DNA from: Pseudooctadecabacter jejudonensis
Lineage (GTDB): Bacteria > Pseudomonadota > Alphaproteobacteria > Rhodobacterales > Rhodobacteraceae
Direction: 5' to 3'
DNA length: 64,000 nt
NCBI RefSeq assembly: GCF_900172275.1
Contig: NZ_FWFT01000005.1
Span: forward strand, 1 to 64,000
Below are positions 1 through 64,000 of this stretch, in pieces (position 1 is the stretch's first letter; each line of letters opens with the position of its first letter). Made by a program: the position numbers and the translations under genes. Under the pieces are notes generated by a model. It was not told the origin of the DNA and did not search any database. It saw only the letters and a program-made list of their open reading frames with translations.

Positions 1-93
1 ACACCTGGCCCCATTCCGAACCCAGCCGTTAAGTGCCGTAGCGCTGATGGTACTGCGTCTTAAGACGTGGGAGAGTAAGTCACCGCCAAACCT
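1..93 (+). rRNA. rrf: 5S ribosomal RNA, 3' part
   Basis: The first 93 bases match the 3' four-fifths of a bacterial 5S rRNA: the CCGAACCCAGCCGTTAAG block, the CGTAGCGCTGATGGTACTG arm and the GTGGGAGAGTAAGTCACCGCC 3' arm are all in the expected order. The 5' end lies before the window. It is followed after about 50 bases by tRNA-fMet, the usual end of an rRNA operon in Rhodobacteraceae, so 16S and 23S genes should lie to the left. Confidence 0.95.
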
Positions 94-144
94 AGTAAGA
101 AATAGAAAAATATCTCTCTCATGATGTAAGACTAATTTCGGTAG

Positions 145-221
<77 letters not shown>

Positions 222-381
222 AAATTTCCCCAAAATCCTGATCCAAGTCTGGCGTGAGTGTCGTTTGGTCGTTCGTTTCATGACGGAGGGCACGGGTCGT
301 GCAGTATTGCATGTCACCCATCCGCAATATGGCCTTCCCCTTCCTCAGTCATCGACCTATTTTCTCGTCAAAGGAAACAGC

Positions 382-1335
382 ATGACGCAAATTGTTCAGG
401 TCACCGACCTTACCAAAACCTATGATGGCGGGTTTCAGGCGCTGTCATCCGTACATCTCGATATTCAACAAGGTGAAATTCTTGCCCTCTTGGGGCCGAA
501 TGGGGCTGGCAAGACAACACTCATCTCAACAATTTGCGGCATCACCCGTGCGACCTCTGGCCAGGTATTGATCGGGGGGCACGATAGCGTCTCTGACTAT
601 CGCGCTGCCCGAAATCTTGTTGGCCTTGTCCCGCAAGAGATCAACCTTGAACCGTTTGAGACAGTGATGAACACGGTCCGGTTTTCGCGTGGACTGTTCG
701 GCAAAAAACCAGATCCGGTCTACCTTGAACGCGTGCTGCGGTCTTTGTCCCTTTGGGATAAGAAGGACGCGAAGATCATGATGTTGTCCGGTGGCATGAA
801 ACGTCGTGTCTTGATCGCAAAAGCCCTGTCCCACGAACCGCGCGTCCTGTTTTTGGACGAGCCTACAGCAGGTGTGGACGTCGAGTTGCGCAAAGACATG
901 TGGGATGTCGTTGCCCAGCTAAAGGCCAATGGCGTGACGATCATCTTAACCACGCATTATATCGAGGAGGCGGAGGCCATCGCTGACCGCATCGGTGTCA
1001 TCGCCAAGGGTGAAATCCTGCTGGTCGAAGACAAGGACGCCTTGATGACGCGGATGGGACAGAAAAGTCTGAAGATTGAGCTGTCAGAGCCCATCGATAC
1101 AATACCCGACGGGCTGGGCACTTACGACCTGGACCTCGTAGACGGTCACCTCGTCTACACATACGACACCCGAACCGAACGGACGGGGATCACAGGCCTG
1201 TTGGCAGATCTGCAAAAGAACGGTTTGATCATGAAGGATCTTCAGACCCGTCAGTCTTCCCTTGAGGAGATTTTCGTCTCACTGGTGACAGACGCCCCCC
1301 AAACAGATACACATGATAAGGCGGACGCATCATGA
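382..1335 (+). CDS. ABC exporter ATP-binding protein
   Basis: A 317-residue ATPase that should energise the ABC-2 permease encoded next. Walker [10 protein letters not shown] lies at residues 38-46, the signature LSGGM at 135-139, and Walker B with [13 protein letters not shown] at about 154-166, followed by the TTHYIEEAE switch-histidine region. I chose the ATG at 382 because AAAGGAAACAG precedes it; the frame stays open 39 codons further upstream but that part looks non-coding. The stop overlaps the permease start (ATGA), so the two are translationally coupled. The family covers DrrA/YadG-like lipid or drug exporters; the substrate cannot be read from the sequence. Confidence 0.9.
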
Positions 1336-2093
1336 ACTTTCAAGCGGTCCGATCCATCTATCTGTTTGAAATGGCGCGATTCTTTCGAACCTTAATGCAA
1401 AGTTTCATCAGCCCTGTCATCTCAACCTCCCTTTATTTCGTCGTGTTCGGAACCGCCATCGGCAGCCGCATCCAGGAGGTCGAGGGCGTGGGATACGGTG
1501 CCTTTATCGTGCCCGGTCTCATCATGTTGAGTGTGATGACCCAAGCAACCAGCAACGCCAGCTTCGGCATCTATTTTCCGAAATTTATCGGCACGATCTA
1601 TGAATTGCTGTCTGCACCTGTGAACTTTCTTGAGATCACATTGGGCTACGTCGGGGCGGCGGCCACGAAGGCGATGTTCATCGGTCTGGTCATCTTGGCG
1701 ACGTCATTTCTGTTCGTCGACATCACCATTGCGCACCCTCTGGCCATGCTCGCGTTTTTGACGTTGACCTGTCTCTCGTTCTCTTTGTTGGGGTTTATTA
1801 TCGGCATCTGGGCGGGCAATTTTGAACAGCTGCAGCTGATCCCATTGTTGATCATCACGCCTTTGGTGTTCTTGGGGGGATCGTTTTATTCCGTTTCCAT
1901 GTTGCCGCCCATCTGGCAGACGGTCACCATGTTCAATCCGGTTGTTTACCTTATTTCCGGCTTTCGGTGGTCGTTCTTTGGCACGGCTGATGTGCCCATC
2001 GCGTTCAGTCTGTTTGCCATCGCCCTGTTTACCGCCGCCTGCGTTGCCGTAATTGCGTGGATTTTCAAAACAGGCTGGCGCATCCGGCAGTGA
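1332..2093 (+). CDS. ABC-2 type transport permease
   Basis: A 253-residue integral membrane protein with about six hydrophobic segments, the ABC-2 permease architecture (YadH/DrrB-like). It overlaps the ATPase gene by four bases, so the two form one exporter, probably as a dimer of each subunit. The [14 protein letters not shown] segment near residue 180 is the typical re-entrant motif before the last helices of ABC-2 permeases. YadGH-type pairs are common in Rhodobacteraceae and lack an assigned substrate. Confidence 0.9.
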
Positions 2094-2136
2094 CCGCACC
2101 TTGTTTCACCCCGCCCTGCGGCCTACATGGACAAAC

Positions 2137-2928
2137 ATGAAACGCTGGATCCCATTCCTGAAATCTGATCCCCATGTTGCTGTCGTCCGCCTTCAGGGCG
2201 CGATTGCCACATCGGGCCGCGCCTTGTCCGATCGTGGGCTATCAGACGCCATTGAAAAGGCTTTTTCGTCGAAGCCCAAGGCCGTCGCCCTCGAAATCAG
2301 CAGCCCGGGGGGATCGCCTGTTCAATCCTCCCTGATCGCTGCCCGTATTCGCAGGCTGGCCGACGAAAAAGATATTCCCGTCTTTGCCTTTGTAGAGGAC
2401 GTTGCGGCCTCAGGGGGCTATTGGCTTGCCGTGTCTGCGGATGAGATTCTTGTCGATCCCGGCTCTATCGTCGGGTCAATCGGTGTGATTTCTGCGGGCT
2501 TCGGACTAACGGGCACACTCGACAAAGTCGGGGCGGAACGTCGGGTCTATACCGCGGGCAAATCCAAATCCATGCTCGACCCGTTTCAGCCGGAAAAACC
2601 CGCCGATGTGAAACGTCTCAAATCCCTGCTTGAGGACCTGCATGAGGTTTTCAAATCCCATGTCGCGTCGCGGCGCGCCGGAAAACTGGATGATAGCCAA
2701 GATTTGTTTACGGGCGAAATTTGGGTCGGCCAGAAGGGGATTGATGTTGGCTTGGCCGACGGGATCGGCCATCTTGTGCCTACAATGAAAGACCGTTTTG
2801 GCGATAAGATCAAATTCCGGCGCTACGGACAAAAACGCCCCTTCCTTGCAAGGTTCGGTGCGCAAATTGTTGATGATGCGGTAGGTGGCATCGAAGAACG
2901 GGCCGCCTATGCGCGGTTTGGTCTTTAA
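2137..2928 (+). CDS. S49 family serine peptidase (SppA/SohB-like)
   Basis: A 263-residue single-domain relative of signal peptide peptidase. The Ser/Lys dyad fits Ser92 in AASGGY and Lys144 in AGKSK, 52 residues apart as in the family. The SPGG stretch at 56-59 and GSIGVI at 113-118 are typical substrate-groove motifs. I placed the start at the ATG giving MKRWIPF; the open frame reaches back into the permease gene but without a better start. There is no clear N-terminal anchor, so it may be cytoplasmic or peripheral. Its stop overlaps the next small gene by one base (TAATG). Confidence 0.85.
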   Translation: MKRWIPFLKSDPHVAVVRLQGAIATSGRALSDRGLSDAIEKAFSSKPKAVALEISSPGGSPVQSSLIAARIRRLADEKDIPVFAFVEDVAASGGYWLAVSADEILVDPGSIVGSIGVISAGFGLTGTLDKVGAERRVYTAGKSKSMLDPFQPEKPADVKRLKSLLEDLHEVFKSHVASRRAGKLDDSQDLFTGEIWVGQKGIDVGLADGIGHLVPTMKDRFGDKIKFRRYGQKRPFLARFGAQIVDDAVGGIEERAAYARFGL

Positions 2929-3089
2929 TGATTTTCAAGATCGTCTCTTTGTTCCTGATTGGTATGGGTGTGCTTGCCATGTTTGGCAAGCTGACTGTGC
3001 CTGGCATGAAACGTTTGACGGATGCCAAATGCCGTCGGTGCGGGCGCTTCACTTTCGGCAAACCATGTGACTGTAAGGGGCGGGGCTGA
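2928..3089 (+). CDS. 53-residue membrane-anchored CxxC/CxC peptide
   Basis: A short gene tucked between the S49 peptidase (TAATG overlap) and the cation exchanger (ATGA overlap). The product has one hydrophobic N-terminal segment (residues 2-20) and a basic C-terminal half with CRRCGR and CDCK, a four-cysteine set that suggests a small zinc ribbon. The double overlap argues that it is truly translated with its neighbours. I recall similar short proteins at this position in other Rhodobacteraceae but cannot name a function. Confidence 0.75.
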   Translation: MIFKIVSLFLIGMGVLAMFGKLTVPGMKRLTDAKCRRCGRFTFGKPCDCKGRG

Positions 3090-4063
3090 TGTTGGATTGG
3101 TTTGCGCTCCCCGCTGGCCCTGTCACGGATTGGGCGTTCACGATCATCGGATTGGTTCTGCTGCTGTTGGCGGGCGATAGCCTCGTCAAAGGCGCCGTGA
3201 ACTTGTCGCTACGCGTCGGTGTGCCTGCGCTGATTGTGTCTTTGACGATTGTGGCGTTCGGGACCTCCGCGCCGGAGCTTTTGATCTCCGTTCAGGCGAT
3301 TTGGGATGGCGTACCCGACCTGGCCTTGGGCAACGTGGTCGGATCAAACACGGCGAACGTGCTGTTGGTGCTGGGTGTCCCTGCGCTGTTGGCGGTGATG
3401 CACACCAGCCAATGCAACACCAAGGTTTCGTACCAACAGATGATCGCCGCGACCGTGCTGTTCATCGCATTGGCCTATCGCGGCGTGTTTGACTGGATTT
3501 CGGGGCTTATCCTGTTGGCAGCCCTTGCCGCGATGTTGATCCATGCCGCGATGGCCGCCAAAGACCACCGTGCCACCTGCGCGGACGAGGAAGATGATCT
3601 TGAAGGGGCGGACCCTGATCTGCCGTGGTCCAAAATTCTGGTGTTTTTGGTTTTGGGCCTCATTGGCCTACCTTTGGGGGCAAGCCTTTTGGTGGACGGG
3701 GCATCGAACATTGCGCGTGATTACGGCGTGTCCGACGCGGTTATCGGGCTGACCCTTGTGGCGATCGGCACCTCACTGCCGGAACTTGCGACTACGGTGA
3801 TGGCAGCCCTGCGGCGTCAGGCCGACGTGGCCTTGGGCAACGTGATCGGGTCCAACATGTTCAACCTGTTGGGCATCATTGGTGTCGCTTCCCTCGTTGG
3901 AAACATTCCGGTCAGCGAAAACTTCTTCAACTTCGATTTCTGGGTGATGCTGGCGGCTTCGCTTCTGTTGATCCCGTTCGTTTACCTGCGGACAGATTTG
4001 ACGCGCCTTTGGGGCGTCGCACTGACAGCGGCCTACCTCGTCTATCTTTGGCTGGTGCTGTAA
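3089..4063 (+). CDS. Calcium/sodium antiporter, CaCA family
   Basis: A 324-residue inner-membrane exchanger (YrbG type) with about ten hydrophobic segments arranged as two inverted halves. Each half carries an alpha repeat: GTSAPELLIS with GNVVGSNTAN in the first, GTSLPELATT with GNVIGSNMFN in the second. The glutamates in the two PEL motifs are the ion-binding residues of the family. An acidic loop (EEDDLEGADPDLP) separates the halves. It overlaps both neighbours by a few bases, so it sits in a four-gene unit with the peptidase, the small peptide and the reductase. Confidence 0.93.
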   Translation: MLDWFALPAGPVTDWAFTIIGLVLLLLAGDSLVKGAVNLSLRVGVPALIVSLTIVAFGTSAPELLISVQAIWDGVPDLALGNVVGSNTANVLLVLGVPALLAVMHTSQCNTKVSYQQMIAATVLFIALAYRGVFDWISGLILLAALAAMLIHAAMAAKDHRATCADEEDDLEGADPDLPWSKILVFLVLGLIGLPLGASLLVDGASNIARDYGVSDAVIGLTLVAIGTSLPELATTVMAALRRQADVALGNVIGSNMFNLLGIIGVASLVGNIPVSENFFNFDFWVMLAASLLLIPFVYLRTDLTRLWGVALTAAYLVYLWLVL

Positions 4064-4842
4064 TGGGCGCTGCGCTGATCACGGGGGCCTCTGCCCGGCT
4101 GGGCAAGGCCATGGCGCTCTATCTGGCAGCGCGCGGCTATGACATCGCGGTTCACTATCATTCGGGGGAAGAGGCCGCATTGACCGTTGTGGCTGAGATT
4201 GAGGGGATGGGCCGTAAAGCCCATGCCGTACAAGCCGACCTTCTGAATGAGGATGCGACAAGCGTCTTGATCGACCGCGCAGCGGCAGCCCTTGGTCAGC
4301 CCCTGACAGTGCTGATCAACAACGCGTCGATTTTTGAATACGACAGTCTGGAAAGTGCCACCCTTGACAGCTGGAACCGCCATATCGGGTCTAATCTGCG
4401 GGCGCCGTTCGTGCTGACGCAGGCTTTCGCGGCACAATGCCCCAAGGGCGCACGTGATGACGCGGGTGAGCCTGTGGCGCGTGGATTGGTCATTAACATG
4501 ATCGATCAGCGTGTGCGTAAGCTGACGCCTGAATTCATGACTTACACCATTGCGAAGATGGGCTTGTGGGCCTTTACGCAAACCGCAGCGCAAGGGCTTG
4601 CACCAGACATCAGGGTGAACGGTATCGGGCCTGGGCCCACGTTGCAGGGGGCGCGGCAGTCCAAAGATCACTTTGACGCCCAACGGGCCAACACTGTTCT
4701 TGGACGCGGCGCGAACCGGTCTGATATTACCGCAGCGCTTGGATATTTCCTCGATTCGCCGGGGGTGACGGGGCAATTGCTTTGCGTTGACGGGGGCCAG
4801 CATTTGGCATGGCAAACGCCTGATGTTCTTGGGGTTGAATAG
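4063..4842 (+). CDS. Pteridine reductase-like SDR (FolM/PTR1 type)
   Basis: A 259-residue short-chain dehydrogenase. The cofactor motif is TGASARLG (7-14) and NNAS is at 86-89. The usual catalytic serine is absent; instead Asp148, Tyr161 and Lys165 lie at the spacing of the Asp-Tyr-Lys triad of pteridine reductase PTR1, and the arginine in the cofactor loop also fits. It therefore probably reduces a dihydropteridine (dihydromonapterin or dihydrofolate) with NADPH. The start is the ATG in the TAATG overlap with the exchanger. A generic SDR cannot be excluded. Confidence 0.75.
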   Translation: MGAALITGASARLGKAMALYLAARGYDIAVHYHSGEEAALTVVAEIEGMGRKAHAVQADLLNEDATSVLIDRAAAALGQPLTVLINNASIFEYDSLESATLDSWNRHIGSNLRAPFVLTQAFAAQCPKGARDDAGEPVARGLVINMIDQRVRKLTPEFMTYTIAKMGLWAFTQTAAQGLAPDIRVNGIGPGPTLQGARQSKDHFDAQRANTVLGRGANRSDITAALGYFLDSPGVTGQLLCVDGGQHLAWQTPDVLGVE

Positions 4843-5129
4843 AACGCCGCGTCAACTTGTGCACCGCAGGCGTATGCGTTCACATTCCGTTTACATTTCA
4901 TTAATGAATTCAATAATTTAACAATCGTTAATTTAATTTTGGTTTATTTTCAATAAGTTGACGGAGTGCCTAAAAGATAGGCAATGTGATGAACCCCCAT
5001 TGTTTTAACGGGAAATCGCGTCTCACCGCGATCTACCCCCGCAGTTATCCCCAGATTCGGTGGGTATGTTTTCACTTGCAGCATGGCCCCCGCCATTGCA
5101 GCGAAAAGAGAGAATCATAAGGTGGAGTC
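4843..5129. other. AT-rich intergenic region before uvrC
   Basis: The left half is strikingly AT-rich for this genome (4885-4960). A 6-bp hairpin, ATCGCG-TCTCAC-CGCGAT, lies at 5015-5032. The right end carries AAGGTGGAG, the ribosome binding site of uvrC. No coding sequence was found. A promoter is expected here, but no convincing -35/-10 pair stands out. Confidence 0.4.
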
Positions 5130-6992
5130 ATGACCAGCGATTCGGTGACAGTTCCAACAGGGCATGAGGTGATTCAGGGCTATTTGCGGACCCTCGATTC
5201 ATCCCCCGGCGTGTACCGGATGCTCGATTCTGAAAGCCGCGTTCTTTACGTCGGCAAGGCGCGCAATCTCAAGAACCGTGTCAGCAACTACGCGCGCCCG
5301 TCCGGGCATTCCGCGCGCATCGCTACGATGATATCGCATACGTCGTCGATGATGTTCTTGACGACCCAGACAGAGACCGAGGCGCTGTTGCTGGAACAGA
5401 ACCTCATTAAACAGTTGAAGCCCAAGTACAACGTGCTGCTGCGGGACGACAAAAGCTTTCCGAATATCCTGATCTCGAAAGATCACGATTTTCCGCGGAT
5501 CGACAAACACCGAGGCGCGAAGAAAAAGAAGGGGACGTATTTTGGCCCCTTTGCCAGTGCGGGCGCGGTAAACCGCACGTTGAACACCCTTCAACGGGCG
5601 TTCTTGCTGCGCACCTGTAGTGACAGCGATTACGAAAGCCGCACACGCCCCTGTTTGCAGTATCAGATTAAACGCTGCAGCGCGCCCTGCGTCGGCAAGA
5701 TTGAGGAGGGGGCGTATAAACAACTGGTCCGCGATGCTGAACGGTTTTTGACCGGCAAAACGACGGACATGCAGGCCGCTTTGGCCGCGCAGATGAACCA
5801 AGCGTCTGAGGAGATGGAGTTTGAACGCGCCGCAGCCCTGCGCGATCGCATCAAGGCGCTGACACAGGTGCAGACCGCCCAGGGCATCAATCCGCGCGGC
5901 GTCACAGAGGCCGATGTGATTGCCCTGCACCGAGAGGGCGGACAGGCCTGCGTGCAGGTGTTTTTCATTCGCGCCAACCAAAACTGGGGCAACCGCGATT
6001 ATTACCCCCGTGTCAGTGGTGACGAAGACCCCGCCGAGGTCATGCAGGCGTTCATCGGGCAATTCTATGCGGACCGCGAACCGCCCCGTATGTTGTTGTT
6101 GTCCCATGGTGTCGATGATGAAGATCTGGTGTGCGAGGCTTTGGCCGAAAAGGCGGGCCGCAAGGTTGAGATTACGGTGCCCCAGCGCGGTGAGAAGGCC
6201 GAGCTGGTCTCGGGGGCTGCACGCAATGCCCGCGAAAGCTTGGGGCGAAAGATGTCCGAAACCGCGACCCAAGCGCGCCTGTTGCGTGGTCTGAAAGAGG
6301 CTTTTGATCTGCCGCAGGTGCCTGAGCGCGTTGAGGTCTACGACAACTCCCACATTCAAGGGGCGTTTGCTGTGGGCGCAATGATCGTCGCGGGGCCCGA
6401 AGGTTTCGACAAGAACCAATATCGCAAGTTCAACATCAAGGGGGAGGAGCTGACCCCCGGGGATGATTTTGGCATGATGAAAGAGGTGCTGACGCGGCGG
6501 TTCAAACGGTTGTTGAAGGAAGACCCAGACCGCAAGCAGGGCACCTGGCCTGGCTTGTTGTTGATTGACGGCGGGGCGGGGCAGGTGAGTGCCGTGCGCG
6601 AGATTATGGACGAATTGGACGTCAGCGATATCCCCATGGTGGGCGTGGCCAAAGGTGTGGACCGTGATCACGGCAAGGAAGAATTTTACCGCACGGGCAA
6701 ACCCGTCATGGCACTGCCGCGCAATGATCCGGTTTTGTATTTCATCCAGCGGATGCGCGACGAAGCGCACCGATTTGCGATCGGCACCCACCGTGCCAAA
6801 CGCGCCAAGGCCATCGGGGCGACGCCCCTTCATGACGTGCCGGGTGTGGGGGCCGCCCGCAAGCGGGCTTTGTTGCAGCATTTCGGGTCTGCGAAAGCTG
6901 TCGGGCGCGCAGCACTGGCCGATCTGAAAGCTGTTGAAGGAATTTCCGACAATATGGCGGAGACGATTTACGGGTATTTCAATGAGAAATAA
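5130..6992 (+). CDS. uvrC: Excinuclease ABC subunit C
   Basis: A 620-residue UvrC that makes both incisions in nucleotide excision repair with UvrB. The GIY-YIG domain starts with GVYRMLD (27-33) and LYVGKARNL, which cuts 3' of the lesion. A UVR motif ([15 protein letters not shown], about residue 230) binds UvrB. The RNase H-like half contains [11 protein letters not shown] and [10 protein letters not shown], with the acidic residues for the 5' cut, and the C-terminus has paired helix-hairpin-helix motifs ([25 protein letters not shown]). The length is normal for the family. The start has a good ribosome binding site. Confidence 0.97.
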
Positions 6993-6996
6993 CGAC

Positions 6997-7012
6997 CTTA
7001 TCCGCGGGTAAG
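6997..7012 (+). terminator. Weak stem-loop after uvrC
   Basis: CTTATC-CGCG-GGTAAG forms a 6-bp stem five bases after the uvrC stop, followed by ATTCTGATTTTG. The T-tract is poor, so it may be only a weak terminator or an RNA-stabilising hairpin. Confidence 0.35.
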
Positions 7013-7060
7013 ATTCTGATTTTGTTAATGAATTGTTTACCTCTACCCATCTGATTTCGA

Positions 7061-7100
7061 ATGGGCTTTGCCCATCCGACCCGCGCCGCTGCGCGGCGCG
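7061..7100 (+). other. Tandem perfect hairpins between uvrC and pgsA
   Basis: Two perfect hairpins with 3-base loops lie six bases apart: ATGGGC-TTT-GCCCAT (7061-7075) and CGCGCCGC-TGC-GCGGCGCG (7082-7100). Neither is followed by a T-tract. They sit in a 235-base gap with no gene. They could be a repeat element, a transcription roadblock, or part of a structured leader for pgsA. Confidence 0.5.
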
Positions 7101-7227
7101 ACGGACCGATCGCGACAATGCGTATCATCTTTGCGCGATGTGGTTGGTTCCGGCGGCGGATCAGGTATTTTTGACCCAAAGAAGCGGGGGTGTGGCGCTG
7201 CACCCGCAAAGGACGTAGACGTAAGCG

Positions 7228-7890
7228 ATGATGTGGACTGTTCCGAATATTCTGACGCTGCTGCGTTTGCTGGCCGCCCCGGGTGTGGCGATCATGTTTT
7301 TGTATTTCGCGCGGCCTTGGGCCGATTGGTTTGCTTTGGTTTTGTTTGTTGTGGCAGCGACGACGGATTGGGTTGATGGCTATCTGGCGCGCGCCTGGAG
7401 CCAAGAGAGCAAATTTGGTGCCATGTTGGATCCGATTGCGGACAAGGCGATGGTGGTGATTGCCTTGCTGGTCATTTGTGGGTTTTCGGGGATGGATCCG
7501 TGGATTTTGCTGCCGGCCACTTTGATTATGTTTCGGGAGACGTTCGTGTCCGGATTGCGCGAATTTCTGGGCGACACGGCGGGCACGTTGAAGGTGACGT
7601 CTTTGGCCAAGTGGAAAACGGCCGCGCAGATGACAGCGATTGCCGTGCTGTTTTCGACCGGCGCGTTCGAGACGTATTTCAACATGGCGATCGAAGGCCT
7701 TGATCAGCAGACGTTTGATGCGGTGATCGCGGGGGATGTGCCCGATGAGGGTGGCATTCGTTGGAAGTTGAATGGGATGATCTATTCTTGGTGGATCGGG
7801 ATTGTGTTGCTTTGGACAGCGATGGTGCTGACGGTCATCACCGGTTTTGATTATTTGCGCAAGGCGATGCCCTATTTGCGCGACGCCTGA
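7228..7890 (+). CDS. pgsA: Phosphatidylglycerophosphate synthase
   Basis: A 220-residue membrane enzyme that joins CDP-diacylglycerol and glycerol-3-phosphate, the committed step to phosphatidylglycerol. The CDP-alcohol phosphotransferase motif DG-x2-AR-x8-G-x3-D-x3-D is intact (DGYLAR through MLDPIADK). It starts MMWTVPN; the second ATG, three bases on, is equally possible. An internal segment near residues 145-175 is longer than in enterobacterial PgsA. It is followed by moaD and moaE, an order I know from other Rhodobacteraceae. Confidence 0.93.
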   Translation: MMWTVPNILTLLRLLAAPGVAIMFLYFARPWADWFALVLFVVAATTDWVDGYLARAWSQESKFGAMLDPIADKAMVVIALLVICGFSGMDPWILLPATLIMFRETFVSGLREFLGDTAGTLKVTSLAKWKTAAQMTAIAVLFSTGAFETYFNMAIEGLDQQTFDAVIAGDVPDEGGIRWKLNGMIYSWWIGIVLLWTAMVLTVITGFDYLRKAMPYLRDA

Positions 7891-7910
7891 GCGGCGTGGG
7901 AAGGACGACA

Positions 7911-8156
7911 ATGCAGGTTTTGTATTTCGCATGGGTGCGTGAGCGGATCGGACTGCCGCGCGAGGAGATTGAGACGCAGGCGGCCACGGTGAACGATTTG
8001 GTGGCCGAGTTGATGGCGCGCGAGGCCCGGTATGAGATGGCCTTTGCAGACACAAGCGCCTTGCGGGTTGCCCTTGATCAAGAGTTGTCCGAGTTCGACG
8101 CGCCGTTAGAGGGTGTCCGTGAGGTCGCCTTTTTCCCGCCGATGACAGGGGGCTAG
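7911..8156 (+). CDS. moaD: Molybdopterin synthase sulfur carrier subunit
   Basis: An 81-residue ubiquitin-like protein ending in the Gly-Gly needed for thiocarboxylate formation (FFPPMTGG). It delivers sulfur to precursor Z in the MoaD-MoaE complex. The start is the ATG at 7911, preceded by AAGGA; an upstream in-frame ATG at 7896 would overlap the Shine-Dalgarno sequence. The gene lies three bases before moaE and should be co-transcribed with pgsA. Confidence 0.92.
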   Translation: MQVLYFAWVRERIGLPREEIETQAATVNDLVAELMAREARYEMAFADTSALRVALDQELSEFDAPLEGVREVAFFPPMTGG

Positions 8157-8159
8157 CCC

Positions 8160-8597
8160 GTGATCCGCGTGCAGGCCATGCCGTTTGATCCAGGCGGGGA
8201 GTTAAATACGTTTTCGGCAGGTGTCGAGGGCGCGGGTGCTGTTGTCAGTTTCACCGGCATCGTGCGTGATGTGTCCGGCGGGCTGCGCGGGATGGAGATC
8301 GAGCACTATCCTGGCATGACAGAGAAAGCGCTTGGTGCCCTTCGTGCGGAGGCGTTGGGCCGTTGGGATTTGGCAGATGCCCTGATCATCCACCGGTTTG
8401 GACGGCTAGAGGCGTATGAGGTTATCATGATGGTTGCCACGGCTTCAAAGCATCGCAAAGATGCATTTGAGGCCGCAGATTTTTTGATGGATTACCTGAA
8501 GTCTCGCGCGCCGTTTTGGAAAAAGGAAGTCACCGAGGCCGGAGAGGATTGGGTGGTGTCCAAGGCAGAAGATGAAGATGCGTTGTGCCGGTGGTAG
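8160..8597 (+). CDS. moaE: Molybdopterin synthase catalytic subunit
   Basis: A 145-residue MoaE with a GTG start. Typical features are the GAVVSFTGIVRD and MEIEHYPGM motifs, IIHRFGRL in the core, and the lysine-containing active-site loop RKDAFEAADFLMDYLK...PFWKKE. With MoaD it converts cyclic pyranopterin monophosphate to molybdopterin. The spacing to moaD implies coupling. Other cofactor genes in the window are mobA (about 24 kb) and moaB (about 38.5 kb). Confidence 0.94.
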   Translation: MIRVQAMPFDPGGELNTFSAGVEGAGAVVSFTGIVRDVSGGLRGMEIEHYPGMTEKALGALRAEALGRWDLADALIIHRFGRLEAYEVIMMVATASKHRKDAFEAADFLMDYLKSRAPFWKKEVTEAGEDWVVSKAEDEDALCRW

Positions 8598-8609
8598 GCG
8601 TTGGTTTTT

Positions 8610-8631
8610 GAGTTTTTCTGGTCAGATGAAG
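8610..8631 (-). repeat. Gene-end repeat, copy 1
   Basis: Read on the minus strand this is CTTCATCTGACCAGAAAAAC followed by TC. It matches the cores at 45624, 57051 and 61141 almost base for base. It lies between the converging ends of moaE and tag. Confidence 0.65.
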
Positions 8632-8632
8632 A

Positions 8633-9193
8633 TTATGCCATGGCCGCACAGGTGTCGTGTTGTGGGCATGTGATGATGTGATCGTTGACCAGACCACAGG
8701 CCTGCATCCAAGCGTAGACGATCGTCGGGCCGCAGAATTTGAAGCCGCGTTTTTTCAGGTCTTTGGAAAACTGGGTTGAGATGTCTGTCGCGGCGGGGAC
8801 ATCGTCCATCGATTTGAATCGGTTCTGTAGGGGGCGGCCACCGACGTAGGACCAGCAGAGTTTCGAGAAGTCATCTATTTGCAGATAGGCTTGGGCGTTT
8901 GTGATCGTGGCCTCGATCTTGCCGCGGTGACGGATGATGCCCTCGTTTTGAAGAAGGCGCTGCACGTCGGCCTCGCCCCAGTTGGCGATGGTGGCAGGAT
9001 CGAAGCCTTCGAATGCCGCGCGGAAATTATCTCGTTTTTTCAGGATGGTGATCCAGCTGAGCCCCGCTTGAAAGCCGTCGAGGATCAGCTTTTCCCACAG
9101 GGCCCGGCTGTCCCATTCGGGCATCCCCCATTCGGTGTCGTGATAGTCCAGATAGATTGGATCGGGCCCTGCCCAGCTGCAACGTTTAGACAT
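8633..9193 (-). CDS. tag: DNA-3-methyladenine glycosylase I
   Basis: A 186-residue Tag enzyme that excises 3-methyladenine from alkylated DNA. It opens with the family's RCSWAGPDPIYLDYHDTEWG pattern and keeps LILDGFQAGLSW, the NEGIIRHRGKI helix-hairpin-helix region and the CGPTIVYAWMQACGLVNDH motif. Zinc ligands are expected at the N-terminal Cys and His and at the C-terminal His and Cys (CPQHDTC). I used the internal ATG giving MSKRCSW, which matches the E. coli length of 187. Confidence 0.95.
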   Translation of the reverse strand: MSKRCSWAGPDPIYLDYHDTEWGMPEWDSRALWEKLILDGFQAGLSWITILKKRDNFRAAFEGFDPATIANWGEADVQRLLQNEGIIRHRGKIEATITNAQAYLQIDDFSKLCWSYVGGRPLQNRFKSMDDVPAATDISTQFSKDLKKRGFKFCGPTIVYAWMQACGLVNDHIITCPQHDTCAAMA

Positions 9194-9303
9194 GATTGGC
9201 CCCCGTGATAAGTGCCTACAATTAAGTTCAAACCCGAAACCTTTACCAGCCCTTAAGCACGCGCGTGCCATGGAAGAGAGGTGAGTTGGAAAGGGTGAGA
9301 CCT

Positions 9304-10101
9304 GTGATAAAGTCGGCCAAAACATGGGATGCACAAGTTCCGCGAGATCCCTTGGAATATGCTGTCAGCGTGCGAGACCGTGATGTCATGGGCATGGTGC
9401 GGTCCGCGTTGAAAACGGATGCCTGTCAACTTGCCCTGCAGCCCGTGCGCGCGGCGCGCGACGGCTATCCAGTGGCGTTTTATGAATGTCTGATCCGCGT
9501 CATGGATGAAACGGGTCGCATTATTCCCGCGGCCCAGTTCATGGGGCAGATTGAGGAAACGGGAATCGGGCGAGATATTGATGCCGCCAGCTTGAAATTG
9601 GCGTTCCGGCTGTTGGCCAAGCATCCTGACTTGCGGTTGTCGGTCAATGTTTCCGCGCGGTCTTTGGGGGATGCTGCGTGGCGCCGTGTCCTCGACCATG
9701 AGTTGCAGAGTGGAATGCACTTTGTGGATCGGTTGATTTTGGAGATTTCCGAAGAAAGCGCCATGAACCTGCCTGAGGTTGTCATTCGGTTCATGGAAGA
9801 AATGCAACCTTACGGCATCGCGTTCGGGCTGGACGATTTCGGGTCGGGGATGACGGCGTTCCGCTACCTAAAGGATTTCTTTTTCGACCTTGTGAAAGTC
9901 GACAGTCACTTCATTCGCAACATCAACGAAGAGCCTGACAATCAAGTTCTGGCGGAGGCGTTGATCACCGTCGCCCATCAGTTTGAAATGTTCGCTGTTG
10001 CGGAAGGTGTTGAATCCGAACAAGAGGCTGATTTTTTGAAATCGATTGGGGTGGATTGTGTGCAGGGGTATCATTTTGGCGTGCCGAAATTCTCGGTCTA
10101 G
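9304..10101 (+). CDS. EAL-domain cyclic-di-GMP phosphodiesterase
   Basis: A soluble protein of about 265 residues that is essentially one EAL domain. The catalytic set looks complete: the EAL position reads ECLIR, followed by SVNVSARS, LILEISEES, LDDFGSG, VKVD, EGVES and VQGYHFG. It should therefore hydrolyse c-di-GMP to pGpG rather than being a dead sensor. No GGDEF or input domain is attached. I chose the GTG at 9304 because GGAAAGG lies 9 bases upstream; GTG codons at 9265 and 9295 are alternatives. Confidence 0.85.
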   Translation: MIKSAKTWDAQVPRDPLEYAVSVRDRDVMGMVRSALKTDACQLALQPVRAARDGYPVAFYECLIRVMDETGRIIPAAQFMGQIEETGIGRDIDAASLKLAFRLLAKHPDLRLSVNVSARSLGDAAWRRVLDHELQSGMHFVDRLILEISEESAMNLPEVVIRFMEEMQPYGIAFGLDDFGSGMTAFRYLKDFFFDLVKVDSHFIRNINEEPDNQVLAEALITVAHQFEMFAVAEGVESEQEADFLKSIGVDCVQGYHFGVPKFSV

Positions 10102-10304
10102 TGGCCCTATGCATGGCGGGCTTTCGCGCTGCGGGTAGGTGACGCAGGGTCAGGGCGTTGCGTATGGCAGGGCGTTCCCATATGCACGAAGGCAACGGCG
10201 GGTAAGGGGGTCCGCAGCCAAGGTGCATGGTGGCATGCGTTTTGGTCCGATTGATACGGGCTCTCTTGGTCGTCACACGTTTGGACGAACCAAAGGAGTC
10301 ACTC

Positions 10305-11480
10305 ATGACCAACGTCGTAATCGCATCAGCCGCCCGCACCGCAGTGGGCAGCTTTGGCGGATCTTTCGCAAACACACCCGCCCACGATCTGGGCGCTGCC
10401 GTTCTTGAAGCGGTGGTCGAGCGCGCAGGCGTGGACAAATCAGAGGTGTCGGAGACAATCCTGGGTCAGGTCTTGACCGCCGCACAGGGCCAGAACCCCG
10501 CGCGACAGGCGCATGTGAACGCGGGCCTGCCCAAGGAAGCGGCCGCTTGGTCGATCAACCAAGTATGTGGGTCCGGCTTGCGTGCGGTGGCACTGGGCGC
10601 CCAGCACATCATGCTGGGCGATGCGTCCATCGTCGCAGCAGGCGGTCAGGAAAACATGACGTTGTCCCCCCATGCGCAGGCAATGCGTGCGGGCCAGAAA
10701 ATGGGCGACATGAAACTGATCGACACAATGATCAAAGACGGCCTGTGGGATGCGTTCAACCAATACCACATGGGCCAAACGGCGGAAAACGTCGCAGAGC
10801 AGTGGCAGATTTCCCGCGATATGCAGGACGAATTCGCTGTTGCGTCTCAGAACAAGGCCGAAGCTGCGCAAAAGGCGGGTAAGTTTGCAGATGAAATCGC
10901 GGCCTTCACGGTCAAGACCCGCAAGGGCGATATCATTGTGGACAGTGATGAATACATCCGCCATGGTGCCAACCTTGAGGCGATGGCCAAAATGCGCCCC
11001 GCTTTCACGAAGGACGGATCTGTGACGGCGGCCAACGCGTCTGGCTTGAACGATGGGGCCGCTGCGACGTTGTTGATGTCCGCGGAGGAGGCTGAAAAAC
11101 GGGGCATCGAGCCGCTGGCGCGCATCGCATCTTATGCCACCGCCGGTCTTGACCCGTCCATCATGGGCGTTGGCCCGATCTATGCGTCGCGCAAGGCGCT
11201 GGACAAGGCAGGCTGGTCGGTCGACGATCTTGACCTTGTCGAAGCGAACGAGGCTTTCGCCGCACAGGCCTGTGCTGTGAACAAAGACATGGGCTGGGAT
11301 CCGTCCATCGTCAACGTGAATGGTGGCGCCATTGCCATTGGTCACCCGATCGGCGCGTCTGGGTGCCGTGTTCTGAACACCTTGTTGTTTGAGATGAAGC
11401 GCCGCGATGCCAAGAAGGGCCTTGCGACCCTGTGCATCGGTGGCGGGATGGGCGTCGCTCTCTGCGTTGAGCGTCCCTAA
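10305..11480 (+). CDS. phaA: Acetyl-CoA acetyltransferase (beta-ketothiolase)
   Basis: A 391-residue biosynthetic thiolase condensing two acetyl-CoA to acetoacetyl-CoA, the first step of polyhydroxybutyrate synthesis. The nucleophile is Cys88 in NQVCGSG; the C-terminal active-site loops [15 protein letters not shown] and CIGGGMG hold the catalytic His and second Cys. The start is at AAGGAGTCACTC-ATG, a strong ribosome binding site. Downstream phaB makes this the usual phaAB pair; no synthase gene (phaC) is present in the window. Confidence 0.95.
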
Positions 11481-11504
11481 CTATTTTGCATCTGCCGCGT
11501 AATT

Positions 11505-11534
11505 TTATTGCTCTGCAGAATTCATCTATATAAT
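11505..11534 (+). promoter_or_regulatory. Possible phaB promoter
   Basis: A perfect TATAAT (11529-11534) lies in an AT-rich stretch 35 bases before the phaB start. The upstream partner TTATTG (11505-11510) is a weak -35 with an 18-base spacer. If real, phaB can be expressed independently of phaA. Confidence 0.4.
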
Positions 11535-11569
11535 AACATTACCGAACAGATTCCTTGAAGGAGAAGACT

Positions 11570-12292
11570 ATGGGACGCGTTGCACTCGTCACGGGCGGTA
11601 GCCGCGGTATCGGCGAAGCCATTTCTAAAAAACTGCAGGCCGACGGGTATACCGTCGCCGCGACCTACGCGGGCAATGACGAAGCCGCTGCGAAATTCAC
11701 CGAAGAGACGGGCATCAAAACCTACAAATGGAATGTCGCGGACTATGACAGTTCCAAAGAAGGCTTGGCACAGGTTGAGGCCGATCTGGGCCCGATCGAA
11801 GTGGTCGTCGCCAACGCCGGCATCACCCGCGATGCCCCATTCCACAAGATGACGCCAGAACAGTGGCATCAGGTCATCGACACGAACCTGACCGGCGTGT
11901 TTAACACCGTCCACCCCATCTGGCCCGGCATGCGGGAACGCAAATTTGGCCGCGTGATCGTGATTTCCTCGATCAATGGTCAGAAGGGTCAATTCGCGCA
12001 GGTGAACTACGCTGCGACAAAGGCGGGCGATTTGGGCATCGTGAAATCACTGGCCCAAGAAGGCGCGCGGGCGGGCATCACGGCAAATGCGATTTGCCCG
12101 GGCTATATCGCGACAGAAATGGTGATGGCGGTGCCCGAAAAGGTGCGCGACAGCATCATCAGCCAGATCCCAGCCGGTCGTTTGGGGGAGCCTGAAGAGA
12201 TCGCGCGCTGCGTGGCGTTCTTGGCCTCTGACGAAAGCGGGTTCATCAATGGTTCGACGATTTCTGCCAATGGGGCGCAGTTCTTCGTCTGA
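11570..12292 (+). CDS. phaB: Acetoacetyl-CoA reductase
   Basis: A 240-residue SDR that reduces acetoacetyl-CoA to (R)-3-hydroxybutyryl-CoA with NADPH. It has TGGSRGIG near residue 9, NAGI, the catalytic serines in VISSINGQKGQFGQ-like context (here ISSINGQKGQFAQ) and YAATKAG. The length is exactly the PhaB norm. The start is the ATG after AAGGAGAAGACT. A strong terminator follows, closing the PHB unit. Confidence 0.95.
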   Translation: MGRVALVTGGSRGIGEAISKKLQADGYTVAATYAGNDEAAAKFTEETGIKTYKWNVADYDSSKEGLAQVEADLGPIEVVVANAGITRDAPFHKMTPEQWHQVIDTNLTGVFNTVHPIWPGMRERKFGRVIVISSINGQKGQFAQVNYAATKAGDLGIVKSLAQEGARAGITANAICPGYIATEMVMAVPEKVRDSIISQIPAGRLGEPEEIARCVAFLASDESGFINGSTISANGAQFFV

Positions 12293-12311
12293 TCCAACCA
12301 TCAGAAACAAC

Positions 12312-12340
12312 AAAAGGGCGGGGATTTTCCCGCCCTTTTT
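12312..12340. terminator. Bidirectional intrinsic terminator after phaB
   Basis: GGGCGGG (12316-12322) pairs with CCCGCCC (12329-12335), followed by TTTTT on the plus strand and, read the other way, by TTTTG. It terminates phaB and, on the minus strand, can also terminate the micro-ORF at 12359-12466. Confidence 0.9.
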
Positions 12341-12358
12341 GCATTTTGATCGCGCAGC

Positions 12359-12466
12359 TTAGCGGCGGAACAGGTTGGCCATCATGCGCCCGAAAGCTCC
12401 GGCGCGCTGGGCGCGGGCTGTGGCGACGATGCGGTCAATGTCTCGTTGGGTGAGTTGGGTGTACAT
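12359..12466 (-). CDS. Micro-ORF 1, 35 residues
   Basis: An unrecognised small basic protein starting MYTQLTQRD and ending NLFRR. It resembles the neighbouring micro-ORF at 12672-12770: both begin Met-Tyr, carry an Arg/Ala-rich helix and end in LFRR. The ATG lacks a close Shine-Dalgarno sequence; a GGGAGGA lies 26 bases upstream inside a hairpin (12483-12504). The phaB terminator follows it on this strand. The helix looks amphipathic and could bind membrane or RNA, which is inference only. Confidence 0.55.
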   Translation of the reverse strand: MYTQLTQRDIDRIVATARAQRAGAFGRMMANLFRR

Positions 12467-12482
12467 CGCGTAAATCCATATG

Positions 12483-12504
12483 CTCGTGTGGTTCCTCCCA
12501 CGAG
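12483..12504 (-). promoter_or_regulatory. Hairpin sequestering a Shine-Dalgarno-like GGGAGGA
   Basis: On the minus strand CTCGTG pairs with CACGAG and GG with CC, leaving GGGAGGA in the upper stem and loop. A 14-codon ORF begins with the ATG at 12479 and ends with TGA at 12435, overlapping micro-ORF 1 in another frame. Together these look like a possible translational control leader. Confidence 0.4.
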
Positions 12505-12590
12505 TGTGGTTTTACGTGTCTGCGCCGGCCCAAGAAACTGACATTGCCGCAAGCCCGCCTTGCAGTTTTCGCAAGGCGCCTGTGCCACAT

Positions 12591-12621
12591 AAAAAGGGAC
12601 CATCCCCGAAGGAATGGCCCC
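12591..12621 (-). terminator. Intrinsic terminator after micro-ORF 2
   Basis: On the minus strand GGGGCCATTCC pairs along 11 positions (two G-T pairs) with GGGATGGTCCC around a TTCG tetraloop, followed by TTTTT. It is one of the best terminators in the window and faces the micro-ORF at 12672-12770, evidence that this strand is transcribed. Confidence 0.88.
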
Positions 12622-12671
12622 TTAGGTCGTTCGGCTGGACGGGTCAGATGACCAAAGCCTGCCGGAGCGAT

Positions 12672-12770
12672 TTATTTGCGGCGGAACAAGCCGCGCAGAA
12701 CGGCGCCGCGTTCGGCGTGGGCGGCGCGGATGGCGTCACGGGTGCGGGCGTTTGTCGTTGCTTCGTACAT
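12672..12770 (-). CDS. Micro-ORF 2, 32 residues
   Basis: A small Arg/Ala-rich protein, MYEATTNART at the start and LRGLFRRK at the end, not recognised by name. AAGGAGG lies 7 bases before the ATG, an ideal ribosome binding site, and a strong terminator follows 50 bases after the stop. It is transcribed away from the LysR gene at 12880, so the 110-base gap between them holds two divergent promoters and is a natural binding site for that regulator. It shares its ends and general pattern with micro-ORF 1. Confidence 0.7.
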   Translation of the reverse strand: MYEATTNARTRDAIRAAHAERGAVLRGLFRRK

Positions 12771-12879
12771 ATCGTGTCCTCCTTGAGGGTGTTTCGATGT
12801 CTGTCCCTAAGATGGGCTTATTCGGACATTCCTACAAACGAGACTTTTCAAGCCTTCGGTTTAGTTTTACTTATGTGAA

Positions 12880-13812
12880 ATGTCTGACCGTCTGCCCCCG
12901 TTAACCGCCCTTCGCGCATTTGAGGCCGCTGCCCGCCATTTGTCTTTTGCGCAAGCGGCCGCTGAATTGCACGTGACACCCGCCGCTTTGTCGTTCCAGA
13001 TCAAGTCGCTTGAGACCCATCTGGGCCAGCCGGTCTTTCGTCGTCTGAACCGTGCGGTTGAATTGACAGAGGCAGGGCGCACCTTGGCACCAGGGCTGAC
13101 AGATGGGTTCGCGGCCTTGTCTGCGGCTTGGCGAAATGCTCAAAGGCTTAGCGATAACAAGACGTTGACTGTCACAGCGGGGCCAGCGTTCACGTCCAAA
13201 TGGTTGGCCCCGCGCCTTTTCGAATTCGCGCAGGCCCACCCAGAGATCGAATTGCGGTTTTCGGCCTCCCTCCGTCTCATCGACTTTTCCCGTGATGAGG
13301 TTGATGTCGCGATCCGGTTCGGATTGGGGGCAGATGATGGGCTGTTTTCTGAACCCCTGATCCGCGAATGGCTGATGCCAATGATGACGCCGGAACTGGC
13401 GGCAGAGTTTGATACACCAGAAAAATTAACCAACGCCCCGCTGGTTCATGACGATTCTATCGCGTTTTTTAATGCCCCCACGGATTGGGCGGCGTGGAGT
13501 CGTGTTGCAGGTGTCGACATGGATACCTCCAGTGGCCTGCGATTTTCGCAGGCAGATCACGCTTTGGACGCAGCGATTTCAGGGGCGGGTGTGGTTTTGG
13601 GCCGCGTTTCCCTGGCGACGCGCGCGTTGGAGCAAAAACGGCTGGTCGCGCCGTTTAAAACAGGGCTTCTGACGCCTGCATATTTCCGGTTCATCTGTCC
13701 GGAAGGAATGCAAAAGAGACCGCATGTGGCGGCGTTCAAATCTTGGGTTGTTCAGGAAATTCAGGCGTCTCATGTGTTCGAAGACGGACGCGATTTGGTC
13801 CCTGTCGGGTAG
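12880..13812 (+). CDS. LysR-type regulator, GcvA-like
   Basis: A 310-residue LysR protein. The N-terminal winged helix runs through LTALRAFEAAARHLSFAQAA and the recognition helix LHVTPAALSFQIKSLE, the pattern of the GcvA/AmpR branch. The remainder is the periplasmic-binding-like effector domain, including FTSKWLAPRLFEFAQ and VDVAIRFG. Its target is unknown; the divergent micro-ORF at 12672 is the nearest candidate. The start at ATG 12880 follows a weak ribosome binding site. Confidence 0.92.
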   Translation: MSDRLPPLTALRAFEAAARHLSFAQAAAELHVTPAALSFQIKSLETHLGQPVFRRLNRAVELTEAGRTLAPGLTDGFAALSAAWRNAQRLSDNKTLTVTAGPAFTSKWLAPRLFEFAQAHPEIELRFSASLRLIDFSRDEVDVAIRFGLGADDGLFSEPLIREWLMPMMTPELAAEFDTPEKLTNAPLVHDDSIAFFNAPTDWAAWSRVAGVDMDTSSGLRFSQADHALDAAISGAGVVLGRVSLATRALEQKRLVAPFKTGLLTPAYFRFICPEGMQKRPHVAAFKSWVVQEIQASHVFEDGRDLVPVG

Positions 13813-13827
13813 GTTCGGGGACGACGC

Positions 13828-13845
13828 TGGCGCGCATCGGCGCCA
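13828..13845. other. Stem-loop between converging genes
   Basis: TGGCGC-GCATCG-GCGCCA forms a perfect 6-bp stem between the LysR stop and the YdcH stop. There is no T-tract on either side, so termination would be inefficient. Confidence 0.35.
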
Positions 13846-13857
13846 ACGCCAAAGCGC

Positions 13858-14025
13858 TTAGCCTGCTTGCAGGCGTGTGATTTCTTCTTTGAGATGGAGT
13901 TTTTGTTTTTTGAGACGCGAAATCTCAAGGTCATCAACGCCGGGGCTGCGCTGGGCAACCTCTACGGCATTGGAGAGGGATTCGTGCTTTTTCTTGAGTT
14001 CGGCCAAGTGTGACGTCAAGCTCAT
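13858..14025 (-). CDS. YdcH family small coiled-coil protein (DUF465)
   Basis: A 55-residue, almost wholly helical protein starting MSLTSHLAELKKKH, with SPGVDDLEISRLKKQKLHLK in the second helix, the hallmark of DUF465. GGAGG lies 5 bases before the chosen ATG. Family members form short antiparallel coiled coils; the cellular role is not known to me. Its gene converges with the LysR gene and diverges from nothing obvious upstream. Confidence 0.85.
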   Translation of the reverse strand: MSLTSHLAELKKKHESLSNAVEVAQRSPGVDDLEISRLKKQKLHLKEEITRLQAG

Positions 14026-14140
14026 GTAGTCCTCCATTTGTTGATGTGTCCTTACAGAGAACCATAGATAGGCCCTGCTGTCACGCTGCGGGGCAGCATA
14101 TGACACCCCGACATGACACTCCGAAAGTATTGCCAAAAAG

Positions 14141-14902
14141 TTAACCGATGTTGGGGAAAGCTGCGCCGTTTCTTAAAATTGCAGCAATCTCTGGCCGATA
14201 ATCTTCACGATCTTTTGTATGGGCGCTGCCGGTATGCAGCACCACAGGCGCCGTCAGGCGAAACGCCGCCCGGCCTCCTTTGCGCGCCCGCACCAAGACA
14301 CGATCGGCGTCATATCTAGTGCGCCCAGCGATGGGCGTAACCACGATGGACCCCATCCGGTCATCCATGGCCGCCAAAACATCCGCCAGCCGATGGGCCT
14401 TTTGGATCAGCGTCAGATGCCCCTTGTGCCGCAACCGGCGCGCGGCCTGATCCACCCAATCGCGCAGATCAGTGTCGCCACGGAAAGCTGTGTCCTTGTC
14501 CCGCGCGGCACTGGGGTTGCCTGTGGCAGGGTCAAAATAGGGCGGGTTCATTATGACGTGATCAAAGCTTTGTCCGCGGATTTCGGTTGGCATCGCCCGA
14601 AGGTCGGCGGTGTGAATGTCTGCCGCGATCTCGTTGCGCGCGGCATTGGCGCGGCACAGGTCAGCATAGCGGTCCTGAACCTCAACCCCCGTCAACGTCA
14701 GCCCCGGCACACGGGCCGCCAGACACAGCATCGCAGCCCCCGTGCCGCAGCCCAGCTCCAACACGGATTGCCCCGCGGTGGCGGGCACGGCAGCGGCCAA
14801 CAACACCGGATCAACGCCCGCGCGATATCCAGTGCTCGGCTGTTCCAACGTCAGCCGTCCGCCCAGAAAGTCGTCCAGTGTGGTGTCAGAAGCCAAGGTC
14901 AA
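14141..14902 (-). CDS. tRNA1(Val) adenine-N6 methyltransferase-like protein
   Basis: A 253-residue class I SAM-dependent methyltransferase of the TrmN6/YfiC type. VLELGCGTGAA is SAM motif I near residue 45, and IMNPPYF is the NPPY catalytic motif typical of N6-adenine or glutamine N5 methylation. In E. coli the relative modifies A37 of tRNA1Val; the exact target here is inferred from similarity only. Its start overlaps the end of the DUF2007 gene by 17 bases, so the two are an operon. Confidence 0.8.
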   Translation of the reverse strand: MTLASDTTLDDFLGGRLTLEQPSTGYRAGVDPVLLAAAVPATAGQSVLELGCGTGAAMLCLAARVPGLTLTGVEVQDRYADLCRANAARNEIAADIHTADLRAMPTEIRGQSFDHVIMNPPYFDPATGNPSAARDKDTAFRGDTDLRDWVDQAARRLRHKGHLTLIQKAHRLADVLAAMDDRMGSIVVTPIAGRTRYDADRVLVRARKGGRAAFRLTAPVVLHTGSAHTKDREDYRPEIAAILRNGAAFPNIG

Positions 14903-15101
14903 TATCGTTGGCCTTCAAAACAGAGGTCGCGATGAAATGATCTTCCCGCCGGACCATCAACCTGCGTGGCAATATGCCCAAGCTTCCGTCAAGGATGCTC
15001 ATATTTACGTCCAACTCGAACACCTCTATATCCTCGCCTTGAAGAAGGGCCTTGGCAAAGGCGATGATGGTGATGTCATTGGTGCGCAAAAGTTCTTTCA
15101 T
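14886..15101 (-). CDS. DUF2007 domain protein
   Basis: A 71-residue protein matching the DUF2007 pattern: MKELLRTNDITIIAFAKALL, GEDIEVFELD and RRLMVRREDHFIA. DUF2007 folds like a small signal-transducing (GlnB-like) domain, but no function is established. It is the first gene of a two-gene unit with the methyltransferase and is divergent from the polyprenyl synthase at 15156, with a 54-base shared promoter region. Confidence 0.85.
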   Translation of the reverse strand: MKELLRTNDITIIAFAKALLQGEDIEVFELDVNMSILDGSLGILPRRLMVRREDHFIATSVLKANDIDLGF

Positions 15102-15155
15102 AATTCCGATTTAGGGTGCTTTGCCCCCCTTTGTCGAGCAACTGACGGAGTGGTG

Positions 15156-16154
15156 ATGAGCCTCGACCAAGCATCAACGAAACCTCATGAGAGACTGGCC
15201 GCCGCATTAAGCGACGAGATGGATGCCGTGAACACCCTCATCCGTGAGAGGATGGCGTCAGAACACGCCCCCCGCATCCCAGAGGTCACGGCCCATCTGG
15301 TTGAGGCAGGCGGCAAACGCCTGCGCCCGATGATGACCTTGGCGTCGGCCAAAATGTGCGGCTACGACGGTCCTTATCATGTGCATTTGGCCGCGACGGT
15401 TGAATTCATTCATACAGCGACCTTGCTGCATGATGATGTGGTTGATGAAAGCGAACAGCGGCGGGGGCGGCCCACGGCGAACCTTTTGTGGGACAATACG
15501 TCGTCGGTGCTTGTGGGCGATTATCTGTTCGCGCGGTCGTTTCAGTTGATGACGGAAACCGGATCGCTGGACGTGCTGCGCATCCTGTCCAACGCTGCCG
15601 CAACCATTGCCGAAGGAGAGGTGCTGCAGCTCACCGCGGCGCGGGATCTGGCGACAGATGAGGGCATTTACCTCAAGGTCGTGCGCGGCAAGACGGCTGC
15701 CCTGTTTTCGGCGGCTATGGAAGTGGGCGGTGTGATCGCAGGCCGCGATGCAGGTCTGGTCAAGGCGCTCTTTGATTATGGTGATGCGCTGGGCATCGGG
15801 TTCCAGATTGTTGATGACCTGCTGGATTACGCCGGTACGGACGCCACGGGCAAGAACATCGGTGATGATTTCCGCGAGCGTAAACTGACCCTGCCGGTGA
15901 TCAAGGCGGTCGCAAAGGCCGATGATGAAGAACGGGCGTTCTGGGTGCGGACCATCGAAAAAGGCCGTCAGGAGGACGGTGATCTGGATCATGCCTTGGA
16001 CTTGATGGCCAAACACGACACGCTAGAGGCCACGCGGCAGGACGCGCTGGCTTGGATGGACACCGCAAAGGCGGCCTTGGACCCACTGCCCGACCATGAC
16101 ATCAAAACGATGTTGCTGGATCTGGCCGATTACGTGGTCGCCCGCGTCAGGTAG
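15156..16154 (+). CDS. Polyprenyl (probably decaprenyl) diphosphate synthase
   Basis: A 332-residue trans-prenyltransferase that extends farnesyl diphosphate to the long side chain of ubiquinone. The first Asp-rich motif is DDVVD (93-97), the second DDLLD (220-224), and GGKRLRP is at 52-58. Chain length cannot be read directly; ubiquinone-10 in Rhodobacteraceae suggests decaprenyl. The ATG at 15156 follows ACGGAG. Its stop overlaps that of ispE on the opposite strand by 8 bases. It supplies the substrate for ubiA at 49222. Confidence 0.92.
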   Translation: MSLDQASTKPHERLAAALSDEMDAVNTLIRERMASEHAPRIPEVTAHLVEAGGKRLRPMMTLASAKMCGYDGPYHVHLAATVEFIHTATLLHDDVVDESEQRRGRPTANLLWDNTSSVLVGDYLFARSFQLMTETGSLDVLRILSNAAATIAEGEVLQLTAARDLATDEGIYLKVVRGKTAALFSAAMEVGGVIAGRDAGLVKALFDYGDALGIGFQIVDDLLDYAGTDATGKNIGDDFRERKLTLPVIKAVAKADDEERAFWVRTIEKGRQEDGDLDHALDLMAKHDTLEATRQDALAWMDTAKAALDPLPDHDIKTMLLDLADYVVARVR

Positions 16155-17004
16155 GGGCTTCGTCCGTGGGGGCGATCCACCAGCTAGGGTGGCCGACCCG
16201 CAAAGCTGCAGCGGCGTTATCGCGGCTATCAGCGTCTTCGAAGATCGCAAAACAGGTCGCACCTGATCCGGACATGCGGGCCAGCTGGCAGCCCTGTTGC
16301 GCAGACAGGCGGGACAGAACCTGATCTATTTCGGGCGCGGCGGCGCGGGCCGGTGCCTCAAGGTCATTGCGTTGATCCGCAAGCCAAACCACCCAATCGT
16401 CAATATCAAATGGATCGGGCATGGCGTCTCCCATGGGTGGGTTGGTCTTCCGCGCCAGCGCTTCAAACACGACCCGCGTGGACACGCCAACGCCGGGGTT
16501 GACCAACAGCATATCCAACATCGGGGCAGGACCCAGATGGGTCAGATCATCTCCGATGCCCGCCATGCGCGTGACCTCAGCCGACATGCACACAGGCACA
16601 TCCGCGCCAAGCGCCACCTGCGCGGCCAGATCGGGCAGGGGTGCGCCCCAAAGCCGCGACAAAGCTCGCAGCGTGGCCGCCGCGTCGGCAGAGCCACCCC
16701 CGATGCCAGAGGCGACGGGCAACCGTTTGGTCAGGGTTATGTCCGCCCCATGGTTCAGCCCAAAACTGCGCGCAGCACGCAAAACAAGGTTGTCGTCATC
16801 GGCAGACAGACCAGCCGCAAACGGCCCGTCAATCGTCAGCCGCAGGGTATCCGCAGGACGCACGGTAATTTCATCCCCAATGGAGGTGAACATCACCATC
16901 GAGTCCAACAGGTGGTAGCCATCAGCGCGCTGACCCGTGACATGCAGGGTCAGGTTGATCTTCGCAAAGGCGGGTTCAGTGACCGCGCCGTCAGTTGGCG
17001 TCAT
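16147..17004 (-). CDS. ispE: 4-diphosphocytidyl-2-C-methyl-D-erythritol kinase
   Basis: A 285-residue GHMP kinase of the non-mevalonate isoprenoid pathway, phosphorylating CDP-methylerythritol with ATP. The start region AFAKINLTLHVTGQRADGYH and the ATP loop PVASGIGGGSADAAATL are diagnostic, with SGSGATCFAIF near the C-terminus. It starts inside the last codons of the TPR gene (14-base overlap), so it is translated from the same mRNA. Its product feeds the polyprenyl synthase encoded next door on the other strand. Confidence 0.95.
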   Translation of the reverse strand: MTPTDGAVTEPAFAKINLTLHVTGQRADGYHLLDSMVMFTSIGDEITVRPADTLRLTIDGPFAAGLSADDDNLVLRAARSFGLNHGADITLTKRLPVASGIGGGSADAAATLRALSRLWGAPLPDLAAQVALGADVPVCMSAEVTRMAGIGDDLTHLGPAPMLDMLLVNPGVGVSTRVVFEALARKTNPPMGDAMPDPFDIDDWVVWLADQRNDLEAPARAAAPEIDQVLSRLSAQQGCQLARMSGSGATCFAIFEDADSRDNAAAALRVGHPSWWIAPTDEAPT

Positions 17005-18712
17005 TGGCGACCTCAACCGCCGGTTCAAGGTCGACGCCTTCCTCGGCATAGACCGCATCAAGGCCCAGGTTCAGTTTGCGACGGATACGGTCGGCATCCT
17101 CGTCAGAGGGGCCAAAGGACAGGGCGCGGGCCCATTGAAAGCGGGCCTCAACCTCACGTCCGACTTTCCAGTAAACATCGCCCAGATGGTCGCTGATGAC
17201 TGGGTCATTCGGGGCCAGTTCCACGGCGCGTTCCATAGGGCCAACCGCATCTTCATAGCGGCCAAGTTTGTAGTACGCCCACCCAAGGCTGTCGATGATC
17301 GCCCCGCTGTCGGGCCGCGCCTCTGCAGCGGTTTCGATCATGGTCACGGCTTCGTCAAACTTCATGCCGCGGTCTACTAAGGAGTAGCCAAGGTAATTCA
17401 GGATCGACGGATTGCCGGGATTCAGGTCCAGTGCGGCGCGGAAATCAGCCTCCGCTGCGTCCCATTGATCTAGCCGTTCATGGGTCATGCCGCGCGAATA
17501 AAGAAGCCACCAGCGGATCGAAGTATCCGCATCGTTGGCCTCCAAAGCGGCATCATAGGCCGAATTTGCGGCGGCATAATTGCTTTGCTGGCGAAACACA
17601 TCCCCCAAGGACGCATGGGCCAAAGGCAGGTCAGGGTGGCTGCGTGTCAGCTGGGTCAGAACCTCAATCGCCTTGTCGTGCTGCCCGTCGAGGCGCAACG
17701 CCTCTGCGCGGCCCAACTCGGCGCTGTGATAGGCGGGATCTTCGGTTGAAACCTGCGCAAACGTCACTGCGGCGTCGTTGTATTGTTCCAGCGCATTCAG
17801 TAAACGGGCGGCGGCGATATGCGTGTCTGCATCTTGCGGCGCGATATGGCGGGCCGCTTGTGCGTACAGCAGCAGATAGCTTTCGTTGGCTTCCCCCTGC
17901 AAAATATCGCTCAGGCTTTTGAACGCATAGGCAAGGCCTTCGGCAGGGTTCGATACTGTGTTGTCCAAACGTGGGATTTGGCCCGCTTCGATCGCATCTC
18001 GCAATTCAGCGATTTCGGGGTCCATGTCTGACCCAAACGCGCGTGTGACGATGCCGCGGGCCTTATCGAACTGGCCCAAACGGCACAGAATTTGCAGATG
18101 TGCGGACACGGATCCACGGGTGGGGACGATGCCTTCGTTGGGGGGCAGGGAATAGATCGCCTCGGCGGCCTCAAGCTCCCCCATGATGGTCAGGGCCATG
18201 GCTTTGTGCTGCTGGCCGAAATTGCGCAGGCCCGGGGTGTCGGCCACCTCGTCAAAGGACGCAAGGGCGCGGTCCATCTGGCCCAGACCCACAAAGGCCC
18301 AAGCCTGACCAAGACCATCCAGAAGGGGGCCAACCTCATGCCCCGCTTCGAGCATGTCGAAAATGGTGCCCCAATTCCCGCTGCGTGCAGCCTGCGCCAT
18401 GATGGCCATGTTGGCGACTTGGCTGTCACCTCCAGACGCTGTGAATGTTCGGCCAATGGCCGCTGCGGTTTCAACCTGACCGCTGCCCAAATAGGCCGTC
18501 AGCGTCTGTTGAATGAGAACCGGATTATTGGGGTCGGCTATCAGCGCGTGTTGGAAATACGCGGCTGCGGCGGAATAATCCCCCCCGATGCCGGCCTGAC
18601 GCGCGGCAAGATAAGCCCCCGCATCTGTCGTTTCAGCGAGCGTTGGTCCTGACAGGCACAGCGCAGCCGCCACACCAGTCGTGCACATCTTAGCAGTCTT
18701 CAAAAACGTCAT
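16991..18712 (-). CDS. Exported tetratricopeptide repeat protein
   Basis: A 573-residue protein with a signal peptide (MTFLKTAKMC through about residue 26, ending LAE) and many TPR units; the clearest C-terminal ones contain NPGNPSILNYLGYSLVDRG, GWAYYKLGRYEDAVGPMERA and PNDPVISDHLGDVYWKVGR. It should be periplasmic and mediate protein contacts. A TPR protein directly before ispE is common in Rhodobacteraceae. AAGGGG before ATG 18712 sets the start. The function is unknown. Confidence 0.85.
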   Translation of the reverse strand: MTFLKTAKMCTTGVAAALCLSGPTLAETTDAGAYLAARQAGIGGDYSAAAAYFQHALIADPNNPVLIQQTLTAYLGSGQVETAAAIGRTFTASGGDSQVANMAIMAQAARSGNWGTIFDMLEAGHEVGPLLDGLGQAWAFVGLGQMDRALASFDEVADTPGLRNFGQQHKAMALTIMGELEAAEAIYSLPPNEGIVPTRGSVSAHLQILCRLGQFDKARGIVTRAFGSDMDPEIAELRDAIEAGQIPRLDNTVSNPAEGLAYAFKSLSDILQGEANESYLLLYAQAARHIAPQDADTHIAAARLLNALEQYNDAAVTFAQVSTEDPAYHSAELGRAEALRLDGQHDKAIEVLTQLTRSHPDLPLAHASLGDVFRQQSNYAAANSAYDAALEANDADTSIRWWLLYSRGMTHERLDQWDAAEADFRAALDLNPGNPSILNYLGYSLVDRGMKFDEAVTMIETAAEARPDSGAIIDSLGWAYYKLGRYEDAVGPMERAVELAPNDPVISDHLGDVYWKVGREVEARFQWARALSFGPSDEDADRIRRKLNLGLDAVYAEEGVDLEPAVEVANDAN

Positions 18713-18828
18713 TCGTATCCCCTTATCGTCCCCAATTGGCAGCCTAGGCAGGAAGAAACAACGGATCAAATAACATTTTCGGATTTGGGCGGTATATCGC
18801 GAATGTCGCACGACATGGGTGCTGCACC

Positions 18829-18853
18829 AAAAAAGGCCCTGCGCTGCAGGGCC
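18829..18853 (-). terminator. Intrinsic terminator after ETF-QO
   Basis: On the minus strand GGCCCTGC and GCAGGGCC form an 8-bp stem with a 3-base loop, followed by TTTTTT. It lies 23 bases after the ETF-QO stop. Confidence 0.88.
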
Positions 18854-18875
18854 CTTTGGGGTCGGTCTATTCGGT

Positions 18876-20525
18876 TTACATGTTGGGGTAATTTGGCCCG
18901 TCGCCCCCCTGCGGCACCGTCCAGTTGATATTCTGGCTAGGGTCTTTGATGTCGCAGGTTTTGCAATGCACACAGTTCTGGAAGTTGATGACAAAACGTG
19001 TGTCTTTGCCGTCTTCCTCGACAAACTCGTACACTCCGGCGGGGCAATACCGCGCCGAGGGGCCCGCGTATTCAGGCAAATTGACGGCTACAGGCACCGT
19101 GCTGTCCTTAAGTTTAAGGTGCGCGGGCTGGCTTTCTTCATGGTTGGTGAAGCTGAAGGACACGTTCGTCAAACGGTCAAAGCTGATTTTGCCGTCAGGC
19201 TTGGGGTAGTCGATGGGTTTGTGTTTGCTGGCCTTTTCCGTCGCAGCCGCGTCGGATTTTCCGTGCTTTTTGGTGCCGAACAGTGAAAAGCCAAGCGTGT
19301 TGGTCCACATGTCCAGACCACCCAGTCCCAATGCGCCCAGCACACCGTTGTTGGACTGGAAGGGCTTCACATTGCGGACCTTGTGAAGATCCTTGCCCAC
19401 CGGGCCAGTGCGCAGTTCGCTATTGTATTCTGACAACTCATCGGACGCGCGCCCTGCCGCAATGGCCTTTTGTGCGGCTTCTGCAGCGGCAATGCCCGAC
19501 AGCATGGCGTTATGATTGCCCTTGATTCGCGGCACGTTCACAAGGCCCACGGAACAGCCCAGCAGCGCCCCACCTGGGAAACACGCCTTTGGCATCGATT
19601 GCCAGCCGCCTTGCGCGATGGCGCGGGCACCGTAGGCCACGCGCTTGCCGCCTTCCAGCAGGCTTTTGACCATCGGATGGTGCTTGAACCGCTGGAATTC
19701 CATGTAGGGGAAGACATGGGGGTTCTTGTAGTTCAGCGCCGTGACCAGCCCGATGAAGATCTGGTTGTTTTCGGCGTGGTAGATGAACGACCCACCCGCC
19801 GCGTTCCCGCCCAAAGGCCAGCCCAGAGAGTGGAAAACCGCGCCTTCGCGGTGCTTGGCTGGGTCGATCTCCCAGATTTCCTTCATGCCGATGCCGTATT
19901 TTTGTGGCTCGGCGTCTTTGTCCAGTTCGTACTTTGCGATGACCTCCTTCGAAAGCGACCCGCGCACGCCCTCAGACAGGAAGACGTATTTTCCGTGCAG
20001 TTCCATGCCCGGTTCGGTGTCGGGGCCGATGGTGCCGTCAGCTTCCAGCCCGAAGACGCCAGCGACGACGCCTTTGACTTCGCCGTTGTCCCCGTAGACC
20101 AGTTCGGAACAGGACATGCCGGGGAAGATTTCAACGCCCAGTTCTTCGGCTTGTTCGGCCATCCAGCGGCAGACGTTGCCCATCGACACGATGTAGTTGC
20201 CGTGGTTGTTCATCAGCGGCGGCATGGGGAAAGTCGGGATTGGCAGTTGGCCGGCCTCACCCAAAAGATAGAATTTGTCGGACGTCACCGGCACGTTCAG
20301 CGGCGCGCCCTTGGCTTTCCAATCGGGGATGAGCGTATCAAGGCCCACGGGGTCCAACACGGCCCCCGACAAGATGTGCGCCCCCACTTCGGACCCTTTT
20401 TCCAGCACGACCACATTCAGATCGGCATCCAGCTGTTTCAGACGGATCGCCGCAGACAGGCCTGCGGGGCCTGCACCGACGATCACAACGTCGTATTCCA
20501 TCGATTCGCGTTCAATCTCGGCCAT
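18876..20525 (-). CDS. Electron transfer flavoprotein-ubiquinone oxidoreductase
   Basis: A 549-residue monotopic membrane enzyme that passes electrons from reduced ETF to ubiquinone, linking fatty-acid and amino-acid oxidation to the respiratory chain. The FAD-binding loop is VIVGAGPAGLSAA (about 15-27). The [4Fe-4S] ligands are Cys in RYCPAGVYEF and in NCVHCKTCDIKDP near the C-terminus. GGGAG lies 7 bases before the ATG at 20525. The length agrees with the family. It would serve acyl-CoA dehydrogenases such as the one at 29318. Confidence 0.96.
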   Translation of the reverse strand: MAEIERESMEYDVVIVGAGPAGLSAAIRLKQLDADLNVVVLEKGSEVGAHILSGAVLDPVGLDTLIPDWKAKGAPLNVPVTSDKFYLLGEAGQLPIPTFPMPPLMNNHGNYIVSMGNVCRWMAEQAEELGVEIFPGMSCSELVYGDNGEVKGVVAGVFGLEADGTIGPDTEPGMELHGKYVFLSEGVRGSLSKEVIAKYELDKDAEPQKYGIGMKEIWEIDPAKHREGAVFHSLGWPLGGNAAGGSFIYHAENNQIFIGLVTALNYKNPHVFPYMEFQRFKHHPMVKSLLEGGKRVAYGARAIAQGGWQSMPKACFPGGALLGCSVGLVNVPRIKGNHNAMLSGIAAAEAAQKAIAAGRASDELSEYNSELRTGPVGKDLHKVRNVKPFQSNNGVLGALGLGGLDMWTNTLGFSLFGTKKHGKSDAAATEKASKHKPIDYPKPDGKISFDRLTNVSFSFTNHEESQPAHLKLKDSTVPVAVNLPEYAGPSARYCPAGVYEFVEEDGKDTRFVINFQNCVHCKTCDIKDPSQNINWTVPQGGDGPNYPNM

Positions 20526-20739
20526 GTTTTGCTCCCTTGGCTGGATGGGCACTGCGTCCGTGTCTGCATATCGGAACGCCCGCCGTGCAGCAATCTTGGG
20601 GCGACATAAAATTGCGCAGAGCCGACCGAAACGTAACGTCTGCAAATAAAGGCCCGCGTCACTGCATACCCCCTTGAGGGTTGCAAGCCCCGCGGGTTAT
20701 GCAAGAGCACTTGAAAAACCGCACCGCAGGACGCTTGAA

Positions 20740-21210
20740 ATGGACAAAATACCGCTGACACGCGCTGGCTTTGACAAACTGGATGCCGAACTCAAGCATC
20801 TGAAGACTGTCGAACGCCCCGCCATCATCCGTGCCATTTCAGAAGCCCGCGAACATGGTGACCTGTCCGAAAACGCGGAATACCATTCCGCCAAGGAAAA
20901 GCAGTCCTTCATCGAAGGCCGCGTCAAAGAACTCGAAGGGGTGATTTCGCTGGCCGATGTCATTGATCCGTCCAAACTGTCCGGCGCGATTAAGTTCGGG
21001 GCGCATGTGACGTTGGTGGATGAAGACACCGACGAAGAGAAGACCTATCAGATTGTTGGTGAATATGAGGCTGACATCGAAAACGGCCGTCTGAACATCA
21101 AATCACCCATCGCGCGGGCGTTGATCGGCAAAGACGAAGGTGACAGCGTCGAAGTGCGCACGCCAGGCGGTGAAAAGTCTTACGAAGTGCTTGAGGTCGT
21201 CTATAAATAA
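20740..21210 (+). CDS. greA: Transcription elongation factor GreA
   Basis: A 156-residue GreA that rescues backtracked RNA polymerase by stimulating transcript cleavage. The N-terminal coiled coil carries the acidic tip ([17 protein letters not shown]), and the C-terminal domain ends in [15 protein letters not shown]. The start gives [14 protein letters not shown]. It is divergent from ETF-QO with a 214-base shared region. Confidence 0.97.
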
Positions 21211-21232
21211 GCCCGCAAACAAGGCGATCCCG

Positions 21233-22270
21233 ATGCCGAATGATGGCCAGAAAACCGATGTCACCCAGACCAAAAACGGGATGATGGGCGCGCGTGTGCG
21301 CACGGCGGACGTGCGCGTGACCGGGATTGAGGTCGTGGCCATCGTCGTCAGCCTGATCTGGCTTGTGGGCGTGGCCGTGTTCTTTCTTGTGCTTCCAACC
21401 GAGGGCGACGGGTCCGCGCAGATCGACAGCTTGCGTTTTGTGATGACGTTGATGGCGATTTTTCTGCCCATCGCGATGGTCTGGATCGCGGCGATGTCCG
21501 CACGATCAGCCCGTGTTGTGCGCGAAGAGAGCCGCCGTTTGCAGGCCGCGATTGACGGGATGCGGCAGACCTATGTGGCGGACCGTCAGGCGCGCGGCGC
21601 GGGGATTGAACCCACCGTCGAACGCAAGCTGAACGAAATCGCGCGCGCCACGCAAAAGACCGAAACAGCGCTGGCGACCTTTGCGTCATCGCGGCCTGCG
21701 GCCAAGGCGCAGCCCGCCCCGCCGTCACAAACCGCCCAGCCGCGCGGCGATGAACAGCCCAGTCTTGCGCTCGGCACCACGGCCGAGGACATCACACCCC
21801 CGATCAGTAAGCCTGATCTGGTCCGCGCGCTGAACTTTCCCGACACCGAAGGGGACGAAGTGGGTTTTGCCGCCCTGCGCCGCGCTTTGAAAGACCGTAC
21901 GGCCAAGCAGTTGATCCAGGCCAGCCAAGACGTTCTGACCCTGCTTAGCCAAGATGGCATCTACATGGATGACCTGCGGCCCGACCGCGCGCGACCCGAA
22001 ATCTGGCGCAAGTTCGCTGGCGGGGAACGGGGCAAAACGGTGGCGGCCTTGGGTGGTGTGCGGGACCGGTCGTCGCTGGCATTGACCGCAGGCCGCATGC
22101 GTGAAGACACAATTTTCCGCGACGCGGCGCATCACTTTTTGCGCAAATACGACCAGATGCTTGTGACCTTCGAAGAAGACGCCTCGGATGAGGATCTGGC
22201 CGCCTTGGCCGAAACCCGCACCAGCCGCGCCTTTATGCTTCTGGGGCGCGTGACAGGCGCGTTTGACTGA
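21233..22270 (+). CDS. Membrane protein with coiled-coil, unknown function
   Basis: A 345-residue protein not recognised by name. Two hydrophobic segments (about residues 30-52 and 65-90) are followed by a predicted coiled coil (RVVREESRRLQAAIDGM...) and an Ala/Pro/Gln-rich linker (about 145-175). The soluble C-terminal half includes LVRALNFPDTEGDEVGFAALRRAL and RTSRAFMLLGRVTGAF. It begins 22 bases after greA with AAGG before the ATG, so it is probably in the greA transcript. I recall homologues only in Rhodobacteraceae. Confidence 0.75.
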   Translation: MPNDGQKTDVTQTKNGMMGARVRTADVRVTGIEVVAIVVSLIWLVGVAVFFLVLPTEGDGSAQIDSLRFVMTLMAIFLPIAMVWIAAMSARSARVVREESRRLQAAIDGMRQTYVADRQARGAGIEPTVERKLNEIARATQKTETALATFASSRPAAKAQPAPPSQTAQPRGDEQPSLALGTTAEDITPPISKPDLVRALNFPDTEGDEVGFAALRRALKDRTAKQLIQASQDVLTLLSQDGIYMDDLRPDRARPEIWRKFAGGERGKTVAALGGVRDRSSLALTAGRMREDTIFRDAAHHFLRKYDQMLVTFEEDASDEDLAALAETRTSRAFMLLGRVTGAFD

Positions 22271-22285
22271 CCGACTGGCCTATAT

Positions 22286-22873
22286 TCAACTGGCCCCGAC
22301 CGTTCGGGTCATCATCGTCGCACTTTCAAAGCCGAAGACATGGCGCAACGGGCCAAGCTGGTGCACGTCCCCTTCGATGAACCCTTCGCGCAGATAAAGC
22401 GCACGGGCGCGCGGGTTGCTGTCGATCACATCCAATCTGACCTCGGCGTAGCCGCGCTTTCGGGCCTCCGTGAAAACGGCACCCAACAGCGCGGTGCCCA
22501 CGCCTTGCCCACGGGCGGCATCATGCACAAAAATGCCGTCCATCAGGAACCTTTGGTTTTCTGTATCCCGTTCCAGCAGCGCCAAAAGCGCGGCGCGCCA
22601 CGCTCCGCCGAAAGTTCCATAATGCCGCCGCATGTCCGCCCAAGCCCCGCCAACCAACGCGCCCTGAAAGGTCTTGAAACCGGCCACGCCCAGCAAAATT
22701 CCCCGCGCGTCCCGTGCGCAAAGCGCATGTGTCGGGTCCAGCACGTCGCGGACAAAGGCGATCCCGCGCGGTGCAGGCCCCATCACGCGGCCAAGTTTCG
22801 CCCCAAACGCCTGCCAATACATCGCGGCGACCTGGTCCCGTTCTTCGGGGACGAAGCCAAGGCTGACAATCAT
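22286..22873 (-). CDS. GNAT family N-acetyltransferase
   Basis: A 195-residue acetyltransferase. The acetyl-CoA loop is GIFVHDAARGQGVGTALLG and the following helix and strand read EARKRGYAEVRLDVIDSNPRARALYLREGF, the classic GNAT motif A/B order. The ATG overlaps the stop of the upstream gene (ATGA), making it the third gene of the mobA unit. The substrate is unknown. Confidence 0.88.
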   Translation of the reverse strand: MIVSLGFVPEERDQVAAMYWQAFGAKLGRVMGPAPRGIAFVRDVLDPTHALCARDARGILLGVAGFKTFQGALVGGAWADMRRHYGTFGGAWRAALLALLERDTENQRFLMDGIFVHDAARGQGVGTALLGAVFTEARKRGYAEVRLDVIDSNPRARALYLREGFIEGDVHQLGPLRHVFGFESATMMTRTVGAS

Positions 22874-23697
22874 GCAGGCACCCCAAAAATCCAACCTTCA
22901 CGGTTGCGCGGCACATCAAGCAGGGCTGCCCGTTCCGCTTGCGCCATGTTGGCCACCAGATCGGTCATTGTATGAACCTGCATGGCATCCTTGATGGGGT
23001 GAACATCGCCATTCGCGGCCACCTGATCCGCAAAAAGGGACGGCCAGATCTCGACGAAGGCAATAGGACGGTCAAGGCTCTCAAAGGGCCAAACAGAAAT
23101 CATATCGGGAAACCGTTCGATCATCCGCCACAGCACGGGCAGCCCCATCAAGGTCTGCGAGCCCACAGCGCCCGCGCCCGCCAGCTGCCAAACGGGGAAC
23201 GCCCCGGGCAGTCGGTCCTCGACGGCACGTTTTTCGGCGAAGGCGGTGCAGGTACGCGTGCTGCCTTTGCGCGGCAGGCCGTCCACATCATGGGGCGACG
23301 CATTTCCCCAAAATGGCCCCACGCCGTCGAACCGGCTGTTCATGACGCCTGCGACCTCAAACCGGTTGTTTGCCTTGGGGCTGTCGACAATCAGTCCCTC
23401 AAGCCAACGCCACATCGCCAACGGGTCGGCGTCGCCTGTGATCGCCTCAGCAAACCCATCTGGGAAGCCAAAGGCGAAGTCAAACCCAACAAAGACGCGG
23501 CGTTTGTTGGTCAGTTCATCTTTCAATGCGGCCCTCAACCAGACCTCAAGAAGTTGGCGGTTGCGAAAATACAGAGGTTTTTCCTGTACACCGTACCGCC
23601 AGATGGACACCCAGATGGCATCAGGGCTGGGCACCGCAGGGCGTTGGTTGCCACCTGACCAATCGACCGTGATGTAGGTGTCGAACGTCACGTCCAT
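22870..23697 (-). CDS. RNase H-like fold protein in mobA operon (DUF429-like)
   Basis: A 275-residue protein. ITVDWSGG (9-16) and FVGFDFAFGFP (69-79) look like the first and second acidic strands of a DUF429 predicted RNase H-like nuclease, with later acidic residues in AFVEIWPSLF and PIKDAM. The frame overlaps mobA by 10 bases upstream and the GNAT gene by 4 downstream. In related genomes such proteins are sometimes labelled molybdopterin-guanine dinucleotide synthesis proteins because of this position, which is not evidence of function. Confidence 0.65.
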   Translation of the reverse strand: MDVTFDTYITVDWSGGNQRPAVPSPDAIWVSIWRYGVQEKPLYFRNRQLLEVWLRAALKDELTNKRRVFVGFDFAFGFPDGFAEAITGDADPLAMWRWLEGLIVDSPKANNRFEVAGVMNSRFDGVGPFWGNASPHDVDGLPRKGSTRTCTAFAEKRAVEDRLPGAFPVWQLAGAGAVGSQTLMGLPVLWRMIERFPDMISVWPFESLDRPIAFVEIWPSLFADQVAANGDVHPIKDAMQVHTMTDLVANMAQAERAALLDVPRNREGWIFGVPA

Positions 23698-24269
23698 CGG
23701 GCGGCCTCAGTCAAATCGTCAGGGGTGTTGATGTTAAAAAACGCATTCGGCGTTGTGGCGGGAAACAGGGCTATGGCAGCCCCGTGGTGGCTGGTGAAAT
23801 CTCGGACCTTGCGGTTGCCGCCCGTCAGCCATGTTTGCAACGTTGGGGCAAGCGTCACCGGCCAAAGCGCAAAGGCGCCCTGCACACCGTCCGGCGTTGC
23901 CGCCACGGCAAACCCGTCCGTGCTGTCCAATGCGGCCAGTTGCAACTGCGGCACCAAATCGCAAGGAAAGAACGGCGTGTCCACAGCCACGCTGACGATA
24001 TGGGACGCGCCACGCTCTGCCGCGGCCTGAAGACCTGACAGAACACCGGCAAGGGGGCCAAGATACGAGGGCAGGCTGTCGGAGATCACCGGATAGGATG
24101 TCTCGACCGGTGTGTTGGCGTTCACAAGGATATCGTCCACTTGGGGACTCAGGCGCGCAGCGCAGCGATCCAGCAGGCGTTCGCCACCCAAGATCACATC
24201 GGCCTTGGGCTGGCCGCCCATGCGCCGTGCCAATCCACCGGCAAGGATCAAGCCCAGCGGTTTATCCAT
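23688..24269 (-). CDS. mobA: Molybdenum cofactor guanylyltransferase
   Basis: A 193-residue nucleotidyltransferase that attaches GMP to molybdopterin to form the MGD cofactor. The N-terminal GTP loop LAGGLARRMGGQPKA (9-23) is characteristic, and VSVAVDTPFFPCDLV contains the metal-binding Asp. The C-terminal FFNINTPDDL is the usual NxNTPxDL motif. The start has no strong ribosome binding site; I used the ATG giving MDKPLGLILAGG. It heads the mobA - RNase H-like - GNAT unit. Confidence 0.92.
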   Translation of the reverse strand: MDKPLGLILAGGLARRMGGQPKADVILGGERLLDRCAARLSPQVDDILVNANTPVETSYPVISDSLPSYLGPLAGVLSGLQAAAERGASHIVSVAVDTPFFPCDLVPQLQLAALDSTDGFAVAATPDGVQGAFALWPVTLAPTLQTWLTGGNRKVRDFTSHHGAAIALFPATTPNAFFNINTPDDLTEAARWT

Positions 24270-24384
24270 GGGACATGCGATCTTTGATGTCGGTGATAAA
24301 GCGATCCGGTGCGCGCATCGGGGCCTCATGTTGCCAATCTTCGGGGTCACCGCTAAGGCGGTGGGCAAATATTAGGACAGGACA

Positions 24385-25098
24385 ATGACCAACGCGACCC
24401 AGAAATCACATTACTGGACGGGGTTCCGCATGGGCGTCCCGTTTTTGCTGGTGGTGATGCCCTTCGGTCTTTTGTTTGGCGTTGTCGCGACCGAAGCTGG
24501 GCTGACCACACTGCAAACTTTGGCGTTTTCGTCCGTTGTCTTCGCTGGCGCTGCGCAGTTCGCAGCGTTGCAGCTGATGGTGGACAATGCGCCCACGCTG
24601 ATCGTTGTGGCCACAGCCCTCGCGGTTAATTTGCGGATGGCGATGTATTCTGCCTCCCTTGCAGTTTGGATTGGCGACGCACCCTTTTGGACACGCGCCT
24701 TTGTGGCCTACGTCAATGTTGATCAAAGCTATGCGGTATCGATCAACGAGTTCGAAGACACCCCGGATCTGACCGTGCCCCAACGGGTCGCGTTCTTTCT
24801 GGGCGCGGTCAGCCCCATTGCGCCCATGTGGGTGGTGGCCACCGCGCTGGGCATTTGGCTAGGTGAAGGCATTCCTGAATGGATGGCGCTGGATTTTGCG
24901 GTTCCGATCTGTTTTCTCGCCATCATCGCGCCCATGATGCGGACGCTGGCGCATATGGTGGCGGCTGTCGCGTCCATTGTGTTTGCGTTGGTGTTGGCTG
25001 GCTTGCCGTACAACCTTGGCCTTTTGGGTGCTGCTGTCCTCGCGATGATGATCGGCGCACAGGTGGAACTGTGGCTGACCAGAAAGGCCGCACCATGA
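24385..25098 (+). CDS. azlC: Branched-chain amino acid exporter large subunit, AzlC family
   Basis: A 237-residue membrane protein with about six helices. GVPFLLVVMPFGLLFGVVA and VFAGAAQFAALQLM are AzlC signatures. With AzlD it forms a branched-chain amino acid (or azaleucine) exporter. AGGACAGGACA precedes the ATG, and its last bases overlap azlD (ATGA). It is divergent from mobA. Confidence 0.92.
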   Translation: MTNATQKSHYWTGFRMGVPFLLVVMPFGLLFGVVATEAGLTTLQTLAFSSVVFAGAAQFAALQLMVDNAPTLIVVATALAVNLRMAMYSASLAVWIGDAPFWTRAFVAYVNVDQSYAVSINEFEDTPDLTVPQRVAFFLGAVSPIAPMWVVATALGIWLGEGIPEWMALDFAVPICFLAIIAPMMRTLAHMVAAVASIVFALVLAGLPYNLGLLGAAVLAMMIGAQVELWLTRKAAP

Positions 25099-25424
25099 CC
25101 GACGCCTATATCTGGACCATCATCGCGATCCTCGGCATCGGGACCTATCTGATCCGATTTTCGTTTCTAGGATTGATTGCAGGCCGTGATCTGCCGGAAT
25201 GGATGTTGCGGCATCTGCGCTATACGGCTGTGGCGGTTTTGCCGGGCTTGGTCGCCCCGCTGGTGCTCTGGCCCTCCGCGACGGAGGGGGAGGTCGATCC
25301 CGCGCGGCTCTGCGCGGCCCTCGTGACCTTTGGCGTCGGCATTGTGACGCGCAATGTGGTCGCGGCCATTCTTTGTGGTGGGGTGACGCTTTATGTGATG
25401 ATCTGGGCGCTGGGCGGGGCCTGA
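25095..25424 (+). CDS. azlD: Branched-chain amino acid exporter small subunit, AzlD family
   Basis: A 109-residue protein with four hydrophobic segments. It has the AzlD pattern TYLIRFSFL and LRYTAVAVLPGLVAPLVL, and the C-terminal VTRNVVAAILCG. It partners AzlC, with which it overlaps by four bases. It converges with the lipoprotein gene at 25428, three bases away. Confidence 0.9.
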   Translation: MTDAYIWTIIAILGIGTYLIRFSFLGLIAGRDLPEWMLRHLRYTAVAVLPGLVAPLVLWPSATEGEVDPARLCAALVTFGVGIVTRNVVAAILCGGVTLYVMIWALGGA

Positions 25425-25427
25425 CGT

Positions 25428-26054
25428 CTACTGATCGGCGCGAATGGCCGCGTCAATCTCAGCCGCCGCGATGGATTTATCATCGCTGTCGTCTTCGTAA
25501 TATTCCCGTGACCGCACGCCCGGAATTTCCCCGAACTGATCGGCCAGTTTGTTTGGAAACAGGCTCGACCGGATAGAGGTGAAGCCAGGCAATTGACCCA
25601 ACAGCCGCGAGGTGTGGCGTGTGCATGCGGCCTTTGGCGTAGGGCCGTTCGCAATCGCCATACGAAGCGCCATTTCGGCCACCTCGGGGGGGACCTCAAC
25701 CTCTTGGATGAGGGTGTAGTAGGTCGCACGCGAATGATAGGACGTGTAAAACTGCTCAATCCGCGGCGTAACGCCATAATGCACATCGTTGCGTTCGGGG
25801 ATCGACGGATGGCCGAACGTCCCCGCAGGATCCCACAGCACGCGCTGGCTGGCGTTGATCATCAACCCGCTATGCGCGCCATTGCCGGAGCTTACGTTTT
25901 TCATCGTGAACAACGTCAGCGATTTGGGCCCTGGATGGGTGTACGCCACACGGTCAATATCCGCCTGAGAGGCAAGGACCTCTTCACGCAGAACGGTATC
26001 CCCACAGGCCGCAAGGGCCAGTGGGGCGGTCAAGATGAACGTGCGGCGTTTCAC
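25428..26054 (-). CDS. Putative lipoprotein, unknown function
   Basis: A 208-residue protein with a lipoprotein signal (MKRRTFILTAPLALAAC), so Cys17 is the likely acylated residue. The mature part contains GNGAHSGLMINASQRVLWDPAGTFGH and a C-terminal acidic tail. The His-Ser-Gly pattern after a short N-terminal strand loosely recalls NlpC/P60-type or DUF4105-type enzymes, but I cannot assign a family. It lies five bases after the cytochrome oxidase subunit IV gene on the same strand. Confidence 0.7.
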   Translation of the reverse strand: MKRRTFILTAPLALAACGDTVLREEVLASQADIDRVAYTHPGPKSLTLFTMKNVSSGNGAHSGLMINASQRVLWDPAGTFGHPSIPERNDVHYGVTPRIEQFYTSYHSRATYYTLIQEVEVPPEVAEMALRMAIANGPTPKAACTRHTSRLLGQLPGFTSIRSSLFPNKLADQFGEIPGVRSREYYEDDSDDKSIAAAEIDAAIRADQ

Positions 26055-26059
26055 CTAAA

Positions 26060-26194
26060 TTAACCGTTGATCATTGCCAAAAGGATCAGCGCCACGATGA
26101 TGACGATGCTGCCTTTGGTGACCCAATTCATAAAACCGGCAAAGGTTTTTTCCTGAACGGAGATGTCCATTTCGCCGTGCTTGTGATCAGCCAT
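26060..26194 (-). CDS. aa3-type cytochrome c oxidase subunit IV
   Basis: A 44-residue peptide: a polar N-terminus (MADHKHGEMDISVQEKTFAG), then FMNWVTKG and one transmembrane helix. This is the bacterial COX subunit IV pattern. AAAGGGAACACAAC precedes the ATG. It is a small accessory subunit wrapped around subunits I and III; the main oxidase genes are not in the window. Confidence 0.88.
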   Translation of the reverse strand: MADHKHGEMDISVQEKTFAGFMNWVTKGSIVIIVALILLAMING

Positions 26195-26278
26195 GTTGTG
26201 TTCCCTTTTTCTCAGTCGGGCTGTCCATATCGGATCGGTGGCAGCTTGTCAGCCCCGAACCCTCCATATGGGGCTAGG

Positions 26279-26728
26279 TCAGGTCGTCACATCTGGCGTG
26301 TCCAGATCCGCGGCCAACCGAAACCCGATGCGGTTGGGTTCGGCCGCGGCCACCTGCTTGGGCAAAGCGCGCAACATCACCGACAACTGGCTGACATGCT
26401 GCACCAATTGTGTTTTCGCGCCTGTGGGGTCGGTGCCGTAAAAGGTGATGATATCAGGGTCGAAATACCCCATGCCTTCAATCCGGATCACGCCCGTGTC
26501 GCCACCGGCAAAGCCCATCGCGACCTCATGTTCATTGTCCAACTGCTTTTCAAAGTTCTGAATATAAAGAATCAACCGCTCATACGCCCACCGCGATGGG
26601 CTTTTGGGGCCGTCCGGTTTTTTCAAAACGCTGGCGTCCGGTTTGGATGCGTCGGGATCGGTGTGAACCTCATGCAGGACCGCGCCTTCGAGGGCTTCGG
26701 CTGAGGTTTGGATGTCATCGTTCATCAT
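26279..26728 (-). CDS. DUF6173 family protein
   Basis: A 149-residue soluble protein. The conserved core reads RWAYERLILYIQNFE, EVAMGFAGGDTGVIRIEGMG and FDPDIITFYGTD, which I recall as DUF6173 in Rhodobacterales. No function is known. It starts 9 bases after the Lrp gene stop with AGGACAAG before the ATG, so it is co-transcribed with that regulator. A second ATG follows directly. Confidence 0.75.
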   Translation of the reverse strand: MMNDDIQTSAEALEGAVLHEVHTDPDASKPDASVLKKPDGPKSPSRWAYERLILYIQNFEKQLDNEHEVAMGFAGGDTGVIRIEGMGYFDPDIITFYGTDPTGAKTQLVQHVSQLSVMLRALPKQVAAAEPNRIGFRLAADLDTPDVTT

Positions 26729-26737
26729 CTTGTCCTG

Positions 26738-27199
26738 TCAAAGCGGCAGCGCCGTGGTGTCTTTGATATCCTCCATAACGAAACTGGCGGAAATGTCCGA
26801 GACCGAAATCCGTGAGGTGAGGCGTTTGTAAAACCGGTCATAGGCGGCCATGTCCGCCAGTTGGACCTTGAGAACGTAATCCAGATCACCGGTCATGCGG
26901 TAGGCGGCGGTGATTTCGGGCAGAGCCTCAACGGCGATGGCGAACTCCTTGCGCCATGTGTCGGAATGATGGTCCGTACGGATCATCACCAACACTGACA
27001 ACGGGCACCCGATCTGCGCCGCGTCCAGCAGGGCCACCCGTTTGCGGATGATACCCGCGCCCTCCATGGTTTTGATCCGCCGCCAACAGGCATTGCGCGA
27101 CAGGGCCACCGCATCTGAAATCGCATCGACCGACAGGCTGGCATCTTTTTGCAAAAGAGACAGAATTTGATGGTCTAATGTGTCGATTTGTGTCGCCAT
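26738..27199 (-). CDS. Lrp/AsnC family transcriptional regulator
   Basis: A 153-residue Lrp-type regulator. The N-terminal HTH runs LDHQILSLLQKDASLS and RNACWRRIKTMEGAGII; the C-terminal RAM domain has TGDLDYVLKVQLADMAAYDRF and the SFVMEDIKDTTALPL end. It probably forms octamers that sense an amino acid. The gene is divergent from the DUF6356 gene at 27301, and the roughly 100 bases between are the likely control region. Confidence 0.93.
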   Translation of the reverse strand: MATQIDTLDHQILSLLQKDASLSVDAISDAVALSRNACWRRIKTMEGAGIIRKRVALLDAAQIGCPLSVLVMIRTDHHSDTWRKEFAIAVEALPEITAAYRMTGDLDYVLKVQLADMAAYDRFYKRLTSRISVSDISASFVMEDIKDTTALPL

Positions 27200-27300
27200 A
27201 TCGGGATTTTATCCCATAAAATACGTATTTGGCCAGTCCCTTTGGGATGTATTGGTTCCTGGCTTGGGCGACAGTGGTGAAAACAACGTCAGAGGATCCC

Positions 27301-27537
27301 ATGACAGATATCACACCGCCCAACCGCACCTCCCTTCTTGATCGCTGGTTCCTGGCCCATCCGGCCTCTGTCGATGAAACCTATTTGCAGCACATGCGCT
27401 TTGCTGCGGGCTTTGCGTTCTGGCTGGCCGTCGCCGCCGCCGCGGCCGTAATCCATGCGCTGATCCCGCGTCTCTGCGAAACCACCGCCAGTCAAATCCT
27501 GCGCAAGCTGACCGCACGGATGGAGGCCCGTCACTGA
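27301..27537 (+). CDS. DUF6356 family small membrane protein
   Basis: A 78-residue protein with the pattern FLAHPASVDETYLQHMRFA followed by one long hydrophobic helix (about 36-55) and the tail PRLCETTASQILRKL. I recognise this as DUF6356, of unknown function. AGAGGATCCC precedes the ATG. Its stop overlaps the amidotransferase start (TGATG). Confidence 0.78.
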   Translation: MTDITPPNRTSLLDRWFLAHPASVDETYLQHMRFAAGFAFWLAVAAAAAVIHALIPRLCETTASQILRKLTARMEARH

Positions 27538-28277
27538 TGTGCCGGATCGCCGCCTACGCGGGGCCTGCCATTCCACTTGAGAATATCATCATTTGCCCGC
27601 GCCATTCCCTGCTGGAACAATCCCAACATGCGACCGAGGCGAAATTGGCCGTGAACGGCGACGGATTCGGCATTGCGTGGTACGGCGAAGGGGGAGACCC
27701 CGGCCTCTACCGCGATGTCCTGCCCGCATGGGCCGATGAGAACCTAACAAGCCTGTGCCGCATGGTTCGGTCTCGGCTGTTTTTGTCCCACGTGCGCGCC
27801 AGCACTGTGGGCGGCACCAGCAGGCAGAATTGCCATCCTTTCAAACACGGGCGCTGGACTTTTATGCACAACGGCCAAGTGCCCCATTTTCCCCAGATCA
27901 GGCGGGCCCTTGAACAGGCGCTGCCCGATGAGCTTTACGCCGCGCGGCAGGGCACCACGGACAGTGAAATGGTATTCCTGACCCTTCTGGCCCATGGCCT
28001 TGATACAGATCCAGAGGCCGCCATGACCCGCACCTTGGCAGCTTTGGGCGCAGGTCCGGCGCCCGTCAAGCTGACCTGCGTTTTCAGCAACGGGCACGAT
28101 GTCTTTGCCTTCCGCCATGCCTCACACGGGAAGGCACCGACGCTTTATGTTTCGGGCCCGTTGGACAACGGCGGGCGCGCCTTTGCGTCTGAACCTTTGG
28201 ATGGCGGCGCATGGGACGTGGTGCCCGAAAATCAGATTGTCACCTTGGGAAAACCGGCGGTTTCTCAGGCGGCCTGA
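27537..28277 (+). CDS. Class II glutamine amidotransferase (YafJ-like)
   Basis: A 246-residue Ntn-hydrolase domain protein. Cys2 (MCRIAAYAG), exposed after Met removal, is the nucleophile; LSHVRASTVGG and HPFKHGRWTFMHNGQV supply the substrate-binding and oxyanion residues. No synthase domain is attached, as in YafJ and related EgtC-like proteins. It is coupled to the DUF6356 gene and converges with the MBL hydrolase, whose stop lies inside its last codons. Confidence 0.88.
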   Translation: MCRIAAYAGPAIPLENIIICPRHSLLEQSQHATEAKLAVNGDGFGIAWYGEGGDPGLYRDVLPAWADENLTSLCRMVRSRLFLSHVRASTVGGTSRQNCHPFKHGRWTFMHNGQVPHFPQIRRALEQALPDELYAARQGTTDSEMVFLTLLAHGLDTDPEAAMTRTLAALGAGPAPVKLTCVFSNGHDVFAFRHASHGKAPTLYVSGPLDNGGRAFASEPLDGGAWDVVPENQIVTLGKPAVSQAA

Positions 28278-29293
28278 AACAGATAGGCGCCGTCTTCGCC
28301 CCGTTTTCGCGTCGCCTGTCCGGTCTGGTGAAGGTGGTTCAGATGGGCCAACGCCTCAACCAAGGCAAGGCCATAAGTCCCTTCATCGATGGTGCGTTTG
28401 AACAGCGGTGCAAAACAGTCGCCCGCGCGTTTCGGCGTCGCGATGAACTCCAGCAATCGTTTCAGCGCGCCATGATGATTGTCGATCAGCTGGCGCATCC
28501 GCGTGGGCAGTCCCGTAAAGGGCAGTTTGTGCCCCCCCAACACCAAGTGATCCTCCCGCGCGAAAGGGGCCAGCCTTTCACAGGCCTCAAGCCATTCTGC
28601 CAATGGGTCGGCGTCGGGTTCTGTGGGGTAAACCCCGATGTTGGGGCTGATGGATGGCAACAGCTGATCGCCCCCGATCACCAGATTGTCGTCGCGGCTC
28701 CAGAACGTCGCATGTTCAGGCGCGTGGCCGTTGCCCATGTGAATGTCCCACGTGCGCCCCCCCATGGTGATCACGCCGCCCTCTTGCAAGCGGGTGAAGC
28801 CCAGCGGCATGGGGTGCACGCAATCAGCAAAGTTGAAGGGCCGTTCGGTTTGGCGTTTTGCCAGCATGTCCGCCGACATGCCCGCACGGCGGTAAAAATC
28901 GATGGACCGCGCGGGGTAAGCGGGCTGTTCGTCCAGCGTCAGCATCCGCGCCATCAACCAAGCTGTACGGGGCATCGCAAGATCCGCGCCCGCCTCTTGA
29001 AACCAACCGGCCAAACCGATGTGATCAGGGTGGTGATGGGTGCCGATGATGCGGGTGACAGGCTTGGCGGCCAGCGGTCCGTCCAGTAGTTTGCCCCAAA
29101 TCGCCCGCGTTTTGCGCGTGTCAAAGCCTGTGTCGATCACCGTCCAGCCATCGCCGTCGTCCAACGCGTAGACATTCACATGATCCAACGCCATGGGCAG
29201 CGGCAGCCGCATCCAAAGAACACCATCGGCAACCTGAACTGCCTCGCCTTCGGCGGGGATGTCGGGAAACGGATATCGGATGCGGGCGCTCAT
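28265..29293 (-). CDS. MBL-fold metallohydrolase
   Basis: A 342-residue metallo-beta-lactamase fold hydrolase. The zinc motif THHHPDHIG is at 85-93, with a further His in MGNGHAPEH and Asp in VIGGDQLLPS. A C-terminal helical extension follows, as in the LACTB2/RNase Z-like hydrolases that often accompany acyl-CoA metabolism. It begins 24 bases after the acyl-CoA dehydrogenase gene and is co-transcribed. I chose the ATG at 29293 over a GTG at 29302. Confidence 0.88.
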   Translation of the reverse strand: MSARIRYPFPDIPAEGEAVQVADGVLWMRLPLPMALDHVNVYALDDGDGWTVIDTGFDTRKTRAIWGKLLDGPLAAKPVTRIIGTHHHPDHIGLAGWFQEAGADLAMPRTAWLMARMLTLDEQPAYPARSIDFYRRAGMSADMLAKRQTERPFNFADCVHPMPLGFTRLQEGGVITMGGRTWDIHMGNGHAPEHATFWSRDDNLVIGGDQLLPSISPNIGVYPTEPDADPLAEWLEACERLAPFAREDHLVLGGHKLPFTGLPTRMRQLIDNHHGALKRLLEFIATPKRAGDCFAPLFKRTIDEGTYGLALVEALAHLNHLHQTGQATRKRGEDGAYLFQAA

Positions 29294-29317
29294 ACGGCCC
29301 ACCTAGCCCAGATCGGC

Positions 29318-31018
29318 CTAGGCCACCAGATCGTCAATGGTCAGCGCCATCAGATCCTCGGCCCCTTCGCGGACATGGGCCAGAAGGCCCACATGCTCCG
29401 GCAGGATCCGTTTGATATAGAAGGTCGCCAACCGTTTGCGTGTGGCATCGCCCTCAAGCGCTGCGATCAGATGGTAATATCCGCCCAACACCCGCGCAAA
29501 CGCCCTCAGATAGGGAACAGCCCCCGCAAACCGGTCGGTCATCTCTTGGTCGACAAGCCATTCCGTCGCCTCACGCAGGGTCTCACAGGCCTGCCAGACA
29601 GGTTCGGCCAGATCTGGGGCGCTGGCCTTGTGGGCCTCGGCATAGGCTTCAACCTCATCCAGCAGGGCGAAGGCCGCGTCGCCGCCGTCCATCATCTTGC
29701 GCGCCACAAGGTCCATGGCCTGAATGCCGTTGGTGCCCTCATAGATGGTGGTTACGCGCACATCGCGTGAATATTGGGCCGCACCGGTTTCTTCGATGAA
29801 CCCCATCCCACCGTGGGCCTGAATGCCCGTGGCGGAGACCTCAACGCCGACATCCGTGCCAAAGGCCTTGCTGATCGGGGTCAAGAGGGCGGCGCGGGCC
29901 TCCCATGCGGGATCTTTCGTGGCGTTCGCCATGTCAATGGCCACGGCGTTGGCCATGGCGATGGCGCGAGCGGCATACGTGTCGGCCTTCATCGACGCCA
30001 GCATCCGGCGCACATCGGCGTGTTCCACGATCGCCCCCGTGCCGGGTGCTTTGCCCTGCTTGCGGTCCATCGCATAGGCCAGCGCGTGCTGATAGGCGGC
30101 CTCGGCCACGCCGATGCCTTGCGTCGCCACACCAAGCCGCGCGTTGTTCATCATGGTGAACATCGCAGCCATCCCACCATGTTCCGGCCCTACAAGCCAA
30201 CCGCGCGCACCATCATATTCCATCACCGCAGTGGGCGACCCGTGCAGGCCCATCTTATGTTCCAGGCTGACCACGCGCAGCGAATTGCGTTCGCCCAAAC
30301 TTCCGTCTTCATTCGGGATAATCTTGGGCACCATGAACAGGCTGATCCCCTTGGTCCCCGGCACACCATCAGGCAAGCGCGCCAGCACCAGATGACAGAC
30401 ATTTTCCGTGAAATCATTATCGGCCCAAGAGATGTAGATTTTCTGCCCGCTGATCGCATAAGACCCGTCGCCGTTCGGCTCCGCCTTGGATCGCAGGGCA
30501 CCCACGTCCGATCCGGCCTGTGGTTCGGTCAGGTTCATCGTGCCGGTCCATTCGCCCGAAATCAGCTTGGGCAGGTAGGTCTCTTTGATGGTATCTGACG
30601 CATGATGTTCCAGCGCCTCAATCTGGCCCTGACACATCAACGGGTTCAGCTGCAGCGACAGACACGCCCCCGCCATCATGTCATTCACCGCTGTAGCAAG
30701 CGTCAGGGGCAGGCCCATGCCGCCATATTCGGGATCCGCGGAAATGCCGATCCAGCCGCCTTCTGCAATCGCCTTGAACCCGTCGCCAAATCCGGGCGCG
30801 GTGCGCACAACACCGTTTTCCAACCGCGCCGGTTCCAGATCACCGGGGCGCTGCAGCGGGGCGATGATGTCGTCGCACAGCTTGGCGGCCTCGGTGAGGA
30901 TGGCGTCGCACATATCGGGCGTGGCCTCAGCAAAGCGGTTGGTGCCCGCGACCTGATCAAAGCCAACAACGTGATCCATCAAAAACCGAAATTCGTCGGC
31001 GGGTGAACGATAGGGCAT
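29318..31018 (-). CDS. Acyl-CoA dehydrogenase with C-terminal extension (FadE/DmdC-like)
   Basis: A 566-residue flavoenzyme. N-terminal and middle domains contain LTEPQAGSDVGALRSKA and IYISWADNDF; the catalytic base is the Glu in TIYEGTNGIQA. The extra C-terminal helical domain places it in the branch that includes long-chain FadE homologues and the methylmercaptopropionyl-CoA dehydrogenase DmdC of marine roseobacters. Which substrate it uses cannot be read here. Electrons should go to ETF and then to the ETF-QO at 18876. GGGAGG precedes the ATG. Confidence 0.9.
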   Translation of the reverse strand: MPYRSPADEFRFLMDHVVGFDQVAGTNRFAEATPDMCDAILTEAAKLCDDIIAPLQRPGDLEPARLENGVVRTAPGFGDGFKAIAEGGWIGISADPEYGGMGLPLTLATAVNDMMAGACLSLQLNPLMCQGQIEALEHHASDTIKETYLPKLISGEWTGTMNLTEPQAGSDVGALRSKAEPNGDGSYAISGQKIYISWADNDFTENVCHLVLARLPDGVPGTKGISLFMVPKIIPNEDGSLGERNSLRVVSLEHKMGLHGSPTAVMEYDGARGWLVGPEHGGMAAMFTMMNNARLGVATQGIGVAEAAYQHALAYAMDRKQGKAPGTGAIVEHADVRRMLASMKADTYAARAIAMANAVAIDMANATKDPAWEARAALLTPISKAFGTDVGVEVSATGIQAHGGMGFIEETGAAQYSRDVRVTTIYEGTNGIQAMDLVARKMMDGGDAAFALLDEVEAYAEAHKASAPDLAEPVWQACETLREATEWLVDQEMTDRFAGAVPYLRAFARVLGGYYHLIAALEGDATRKRLATFYIKRILPEHVGLLAHVREGAEDLMALTIDDLVA

Positions 31019-31141
31019 TTGGGCCTCCCTCTCTTTGGTCAGGGCTTGGGTTCTTGGCAACGGCGTGCGCGCCGCGTATGTGGTCGGGGTTTACGTATAG
31101 GTGAATGGCATGGCGCCTTCGATCAACCAAAACGCGACGTC

Positions 31142-32089
31142 ATGGACCAAGTGACCACACGCACTTTTGCGCCCGATGCTGCGGGCCTGACCGCTGCGGC
31201 AGATGTGCTGGCGGCAGGCGGGCTTGTCGCCTTTCCGACGGAAACGGTCTATGGTTTGGGTGTAGATGCGCGCAATTCAGACGCCGTCGCGCGGCTTTAT
31301 GCCGCAAAGGGCCGCCCCAGCTTTAACCCGCTGATTGTGCATGTGCCCACGCTTCAGGCGGCGGAACGGCACGTTTCGTTCGACGCAACCGCCCGCGCGT
31401 TGGCGCAGGCCTTTTGGCCCGGTGCGCTGACATTGGTGCTGCCACTGAAACCAGATGCGGGCATATCGCCCCTCGTGACCGCCGGGTTGGAGACATTGGC
31501 CGTCCGCGTGCCCGATCACGCCCTTGCCCGCGATCTGCTGCAGGCCTTTGATGGCCCTGTCGCCGCGCCTTCCGCCAACCCGTCTGGTCAGGTCAGCCCG
31601 ACGAAGGCGGTGCATGTGGCCGACCACATGACAGGCCTTATCAATGGCATTGTGAGGGGCGGCGATTGCACCGTGGGCGTCGAATCCACCATTGTCGCAA
31701 CGCAGCCTGTGCCGACAGTGTTGCGCGCCGGTGGCCTCCCGACGGAAAGCATTGAGGCCGTGATCCGCCAGCCCTTGGCCCGTGCAGGCGACAGCGCCGC
31801 CCCCACCTCGCCCGGTCAGTTGGCGTCGCATTATGCGCCCAAAGGGACCGTGCGTCTGAATGCCGAAACGGTTGAGGCGGGCGAAACCCTTTTGGGTTTC
31901 GGGCCAGTGGACGCTGCGATCAACTTGTCACGGTCCCGTGATCTGACCGAAGCCGCCGCCAACCTGTTTGATGCGCTCCACCAACTAAACGCAATGGGTG
32001 CTGAGAAAATCGCCGTCTCGCCCATCCCTGAAACGGGTCTGGGGGCTGCAATCAATGACCGGCTGCGCCGTGCAGCCGCGCCCCGCTAG
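31142..32089 (+). CDS. L-threonylcarbamoyladenylate synthase, Sua5 type
   Basis: A 315-residue enzyme that makes threonylcarbamoyl-AMP for the t6A37 tRNA modification. The YrdC domain fills residues 8-200 (FPTETVYGLG, KGRPSFNPLIVH, PSANPSGQVSPT, VGVESTIV). The linker SPGQLASHYAPKG and a C-terminal Sua5 domain distinguish it from the short TsaC form. It starts 123 bases after the divergent dehydrogenase. Its stop overlaps the end of the YqgE gene by 4 bases. Confidence 0.94.
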   Translation: MDQVTTRTFAPDAAGLTAAADVLAAGGLVAFPTETVYGLGVDARNSDAVARLYAAKGRPSFNPLIVHVPTLQAAERHVSFDATARALAQAFWPGALTLVLPLKPDAGISPLVTAGLETLAVRVPDHALARDLLQAFDGPVAAPSANPSGQVSPTKAVHVADHMTGLINGIVRGGDCTVGVESTIVATQPVPTVLRAGGLPTESIEAVIRQPLARAGDSAAPTSPGQLASHYAPKGTVRLNAETVEAGETLLGFGPVDAAINLSRSRDLTEAAANLFDALHQLNAMGAEKIAVSPIPETGLGAAINDRLRRAAAPR

Positions 32090-32652
32090 GCCGATCCGCC
32101 TGAGGACGACAACATCAACGGGTCAATTCCAAGGACTTTCAGCGCGGCCGTCCATTTGTGCTCCGCCGCGCGGCCAAACAGGATGTCGTCGGTCGCGTCA
32201 CTGACAAGCCAGCCGTTGCGCACCAACTCCCCCTCCAGTTGCGCGGGTCCCCATCCGGCATACCCCAGCCCCAGCATGGACCGTTCTGGCCCGGCACCCA
32301 TGGCGATGTCTTCCAGAATGTCCAAGGTCGCCGTCATGGCAATGCCGCCTGCGACCTCCATCGTGCCCGCGCCGGACGCATAATCCGCCGTATGCAGCAC
32401 AAATCCGCGCCCCGTTTCCACCGGTCCGCCGTAATGCACCCGCACATCTGTCCGCAATTCCCCGTCGTCGATGGACAATTGTTCCAACAGATCGGCGAAT
32501 TTGATGTCGGGCGTAGGCTTGTTGACGATCAGACCCATCGCGCCCTCAGCCGAATGCGCACACATATAGATCACCGCTTTGTCGAAACGGGGATCGCCCA
32601 TGTCAGGCATGGCGATCAACAGTTTGCCGGTCAAGTTGGTGGTGTCTGTCAT
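32086..32652 (-). CDS. YqgE/AlgH family protein
   Basis: A 188-residue protein with the family landmarks GKLLIAMPDMGDPRFDKAVIYMC, AMGLIVNKP, VHYGGPVETGRGFVLH and GYAGWGPAQLEGEL. YqgE is widespread, and its biochemical role is not settled. The start is the ATG giving MTDTTNL; the open frame extends 20 codons upstream without support. It converges with the Sua5 gene. Confidence 0.93.
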   Translation of the reverse strand: MTDTTNLTGKLLIAMPDMGDPRFDKAVIYMCAHSAEGAMGLIVNKPTPDIKFADLLEQLSIDDGELRTDVRVHYGGPVETGRGFVLHTADYASGAGTMEVAGGIAMTATLDILEDIAMGAGPERSMLGLGYAGWGPAQLEGELVRNGWLVSDATDDILFGRAAEHKWTAALKVLGIDPLMLSSSGGSA

Positions 32653-32768
32653 GCTTTGATAGTGGGCGCGCTGCAGGGCATGCGCAAGGGGCACGCTTGC
32701 CGGATATGACAACCGCCTAACCCAAACGTGACTTTCTATTGCGCGGCCCTTGGGCGAAGTACAGGTTC

Positions 32769-33581
32769 ATGATGACTCGCATTCTCTCCCCCGTGCTGGC
32801 CGCCCTTGCCTTGGCCGCCGCCACCGCCCCGTTGTCAGCCAATCCGGCTGAGGGTGTCGTTGATCTTGAAATCTTGCCAGGCTGGCGCACCGATCAGGGC
32901 ACGCATATGGCGGGACTGCAGTTTACCTTGGCGCCCGGGTGGAAAACCTATTGGCGCGTGCCGGGCGATGGGGGCATCCCCCCCCGTTTTGCCTGGAACG
33001 GGTCGGAGAATTTGTCAGGCGTGGCCCTCCATTGGCCCGTGCCTGAGGTCAGCCATATCAACAACATGCGCTCCATTGGCTATTCTGACATCGTGATTAT
33101 TCCTGTCGAACTGGCCCTTGATGATGCAGACGCCGCGGCCCGTATGGCGGGGCAAGTTCAGATCGGCGTGTGCGAAGAAATCTGCATTCCGGTGATGCTG
33201 CCCTTCGCTGCTGATTTGCCTGCAGGGGGGCGGCGCGACCCGAGCATTATTGCGTCCCTCGTGGACCGGCCACAAACAGAACGAGAGGCAGGCGTGCGAT
33301 CCGTTTCCTGTGCGATTGAGCCGATCGACGGTGGCCTGCAGGTCACCGCAGCAATCACCATGCCGCAGATTGACCGCACCGAAGAGGTCGTGATTGAGGC
33401 GGGCGACCAGCAGGTGTGGGTGTCTGAACCCTCCACATGGCGCACCGCAGGAACCCTTTATGCCAAGTCCGATATGATCCATGTCAACGGCCAAGGGTTT
33501 GCCCTTGACCGGTCCAACATGCGCATCACGGTGCTTGCCGACGGGCAATCTGTCGAAATTCAGGGCTGCTCCGACCGCTAG
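32769..33581 (+). CDS. Exported DsbD N-terminal domain protein
   Basis: A 270-residue protein with a signal peptide (MMTRILSPVL through TAPLSA, cleavage near residue 24) and a DsbD alpha-type domain. GWRTDQGTHMAGLQFTLAPGWKTYWRVPGDGGIPP is a typical start, split here by a two-Cys motif VCEEICIPV further on. The transmembrane and thioredoxin parts of full DsbD are absent. It may receive electrons from a CcdA-type partner encoded elsewhere. Its end overlaps that of the RND gene by 4 bases. Confidence 0.82.
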   Translation: MMTRILSPVLAALALAAATAPLSANPAEGVVDLEILPGWRTDQGTHMAGLQFTLAPGWKTYWRVPGDGGIPPRFAWNGSENLSGVALHWPVPEVSHINNMRSIGYSDIVIIPVELALDDADAAARMAGQVQIGVCEEICIPVMLPFAADLPAGGRRDPSIIASLVDRPQTEREAGVRSVSCAIEPIDGGLQVTAAITMPQIDRTEEVVIEAGDQQVWVSEPSTWRTAGTLYAKSDMIHVNGQGFALDRSNMRITVLADGQSVEIQGCSDR

Positions 33582-36500
33582 GTTGCGGTGGATCTGCGCC
33601 TTGATAGGCCGACGATCAGCGCGGTGATGATATAGACCAACAGCAGCCAGACTATCACAGCCAAGACAAAGACGCCCAACGCCGCCCCAACACCCGCAAA
33701 AAGCATGGGCAGTACGCCTGCCAGAGGTGCCCATGGCGCACCGGTCAACATCACCGGTGCTGCAATGGCTGCGAACAACCCAATAGCGCCCAAAGCCGCC
33801 AATCGTGCAGGGATCGAAATGGCCCGCGTGCCGCTGGACAATCCGCGTTTTGCCGATTGCACCTGCGTGCCCACGTCCCCCTGCATGGCCATCAACGACG
33901 GCACGATGAACAGCACCAGAACCATCCCAAAGCCCAAGCCGTAGACCAATGTGATCACCGTGGGTTTCAGAAACTCTGCTTGAGATGAGCCTTCGTACAA
34001 AAGGGGCGCAAGGCCCAAGACCGTCGTCAACGTGGTCAACAAGACCGGCCGCAATCGGTCGCTGACCCCGTCGATGATCGCGGGCACCAGCCCGCGGGTC
34101 TCGGCGTATTCGTCGATGGTCTTCACCAGAACAATACTGTCATTGATGATGATACCGGTCATGCCCAACAGTCCCACGACAGTGAAAATCGACAGCGGAA
34201 CCTCCCACTGGGCGTGGCCATAGATTGTCCCGATCAGGCCGAACGGAATGATCGCCATAACCACAATCGGCCGCGTCCAGCTTTGGAAAATCCACGCCAG
34301 CACAAGGAAAATGCCCGTCAGGCAGAAAATCAAACCAATGCGCGCGTCGTTCAGGAATTCGTCTTCCTGTTCGCTCAACCCCGACAAAGAGGTCGACACG
34401 CTATAGGCAGCCTCAACCCGTGGCAGGATGTCCGATGTGATCAGATCCTGAATTTCAGACGCCCGATCCGCATCATCATCCGTCAGATCCCCGGTGACCG
34501 AGATCAGCTGCACGCCGTTTTCCCGGGTCACCGTGCTGAATCCCGTGCGCGACTGCACGGTCACAATATCGGCCAACGGCACATAAATCCCACCATCTGC
34601 GCGCATCTGGGTGCGATCCAGAAAATCCGCCGTCAGCTCACCACTTGGCAGCTCCACCCGGATGGTCGCAGAGCGAGGCCCGTCAGGGTACGTCGCGGCC
34701 TCAATCCCGCCCAGACGGTCGCGCAACACGCGTCCCAGCCCGTCGATGCTGAACCCAAGGGCCTGACCCTGCGGCGTGAGTTCAAGGATCAGCTCTTCCT
34801 TGTCGTAGGCCAGCGAATCCTCCAGCGCGGAAATCTCACCGAACTGGCCAAGCTCCGTTTTAAGGGCCTCAGCAGCGGCCTTCAGCACTTCAGAATTGGC
34901 CCCAAACAGCTGGATGTCGATGTCATCCCCTCCAGGGCCAGACGCCCAAGACCGGAAGCTGACAGTTTCCACCATCGGGTGCCGGATGACGCGGTCTTGC
35001 AGTTCAGCCACGAAGGCAAAGGACGAATAGGGGCGGCTGTCTGCGTCGATCAGCTCAATCGCGATTGCGCCCAGCTGGTCGGCGTCCTTGGTTTCTGCCC
35101 CCGCGATGCCACGGCCCGAATTGCCGCCGATCTCCGCGATGACGTAGTTCAGCGGGTTCACCCCATGCCGTTCTTCATATTCGGCCCCCAAAGCCTCGGT
35201 CACGTCTTGCAGCGATTGCATCATCTCAAGCGTGTCTTGCCGCGTGGCACCAGGCAGCATGGCGAAATTGCCGGTCACGCTGCCTTGTTCGGGCGCGTTG
35301 AAGAACCGCCATTGGACGTCGCCCCGGATCAATCCGCTGACCTGTACCGCCAGCAGCACGACCGCCAGCGCCATCACCGGATAGCGCGCCCAGATGATGC
35401 CTGCCATGAACGGACGGAACAGCCGGTCTTTGACCCAGTCAAAGCCGCGGTTCACGATGCGGCTGGGCACATCGTACCATTTTTCGCCGCCCTCTGCCGC
35501 CTTCAGGGATTTGTACATGTGATGGGGCAGGATCAGGAAACATTCGATCAATGACGCGATCAGAACGACGATCACGGTAAACGGGATGTCCGCGATCAAA
35601 TCCCCAAACCGTCCCCCAACCAGAACCAACGCAAAGAACGCTATGATCGTTGTCAACGTGGCGGAAAACACAGGGCTGAACATCTTTTGTGCCGCGTTTT
35701 CGGCGGCCTGCGCGGGGCTTTCGCCCAGTTTGCGGTGGCGGTAATCGGCGTGCTCCCCTACCACAATTGCGTCGTCCACGACGATGCCAAGGGTGATGAT
35801 CAGCGCAAAAAGAGAGATCATGTTGATCGTCAGCCCTGCCGCCCACATCAGCGCAATCGCACCGGCCAAGGCCACAGGTATCCCCGCCGCGACCCAAAAA
35901 GCCGTGCGCGCATTGAGGAACAAAAACAACAGCGCCACGACCATCGCCAACCCCAACGCCGCGTTTTCATAAAGAATGTTCAGACGGCCCGTGATCAGCT
36001 CCGCCCGTGCGCGGATCAGCTCAATACTCGTGCCTTGGGGCAAGGTGGCGGCGTAGCTGTCGGCCACCTGTTGCACGGTGTTTTGCACATCAATAGCATC
36101 GCCCGTTGCGGCACGGTCCACGCGAATGGTGATGGCCGGATCGTCGCCCACGAAATAGGCCCGTTCGCGGTCCACCCCTTCGACAAAGACCTGCGCCACA
36201 TCGCCAATGGTCAGGCTGGCGCCGCTTGCGTCTGTGCGCAGCACAATGGCTTCAATCTCATCGGCGGTGCGTTTTTCGACGCCGGTGCGCACCCGCGCTG
36301 ATCCGGACACATCGCCTGCCGGATCTGCGTTCACCTCTTGCGCGATGGCTGCAGCGATGTCCGACATGGACACGTCGTAGCGGATCAGCGCCAGAGACGG
36401 CACTTCGATAATGGTCGATGGGGCCGCGACGCCACGGATCGTTGTGCGTGTCACGCCTTGGGCAAACAGCCGCACGGTAAATTCATCAGCAAAGCGGCCA

Positions 36501-36961
36501 AGCTGTTCGGGCGCCACCGGCCCCGTGATCACCACATCGGTGACCCTGTCCGACCATTGCCCGCGCCGCACGCTGGGGTCTTCGGCATCGTCAGGCAGGT
36601 TGGATGTGGCATCCACGGCCAGCTGCACGTCTTCGGTCGCCTTGGCCATATCCCAGCCAGGTTCAAACTCCATCGAGATCCGCGCCGTGCCCTCGTAAGA
36701 TGCGGAGGACGTGTTGGTGACCCCTTCAACCGCCAAAAGCGCAGGCTGCAACACCTGCACGATGGCCGCGTCTACGTCTTCTGCGCCGGCCCCAGACCAG
36801 GCCACAGACACGGTGACGTTGTCGATGATGACATCAGGAAAGAACTGTGCCCGCATCTTGGGGTAGGCAGCAATGCCTGCGGCAAGAAGAACCACCATCA
36901 ACAGGTTGGCGGCTGTGCGATGGCGGGTCAAATAGGACAGGATACCACTGGCTTTGAGCAT
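33578..36961 (-). CDS. RND efflux transporter, inner-membrane pump
   Basis: A 1127-residue pump of the AcrB/MexB class: one N-terminal helix, two large periplasmic loops and two bundles of transmembrane helices. The proton-relay region contains VVDDAIVVGEHADY in TM4, and the second half has GLLGMTGIIINDSIVLV. It exports hydrophobic compounds with the adaptor encoded upstream. No outer-membrane channel gene is adjacent. An additional hydrophobic C-terminal stretch (about residues 1030-1115) makes it longer than AcrB. Confidence 0.94.
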   Translation of the reverse strand: MLKASGILSYLTRHRTAANLLMVVLLAAGIAAYPKMRAQFFPDVIIDNVTVSVAWSGAGAEDVDAAIVQVLQPALLAVEGVTNTSSASYEGTARISMEFEPGWDMAKATEDVQLAVDATSNLPDDAEDPSVRRGQWSDRVTDVVITGPVAPEQLGRFADEFTVRLFAQGVTRTTIRGVAAPSTIIEVPSLALIRYDVSMSDIAAAIAQEVNADPAGDVSGSARVRTGVEKRTADEIEAIVLRTDASGASLTIGDVAQVFVEGVDRERAYFVGDDPAITIRVDRAATGDAIDVQNTVQQVADSYAATLPQGTSIELIRARAELITGRLNILYENAALGLAMVVALLFLFLNARTAFWVAAGIPVALAGAIALMWAAGLTINMISLFALIITLGIVVDDAIVVGEHADYRHRKLGESPAQAAENAAQKMFSPVFSATLTTIIAFFALVLVGGRFGDLIADIPFTVIVVLIASLIECFLILPHHMYKSLKAAEGGEKWYDVPSRIVNRGFDWVKDRLFRPFMAGIIWARYPVMALAVVLLAVQVSGLIRGDVQWRFFNAPEQGSVTGNFAMLPGATRQDTLEMMQSLQDVTEALGAEYEERHGVNPLNYVIAEIGGNSGRGIAGAETKDADQLGAIAIELIDADSRPYSSFAFVAELQDRVIRHPMVETVSFRSWASGPGGDDIDIQLFGANSEVLKAAAEALKTELGQFGEISALEDSLAYDKEELILELTPQGQALGFSIDGLGRVLRDRLGGIEAATYPDGPRSATIRVELPSGELTADFLDRTQMRADGGIYVPLADIVTVQSRTGFSTVTRENGVQLISVTGDLTDDDADRASEIQDLITSDILPRVEAAYSVSTSLSGLSEQEDEFLNDARIGLIFCLTGIFLVLAWIFQSWTRPIVVMAIIPFGLIGTIYGHAQWEVPLSIFTVVGLLGMTGIIINDSIVLVKTIDEYAETRGLVPAIIDGVSDRLRPVLLTTLTTVLGLAPLLYEGSSQAEFLKPTVITLVYGLGFGMVLVLFIVPSLMAMQGDVGTQVQSAKRGLSSGTRAISIPARLAALGAIGLFAAIAAPVMLTGAPWAPLAGVLPMLFAGVGAALGVFVLAVIVWLLLVYIITALIVGLSRRRSTAT

Positions 36962-36964
36962 CTC

Positions 36965-38422
36965 TTAGCTCCCCATCCGCGCTTCGATGTCGTCCACGAC
37001 GTTTGACGGTACTTCGTCCTGTTCCAGCTGCCCGATGATGCGGGTCTTGACGGGCGGCGGCATACGACTGTCTTCGACAAAAGCAATCAGACGCGCGCGA
37101 CGCTCATCCTCCAAAGCGATCATTTCAGGCGCTTCGGGCACAACGGGGGCGGCATTGGGGTCAATCGGCTGCACCGCAATGCCCTGCCCCAGAAGAGGGG
37201 AGCGTTCGGCCACAATCTGTTGGCCATAGGCCTGCGGCGCGCGGATCAGCACATCGTCGCCCTGACGGCGCAACACCTCAACATCGACCTCTGACAGCCG
37301 GTTTTCGTCGCCCAACACCAGCACCGTTTCATTGGCCCCCACCGCAGTGGCCGGCACACGGGCGACGCCGCGCAATGGGGGCTCGGTCACCGATACGGTC
37401 ACGAAATCGCCAGGCCGCAGGGCCGCCGTTGCGTCGATCTGTGCAAACAGCAACCGTCCCGTTTGCCCGTCGCCCACCACGGCGCTTTCGCGGGTCACTT
37501 GGCCCTCGGCCATCAAGGTCAGCCCCTGCGCCTCAAGGGCTACGGTCACCGGCGCGTTGATCAGACTGCCGTCTTCGCCCAACAGGCGTGAATATTGCGC
37601 CGTGGACAGGCGGAACGACACCTCCAGATCATCCTTCTGGATCAACTGTCCCAGGCTTTCGTTGGGCGTAACCCGTTCACCCTGCGATACCGTGACGTCT
37701 GCCAAAGTCCCCGCAAAAGGCGCGGTGATTTCGGTGTCCTGCAAGGCGCGTTCAGCATCCGCAAGGTTCAGCTGGGCGCGGTCCAGACGTGTGGCCGCTT
37801 GATCCAGCCGCGCCTGTGCCTGCGCTTCGGCCTGACGGCGCGACAGCACGGCCTGTCTCGCGGTGGACAAGGACAGCTCCGCCGTCTCAATGGCAGCCGC
37901 CGTGCCCACTCCGCGATCCGACAAATCCTGCTGGCGGGTCAGCGCCTGTTGGCGCAGGGTCGCCTGCTCACCAGCGGCGGCCAACTCGTCTTGGGCGAGG
38001 GTCAAAGCCCGCTCGGCGTCCCGTGCCTCGGCCTCCGCATCGCGCAGATCGGCGATCAACCGGTCGCGCGCCGATTGGGCATCGCGGGGGTCGATGCGCA
38101 CCAACAATTCGCCAGCCTCAACCTGTCCGCCGTCCACAAAATTCGGCGACACCTCCATGATCGTGCCACCTGCCAAGGCGCGCACGTCCAGACGATTCGC
38201 GCTGTCCAATTCACCAAACACCACCAGTTCCGGCGCAATCACTTCTGGCGTCACAGTCACGACATTGACAGACAACACACGTTCGCGCTGGGGAAAGCTG
38301 CGCGGTTCTGCGTTCATGCGCTCCTGCACGGCCAGACGCACCGTATTTCCGGCCCATGCAAACAGCGCCAACGTTACCGATAAAAGAAAAATACCAACCA
38401 GACTGCGCCGCAAAAACTGCAT
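36965..38422 (-). CDS. RND efflux periplasmic adaptor
   Basis: A 485-residue membrane fusion protein with one N-terminal anchor (about 5-27), a lipoyl-like half-motif (ALAGGTIMEVSPNFVDGGQVEAGELLVRID), a long coiled-coil hairpin rich in Arg, Gln and Ala (about 105-215), the second half-motif APFAGTLADVTVSQGERV, and a beta-barrel. It starts after GGAGGTACAC. The three-base gap to the pump gene means the two are one operon. No dedicated regulator is adjacent. Confidence 0.93.
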   Translation of the reverse strand: MQFLRRSLVGIFLLSVTLALFAWAGNTVRLAVQERMNAEPRSFPQRERVLSVNVVTVTPEVIAPELVVFGELDSANRLDVRALAGGTIMEVSPNFVDGGQVEAGELLVRIDPRDAQSARDRLIADLRDAEAEARDAERALTLAQDELAAAGEQATLRQQALTRQQDLSDRGVGTAAAIETAELSLSTARQAVLSRRQAEAQAQARLDQAATRLDRAQLNLADAERALQDTEITAPFAGTLADVTVSQGERVTPNESLGQLIQKDDLEVSFRLSTAQYSRLLGEDGSLINAPVTVALEAQGLTLMAEGQVTRESAVVGDGQTGRLLFAQIDATAALRPGDFVTVSVTEPPLRGVARVPATAVGANETVLVLGDENRLSEVDVEVLRRQGDDVLIRAPQAYGQQIVAERSPLLGQGIAVQPIDPNAAPVVPEAPEMIALEDERRARLIAFVEDSRMPPPVKTRIIGQLEQDEVPSNVVDDIEARMGS

Positions 38423-38450
38423 GTGTACCTCCATAGACCCCAAACGACTT

Positions 38451-38470
38451 AAGCGGCATCAATGCCGCTT
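38451..38470. terminator. Perfect 9-bp palindrome after moaB
   Basis: AAGCGGCAT-CA-ATGCCGCTT lies between moaB and the adaptor gene, both on the minus strand. As RNA it forms a GCGGCA/TGCCGC hairpin, but the following T-tract is weak. It could be a terminator or an operator for the pump operon. Confidence 0.45.
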
Positions 38471-38507
38471 CAATCCGTTTGTTTTACGGGCGATACGTGC
38501 GTTCGGA

Positions 38508-39047
38508 TTACTTCCGTCGCTGATGTTCGTCCAAACGGGGCAGGATCTCGACGAAATTGCAGGGCCGATGCCGGTAATCCAGCTGTTTGACCAGGATCTC
38601 GTCCCAAGCGTCCTTGCACGCCCCCGTACTGCCGGGCAGAGCAAACAGATAGGTGCCATTTGCCACCCCACCGGTGGCCCTGCTTTGCACTGCAGATGTG
38701 CCAATCTTGGCCATGGACACATGGGTGAAGACCGTCCCGAAGGCGTCGATCTCTTTTTCGTAGACGTCGCGGTGCGCCTCTACCGTGACATCGCGCCCCG
38801 TCAGACCGGTGCCACCCGTCGTCAGGATCACATCCACACCGTCGTCCTCACACCACGCGCGCAGTTGGTTTGCAATCTCGGCCCGTTCGTCGCGCAACAT
38901 CTTGCGATCAGCCAGTTCATGCCCTGCCTGCGTCAGCCGATCCACTAAGGTCTGACCGGATCGGTCTTCGTCCAGCGTGCGGGTGTCGCTGACACTCAGA
39001 ATAGCGATGCGCACGGGGATAAATTCGCGGCTTTCGTCGATGCTCAT
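38508..39047 (-). CDS. moaB: Molybdenum cofactor biosynthesis protein B
   Basis: A 179-residue MoaB/MogA fold protein that binds molybdopterin and adenylates it before molybdate insertion. ILSVSDTRTLDEDRSG near the start and VILTTGGTGLTGRD in the middle are the family motifs, with FALPGSTGACKDAWDEIL towards the end. Its ATG overlaps the UDG-like gene stop (ATGA). The pairing of moaB with a UDG-like gene is common in Rhodobacteraceae. Confidence 0.93.
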   Translation of the reverse strand: MSIDESREFIPVRIAILSVSDTRTLDEDRSGQTLVDRLTQAGHELADRKMLRDERAEIANQLRAWCEDDGVDVILTTGGTGLTGRDVTVEAHRDVYEKEIDAFGTVFTHVSMAKIGTSAVQSRATGGVANGTYLFALPGSTGACKDAWDEILVKQLDYRHRPCNFVEILPRLDEHQRRK

Positions 39048-39832
39048 GTGACGTCTTTCAGTTTTGCCTGCAGGGCCAAAAGGTCGGCCCAGGCGTCCCG
39101 TTTCGCGGCACTGTTGGTCAGCAAAAATGACGGCGGGAAGATCGGCAGGGCCGGCACGCCGTCCACCTCAACCCATCGGCCGCGCAACCGTGTCATACCG
39201 CTGCGCCCCAACAGCGCCTGACACGGCGCGTTGCCCATCAAGACAACCAGCTTCGGCGCGGCCAGTTCGATGTGACGGCGCAAAAACGGTGTCATCATCG
39301 CCAGTTCCGCCGCGCTGGGATCGCGGTTTTGCGACGGGTTCCATGGCAGCACCGGTGCCATGTAAACCGCGTTTTCGCCCACGCGATTCAGCCCAATGGC
39401 CCCGATCATCTTGTCAAACAATACGCCCGTGGGCCCCGACATCAACTGTCCCGCGCGGTCGTCGTCGCGGTCGGGCGCATCGGTCAGGATCATCACAGGC
39501 GCGCCTGCGACCCCGTCGCTGAAAATGAAATGCCGCGCCGCCGCCTTCAGGTCGCAATGTTCATAGGCCAGCATCGCAGCACGCAACCCGTCCAGATCAC
39601 TGGCCGCAGCCGCCGCATCCTGCGCGGCCTGCGCCACGTCGATTTGGGGTGTTTCAGCTGGCGGCGGGGGCGGGGCCATCTTGGCGGGATCCGTCTGCAC
39701 TTTCGGCGCAGGCTTTTTATCCTCAAGCGCGTAGCGGTCGATTGGGGCGTCGGCAATCGCCTCATCCGCGCCCATCTCAACCTGCCAGTCGAGAAGCGCC
39801 TTCGATGTCCAGTAGTCCACAGCCGATTCCAT
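39044..39832 (-). CDS. Uracil-DNA glycosylase-like protein with altered motifs
   Basis: A 262-residue member of the UDG superfamily (family 4-like). After a Pro-rich linker (40-65), the domain starts near residue 85. Motif 1, normally GExPG followed by an acidic stretch, reads [12 protein letters not shown] (117-128). The family's HPSYLLR motif reads PPSFLLT (233-239), so the His is missing. Only one (Cys93) of the four Fe-S cysteines can be aligned. It overlaps moaB by 4 bases. It may be a divergent enzyme or a non-catalytic relative. Confidence 0.72.
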
Positions 39833-39932
39833 GCCGCACCTTAGCCTGCCGCCAACGGGACTTCACGTGCTGATCTTGCCGCGCCCCCGCGCCAGCCCTA
39901 TAACCCACCAGAACCAAACCGAAGGGGTCCCC

Positions 39933-40907
39933 ATGTCATTTCGCGCGTCGCACCTGCTGGGCATTGAACACCTTCACCCCACAGAAATCACGACGTTGCT
40001 GGATTTGGCCGATCAATACGCCGAACACAACCGCATCGGGCGCGCCCACCGCGATGTTCTCGAGGGGTTGACCCAGATCAACATGTTCTTCGAAAACTCA
40101 ACCCGCACCCAGGCCAGCTTTGAAATCGCGGGAAAGCGCCTTGGCGCCGATGTCATGAACATGGCCATGCAGGCCAGCAGCATCAAAAAGGGCGAAACCC
40201 TGATCGACACGGCGCTGACGTTGAATGCCATGCGCCCCGATTTGCTGGTCGTCCGGCACCCCAATTCCGGTGCAGTGAACCTTCTGGCGGAAAAGGTAAA
40301 TTGCGCCGTTCTGAACGCAGGCGACGGGCGGCACGAACACCCGACGCAGGCGCTGTTGGACGCTCTGACAATCCGCCGCGCCAAGGGCCGTTTGCACCGC
40401 TTGTCTATCGCCATTTGCGGTGACGTCGCCCACAGCCGCGTGGCGCGATCCAACATTATGCTGCTTGGCAAAATGGAAAACCGCGTGCGCCTTGTCGGCC
40501 CGCCCACGCTGTTGCCCAGCGGGGTTGAGGAATTCGGTGTCGAAGTCTTTCACGACATGCGTGAGGGGCTGCGCGACGTGGACGTCGTCATGATGCTCCG
40601 TCTGCAAAAGGAACGCATGGACGGCGGGTTCATCCCGTCGGAACGTGAATACTTCCACCGCTATGGGCTGGACGCTGAAAAGCTCAGCTACGCCAAGGAC
40701 GATGCCATCGTCATGCACCCCGGCCCCATGAACCGCGGCGTTGAAATCGATGGCACGATTGCCGACGACATCAACCGCAGCGTCATTCAGGAACAGGTGG
40801 AAATGGGCGTGGCCGTCCGTATGGCCGCCATGGATCTCTTGGCGCGCAACCTGCGGGCCGCGCGGGGTGCAAAGGCGGCAGGGATCGGCACCGGGGTGAT
40901 GGTGTGA
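39933..40907 (+). CDS. pyrB: Aspartate carbamoyltransferase catalytic subunit
   Basis: A 324-residue ATCase that makes N-carbamoyl-L-aspartate, the committed step of pyrimidine synthesis. [13 protein letters not shown] holds the carbamoyl-phosphate site, [14 protein letters not shown] and [12 protein letters not shown] complete the active site. AAGGGG precedes ATG 39933. No regulatory pyrI is present; instead an inactive dihydroorotase lies two genes down, as in the Pseudomonas-type ATCase complex. It is the first of at least six overlapping or closely spaced genes. Confidence 0.96.
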
Positions 40908-41317
40908 CCGAAGGCCCGCCCCTGACCGAGGGAGAGGCGGTCGTGTTTGATCACATCCCCTCCCTCAAACCCTTCAAACGCACCGCCCGCATCCTGTTGC
41001 TGGCCTCGTTGGTGCCCACAATCGCCTTTCTGATCGTCTTCCCAGATACGTTCTGGCCTGCTGTCCCGTTGTTTGTGGCCTGTCTTCTTTTGGTGCAAGA
41101 ACGATGGACGATCAGCAAATATCGCGCGTGGGTCACGAACCGGCGCGTGATCCTGCAAGGCGGTCGCGACATCGCGCTGGGCGACATCACCAAAACCCAA
41201 ACCCGCGGGTCCGCCTTGATGATCACAACTGGGATCACGCGTCTCAGGCTCTATTATGCGGAGGACCCAGCGGCGTTTCAGGCCGCAGTCGACACCGCAA
41301 GAAAGGCTGCCCCATGA
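40904..41317 (+). CDS. PH-like domain membrane protein
   Basis: A 137-residue protein with a GTG start overlapping the pyrB stop (GTGA). A paired hydrophobic stretch (about 25-62) is followed by [33 protein letters not shown], which resembles bacterial PH (bPH2/YdbT-like) domains. It overlaps the next gene (ATGA). The role is unknown; the position inside the pyrimidine operon is shared with other roseobacters as I recall. Confidence 0.7.
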
Positions 41318-41880
41318 CGGACACCATGCATGTCTCTGCCACCGAAATCGGCGTGGTCCGCGTCTTCGCCGTTGATCTGCGGGCCGATCAGGTGGACGCA
41401 TTTGAGACGAAATTGCAGATCGGCGACACCACCACTTGGCCCATCGCAGACGCGCTGGGTGCTGACCTGCTTGATCCCGACCACTTCGATCTGTTCGACA
41501 GCGCCATCCTTGATGATCTGGGGCTTGCCGGCCTGCTGATGGACGGTCACGGCATCCCCAAGGCCGAGGTAGAGCCGATGCGCGCCCAGCTTGAAGCAGT
41601 GACTGGCCACGTGCTGATCCTGCACAGTCGTGCGGTCAACGGCACAGATCAGACGTTAACCCCGAAACCGCCCCTGCGCTGGATCGGGACCTTCGCCACC
41701 GAACGTGCGCCCGTCAGTTTTGACACCCTGCCCAACCCCGATCCGTCCGCGACGCTCGAAGATCCGCCGCAAACCAAAAAGAAACAGCCCTCCGACGCAG
41801 CCATGTCCGGCCGCATCGCCACTCTGGCGCTGCTGGTCATGGCCCTGTTGGTCGGCCTGATGATCTGGGTCGCTGGCTAA
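41314..41880 (+). CDS. Unknown protein with C-terminal membrane anchor
   Basis: A 188-residue protein, not recognised. The N-terminal 130 residues look globular (GVVRVFAVDLRADQVDAFETK, ADALGADLLDPDHFDLFD), followed by a Pro/Lys-rich linker and a single transmembrane helix at the extreme C-terminus (IATLALLVMALLVGLMIWV). It is coupled by overlap to the PH-like gene. This arrangement suggests a tail-anchored cytoplasmic domain. Confidence 0.7.
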   Translation: MTDTMHVSATEIGVVRVFAVDLRADQVDAFETKLQIGDTTTWPIADALGADLLDPDHFDLFDSAILDDLGLAGLLMDGHGIPKAEVEPMRAQLEAVTGHVLILHSRAVNGTDQTLTPKPPLRWIGTFATERAPVSFDTLPNPDPSATLEDPPQTKKKQPSDAAMSGRIATLALLVMALLVGLMIWVAG

Positions 41881-41920
41881 TGGCCGCGGACCCCACGTTC
41901 CCACCAAACGAGGCCCCATT

Positions 41921-43207
41921 TTGACCACCCTTCGTTTCGAAAACGCCCGCCTCATTAATCCAGAGGCCGGCACCGATACCTTAGGTACTCTGACCGTCTC
42001 AGGCGGCGTCATTGCCGAAGAGGGCGCCGCGCCCGATGAGGTGATTGATTGCAAAGGCCATTGCCTCGCCCCCGGCATCGTAGACATCGGCGTAAAAGTG
42101 TCTGAACCTGGGGAGCGGCACAAAGAATCCTTCGCCTCCGCCGGACGCGCTGCGGTGGCGGGTGGTATCACCACGCTGGTGACGCGCCCCGACACCACGC
42201 CCGCCATCGACACGCCCGAAACGCTGGAATTTGTTGAACGCCGCGCCGCGATTGATGCCGCCGTCAATGTCCTGCCCATGGCCGCGCTGACCAAAGGGCG
42301 GCAGGGGCGTGAGATGACCGAGATCGGCTTTCTCATGGATGCAGGGGCCATTGCCTTCACCGATTGCGACAGCGTCATCACCGACACCAAGGTTCTCAGC
42401 CGTGCCCTGACCTACGCCAAATCCTGCGGCGCGCTGGTCATCGGTCACGTGCAGGAACCGGGGCTCTCTGCGGGCGGCGCTGTGACCTCCGGCAAATTCG
42501 CAACCCTGCGGGGTCTGTCTGGCGTGTCGCCCATGGCCGAACGCATGGGAATAGACCGGGACATCGCCCTGTTGGAGATGACGGGTGCGGCCTATCACAT
42601 CGATCAAATCACCACGGCCCGCGCGCTGCCTGCGCTGGAGAGGGCAAAGGCCAATGGGCTGGACATCACCGCAGGCGTAGGCATCCACCACTTGACGCTG
42701 AATGAAATGGACGTGGCCGACTACCGCACGTTCTTTAAACTCAAACCGCCCCTGCGCGCGGAAGAAGACCGTCTCGCGGTGGTCGATGCTGTGGCCTCTG
42801 GCCTGATCGACATCATCTGCTCCATGCACACCCCGCAGGATGAGGAATCCAAACGTCTCCCCTTCGAAGAGGCCGCCTCCGGCGCTGTGGCCCTCGAAAC
42901 CCTGCTGCCCGCCGCCCTGCGGCTGGTGCACAACGGACACCTTGATTTGCCGACACTGTTCCGCGCGCTATCGCTGAACCCCGCCAACCGTCTGGGTCTG
43001 CCCTGCGGGCGACTGACCCCCGGCGCGCCCGCCGATCTGGTGTTGTTTGACCCTGACGCCAGCTTCAAACTCGACCGGTTCGCGTTGAAATCGAAATCGA
43101 AAAACACGCCCTTTGATGGCGCCATCCTGCAAGGCCGCGTGACCGCCACCTATGTCGGCGGTGAAAATATGACCGTGCAGATGAACGATGGGCCGCATGA
43201 TGCCTGA
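41921..43207 (+). CDS. Dihydroorotase-like protein, predicted inactive (PyrX type)
   Basis: A 428-residue amidohydrolase-fold protein. The metal-binding HxH of dihydroorotase is replaced: after Asp55 the sequence reads IGVKV where family members have LHVHL. The catalytic Asp motif, normally TDHAPH, reads SMHTPQ. The His of the middle motif (GHVQEPG) and IHHLTL remain. It therefore resembles the non-catalytic dihydroorotase that assembles with ATCase in pseudomonads. The start is TTG at 41921; the gene overlaps plsY. Confidence 0.85.
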   Translation: MTTLRFENARLINPEAGTDTLGTLTVSGGVIAEEGAAPDEVIDCKGHCLAPGIVDIGVKVSEPGERHKESFASAGRAAVAGGITTLVTRPDTTPAIDTPETLEFVERRAAIDAAVNVLPMAALTKGRQGREMTEIGFLMDAGAIAFTDCDSVITDTKVLSRALTYAKSCGALVIGHVQEPGLSAGGAVTSGKFATLRGLSGVSPMAERMGIDRDIALLEMTGAAYHIDQITTARALPALERAKANGLDITAGVGIHHLTLNEMDVADYRTFFKLKPPLRAEEDRLAVVDAVASGLIDIICSMHTPQDEESKRLPFEEAASGAVALETLLPAALRLVHNGHLDLPTLFRALSLNPANRLGLPCGRLTPGAPADLVLFDPDASFKLDRFALKSKSKNTPFDGAILQGRVTATYVGGENMTVQMNDGPHDA

Positions 43208-43802
43208 ACTTGTCAGCCCCGCCACAACTTTGGGCCTCTGGGCCCTGATCGGATACCTAATCGGGTCCGTTCCGTCTGGCGTGATCATCGCCAAACTGAT
43301 GGGGCTGGGCAATCTGCGCGACATCGGATCGGGCAACATCGGGGCCACGAACGTGCTGCGCACCGGGTCCAAAAAGGCCGCCGCGTTGACCCTTGCGCTG
43401 GATGCGGGCAAAGGTCTCGCGGCGGTTGGGTTGGCCTTGGCCTTTGTTGGACCCGACGCAGGGCAAGTGGCTGGGTTCATGGCCCTCATCGGCCACTGTT
43501 TTCCGGTCTGGCTTGGTTTTCGCGGCGGCAAAGGGGTGGCCACCTTTTACGGTGTGCTCTTCGGGTTGGTCTGGCCCATCGGCCTGATCGCGGCCATTGC
43601 ATGGCTCGCTACGGCGGCGATATCGCGGCTGTCGTCCCTGTCCGCCCTCGTTGCCGCCATCGCCGCGCCCGTCGCAGCCTTTATCGGCTGGCCGGACGTC
43701 TTCTTTCTTATGGTTGTCCTCTGCGCCCTCATCTTCTGGCGTCACGCGGCCAACATCCGCCGTCTCATGGCCGGTGAAGAAACGAAGATCGGTCAGAAAT
43801 GA
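43197..43802 (+). CDS. plsY: Glycerol-3-phosphate acyltransferase PlsY
   Basis: A 201-residue membrane enzyme that acylates glycerol-3-phosphate from acyl-phosphate, the first step of phospholipid synthesis. The three conserved loops are intact: GSGNIGATNVLRTG, DAGKG and GHCFPVWLGFRGGKGVAT. Two adjacent ATG codons (43197, 43200) can both start it. It overlaps the dihydroorotase-like gene upstream by 11 bases and the next gene downstream by 4. Confidence 0.95.
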   Translation: MMPELVSPATTLGLWALIGYLIGSVPSGVIIAKLMGLGNLRDIGSGNIGATNVLRTGSKKAAALTLALDAGKGLAAVGLALAFVGPDAGQVAGFMALIGHCFPVWLGFRGGKGVATFYGVLFGLVWPIGLIAAIAWLATAAISRLSSLSALVAAIAAPVAAFIGWPDVFFLMVVLCALIFWRHAANIRRLMAGEETKIGQK

Positions 43803-44053
43803 CCTTTGCGGCCACGCTCGCCGCTTTGCCCATCGGCACGTTTCGCGCCCATGCCCACGGTAAAGACTGGATCGTCACCCGCAGCCTTGTCGCCGGCGGG
43901 CGCGGCGAAAAACTGGTGGGCGAGGCACTGGACGGGTCCGATTACATCAGCCTTAACCTCTATCATCTGGCCTCTGGCGATCTGTTGAACCCCTGCGAAA
44001 TGTCCACCGCCAAGGTGCGTGCCTTTGTGGCGGACCTAAAGGTCTTGGCCTGA
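43799..44053 (+). CDS. Unknown 84-residue protein
   Basis: A small protein coupled to plsY (ATGA). It reads GTFRAHAHGKDWIVTRSLVAGG...DYISLNLYHLASGDLLNPCEM; no family comes to mind and there is no signal or membrane segment. A related short gene after plsY is familiar to me from other Rhodobacteraceae, so it is probably real. It is the last gene of the pyrB-led unit. Confidence 0.7.
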   Translation: MTFAATLAALPIGTFRAHAHGKDWIVTRSLVAGGRGEKLVGEALDGSDYISLNLYHLASGDLLNPCEMSTAKVRAFVADLKVLA

Positions 44054-44067
44054 CGGGAGTATCTGTT

Positions 44068-44087
44068 GTTTCTGTCATAACAGAAAT
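44068..44087. promoter_or_regulatory. Operator-like palindrome upstream of the GbsR gene
   Basis: GTTTCTGTCATAACAGAAAT differs at two positions from the perfect palindrome at 44678. It ends 20 bases before the GbsR start, a natural place for autoregulation. Confidence 0.75.
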
Positions 44088-44107
44088 TCAAGAACGCGAG
44101 TCGCTCG

Positions 44108-44635
44108 ATGAACCTGACCCCTGCCATGCAAGACTTCATCCTCCACTGGGGGGAAATGGGGGCCAAGTGGGGTGTCAACCGGTCCGTGGCCCAGATCCAC
44201 GCGCTGCTGCATATCTCGCCCAAACCGATGACGGCGGATGAGATTTGCGAGACGTTGACCCTCGCGCGCTCCAACGTGTCGACCGCGCTCAAGGAATTGC
44301 AGGGTTGGAAACTGGTGCAGGCCAAACGCGAACTGGGCGACCGCCGCGCTCACTTCACATCTGTTCGCGATATGTTTGACTTGGTGAACGTCGTCATCGA
44401 AGGCCGCCGCGAACGTGAATTTTTGCCCACCTTGCTGGCGCTTCATAAAGTGCGGGAGGAGGCGCAAACCGACGGCACCGGCCCAGATGTCCGCGCCCGT
44501 ATCGAAGAAACGCTGACGACGATGCAAATGTTCGATGACTGGTACCGCGACGTGTCCAAACTGTCGCGCTCCGTCCAAATCGCTGTCTTGAAACTGGGTG
44601 GTCGCATCGCGCGGTTTTTGCCGAAGTCCGGCTGA
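44108..44635 (+). CDS. GbsR/MarR family transcriptional regulator
   Basis: A 175-residue winged-helix regulator. The HTH region reads QIHALLHISPKPMTADEICETLTLARSNVSTALKELQGW and the wing GDRRAHFTSV; the C-terminal helices resemble GbsR dimerisation helices. Members often repress transport genes, for instance for osmolytes. Matching palindromes lie before this gene and before the membrane gene at 44720, so it probably regulates itself and its neighbour. Confidence 0.9.
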   Translation: MNLTPAMQDFILHWGEMGAKWGVNRSVAQIHALLHISPKPMTADEICETLTLARSNVSTALKELQGWKLVQAKRELGDRRAHFTSVRDMFDLVNVVIEGRREREFLPTLLALHKVREEAQTDGTGPDVRARIEETLTTMQMFDDWYRDVSKLSRSVQIAVLKLGGRIARFLPKSG

Positions 44636-44677
44636 TCCGCCCCGCCCTAAGCACCGAGCAAAAAAATTTGGGAAACG

Positions 44678-44697
44678 ATTTCTGTCATGACAGAAAT
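44678..44697. promoter_or_regulatory. Perfect 20-bp operator palindrome
   Basis: ATTTCTGTCATGACAGAAAT is its own reverse complement over all 20 bases. It lies 42 bases after the GbsR stop and before the membrane-protein gene. An 18-base copy with two differences precedes the regulator gene, indicating a shared binding site. Confidence 0.82.
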
Positions 44698-44719
44698 GTT
44701 CGACATAAGGAAAAAAGTT

Positions 44720-45166
44720 TTGTGGCCAGATCGCCACCTCATGGCCCCCAAACACCCACGGGCCCCGCGTCCTCATCGATATATGGTTGATCCGACCGCG
44801 TTCTTTTTGGCGGTGATCGGCGCGCCCCTGTTGGTCACGTTGGCCACCTTTTGGCTCGTCGTGCCACCCTTTGCTCTGGTGATGGGCGGACCCGTTTATC
44901 TGATTTTCGCCATCCCTGTTTTGCTGTGGGATATACCGCGGCACGAACCAACCTTCGCGCGGTTGGCGTGGCTCGGCTTTGGCGCGGCGATGGTGGTTGC
45001 GGCCTTGATGGCCCTCTTCGGGCGCATCCTCCCCGCCTCGGGTCTGGATCAGGCCGCAGCCCTGTACGCTATCATGGGCGCCATCATCGGTCCTCTTTGG
45101 GGGGGCTTCGCTGCCCCCCTCTACCTCAAATTCCGGCGTGCGTCTTGCGCGCAGCCCATTGCCTGA
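44720..45166 (+). CDS. Membrane protein, probable GbsR target
   Basis: About 148 residues, three or four hydrophobic helices after a basic N-terminus (PKHPRAPRPHRYMVDP). Not recognised by family. The start is uncertain: TTG 44720 has AAGGA 8 bases upstream, ATG 44741 has none, and ATG 44687 would lie inside the operator. The C-terminal part MGAIIGPLWGGFAAPLYLKF closes the last helix. It lies downstream of a perfect GbsR-type palindrome, so it should be controlled by that regulator. Confidence 0.7.
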   Translation: MWPDRHLMAPKHPRAPRPHRYMVDPTAFFLAVIGAPLLVTLATFWLVVPPFALVMGGPVYLIFAIPVLLWDIPRHEPTFARLAWLGFGAAMVVAALMALFGRILPASGLDQAAALYAIMGAIIGPLWGGFAAPLYLKFRRASCAQPIA

Positions 45167-45188
45167 CCTCTTAGAAAGGAGACTTAAA

Positions 45189-45578
45189 ATGCCCCTCGCA
45201 TCCTTTGCAATTGCCGCCTATGTCCTGCTGTCCCTCGCAGCCCTGTGTGCCCTCGGCTGGATGATCTTAAAGATCGGCACCCTCCTGGGCGACTGCCCCG
45301 CCGCACAGGCCCGCGCCAAAGCGGCCAGCGTGACCATCGCCACCGGTTATCTTGCAATCGGGGCGGGCGGTATCGTGATCGGCGGCGCAGTTGCGGTTTT
45401 CGTGGCGCCCGCCATCGCCCCCCTCTTTGCTGTCTTGGGATTTGTCATCCTGTGTCTGGGCCTGGGCTTCAGCAATGCCATATCAACCCTGCGCGCGGTC
45501 ATCGCACCGCCTCAGCAGGTCGGGCCCCAGGCCCCCAAAGCCGATCCGTTTGCTGACGCACCACCGCCAGCAGTCTAA
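45189..45578 (+). CDS. Small membrane protein, unknown
   Basis: A 129-residue protein with three hydrophobic segments and a Pro-rich C-terminal tail (PPQQVGPQAPKADPFADAPPP). AAAGGAG precedes the ATG with ideal spacing, so translation is well supported. It begins 22 bases after the preceding membrane gene and is likely in the same GbsR-controlled transcript. The function is unknown. Confidence 0.75.
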   Translation: MPLASFAIAAYVLLSLAALCALGWMILKIGTLLGDCPAAQARAKAASVTIATGYLAIGAGGIVIGGAVAVFVAPAIAPLFAVLGFVILCLGLGFSNAISTLRAVIAPPQQVGPQAPKADPFADAPPPAV

Positions 45579-45590
45579 CCAAGACAACAA

Positions 45591-45627
45591 GCCGCTCCCG
45601 GCAACCATCGGGCGCGGCCTTTCTTTC
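45591..45627 (+). terminator. Intrinsic terminator-like stem-loop
   Basis: GCCGC-T-CCCG (45591-45600) pairs with CGGG-C-GCGGC (45609-45618), followed by CTTTCTTTC. One internal mismatch is present. It ends the GbsR-linked membrane gene unit. Confidence 0.65.
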
Positions 45628-45655
45628 ATCTGACCCGAAAAACTCCCGCCGGAGG
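45624..45655 (+). repeat. Gene-end repeat, copy 2 (long form)
   Basis: TTTCATCTGACCCGAAAAAC continues with TCCCGCCGGAGG. The whole 31-base unit recurs inverted at 57051-57082 with one difference. It lies between the converging ends of the membrane gene and gshA. Confidence 0.75.
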
Positions 45656-45684
45656 CTCCGACCAGCGCCACGCATACCGCCGGC

Positions 45685-47055
45685 TCAGTAAGAATACGCC
45701 GCGTAAATCTGGCTCAGATCGCCGCCCCACTCGCCGTTGTAGGCGTCCAGCAATTCATCCGCCGGCGTTTTGCCGCTTTCGATGCTTTCTTTCAGCGCGT
45801 TCAGGAAATGCGTCTCGTCCGGCACCAAACCACCGGCGCCGGGCATGGCGCGGTTTTTCAACCCGGTCTCGGCAATCGCCACAACCTCCCGTGCGATGTC
45901 ATGCATCGATTGCCCCCCAACGGTGGCTTGCAATCCATGTACGGACGCCTCAACCCGCCACGCCTCACGCGTCTGCGCATCCCAACCCTTGCACAGGTCA
46001 TAGGCCGCATCCAAGGCCTCCTGGTCGTAGGTCAGACCAACCCAAAACGCAGGCAATGCACACAGCCGCCGCCACGGGCCGCCATCGGCCCCGCGCATCT
46101 CAATGAACTTCTTCAACCGCGCCTCGGGGAAGGCTGTCGTCAGATGATCCGCCCAGTCCGAAAGGGTCGGCGTCTCACCGGGCAGGGCGGGCAACTCACC
46201 CTTCAGGAAGTCGCGGAACGACTGCCCCAAAGCATCCACATATTCACCATCGCGGTAGACGAAATACATCGGCACATCGAGGGCGTATTCCACCCAGGCC
46301 TCAAACCCGAAGCCTTCGTCAAACACAAACGGCAACATGCCCGTCCGGCTGTCGTCCAGATGGCGCCAGATCCGGCTGCGCCAGCTTTTGTGACCGTTGG
46401 GCGCACCCTCAAAAAACGGCGAATTGGCAAACAGGGCCGTCGCCACAGGCTGCAACGCCAGGGCCACACGCATCTTTTGCACCATGTCCGCCTCGGATGA
46501 GAAATCGAGGTTCACCTGAACCGTGCAGGTTCGCCGCATCATCATTTTGCCGCTGGTGCCGACCGTGTCCATATAGGCATCCATCAGCTTATAACGTCCC
46601 TTGGGCATCAGCGGCATTTCATCGTGGGACCATTCGGGTGCCGCACCCAGACCGATAAAGCCCACGCCAATCTCATCCGCGATGGATTTGACTTCCGCCA
46701 AATGGCTGTTCACCTCGTCGCAGGTTTGGTGGATCGTCTCAACAGGCGCGCCCGACAACTCCAACGCACCGCCCGGTTCAAGGGATACATTGGCCCCGTC
46801 CTTTTCCAACCCGATCAGATGTCCGGCTTCGGTTACAGGCGCCCAGCCGTAGCGGTCACGCAAACCGCTCAACACGGCCTCGATAGATCGCTCCCCCGCG
46901 AAGGGCAGGGGTTTGTGGCCGTCCACGCAGTAGCCGAATTTTTCGTGCTCGGTGCCAATGCGCCAATCGGCCTTGGGCTTGCAGCCCTCTGCCAGATATT
47001 CGGCCAGTTGTTCGTGACGTTCGATCGGACCGCCGCCGGATTGTGGAATAGACAT
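45685..47055 (-). CDS. gshA: Glutamate-cysteine ligase
   Basis: A 456-residue ligase of the plant/alphaproteobacterial type (GCS2 family), joining glutamate and cysteine for glutathione. It carries RIGTEHEKFGYCVDG near the N-terminus, SLEPGGALELSG, and CTVQVNLDFSSEADMVQKMR, characteristic of this class. The start is the ATG giving MSIPQSGG. Three TTGACA copies lie just upstream (47111-47143). gshB is not in the window. Confidence 0.94.
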   Translation of the reverse strand: MSIPQSGGGPIERHEQLAEYLAEGCKPKADWRIGTEHEKFGYCVDGHKPLPFAGERSIEAVLSGLRDRYGWAPVTEAGHLIGLEKDGANVSLEPGGALELSGAPVETIHQTCDEVNSHLAEVKSIADEIGVGFIGLGAAPEWSHDEMPLMPKGRYKLMDAYMDTVGTSGKMMMRRTCTVQVNLDFSSEADMVQKMRVALALQPVATALFANSPFFEGAPNGHKSWRSRIWRHLDDSRTGMLPFVFDEGFGFEAWVEYALDVPMYFVYRDGEYVDALGQSFRDFLKGELPALPGETPTLSDWADHLTTAFPEARLKKFIEMRGADGGPWRRLCALPAFWVGLTYDQEALDAAYDLCKGWDAQTREAWRVEASVHGLQATVGGQSMHDIAREVVAIAETGLKNRAMPGAGGLVPDETHFLNALKESIESGKTPADELLDAYNGEWGGDLSQIYAAYSY

Positions 47056-47110
47056 ATAGGGCGCTCCGTTTCGTGTGTGGGTGTCCACCGTTCGCAAGGT
47101 GGGTCGCCGG

Positions 47111-47143
47111 TGTCAATGACAGAGTGTCAACACTTCCTGTCAA
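47111..47143 (-). promoter_or_regulatory. Three direct TTGACA repeats before gshA
   Basis: On the minus strand TTGACA occurs at 47143-47138, 47130-47125 and 47116-47111, 13 and 14 bases apart. TGTCA-A-TGACA and AGTGT-CA-ACACT dyads overlap them. One copy may be the gshA -35 element; the array could also be an operator. Confidence 0.45.
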
Positions 47144-47649
47144 TTTAACTGTCTGTAAGGCCGATGGTCCGGCGCCATCCAGACGGTCATCTGCGCAGGT
47201 TTTTTGCGGTGCAACACAGACAACATATGTTCGGTGTTCAGGCCGGGCAGGGCGGTGAAGGCATCAAACAGCACCTCAACCCCTTTGGCATCGGTCGGAA
47301 TGTCGATGAAATGACCGTCGCGGTTGATCAGCCGCCAGGCAGGCGCAGGCGTCACATCCAACTGAACCATCAGATCTAGATCAGCCACGCCGCCGTCCTC
47401 AGGTCCCAAATAGGTCACGCGCCGTTCGTCCAGGACGACAACACCCGGCCCGTCAGATGTCCCCCGAAACCGCACCTTTTGCGCCGCCGACACCGCAAAA
47501 CCCGCCGCCACGACGGCCAGCCCCCAGCCGATCCAAGCCACAATGCCAAAGAACGCCATGCCCCACCAAATGCCGATCCCGATCAGGGCCAGCGCAAACA
47601 GAACCTCGCGCCAGCGCCACGCCAGGGTTTTGACTTCGGGTCGGATCAT
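47140..47649 (-). CDS. Membrane protein, unknown function
   Basis: A 169-residue protein with two hydrophobic helices near the N-terminus (about 15-58) and a C-terminal domain of beta character (VVLDERRVTYLGPEDGGVADLDLMVQLDV). No family is recognised. Its ATG overlaps the GNAT gene stop (ATGA), making it the third gene of the rsmE-led unit on the minus strand. Its stop overlaps the TTGACA array. Confidence 0.72.
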   Translation of the reverse strand: MIRPEVKTLAWRWREVLFALALIGIGIWWGMAFFGIVAWIGWGLAVVAAGFAVSAAQKVRFRGTSDGPGVVVLDERRVTYLGPEDGGVADLDLMVQLDVTPAPAWRLINRDGHFIDIPTDAKGVEVLFDAFTALPGLNTEHMLSVLHRKKPAQMTVWMAPDHRPYRQLN

Positions 47650-48485
47650 CGCGGGGTCTGCCCATCTTGGAACATGATCAAGGCAAAGTCTCCAATTGGC
47701 TGAAACCCGATGGCCTCATACGCGGCCAGCGCCGAAGGGTCATTCGCAAACAAAATGGCCCGTCTGGCCCCTTCCGCACGTGCCGCCTGCAAATGCAACG
47801 CAACCGCCCGCCGCGCCAAGCCGCGCCCGCGCAACGCGGGCGGCGTGTACACACCGCCCACCTGCACCACATCATCCACCCAAGCGTTGAACCCTGTCAT
47901 TGACACTGGCGCGTCGCCGTCCACCAACAGGCGGTGGCTATCCGCTTCGATATAGGCGCTGATCTCGGCGTCAGCCCGTGCTGGCCCCTTGGCCTCTGGT
48001 TCGCCAAGGATATTGATGGCGTAGTCTGTGCGCCATGGATGAACCACTGTGCGGTCATGTTCGGTCAACGGGCGCAAGGTGCCAACACCGTTTGGTACCT
48101 CCAAAGCCTCCAGATCCAACGCGTAAAGAACCTCAGCCGCGTCCAGATTGGCGACACCGTCACGGATCCCCGCGGCCCGCAACATCGCATTCATCTGCGC
48201 CCCGTGCCCAATCGCCCCGGTGATCGGATGCGGCAAGATATCAACTGCCGCGTGCCAATCGTCTGCCTCCGGCCATTGGGCCATGACAACGCCCGCGCTG
48301 GATTGCGCAATCACGCCCGACACAGGGTCCCCCGTGATCCAATAGGTCATAGCACGGGGGTGATCCGCGCCATCCGGCCCGAATCGCCGAAGGTTGGACA
48401 CCAGAAACACGGATGTCTCGATGTGTGCCAGCAGGAACGCTTCGACCTCTGCGACCTCTTGCGCCGCCACGCGCCGCCAGCTCAC
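47646..48485 (-). CDS. GNAT family N-acetyltransferase, two-domain
   Basis: About 279 residues. The C-terminal half is the GNAT fold: VQVGGVYTPPALRGRGLARRAVALHLQ and AILFANDPSALAAYEAIGFQPIG. The N-terminal half resembles a second, degenerate GNAT-like domain. The start is either GTG 48485, which overlaps the rsmE stop as GTGA and has GGGGG upstream, or ATG 48512. The overlap makes it co-translated with rsmE; its substrate is unknown. Confidence 0.85.
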   Translation of the reverse strand: MSWRRVAAQEVAEVEAFLLAHIETSVFLVSNLRRFGPDGADHPRAMTYWITGDPVSGVIAQSSAGVVMAQWPEADDWHAAVDILPHPITGAIGHGAQMNAMLRAAGIRDGVANLDAAEVLYALDLEALEVPNGVGTLRPLTEHDRTVVHPWRTDYAINILGEPEAKGPARADAEISAYIEADSHRLLVDGDAPVSMTGFNAWVDDVVQVGGVYTPPALRGRGLARRAVALHLQAARAEGARRAILFANDPSALAAYEAIGFQPIGDFALIMFQDGQTPR

Positions 48486-49210
48486 ACCCAGTCCCCCAAG
48501 CGCGCCTGCCATACCGTCAAAGCCGCCACCGCAGCTGTCTCAGCCCGCAGGATGCGCGGCCCCAACGACACCGGCGCGGCCAGGCCTTGCAGCACCTCCC
48601 GCTCCGTATCGGAAAATCCACCCTCCGGCCCAATCACAACGGCCCAGGGGCCTGCGATGACGTCTGGCAAGACGGAAGGGCGTCCTGCCGCCGCCTCATC
48701 GCAAAACAGGATACGCCGTGCGGCGTCCCAGCCGCCCATCAGCGTGCTGAATTTCTCAACCCCAACAACCTCAGGCACAACCAGCGCCTCGCACTGCTCC
48801 GCTGCCTCCACGGCCACCGCCTGCAATTTGTCCAGCCGCACCCGTTTGGCGTCCTGCGTGAAGTCTGTCTGCATCAGCACAATCCGCGCCACGCCCAGCT
48901 CCACTGCCTTTTCCACCATGAACGATAGGCGTTCTTTGCGAATGGGCGCGCAGACCAGCCACAGATCGGGCGGGCCCACCTGCGCCCGCGTCTGCACCTG
49001 GCAGACCAAATCGCCGCCCTTCTTGTTGGCCACTCCAACCCGCGTCTGCCACTCCCCGTCGCGCCCGTTAAACAGCGCCACGGCATCACCCACATCCAGA
49101 CGCATCACCCCGAACAGATAATGCGCCTGATCCCGCGTCAGGCTTACCCTTTGATCTGCCCCCAAAGGATGATCTACATAGAGCCTGATATGATTGCTTT
49201 TCCGTGCCAT
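48482..49210 (-). CDS. rsmE: 16S rRNA (uracil-1498-N3)-methyltransferase
   Basis: A 242-residue SPOUT methyltransferase acting on U1498 of 16S rRNA. The N-terminal PUA-like part includes RDQAHYLFGVMRLDVGD; the trefoil knot contains VVIGPEGGFSDTE and SLGPRILRAETA, the SAM site. The start is the ATG giving MARKSNHIR. It is divergent from ubiA, the two starts being 11 bases apart. Confidence 0.95.
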   Translation of the reverse strand: MARKSNHIRLYVDHPLGADQRVSLTRDQAHYLFGVMRLDVGDAVALFNGRDGEWQTRVGVANKKGGDLVCQVQTRAQVGPPDLWLVCAPIRKERLSFMVEKAVELGVARIVLMQTDFTQDAKRVRLDKLQAVAVEAAEQCEALVVPEVVGVEKFSTLMGGWDAARRILFCDEAAAGRPSVLPDVIAGPWAVVIGPEGGFSDTEREVLQGLAAPVSLGPRILRAETAAVAALTVWQARLGDWV

Positions 49211-49221
49211 GCGAGGACCAT

Positions 49222-50193
49222 ATGACCCAAGATCACGGGATGCCAGAGGCGACACCACAGGGTCACATCCCCGACAGGTTCAAAGACAGCTGGGTCAATA
49301 CATGGGCGCCAGAGGCCACCCGTCCCTTCCTGCGTCTGTCCCGCGCCGACGCCCCGATCGGCACATGGCTGCTGCTGCTGCCGTGCTGGTGGGGGCTGGC
49401 GCTGGGGATGCTGCACACGGGCACGGCCAGCTTGCACGACGCATGGATCGCGATTGGATGCGCTCTGGGAGCGTTTTTCATGCGTGGGGCAGGGTGCACA
49501 TGGAACGACATCACCGACCGGGACATCGACGCGGGCGTGGAACGCACCCGAAACCGCCCCATTCCCGCCGGTCAGGTGGGGGTGCGCGCGGCGCTGATCT
49601 GGATGGCGCTGCAATCGCTGATCTCGCTGTGCATTTTGCTCACGTTCCACCCGAACGCGGTGCTGCTGGGGGTGGCGTCCCTGATCCCCGTAGCCATCTA
49701 CCCTTTTGCCAAACGGTTCACGTGGTGGCCGCAGGTGTTTCTGGGCCTTGCGTTCAATTGGGGCGCGCTGCTGGCGTGGACGGCCCACACGGGCTCTCTC
49801 GGCTGGCCTGCGGTTGCACTCTATCTGTCCGGCATCGCATGGACGCTTTTCTATGACACCATCTATGCCCACCAAGACGCCGAAGATGACGCGCTGATCG
49901 GCGTGAAATCCACCGCGCGTCTGTTCGGGGACAAAACACCGACGGCCTTGCGCCTGTTTATGGTGGCCACTGTGGTTCTGATGGGCGTGGCCGTCGTGCT
50001 GGCGGGGCTGAACGCCAATGCATTGGCGTTGGTTGTGGCCCTCGGCGGGCCGTGGGCCATGGGTTGGCATCTGGCGTGGCAGCTGCGCACATTTGATGCC
50101 GACGATGGGCCGGGCCTCTTGCGGCTCTTCCGGTCGAACCGAAACGCGGGCCTGCTTCCTGTGCTGTTTTTCGCCATTGCCTTGTGGCTATGA
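49222..50193 (+). CDS. ubiA: 4-hydroxybenzoate polyprenyltransferase
   Basis: A 323-residue membrane enzyme that attaches the polyprenyl chain to 4-hydroxybenzoate in ubiquinone synthesis. Both Asp-rich loops are present: NDITDRDID (near residue 95) and YDTIYAHQDAEDD (near 210), within eight or nine helices. GAGGACCAT precedes ATG 49222. It uses the product of the synthase at 15156. Only ubiA of the later ubi genes is present here. Confidence 0.95.
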   Translation: MTQDHGMPEATPQGHIPDRFKDSWVNTWAPEATRPFLRLSRADAPIGTWLLLLPCWWGLALGMLHTGTASLHDAWIAIGCALGAFFMRGAGCTWNDITDRDIDAGVERTRNRPIPAGQVGVRAALIWMALQSLISLCILLTFHPNAVLLGVASLIPVAIYPFAKRFTWWPQVFLGLAFNWGALLAWTAHTGSLGWPAVALYLSGIAWTLFYDTIYAHQDAEDDALIGVKSTARLFGDKTPTALRLFMVATVVLMGVAVVLAGLNANALALVVALGGPWAMGWHLAWQLRTFDADDGPGLLRLFRSNRNAGLLPVLFFAIALWL

Positions 50194-50251
50194 TTGAAGT
50201 GTTGACGCGAACCCCCTAATCACGGGGCAACAGGTTTCAAAGGATCCGTTC

Positions 50252-52156
50252 ATGCGGCTTTCAGAACTTTTTGTACGACTGGGCGCATTCGCTGTCGCCG
50301 CGATCATCTGCGTGTTCGGCGCCAACTTCGCCGTCGCCACAGTTGAAGACCGGTCCGTAAAGGCGGTGCAGGCCGCGCTGATCACCAACGGGCACGACTT
50401 CGCCACCGTGCTGGGCGACGGGTTGCAAGTCATTCTGGAAGGCGAGGCCCCGACCGAGGCCAATAGATTTCGCGCCATTTCCACCGCAGGCTCCATGGTC
50501 GACGCCAGCCGTGTGATCGACAATATGTCCGTCACCCCGTCCGAGGCGCTGCAGGCCCCCGAGTTCTCCATGGAAATCCTGCGCAACGACAGCGGCATCT
50601 CCCTTATCGGGCTGATCCCCGCTGCAACAGACCGTGAGGCGCTGACCGAAACCTTGGCCGATCTCGCCGGTCAGGACGCCAACTTTGCCGACTTCCTGGA
50701 AACGGCAGACTACGACGTGCCTGCCGGTTGGGACAATTCCGTAGACTTCGCCCTGCGCGCGCTGGAACAACTGCCGCGCTCAAAAATCTCTGTGCGGGCC
50801 GGCCGCGTCGCGGTCGAGGCGATCTCGGATTCCGCCGAAGAAAAGGCGCGGTTTGAAAACGATCTGCGCCGTATCACCCCGCAAGGCCAGCTCGTGACGC
50901 TGGACATCATGGCGCCCCGTCAGGTCGTGTCGCCCTTTGTGACTCGGTTCATCAAAGACGCGGATGGCGCGCGCTTTGACAGCTGTGTCGCCGATACGCC
51001 CGCCGCCGAACGTCGCATCGTGGCCGCAGGGCAGGCGGCAGGCGTCGAAGGCCGCATGGGGTGCACCGTGGCGCTGGGCGCACCCTCGGCGCGCTGGGCC
51101 GATACTGTGACCATGGCTCTTGAGGCGGTGGATGAGCTGGGCGCAGGCACTGTGACAATCTCGGACACGCAGGTGACGCTCGTGGCGCAGCCGGGCGCAG
51201 TCGAAGGCCTGTTTGACCGTGTCGCGGGGGAGCTCGAAAACGCGCTGCCCGAATCCTTCGCGCTTGAGGCCGTGTTGCCCGCAGCCCCCACGCCCGGCAA
51301 CGAAGGCCCCCCGCAATTCATCGCCACGCTCAGCCCCGAAGGCCTTGTGCAACTGCGGGGCCGTGTGTCTGATGAACTGCTGAACACCACCGCCGAAAAC
51401 TTCGCCCGCGCGAAATTCGGGTCCAACGACATCTCCATGGCGACACGCGTCGTCGATGGCCTGCCCCGTGAATGGGCCGTGCGTGTGCTCGCGGGGGTTG
51501 AGGCCCTGTCGTCGCTGTCAAACGGGTCGGTCACGGTCGAGCCTGAAAACATGATCGTGCGCGGCAACTCAGGCATCGAAGACGCAGGCGGGATCATCAG
51601 CCGTCTCTTGATCGACAAACTGGGCAGCACCGCAGATTTTCAGGTCGACGTCACCTATGTTGAGGCCCTCGATCCCATCGCGGCCCTTCCCACCGAGGAA
51701 GAGTGTCTGGCCCAAATCACCGCCGCAACCTCCTCGCGCAAAATCACGTTTGACCCGGGGTCCGCCAACATCGCAGGCGAAGGCGCGTCGATCCTTGATG
51801 ACATCGCCGAGATCCTTCAGCGGTGCCCCGACAAGCGCATTGAGGTCGCAGGCTACACCGACAGCCAAGGCTCCGAGAGCGGGAACCAACGTCTCAGCCA
51901 GCAGCGCGCCGATGCCGTTCTTGATGCCCTGCGGATCCGCCGCGTGCCGGTCGCCGCCTTCCGCGCCGTGGGATACGGCGAAGAAAACCCGATCGCCGAC
52001 AACGAGACCGAAGAAGGCCGTGAGGCCAATCGCCGGATTGAGTTTACTTTGATCACGTCCGAGAGTACCGAAGAACCCACCGCCCTCGAACAGATCGAGG
52101 CCGAAGCAGCGGCGGCGGACGCTGCCGAAGACGACGCAGAAGAGGCCAGCGAATGA
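50252..52156 (+). CDS. OmpA-family peptidoglycan-binding protein with N-terminal repeats
   Basis: A 634-residue protein with a membrane segment (about 10-30), a long middle part with BON-like beta-alpha repeats (for example SVTPSEALQAPEFSMEIL, FIATLSPEGLVQLRGRVSDE), and a C-terminal OmpA domain (KITFDPGSANIAGEG, EVAGYTDSQGSESGNQ, RRIEFTL). The tail is acidic and Ala/Glu-rich. It should span from the inner membrane to peptidoglycan. The next gene overlaps it by 4 bases, so the two work together. Confidence 0.88.
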   Translation: MRLSELFVRLGAFAVAAIICVFGANFAVATVEDRSVKAVQAALITNGHDFATVLGDGLQVILEGEAPTEANRFRAISTAGSMVDASRVIDNMSVTPSEALQAPEFSMEILRNDSGISLIGLIPAATDREALTETLADLAGQDANFADFLETADYDVPAGWDNSVDFALRALEQLPRSKISVRAGRVAVEAISDSAEEKARFENDLRRITPQGQLVTLDIMAPRQVVSPFVTRFIKDADGARFDSCVADTPAAERRIVAAGQAAGVEGRMGCTVALGAPSARWADTVTMALEAVDELGAGTVTISDTQVTLVAQPGAVEGLFDRVAGELENALPESFALEAVLPAAPTPGNEGPPQFIATLSPEGLVQLRGRVSDELLNTTAENFARAKFGSNDISMATRVVDGLPREWAVRVLAGVEALSSLSNGSVTVEPENMIVRGNSGIEDAGGIISRLLIDKLGSTADFQVDVTYVEALDPIAALPTEEECLAQITAATSSRKITFDPGSANIAGEGASILDDIAEILQRCPDKRIEVAGYTDSQGSESGNQRLSQQRADAVLDALRIRRVPVAAFRAVGYGEENPIADNETEEGREANRRIEFTLITSESTEEPTALEQIEAEAAAADAAEDDAEEASE

Positions 52157-52479
52157 ACAGAACCGAATTCATTGTCGCCACGGCAATTATCCTCTTTGTG
52201 GCGTTCTGTCTGGGGTGGTTTGCCAGCTGGCTGATCAACCGTTTCACCCGCGTCTCCAAAGCCGAAGTGGGGGAATTGGACCGCATGGCGCAAGCCCTGC
52301 ACGAAGCCGAAGAAACCCGCGATCAGGCGATCACCTATCTGCAACAACGTGAGGCCGAGATTACCAACCAGCTCAGCCAGACAGAGGCAGAATTGCGCGC
52401 CGCCATGGACGGTCTGCGCGACGCCCGCCAAGAAGCCGAGGAGTTGCGCAGCCAACTGTCGGGCCAACGCGCAGGTTAA
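52153..52479 (+). CDS. Membrane-anchored coiled-coil protein
   Basis: A 108-residue protein with one N-terminal helix (about 7-29) and a continuous heptad-like coiled coil (SKAEVGELDRMAQALHEAEETRD... to the end). It is coupled to the OmpA-type gene through ATGA, which suggests a physical partner in the envelope. No family name is known to me. Confidence 0.75.
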   Translation: MNRTEFIVATAIILFVAFCLGWFASWLINRFTRVSKAEVGELDRMAQALHEAEETRDQAITYLQQREAEITNQLSQTEAELRAAMDGLRDARQEAEELRSQLSGQRAG

Positions 52480-52494
52480 ACGTAGGCTGAACGC

Positions 52495-52527
52495 AAAAAG
52501 GGCGACCACAGTGGCCGCCCCATTTTA
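52495..52527. terminator. Intrinsic terminator between converging genes
   Basis: GGGCG-A-CCA (52500-52508) pairs with TGG-C-CGCCC (52512-52520), flanked by AAAAA on the left and CATTTTAC on the right, so it can serve both strands. Confidence 0.72.
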
Positions 52528-52548
52528 CTCATTACTCAAACAAAGCGG

Positions 52549-53124
52549 TTAGCGTTCGAACATCAACCGCACCGTCACGGGTGTGGACCGTGTGATGCTG
52601 TCGAGGCTTGCCAACTCCTGCAGCGCGTCGATACCGCTGTCGATGCCCAATTCGTCTGTGGCCAGAAACAGCATGTCATTTGTCGTCACCATGACGCTGC
52701 GCGGTGACAGACGGGCGACGAAAACTTCCGTAAAAACCGGAACGTCATTGTCCAAAAAAGCTAGGTTTGCATCCAACTCCATGGTCATCGTCTCCCCTGG
52801 GCGCATGGATGAGATTTCATCCATATCCAGATCTGCAGTCAGCTTGGCGCGCGGCGCATTGGCAAACACATATTCGATCATCCGTTCATTGCGGATGTCG
52901 ATATTGGTGGCGACCCCGGAGAGCGGGATGTCGATGGCAACGGCCCCGTCCCGGCTCACCGTTCCGCTGAGGCCTTCAAAGGTATGCGTCTCACCGATAT
53001 AGGCGTTCTTGACCGATCCAAATGCAAGTCGTGACGCCTCAGCGTCAAGGGTCCAAGTCTGTGCCGTAGCGCCGCTTGCAGCCAAAAGCAGTGCCAACGT
53101 GGCGGAGATGAGTGTGGGTTTCAT
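52549..53124 (-). CDS. YceI-like periplasmic protein
   Basis: A 191-residue protein with a signal peptide ending near GATA (residue 21), then WTLDAEASRLAFGSVKNAY, GLSGTVSRDG and IDIRNERMIEYVF, the YceI lipocalin-like pattern that often binds isoprenoids such as quinones. It is divergent from the ECF sigma gene; the 94-base gap between them contains both promoters. It may therefore be a sigma target, though no consensus site is evident. Confidence 0.85.
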   Translation of the reverse strand: MKPTLISATLALLLAASGATAQTWTLDAEASRLAFGSVKNAYIGETHTFEGLSGTVSRDGAVAIDIPLSGVATNIDIRNERMIEYVFANAPRAKLTADLDMDEISSMRPGETMTMELDANLAFLDNDVPVFTEVFVARLSPRSVMVTTNDMLFLATDELGIDSGIDALQELASLDSITRSTPVTVRLMFER

Positions 53125-53218
53125 GGTGGCCTCCCTAAAAATAAACCTCGGAACACGTCCTCGTTATGAGGGCGATCACTGCTTCAACACGTCGCACTTC
53201 CTGTTTATTCACTTTCTC

Positions 53219-53749
53219 ATGGTTGATTTTTCCAAAGCGCAGTTTGACCAAGCGATGACACAGGCTCTCCCGGCGCTGTGGCGCTTTGCGTTGTCCTTGT
53301 CAGGGTCTTCGGATTTGGCGGACGATTTGTCTCAGAAAACCTGCCTGCGGGCCTTGGAACGGACCAGTCAGGTGTATGACGTCACCGGGGTCAGGCGCTG
53401 GCTTATGACGATTTGTCGATCTGTTTGGTATAATGATTTGCGCGCCAATGCCCTGCGCCAAACCCAATCGCTGGATCCGGCGGCTGGCGTTGATGTGGCG
53501 GCAGATATTTTGCCCACCGAAATGAATATTTACGCCAGAGAGGTGTTTATGTCTGTGATGGCGCTGCCCGAGGCACACAGATCTGTCGTTTTGTTGGTTC
53601 TAATCGAAGGTCACACCTACAAAGAAACAGCTGCCATCTTAGATATACCGATAGGCACGGTGATGAGCCGTCTGTCATCGGCACGCGCGAAACTGAGACC
53701 ACACCTCTCCGATGATCCGATTGTGGTGCGGAAAAAAGGACTAAGATGA
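53219..53749 (+). CDS. ECF RNA polymerase sigma factor
   Basis: A 176-residue sigma-70 family protein with only regions 2 and 4. Region 2 contains SSDLADDLSQKTCLRALER and RRWLMTICRSVWYND; region 4 contains HTYKETAAILDIPIGTVMSRLSSARAKLR. It overlaps the anti-sigma gene by 4 bases. The start is the ATG at 53219 with a poor ribosome binding site; the upstream open frame overlaps the YceI gene and is not coding. Its ECF subgroup could not be fixed. Confidence 0.92.
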   Translation: MVDFSKAQFDQAMTQALPALWRFALSLSGSSDLADDLSQKTCLRALERTSQVYDVTGVRRWLMTICRSVWYNDLRANALRQTQSLDPAAGVDVAADILPTEMNIYAREVFMSVMALPEAHRSVVLLVLIEGHTYKETAAILDIPIGTVMSRLSSARAKLRPHLSDDPIVVRKKGLR

Positions 53750-54498
53750 CATTTAGTGATACCGAGCTGAAACTCTATCTGTCAGGAGCTTTGGCCGAAG
53801 ATCGCGTCCCCGAACTGGAGGACGCCCTTGCGGTTGATGACGCGTTAGAAGCCCGACTGCTGACTTTGGATTTGGAGGCTGCGTCGGATCTGCGGGAGGC
53901 CTTCGCCCACGTTCCTTTGGCCGAAAACGTCCAGACTTTGACACAGCTGACCCAATCGGCGGCCAAGATCGACGCCCCAGTGCGTGGCAAATTGCGTCAA
54001 TGGGGCGTGCCAGCCTTGGCCGCAGCGGCATCTTTTGCCTTGGCCGTGGTGGTGACCGGCCAAAGCCCGGAACCTGTCGCACTCGACTGGAAGGACGCGG
54101 TCGCGATCTATCAGTCGCTTTACACCGAAGACACGCTTGCCAATCTGCAAGTGGACAGCGCCGCGCTGGACCAACAACTCAGCCTCAGCGCGCAGGCTCT
54201 GGGCCGCGATTTGCCGCGCGATGCGGTGGGCGATCTGGATGGTCTGCCCCTGCTGCGGGCACAGATTCTAGGGATTGACGATGCCCCGCTTATTCAGATG
54301 GCCTATTTGACCGAGGACGGCCAACCGGTGGCGTTTTGCATGACCGAAGGCGGTGATGCGGCGGACGTCGTGGCGCAGACCTTGTCGGGCCTGCCGACGG
54401 TGCATTGGTCAGACGGCAGGTTCAGCTATATGATCGTGGGGGATGTGCCTGCAGACAGGCTGTCTCGCATGGCAGATCAGGTCCGCCAGACGCTTTAG
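53746..54498 (+). CDS. Membrane anti-sigma factor
   Basis: A 250-residue protein with a short cytoplasmic domain starting FSDTELKLYLSGALAEDRVPELE, one transmembrane segment (about 87-104) and a periplasmic domain with PVAFCMTEGGD, which contains its only obvious Cys. No His-x3-Cys-x2-Cys zinc motif is present. The overlap with the sigma gene identifies it as the cognate inhibitor. It would respond to a periplasmic signal. Confidence 0.85.
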   Translation: MTFSDTELKLYLSGALAEDRVPELEDALAVDDALEARLLTLDLEAASDLREAFAHVPLAENVQTLTQLTQSAAKIDAPVRGKLRQWGVPALAAAASFALAVVVTGQSPEPVALDWKDAVAIYQSLYTEDTLANLQVDSAALDQQLSLSAQALGRDLPRDAVGDLDGLPLLRAQILGIDDAPLIQMAYLTEDGQPVAFCMTEGGDAADVVAQTLSGLPTVHWSDGRFSYMIVGDVPADRLSRMADQVRQTL

Positions 54499-54513
54499 CT
54501 TCAACACCGTAGG

Positions 54514-55098
54514 CTATTGCGCCATCAAGGTTTGCAAAATCTCTTTCGCGTTGTCGCTGGCCCAATCGGCATCACCAATCAGCCGCGCGACCTCGAACCC
54601 GTCGGGATGGAGAACCACCGTAACCGGCAGGCCAATCACGCCCATATCGCGGGCCAATGCCGAATTATTGTCGGTGTGCAGCGGCAGGTTATCGACGCCG
54701 ATTTCATCCAGAAAGCGGATCATTGCGGGGCGCTGGTTGATGCCCGTTGCCACCGTCACGACCTCAAATGTATCGCTGTCCATCGACGCCTGCAAATCTG
54801 ACAGATGCGGCATTTCCTTGCGGCACGGCGCACACCACGTGGCCCAGAAATTCAGGACAACCCATTGGCCCTCATAAGACGCCAGTGTCATGTCTGACCC
54901 GTCTTCATGGGTGAACACCACGTCCGATCCGCGGTTCACACCAAACTGCAGCTTTTGCATGTCCGCTTCACGCAACGCCTCCACGGCGGAGAATTCCATC
55001 TGCGGCAGGGCAGGGCTTTCCTCAGTCGCGGTTGCCAAGTATAGCCCACCCGCAACACCAATGATCGAGGCTGCGGCGAAAATAAGCTGTTTCTTCAT
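54514..55098 (-). CDS. TlpA-type thiol-disulfide oxidoreductase
   Basis: A 194-residue thioredoxin-like protein anchored by one N-terminal helix (about 5-23) with WCAPC at residues 88-92 in [14 protein letters not shown]. Membrane-bound periplasmic reductases of this type serve cytochrome c and oxidase maturation. The start is ATG 55098, preceded by GGATCC; the upstream ATG at 55110 has no binding site. It is divergent from argH with a 30-base gap, an order common in Rhodobacteraceae. Confidence 0.92.
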
Positions 55099-55128
55099 CG
55101 ACGGATCCATGGACTAAGGGTGACAGAC

Positions 55129-56538
55129 ATGTCGGATACAACATCCTCGAATGCAATGTGGGGCGGGCGGTTTGCCGCAGGGCCGGACGCCATCATGGAA
55201 GCGATCAACGCATCCATCGGGTTCGACCAGCGTTTGGCGAAACAAGACATCGAAGGCTCCCGCGCGCATGCAGCCATGTTGGCCGCCCAAGGTATTATCA
55301 GTGATGACGATGCAAAGGCGATAAGGGAAGGCCTCCTCACGGTGTTGTCAGAAATTGAGGGCGGAACCTTCCCCTTCAAGACCGAACTTGAAGACATTCA
55401 TATGAACGTCGAGGCCCGCCTGAAAGACATCGTCGGTGAACCCGCAGGCCGCCTGCACACAGGCCGGTCCCGCAACGACCAGGTCGCCGTCGATTTCCGT
55501 CTCTGGGTGCGCGATCAATGTGATGCCGCCGAAGTGGCACTGACAGCGCTGATGAGGGCGCTGCTGGGTCAGGCCGACGACGGCGCCGATTGGGTCATGC
55601 CCGGTTTCACCCACCTGCAGGTGGCCCAGCCCGTGACCTGGGGCCACCACATGATGGCCTACGTCGAGATGTTTGCCCGCGACCGCGCGCGTTTTGCAGA
55701 TGCCCGCGCCCGAATGAATGAATCGCCCTTGGGGGCCGCGGCCCTCGCCGGCACGTCCTTCCCGCTGGATCGCCAAATGACGGCTACGGCGCTGGGCTTT
55801 GACCGCCCCATGGCCAATTCCCTCGATGCTGTCGCGGCCCGTGATTTTGCGCTTGAGTTCCTCTCCGCCGCATCCATTTGTGCGATGCACCTCAGCCGTC
55901 TGGCCGAAGAGTTGGTGATCTGGTCCTCCGCACAATTCCGTTTTGTCTCGATGTCGGATCGCTGGTCCACGGGGTCCAGCATCATGCCGCAAAAACGCAA
56001 TCCGGACGCGGCGGAATTGCTGCGGGCCAAGCTGGGGCGCATTTTCGGGGCCAATGTGGCGCTTATGACGGTCATGAAGGGCCTGCCGCTGACCTATTCC
56101 AAGGACATGCAAGAAGACAAGGAACAGGTCTTTGATGCCGCCGACAACCTGATGTTGGGGCTGGCGGCGATGGCGGGCATGGTGGCCGATATGAAGGCGC
56201 GGCCCGACGATTTGCGCGTGGCGGCCGCCATGGGCTTTTCCACGGCGACCGATCTGGCCGATTGGTTGGTGCGTGAATTGGGCCTGCCGTTCCGCGACGC
56301 GCACCATGTCACCGGATCACTGGTGGCTATGGCCGAAACCAAAGGCATCGATCTGCCGGACTTGAGCCTCTCTGACATGCGGTCTGTTCACGACGGCATC
56401 ACGGACGCTATCTTTGACGTGTTGGGCGTGGACAATTCTGTTCGCAGCCGCACATCCTACGGGGGCACCGCACCAGATAACGTGCGCGCCCAAATCGCCC
56501 GATGGACAGACGCATTGGGGAAAGAGGTAAAGTCATGA
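55129..56538 (+). CDS. argH: Argininosuccinate lyase
   Basis: A 469-residue lyase forming arginine and fumarate. The superfamily signature [12 protein letters not shown] lies near residue 283, and [18 protein letters not shown] and [10 protein letters not shown] are family motifs. I took ATG 55129, which has AAGG upstream, over the GTG at 55120. It is coupled (ATGA) to the lipoprotein gene, starting an argH - lipoprotein - DUF2834 - lysA series. Confidence 0.96.
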
Positions 56539-56708
56539 GAAAACTGTTCACCCTTGCCGCATTTGTAGTCGTCGCCGCCTGCGGCGCCGACGATCCGCCG
56601 TTTCGCCCCTCTGGCAATGTGGGCATCAGCGTCGGGCCAAATGGCGTGACGCCAAATGTTGGTGTTGGCGCCACCAATGGCACCTTCAACGTGGGGCTCT
56701 CGCTGTAA
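56535..56708 (+). CDS. Small putative lipoprotein
   Basis: A 57-residue protein with a lipobox (FVVVAACG, Cys16) and a Gly/Val/Asn-rich mature part ([20 protein letters not shown]), which probably forms short beta repeats. Its ATG overlaps the argH stop and DUF2834 follows directly (TAAATG). The function is unknown; a short lipoprotein at this spot is usual between argH and lysA in the family. Confidence 0.75.
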
Positions 56709-57029
56709 ATGCGGTGGCTGTTTGCGGCGATGGCGGTGTGGGGCACGATCCACCCGATGTATTATTTTGTCAGCTGGTTTCAGGCCAACACCTGGGACAT
56801 CATGGCGATGGTCGATGCATGGCATGCCAATGATGCGGCCTCCGGTCTGGTCTGGGATCTGACGGTTGCTGCTGTCGCCCTGACTGTTTGGGTCATCTAT
56901 GAAGCGGTCCAAACCCGCCAATGGGTCCGGCTTGTCGCGATCCCTGCAACCTTTTGCATTGGTGTCAGCTGCGGGTTGCCACTGTACATCTTTATCCGGA
57001 TGTCCAAGGCGCGTGCCGCAGGCGGGTAA
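56709..57029 (+). CDS. DUF2834 membrane protein
   Basis: A 106-residue protein with three hydrophobic segments; VWGTIHPMYYFVSWF near the start and TWDIMAMVDAW match the DUF2834 pattern as I know it. It starts right after the lipoprotein stop. No function has been assigned. The downstream gap holds a 22-base palindrome and the long-form gene-end repeat. Confidence 0.8.
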   Translation: MRWLFAAMAVWGTIHPMYYFVSWFQANTWDIMAMVDAWHANDAASGLVWDLTVAAVALTVWVIYEAVQTRQWVRLVAIPATFCIGVSCGLPLYIFIRMSKARAAGG

Positions 57030-57049
57030 CAAAATTCCGGAATTTTGTT
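57028..57049. terminator. 22-base perfect palindrome after DUF2834
   Basis: The half-site AACAAAATTCC and its mirror GGAATTTTGTT form an 11-bp perfect inverted repeat overlapping the DUF2834 stop codon. The 3' arm ends TTTTGTT, so it could act as a terminator on either strand; it is immediately followed by the repeat at 57051. Confidence 0.6.
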
Positions 57050-57050
57050 G

Positions 57051-57082
57051 CCTCCGGCGGGAGTTTTTTGGGTCAGATGAAG
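57051..57082 (-). repeat. Gene-end repeat, copy 3 (long form, inverted)
   Basis: CCTCCGGCGGGAGTTTTTTG followed by GGTCAGATGAAG is the reverse complement of the repeat at 45624-45655 apart from one base. It lies between DUF2834 and lysA, the only copy between genes pointing the same way. Confidence 0.75.
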
Positions 57083-57139
57083 GTTGGACCGCGCGCGTGA
57101 TCTGCTAGGTCTGCGTTAGGTGCGAATCTGGGGGCAATC

Positions 57140-58405
57140 ATGGACCACTTTCTTTATCGTGACGGACAGCTTTTTGCTGAGGATGTGCCTTTGGCCCAGA
57201 TCGCGGCCGAGGTTGGGACGCCGTTCTATGTGTATTCTTCCGCCACGTTGTTGCGTCACTTTAAATTGTTTGATGACGCCTTGGCTGGCATGGATCATCT
57301 TGTGTGCTTTGCCATGAAATCCCTGTCCAATCAGGCTGTCCTGAAGCTTTTGGGCGACGCAGGTGCTGGCATGGACGTTGTGTCTGGCGGTGAATACCGC
57401 CGCGCCCGTGCAGCGGGCATTCCGGGCGACCGGATCGTGTTTTCGGGCATCGGCAAAACCCGTGAGGAGATGCGCACCGCCCTCGAAGGCGGGATCCGTC
57501 AGTTCAACGTGGAATCCGAGCCTGAGATGGAGGCTCTGTCAGAGGTTGCCACGTCGCTCGGGCTTGAGGCACCGATCACCGTGCGCGTGAACCCCGATGT
57601 GGATGCCAAGACCCACGCCAAAATCTCTACCGGCAAGAAAGAAGACAAATTCGGCATCCCGATTTCGCGCGCCCGTGAGGTGTATGCGATGGCAGCCGCC
57701 TTGCCGGGTCTTAAAGTGATCGGCATTGATGTGCATATCGGATCACAACTGACCGAGCTTGAGCCCTTCCGTCTGGCCTATCGCAAGGTGGCTGAATTGA
57801 CCGAACAGTTGCGCGCCGATGGCCATGAGATTACGCGTCTTGATCTCGGCGGTGGCCTTGGCATTCCCTATGCGCGCGACAACAGCGCCCCCCCTCTGCC
57901 CACCGATTATGGTGCCATGATCCGCGAAGAGGTTGGCCATCTGGGCTGCGAGATTGAGATTGAGCCCGGGCGCCTGATCTCCGGCAACGCCGGTCTTTTG
58001 GTCGCGGGCGTCATCTATGTGAAGTCCGGCGAGGGGCGGCGGTTCCTGATCCTTGATGCGGCTATGAACGACCTGATCCGCCCCGCCATGTATGAAGCCT
58101 GGCATGATATCATTCCTGTGATTGAACCTGCGGCGGGCCATGATCTGACCCCCTATGACATCGTTGGCCCTGTGTGCGAATCCGGCGATACCTTTGCCAA
58201 AGGCAGAATGATGCCGACGTTGCAGGCTCAGGATCTTGTCGCGTTTCGCTCTGCGGGGGCATATGGCGCTGTGATGTCCAGCGAATACAATTCCCGACCC
58301 CTCATCCCTGAGGTTTTGGTGCAGGGCGATCAATTCGCGGTTATCCGCCGACGCCCGACCTTTGACGAAATGATCAATCGAGATACCATACCAGAGTGGC
58401 TGTAG
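57140..58405 (+). CDS. lysA: Diaminopimelate decarboxylase
   Basis: A 421-residue PLP enzyme making L-lysine from meso-diaminopimelate. The PLP lysine is in CFAMKSLSNQ (near residue 61); HIGSQLTELEPF and LDLGGGLGIPY bind the phosphate, and CESGDTFAKGR provides the second active-site Cys and the substrate contacts. GGGGGC precedes the ATG. It is followed by the DUF4175 gene after 70 bases on the same strand. Confidence 0.96.
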   Translation: MDHFLYRDGQLFAEDVPLAQIAAEVGTPFYVYSSATLLRHFKLFDDALAGMDHLVCFAMKSLSNQAVLKLLGDAGAGMDVVSGGEYRRARAAGIPGDRIVFSGIGKTREEMRTALEGGIRQFNVESEPEMEALSEVATSLGLEAPITVRVNPDVDAKTHAKISTGKKEDKFGIPISRAREVYAMAAALPGLKVIGIDVHIGSQLTELEPFRLAYRKVAELTEQLRADGHEITRLDLGGGLGIPYARDNSAPPLPTDYGAMIREEVGHLGCEIEIEPGRLISGNAGLLVAGVIYVKSGEGRRFLILDAAMNDLIRPAMYEAWHDIIPVIEPAAGHDLTPYDIVGPVCESGDTFAKGRMMPTLQAQDLVAFRSAGAYGAVMSSEYNSRPLIPEVLVQGDQFAVIRRRPTFDEMINRDTIPEWL

Positions 58406-58475
58406 TTCCCGCAGCCACCCAAGCCGCAGGAGAGGGCCGCTGACCCCACCCCCATCCGCACAGAGGCATCTGAGG

Positions 58476-61094
58476 ATGCCCATCGCCCTGACCCGCGCCG
58501 GCCTGTTGGCTGAGCGTGTGACAGTGGCGTTCTGGCCCCTGTGGACGATTGTGTTTGTGGCGTTGGCCCCATTGATGATGGGCTGGCACGAATGGGCCCC
58601 GCTTGAGGTTCTGTGGGGCGGGGGCGTCGTCCTGATCCTTGGGTTTCTTTACGCCCTTTACCGTGGCATCCGCGCCTTTCGGTGGCCGTCTGAGGATGAG
58701 GCCATCGCCCGGGTTGATGCCCGCCTGCCGGGCCGTCCCATCGCGGCCCTGACCGACACGCAGGCCATCGGCGCGGGGGACCCCGCGTCTCAGGCCGTTT
58801 GGGCTGCGCACCTTGACCGCATGGCCGCCAAAACGCGTGAGGCCCGCGCCGTTCAGCCGGACCTGCGTGTGTCTGACCGTGACCCATACGGCACGCGGTA
58901 CATGGCGTTGCTGGTGATGGTCGTAGCACTTCTGTTCGGGTCCATCTGGCGGGTTGGCACGGTTGCAGATGCGGCCACCGGTGCAGGCACCACCCTGGCC
59001 ACCGGCCCCGTCTGGGAAGGCTGGATCGAACCGCCTGTCTACACGGGCAAGCCGACGCTTTATTTGGCCGACATTGTCGCCAATCGCGTGCAAATCTCGC
59101 AAGGCTCCTTCGTCACGATCCGTCTATATGGGGAGGTCGGCGACCTGACCGTCTCTGAAACCGTGTCGGGCCGCACAGCAGACATCCCGCCGGCCACCGA
59201 TCTGCAGCAGGGGTTTGAGGTCACCCGATCCGGCACCATCTCCATTGACGGCGAAAACGGTGCCGCGTGGAATATTCTCATCCTCGAAGACACGCCCCCG
59301 ACCGTGGACCTCACCGCCCCGATCGAGGCTGAGGCCAGCGGCGAAATGGCGCAATCCTTTGAGGCTACAGACGATTACGGCGTCGTCGCAGGCACCGCCA
59401 CCATCGCCCTTGATCTTGCCGCGGTGGACCGCCGCTATGGTCTTACCGTGGATCCCGACCCGCGGGATGCAGTGGTCATTGATCTGCCCATGCCCTTTTC
59501 CGGCGACCGTGCCGATTTCGAAGAACAACTGATCGATGACTTCAGCCAGCACCCCTTTGCAAACCTGCCCGTCACCCTGACCTTGCAGGTCGAAGACGCG
59601 CTGGGCCAAACCGGCACCACCGATCCCGAACCTCTTATCCTGCCCGGTCGGCGCTTTTTCCAACCCATCGCTCGCGCGGTCATCGAACAGCGCCGCGATA
59701 TCCTGTGGTCCAAATCCAACGCCCGCCGTGCGGCGCAGGTCCTGCGCGCCGTCTCCCACCGCCCCGATGATTTCTTCCCGAACGAGGCCGCCTACCTGCG
59801 TCTGCGTTTCATCGTCAGCCGTTTGGAAACCGATGGCGGTCTGACGGATGACCTTCAAACCGAAGTGGTGGAAGCGCTTTGGGAATTGGCCATCCAGCTT
59901 GAGGAAGGCTCCCTCGCCGATGCCCGCGCGCGACTGGAACGCGCACAGGAGAGGTTGGAAGAGGCGATGCGCAACGGCGCCTCTGACGAAGAGATCGCCG
60001 AATTGATGCAAGAGTTGCGGGAGGCGATGAATGACTACATGAACATGCTCGCCCAAAACGCCGAACCCAATCCAAATGGCCCTGATCAGCCCCAGCAAAA
60101 CAGCGAAGGCAACCAGATCACGCAAGACGAATTGCAGGCCCTCATGGACCGGATCCAGGAGCTGATGGAAGAAGGCCGCATGGCCGAAGCGATGGAGCTT
60201 ATGGAACAGCTCAATGAGCTGATGGAGAACCTCCGCGTGACCGAGGGCGAAGGCGGGGAGGGCGGCCCCCAAACCCCCGGCCAACGCAGCATGGAAGACC
60301 TCGCTGAAACCTTGCGCGATCAACAACAGCTCTCCGATGAGGCCTTCCGCGAATTGCAGGACCAATTCAATCAAGACCAGCAGCAAGGTCAGCAACCGCA
60401 ACCGGGCCAGCAACAGGGCCAACAGGGCCAGCAACAAGGCCAACAGTCCGGCCAACAGGGCCAGGATGGGGAACAGGGCCAAAGCGGTCAGCAACAAGGC
60501 CAGCAGCAGGGCCAAGGTCAGGGGCAAGGCAACAACACCCAAGACGGATTGACCGGCGAAGGACAGGGCGGCGAAGGCGGCGGCAGCCCGCAGTCCTTGG
60601 CCGAACGTCAACAGGCCCTGCGGCAGGGCCTCAACCAGTTGCGCAATGGGTTGCCTGGCCTGTCAGGGGATGCCGCCGACAATGCCGAACAATCCCTCGA
60701 ACGCGCCGAAGGTGCGATGGACAACGCCGAGGACGCCCTGCGTGAGGGTGATCTGGCCGAAGCGATTGATCAACAGGCCGAAGCCCTTGACGCGCTCCGC
60801 GACGGGATGCGCAATCTGGGTCAGGCGCTGGCTGAAAACGAAGGCGACGAATTGCAAGAAGGGCAAGGCACCCAAACGGGCCGTGCCGAAGGTCGCCCCG
60901 AACCGGAACGCCGTGATCCTTTGGGCCGCGAGATGGGAACCCAAGGTCAATTCGGGTCCGAAGAATCCATGTTGCAGGACGAAATCAACCGCCGCGCCGA
61001 AGAACTCCTGCGCGAACTGCGCGATCGATCATCGGAACAAACCCGCCCGCAAGAAGAACTTGATTATCTGCGCCGCCTGCTTGACCGGTTCTAG
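58476..61094 (+). CDS. TIGR02302/DUF4175 family membrane protein
   Basis: An 872-residue protein with three hydrophobic segments in the first 160 residues, a beta-rich middle, and a long helical C-terminal half. Residues about 630-687 are a Gln/Gly-rich repeat built from GQQ units. The annotated ATG has GAGG directly before it, which is too close. A CTG at 58440 with AGGAGAGGG upstream would add LTPPPSAQRHLR and match typical family N-termini better. The function of the family is unknown; it follows lysA in many alphaproteobacteria. Confidence 0.85.
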   Translation: MPIALTRAGLLAERVTVAFWPLWTIVFVALAPLMMGWHEWAPLEVLWGGGVVLILGFLYALYRGIRAFRWPSEDEAIARVDARLPGRPIAALTDTQAIGAGDPASQAVWAAHLDRMAAKTREARAVQPDLRVSDRDPYGTRYMALLVMVVALLFGSIWRVGTVADAATGAGTTLATGPVWEGWIEPPVYTGKPTLYLADIVANRVQISQGSFVTIRLYGEVGDLTVSETVSGRTADIPPATDLQQGFEVTRSGTISIDGENGAAWNILILEDTPPTVDLTAPIEAEASGEMAQSFEATDDYGVVAGTATIALDLAAVDRRYGLTVDPDPRDAVVIDLPMPFSGDRADFEEQLIDDFSQHPFANLPVTLTLQVEDALGQTGTTDPEPLILPGRRFFQPIARAVIEQRRDILWSKSNARRAAQVLRAVSHRPDDFFPNEAAYLRLRFIVSRLETDGGLTDDLQTEVVEALWELAIQLEEGSLADARARLERAQERLEEAMRNGASDEEIAELMQELREAMNDYMNMLAQNAEPNPNGPDQPQQNSEGNQITQDELQALMDRIQELMEEGRMAEAMELMEQLNELMENLRVTEGEGGEGGPQTPGQRSMEDLAETLRDQQQLSDEAFRELQDQFNQDQQQGQQPQPGQQQGQQGQQQGQQSGQQGQDGEQGQSGQQQGQQQGQGQGQGNNTQDGLTGEGQGGEGGGSPQSLAERQQALRQGLNQLRNGLPGLSGDAADNAEQSLERAEGAMDNAEDALREGDLAEAIDQQAEALDALRDGMRNLGQALAENEGDELQEGQGTQTGRAEGRPEPERRDPLGREMGTQGQFGSEESMLQDEINRRAEELLRELRDRSSEQTRPQEELDYLRRLLDRF

Positions 61095-61140
61095 GCCCGT
61101 GCATTCATGCGCAGACCGCTTTGGCGGACGGCACGCCCCC

Positions 61141-61162
61141 CTTCATCTGACCAGAGAAACTC
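61141..61162 (+). repeat. Gene-end repeat, copy 4 (short form)
   Basis: CTTCATCTGACCAGAGAAAC followed by TC differs from copy 1 at one position. It lies between the converging DUF4175 and zinc-ribbon genes. Confidence 0.65.
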
Positions 61163-61166
61163 AAAT

Positions 61167-61184
61167 CCCACGTCCCCACGTGGG
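61167..61184. terminator. Perfect hairpin next to repeat copy 4
   Basis: CCCACGT-CCCC-ACGTGGG forms a 7-bp perfect stem between the converging genes. No T-tract follows on either side, so termination activity is uncertain. Confidence 0.45.
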
Positions 61185-61199
61185 CATAGGCCCGCAGGA

Positions 61200-62210
61200 T
61201 CACTCCGCCGGGACGACGGCCTCTGGCTCCGCATTGCTGCCCGCTTGGGCCACAAATTCACTCACCTTTGCATCCAGCCACAGGCGCAATCCGTTCACCC
61301 ACTCCACATAGGCGGTCAACATCGGTTCGACTTGGGGCAGTGCAGCACTGATCTGAGGTGCAAAGACATAAACCGCCAAAGCAATCAAAAACAGCGCTAC
61401 GATGAAAACGAAGCCACGCCGAAAGCCGCCACTTTTTGTGGTGGCGCCATCCTCCATCCCGTCTGCGGCGGCAGGGGGGGCGTCAGGGCGCAGTGTCGAA
61501 TTGATTTCCTCAATGTCTGGCAGCAACTCACGACGGGGTGCATCCACCTGACTGCTGACCGTTGCGGCCACGGCTGCAGTGGTCGCTGCTGCTGCGGCGG
61601 TGGCCGTCTCAGGCTCGCCGCGTAAACGGGCAAGACGGTCACGGGCCTCACGGCTGCGTCGGTCTTCGTCCGGATCATGTGACAGATCCATTTCCGGCTG
61701 CGTTTCAATCGGGTCTGCTTGTGCGGCGCGGGCCGCTTGCTCAAACTCGGCCTCTTGGCGCAGGATGTCAGCCACCTCGGGGTCCAATTCGCGCCGTTGC
61801 GGCGGGGTGACCGTTTCGGGTTCGGCGTTGTCGTCCGCTGCTTCCTCAGGGTCAACGGGGTCATCGCCCTCAGACCGCGGCCCGTCGTCCCACGTCTCGT
61901 CGGTGTCCCAGTTCTCGTCGGTGTCCCCGGTCTGACCGGTGTCATCATCCGACTGCGTGTCGTGCTGAGACGCGGCGTCCGGTGTCGCCTCCTCTTGCCA
62001 CGTCTCGTCCCCCCCCTCATCGGGGTGGTCTACGGGGGCCAGCCCGTCGCCTTTATCGTGATCCTCCGGATGCTCCAACGCGACCGAATGGCCGGGCTGT
62101 TCAAACCAGGTATGCGCGCAGTTTGAGCATTGCACATCACGTCCCCCCTCCGGGATAACGTCATCCGCAACCTCATATTGGGCGCCGCAATTGGGGCAAA
62201 TCAGCCGCAT
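61200..62210 (-). CDS. Zinc-ribbon membrane protein (MJ0042-type)
   Basis: A 336-residue protein. The N-terminal zinc ribbon ICPNCGAQYEV and VQCSNCAHTWFEQ (residues 4-36) is the MJ0042/DJLA-type motif. A long acidic, Asp/Glu/Thr-rich region follows (40-190), then an Ala-rich stretch and one C-terminal helix (GFVFIVALFLIALAVYVFA). It resembles zinc-ribbon proteins with DUF3426-like tails in Rhodobacteraceae. Its role is unknown. It is divergent from ftsE. Confidence 0.85.
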   Translation of the reverse strand: MRLICPNCGAQYEVADDVIPEGGRDVQCSNCAHTWFEQPGHSVALEHPEDHDKGDGLAPVDHPDEGGDETWQEEATPDAASQHDTQSDDDTGQTGDTDENWDTDETWDDGPRSEGDDPVDPEEAADDNAEPETVTPPQRRELDPEVADILRQEAEFEQAARAAQADPIETQPEMDLSHDPDEDRRSREARDRLARLRGEPETATAAAAATTAAVAATVSSQVDAPRRELLPDIEEINSTLRPDAPPAAADGMEDGATTKSGGFRRGFVFIVALFLIALAVYVFAPQISAALPQVEPMLTAYVEWVNGLRLWLDAKVSEFVAQAGSNAEPEAVVPAE

Positions 62211-62377
62211 ATCTCGTGTTCCTAGCCTCGGCAGGGCGGGTTATCCCGCTATTGTTGTTCGAAACATACCCCTCAAAAATCCACCGCGCAAAGGTTTTGC
62301 AATAAAATCAAGGGGCCTGTTGATTGCATGTAACGCTTCTTTGGGCCAAAACCAAACCAACGAATAAGGACACCCCC

Positions 62378-63049
62378 GTGATCGAGTTGGACAACGCAGG
62401 CTACAGCTACGGCGGCGCGGAGATTTTCTCCGCCCTTGATCTGTCCCTTGCGCCGGGCTCCTTTCATTTTCTCACCGGCCCGTCGGGTGCGGGCAAAACC
62501 ACGCTGCTGAAACTCTGCTACGGTGAATTGATCGCCACCGGCGGGCAGGTCCGCCTGTTTGGGCAAGACGCGCGGGCGCTGGGCCGTGATCAGGTCGCCC
62601 AGATGCGCCGGCGCATCGGCGTCGTGCATCAGGACTGCCAGTTCCTTGATCATCTGTCGGTCGCCGAAAATATCGCCCTGCCGCTCACCGTGTCGAATCG
62701 CGCCGCGCACCCGAATGACGTGACCGACCTGTTGGGCTGGGTCGGGCTGACCCGTCAGGCGAACCAACGCCCGCCCGAGCTGTCGGGCGGTGAACGTCAG
62801 CGCGCAGCCCTCGCGCGCGCCGTCATCATGTCGCCCGATGTCATTCTGGCCGATGAACCCACCGGCAATGTCGATTGGGAGATGTCCCAGCGTCTGCTGT
62901 CGCTTCTGGTCGAACTCAATAAAATGGGCAAAACCGTTCTGATCGCCACCCACGACCTCAGCCTGATCCGCACCGCGAAATCACAGATCTCCGCCCGTGT
63001 GTTGCGCCTCAAAGATCGCAAACTGCAACTGGCGGGGGCGGATCTATGA
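62378..63049 (+). CDS. ftsE: Cell division ATP-binding protein FtsE
   Basis: A 223-residue ABC ATPase that with FtsX controls peptidoglycan hydrolases at the septum. Walker A is GPSGAGKTT, the signature ELSGGERQR, Walker B VILADEPTGNVD. The start is the GTG at 62378 with AAGGA 7 bases upstream; an in-frame ATG at 62324 would add an untypical N-terminus. It is coupled to ftsX through ATGA. Confidence 0.95.
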   Translation: MIELDNAGYSYGGAEIFSALDLSLAPGSFHFLTGPSGAGKTTLLKLCYGELIATGGQVRLFGQDARALGRDQVAQMRRRIGVVHQDCQFLDHLSVAENIALPLTVSNRAAHPNDVTDLLGWVGLTRQANQRPPELSGGERQRAALARAVIMSPDVILADEPTGNVDWEMSQRLLSLLVELNKMGKTVLIATHDLSLIRTAKSQISARVLRLKDRKLQLAGADL

Positions 63050-63951
63050 CACCGCGTCTGCAATCCCTCATTGATGCGCTGGCAGGCGACCCGCAGGCCG
63101 ACCGCGCCGTCCCCCCCACCGGCTTCACCGCACGCTTGACCGTGCTGTCCGCCGCCGCGATGGCGTTTCTGGCGGTTTTTGCGCTGGCCCTGTCGCTGGC
63201 CACAGGCCGTTTGGCGGATCGCTGGGCGTCGGAACTGGCGCAAACCTCAACCTTGCGCATTTCCGCCCCCGCAGGCCAGATGGCCGCACAGACGCAGGCA
63301 GCCCTCGCGGTCTTGACCACCACGCCCGGCGTGGCCTCTGCCCGTGCGCTGACAGACGACGAACAACGCGCCCTCCTCGCCCCGTGGTTCGGCCCCGACC
63401 TGCCGATCGAAACCCTGCCCGTCCCGCAACTGATCGAAATCGTCGAAGACAGCGCGGGCTATGACGCCACGGGCTTGCGCGCGCGTCTGTCCGCCGAGGC
63501 CCCGGGCGCTGTGTTGGACGACCACACCCGCTGGCGCGCACCCCTGGTCGAGGCCGCAAGCCGCCTGCGCCTGCTCGGCTTTACGGCCATGGTGCTGATC
63601 GCCGCCGCCACCGCCGCCATGATCACACTTGCCGCCAACGCAGCCCTTGCCGCCAATGCGCAAGTGATCCGCGTCATGCGTCTGGTGGGTGCGCAAGACA
63701 CCTATATCGCCAGCGCTTTTGTGCGTCGCTTCACCCTCCGCGCGCTGATCGGGGCCACGGCGGGCATGGTGCTGGGCACCTTGGCCGTGCTGCTTTTGCC
63801 AAGTACCGATGCGGCAGGCGGGTTCCTTACGGGGCTGGGGTTTCAAGGCTGGCACTGGCTTTGGCCACTGATCATCCCCATACTTGCGGGCGTCGTGGCC
63901 TTCGTCGCAACCCGCCACGCCGCCCTGCGCACGCTTAAGGAACAATCATGA
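63046..63951 (+). CDS. ftsX: Cell division protein FtsX
   Basis: A 301-residue permease-like protein with four hydrophobic segments: one near residues 35-55 before a periplasmic domain, then three at about 170-195, 220-250 and 265-290. ALTDDEQRALLAPWFGPDLPIETLPVPQLIEI is the typical periplasmic part. Coupled to ftsE upstream and to the acyltransferase downstream, each by ATGA. Confidence 0.93.
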   Translation: MTPRLQSLIDALAGDPQADRAVPPTGFTARLTVLSAAAMAFLAVFALALSLATGRLADRWASELAQTSTLRISAPAGQMAAQTQAALAVLTTTPGVASARALTDDEQRALLAPWFGPDLPIETLPVPQLIEIVEDSAGYDATGLRARLSAEAPGAVLDDHTRWRAPLVEAASRLRLLGFTAMVLIAAATAAMITLAANAALAANAQVIRVMRLVGAQDTYIASAFVRRFTLRALIGATAGMVLGTLAVLLLPSTDAAGGFLTGLGFQGWHWLWPLIIPILAGVVAFVATRHAALRTLKEQS

Positions 63952-64000
63952 CATACGCCATTCAATGGATCCGGTCCCTGGCCTTCATCGTGCTGATGTA
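63948..64000 (+). CDS. Start of a probable acyltransferase (PlsC-like), cut by window end
   Basis: Only 17 codons are visible (MTYAIQWIRSLAFIVLMY). The start overlaps ftsX (ATGA). A lysophospholipid/1-acyl-glycerol-phosphate acyltransferase gene with this kind of N-terminus follows ftsEX in other Rhodobacteraceae; that and the hydrophobic start are the only support. Confidence 0.5.
   Translation, partial: MTYAIQWIRSLAFIVLM

Follow-up and report, generated by a model that had tools for sequence, protein, structure and literature searches.

The gbsR gene (44108..44635, + strand) and the two membrane-protein genes behind it, M1 and M2, appear to form an autorepressed operon in which the GbsR product reads two palindromes. 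One would be an operator that occludes the gbsR promoter and the other an internal operator that acts as a roadblock. We give this reading a probability of about 0.8; binding, repression, roadblock, cooperativity and a ligand are parts of it that we infer from sequence. In the proposed mechanism a GbsR dimer would read TTTCWG-N6-CWGAAA. Bound at operator 1 it would cover the predicted -10 and +1 and block RNA polymerase, and occupancy of this site would repress the whole gbsR-M1-M2 operon, gbsR included. Bound at operator 2, within the operon, GbsR would form a roadblock that adds to the repression of the membrane genes, a step suggested by the position of the operator. Further half-sites, spaced in 9-bp steps about the two operators, suggest that binding is cooperative or extended, and the signal that releases GbsR may be membrane or respiratory stress. 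In relatives GbsR would control, among others, the genes of a fatty-acid desaturase and a DCC1-like protein and, once, a gene located remotely.

The sequence ATTTCTGTCATGACAGAAAT, found at positions 44678–44697 of the window (the whole 64-kb stretch of DNA analysed), is a perfect 20-bp palindrome. Positions 44068–44087 read GTTTCTGTCATAACAGAAAT and are identical to it at 18 of 20 positions, so the pair described by an earlier sequence-only reading is present, one perfect and one 18/20. That reading gave TCTGTCA as the half-site. A symmetric half-site, (A)TTTCTGTCA, does occur, but the conserved part is TTTCWG. For perfect palindromes of at least 20 bp, 0.09 are expected in the window and three are present; only that at 44678–44697 has a near-identical second copy. 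The other two are unrelated to the gbsR-flanking pair: AACAAAATTCCGGAATTTTGTT, a 22-bp palindrome at 57028–57049 between a short membrane ORF and a lysA-like gene, is probably a terminator, and AACGCCAATGCATTGGCGTT, 20 bp at 50011–50030 within a ubiA-like coding sequence, is probably a chance occurrence.

A search of the 3.41-Mb genome for TTTCTGTCATNACAGAAA at 0–1 mismatches gives only the two copies flanking gbsR, and at 3 mismatches a single match, which is at the control level. Exact TTTCWGTN4ACWGAAA again gives only these two sites in this genome, and at 2 mismatches its matches are not above control. A motif query centred wrongly with respect to the palindrome, TTTCTGTCATATGACAGAAA, had no matches. 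A repeat or mobile element is ruled out since the genome has just two copies, and a large regulon in this genome is ruled out by the lack of any further site above chance.

The gbsR product is predicted to be a GbsR-type MarR-family winged-helix repressor of 175 aa, from profile and structure-database matches and from the tree. Pfam MarR_2 (PF12802) scores 39.8 bits against a cut-off of 27. The best NCBIfam match is CudC (NF047500; E-value = 2e-14, residues 19–157), with a score of 53.7 bits that falls below the equivalog cut-off of 218, and the best PDB match is 1ku9 (MJ0223; E-value = 1e-9, residues 13–117). A MarR winged-helix domain together with GbsR-like full-length similarity places the predicted product in the GbsR subfamily, and the regulator's identity as first read from the sequence is borne out by the CudC and MJ0223 matches. 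The gene order is pyrB, two short ORFs, pyrC, plsY, a short ORF, gbsR, M1 and M2, with gshA on the opposite strand, and this order around gbsR is widespread in Rhodobacterales. In the tree the window GbsR falls in an 80-row Rhodobacterales clade with support 100/99. The cyd-linked GbsR sequences form a separate clade (support 100/100), and the DUF4166-linked clade is also distinct from that of the window. Members of the CydE/CioR group directly precede cydAB or cioAB; here gbsR is followed by M1. Choline genes are absent near gbsR.

Operator 1 is the 18/20 copy (44068..44087) and, from sequence and conservation, lies over the predicted -10 and transcription start of gbsR. In an alignment of 73 loci, TTGAC is conserved 24 bp upstream of it (T 0.96, T 0.81, G 0.73, A 0.71, C 0.77), and the putative -35 of the window, TTGGCC (44045..44050, + strand), aligns with this element. 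A TGnTATTTC element runs into the left edge of the operator in the same alignment. Outside the operator and the promoter elements the information content of the locus alignments is that of background. These upstream elements read like a sigma-70 promoter, and the operator would cover its -10 and start point. The overlap with a conserved promoter thus fits autorepression by occlusion, and conservation argues that gbsR carries a palindromic operator at its own promoter. An outer half-site, TATCTG (44060..44065, + strand), is located 9 bp upstream of operator 1 and matches TTTCWG at 5 of 6 positions. Over the 73 loci, TTTCWG matches peak at -9 (mean 4.63/6, background about 2) and a weaker half-site mirrors this one downstream of the operator; the window's own outer half-sites are weak (3–5/6).

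Operator 2 is the perfect palindrome (44678..44697) and, from the sequence and the alignments, spans the start codon of M1 (44687..45166, + strand), a 4-TM membrane protein of 159 aa beginning MTEM. It had been described as preceding the membrane gene. It does lie beside M1, but it contains the likely M1 start codon, ATG at 44687–44689. In relatives operator 2 is found 23–76 nt past gbsR, where it covers the ribosome-binding region and start codon of the gene that follows. An SD-like GGAG stands immediately before it in the aligned loci, and ATGACAGAAAT in its right half is the beginning of the next gene. ATG is at the operator centre in 53 of 69 loci, with a frame of at least 120 codons in 50 of those 53. 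It is at the right edge (ACAGAA followed directly by ATG) in 8/69, where the SD is moved into the left half of the operator (TTTCGGAG, TTTCAGGAG), and 8/69 loci show neither register. By its position after the SD and over the start codon, operator 2 is expected to be transcribed and overlaps translation initiation.

An alignment of M1 sequences shows MTE, then a variable linker, then a conserved four-helix region. M1 would begin Met-Thr-Glu because operator 2 supplies those bases; the invariance of MTE comes partly from how the M1 set was chosen, the maintained frame does not. In 15 centre-register loci no ATG, GTG or TTG is found between the operator ATG and the conserved M1 body. Later possible M1 starts exist in the window, thus the M1 start is assigned from relatives. 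On the right-hand side of operator 2, additional half-sites are repeatedly present at +21 and +30. On balance we lean towards the view that in Rhodobacterales an intra-operon GbsR operator has merged with the site where translation of the following gene begins, in two registers (centre, and right edge with the SD in the left half-site). The main register would fix the Met-Thr-Glu of otherwise fast-changing targets (M1-type and one DCC1-like), and the operator code would constrain the target protein sequence and let cargo genes swap. The cydA-linked relatives are without operator 2, which is not general for the family.

No conserved -35 is found upstream of operator 2 in the alignment, unlike operator 1. 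The lack of a conserved promoter there and the short gap after gbsR suggest that gbsR, M1 and M2 share one operon and that the operator inside it is a roadblock. Two independent promoters, with operator 1 serving gbsR alone and operator 2 a separate M1-M2 promoter, are an unlikely arrangement: operator 2 is without the conserved -35 that is obvious at operator 1, and the gbsR-M1 gap is just 23–76 nt and carries the SD. There is also no sigma-70-like match upstream of M1 in 43900–44700, weak evidence since the consensus scan misses the predicted gbsR promoter as well. What speaks for a second promoter is AAAAATTTTG, an A/T element at constant distance upstream of operator 2 in either start-codon register, which could be part of a non-standard promoter. 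In the window this region holds a conserved A-tract/T-tract, AAAAAAATTTG (44660..44670, + strand), at positions -19 to -9 of operator 2, in which TTT is nearly invariant over 53 loci. The element is unexplained by the SD or a standard promoter, and it could belong to an unrecognised second promoter. Control of two membrane genes, as predicted from the sequence, is favoured by synteny and co-occurrence; the part that changes concerns the second operator, which is probably intra-operon and over a translation start, not the operator of a separate promoter.

A main mechanism in which GbsR oligomers loop the DNA between the two operators is less likely still. The operators are about 600 bp apart and the extra half-sites could support oligomers, but the spacing is 570–639 bp among loci with no obvious helical phasing (by inspection only). 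Action at the RNA level, with a hairpin of operator 2 hiding the M1 start codon, is very improbable. The window sequence can form a 7–8-bp stem with the AUG in or beside the loop. However, all 7 pairs are kept in only 12/69 operator 2 sites versus 47/73 at operator 1, where there is no start codon; position 5 of operator 2 is usually C, which breaks a pair, and the folding energies are not better than those of shuffles. Hairpin control at operator 2 was therefore rejected, as the stem is not conserved.

The operon reading, with GbsR at both palindromes, draws on a motif that accompanies GbsR genes among relatives. Eighty relatives were fetched and loci from whole-genome searches were added. 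A site was scored where 11 or more of the 12 positions agreed with TTTCWG-N6-CWGAAA in the 120 bp upstream of gbsR. Such a site is found in 112/114 gbsR genes from several phyla, a set whose members share kinship and are not mutually independent. The reversed-motif control reaches 11 matches in 0/114 upstream regions, and shuffles in 0.04%. Genes with an upstream site include those of Neisseriaceae, Planctomycetota and Verrucomicrobiota, and the single Omnitrophota locus shows 10/12 matches. In 249 family genomes, 21 of 30 exact TTTCWGTN4ACWGAAA sites adjoin a GbsR gene (assigned by coordinate comparison) and the other 9 are not above the 13 of the reversed-motif control. In these genomes the motif is no more frequent than chance where no GbsR gene is nearby, and the many GbsR-unrelated copies that the sequence-only reading had named as grounds for abandoning its proposal do not appear. 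Motif and regulator co-occur in 18 of 23 motif-bearing genomes (Fisher 4e-12) and M2 is confined to genomes with the window's GbsR clade (10/10, 2e-12); these counts include related genomes and the p-values are indicative.

The motif accompanies GbsR in unrelated neighbourhoods (cyd, DUF4166, DUF2269/SDR and M1/desaturase), and both palindromes are retained beside gbsR in nearly all close relatives. Together with the match to the CydE footprint, this strongly supports the proposal that they are GbsR operators, and the two palindromes are very probably binding sites of the adjoining gene's product. That a different DNA-binding protein uses the palindromes with gbsR as a bystander is hardly tenable: the assignment to GbsR is by sequence comparison, but the motif tracks GbsR genes in differing neighbourhoods and phyla, is no commoner than chance elsewhere and agrees with the footprint of a GbsR-type protein.

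M1 has no Pfam family and no PDB fold match. M2 (45189..45578, + strand) is a 3-helix membrane protein of 129 aa with an invariant IG...G.CP motif and no Pfam or NCBIfam family. Neither the four-helix nor the three-helix model had a significant match in the PDB that would point to function by fold. Homologues of M1 and/or M2 dominate near gbsR in 70 Rhodobacterales loci. In 24 of the 70 a membrane fatty-acid desaturase (PF00487) is encoded near gbsR, and in several of them its gene comes immediately after operator 2. In L085 the ATG within the operator begins the gene of a DCC1-like thiol-disulfide oxidoreductase. In other clades GbsR precedes cydA, DUF4166 with SDR/DoxX-like genes, or SDR/DUF2269 genes.

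Genome G019 has an exact site on a different contig from gbsR, 43 bp before a gene whose homologue is directly behind operator 2 in locus L019 (44% identity, E-value = 6e-57). This unlinked site would be a remote target and supports operator function. A family of about 265 aa without a clear Pfam family (L174, 1659–2496; L019, 4777–5574) is encoded within gbsR cassettes and also by a remote gene that has a GbsR-type operator to itself. In G255 and G263 the exact sites distant from gbsR are inside reading frames and look like chance. A contig with M1/M2 in G288 was considered as evidence of trans-regulation and rejected as not clean, both contigs ending near the genes. In G116 an exact palindrome, TTTCTGTAATTACAGAAA (L175, 1450–1467), is located some 140 bp ahead of the gene for a DegP-like protease and may be a target or a chance match. 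L081 carries a third operator copy, TTTCAGTCATGACAGAAA, at about +1567 from the gbsR start and before an M1-like gene (MTETSEP...); thus operator and M1 may duplicate as a unit. Among 19 sampled genomes of the window genus M2 is found only in the window's genome, and G003 and G004 carry a DUF4166-type GbsR instead. The cassette thus appears patchy.

GbsR-type regulators are widespread and poorly characterised, and in a survey 73 of 179 such genes had uninformative neighbourhoods (PMC6207618). A single 18-bp code matches the CydE footprint, is present at a CioR-type promoter and stands beside relatives in several phyla, so that targets can be predicted from sequence; one unlinked target, that of G019, has already come to light in this way. 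In the fusion of operator and start codon the same bases are under both a DNA-binding and a coding constraint, in a form that can be put to the test, and the locus connects membrane proteins and a fatty-acid desaturase with a regulator that had been an orphan. The regulator belongs to a known family and would use an operator of the family type. What is new, as far as our searches show, is the motif common to orphan GbsR clades and those of CydE/CioR type, the association with M1, M2 and the desaturase, and the two-register fusion of operator and start codon. A literature search on these DUF neighbourhoods found nothing, and by title and abstract none of the papers naming GbsR and Roseobacter appears to address the window locus.

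CudC (NF047500) is similar to the window GbsR over most of its length, but the match is below cut-off and choline genes are not nearby. GbsR of B. subtilis (gbsAB, opuB), the namesake of the family, is likewise a MarR-type dimer, and it forms roadblocks at operators located past the transcription start (PMC7396694), a precedent for the role proposed for operator 2. It differs in an A/T-rich operator of other sequence, a choline ligand and osmoprotectant targets, none of which are found near the window locus. CioR of Chromobacterium violaceum binds its own promoter in EMSA (PMC11837568) and is, like the predicted window GbsR, a GbsR-type autorepressor of a membrane-protein operon. Unlike the window GbsR it controls cioAB, and the motif is not reported in the portion of that paper's text searched (PMC11837568); the cioR-cioA promoter of a Chromobacterium relative carries the same motif, as TTTCAGGAATTTCTGAAA. 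CydE of Alishewanella sp. WH16-1, a GbsR-type cydAB repressor, gives a DNase footprint of TATTTCAGAAATTTCTGAAAGTTCA (PMC6096048). The core of this footprint, TTTCAGAAATTTCTGAAA, is identical to the site before the cydA-linked gbsR in L010, L144, L148 and L150. Its second published site, GGGATGCGCATATGCAAAT, is unrelated to the palindrome (PMC6096048). CydE controls cytochrome bd, unlike the window GbsR, and the cydA-linked relatives, in a separate clade, have no downstream operator, in contrast to the window locus. In its basic arrangement the window gbsR is like CydE, which is the first gene of the operon it represses, with an operator, TTTCAGN6CTGAAA, upstream of its own gene (PMC6096048).
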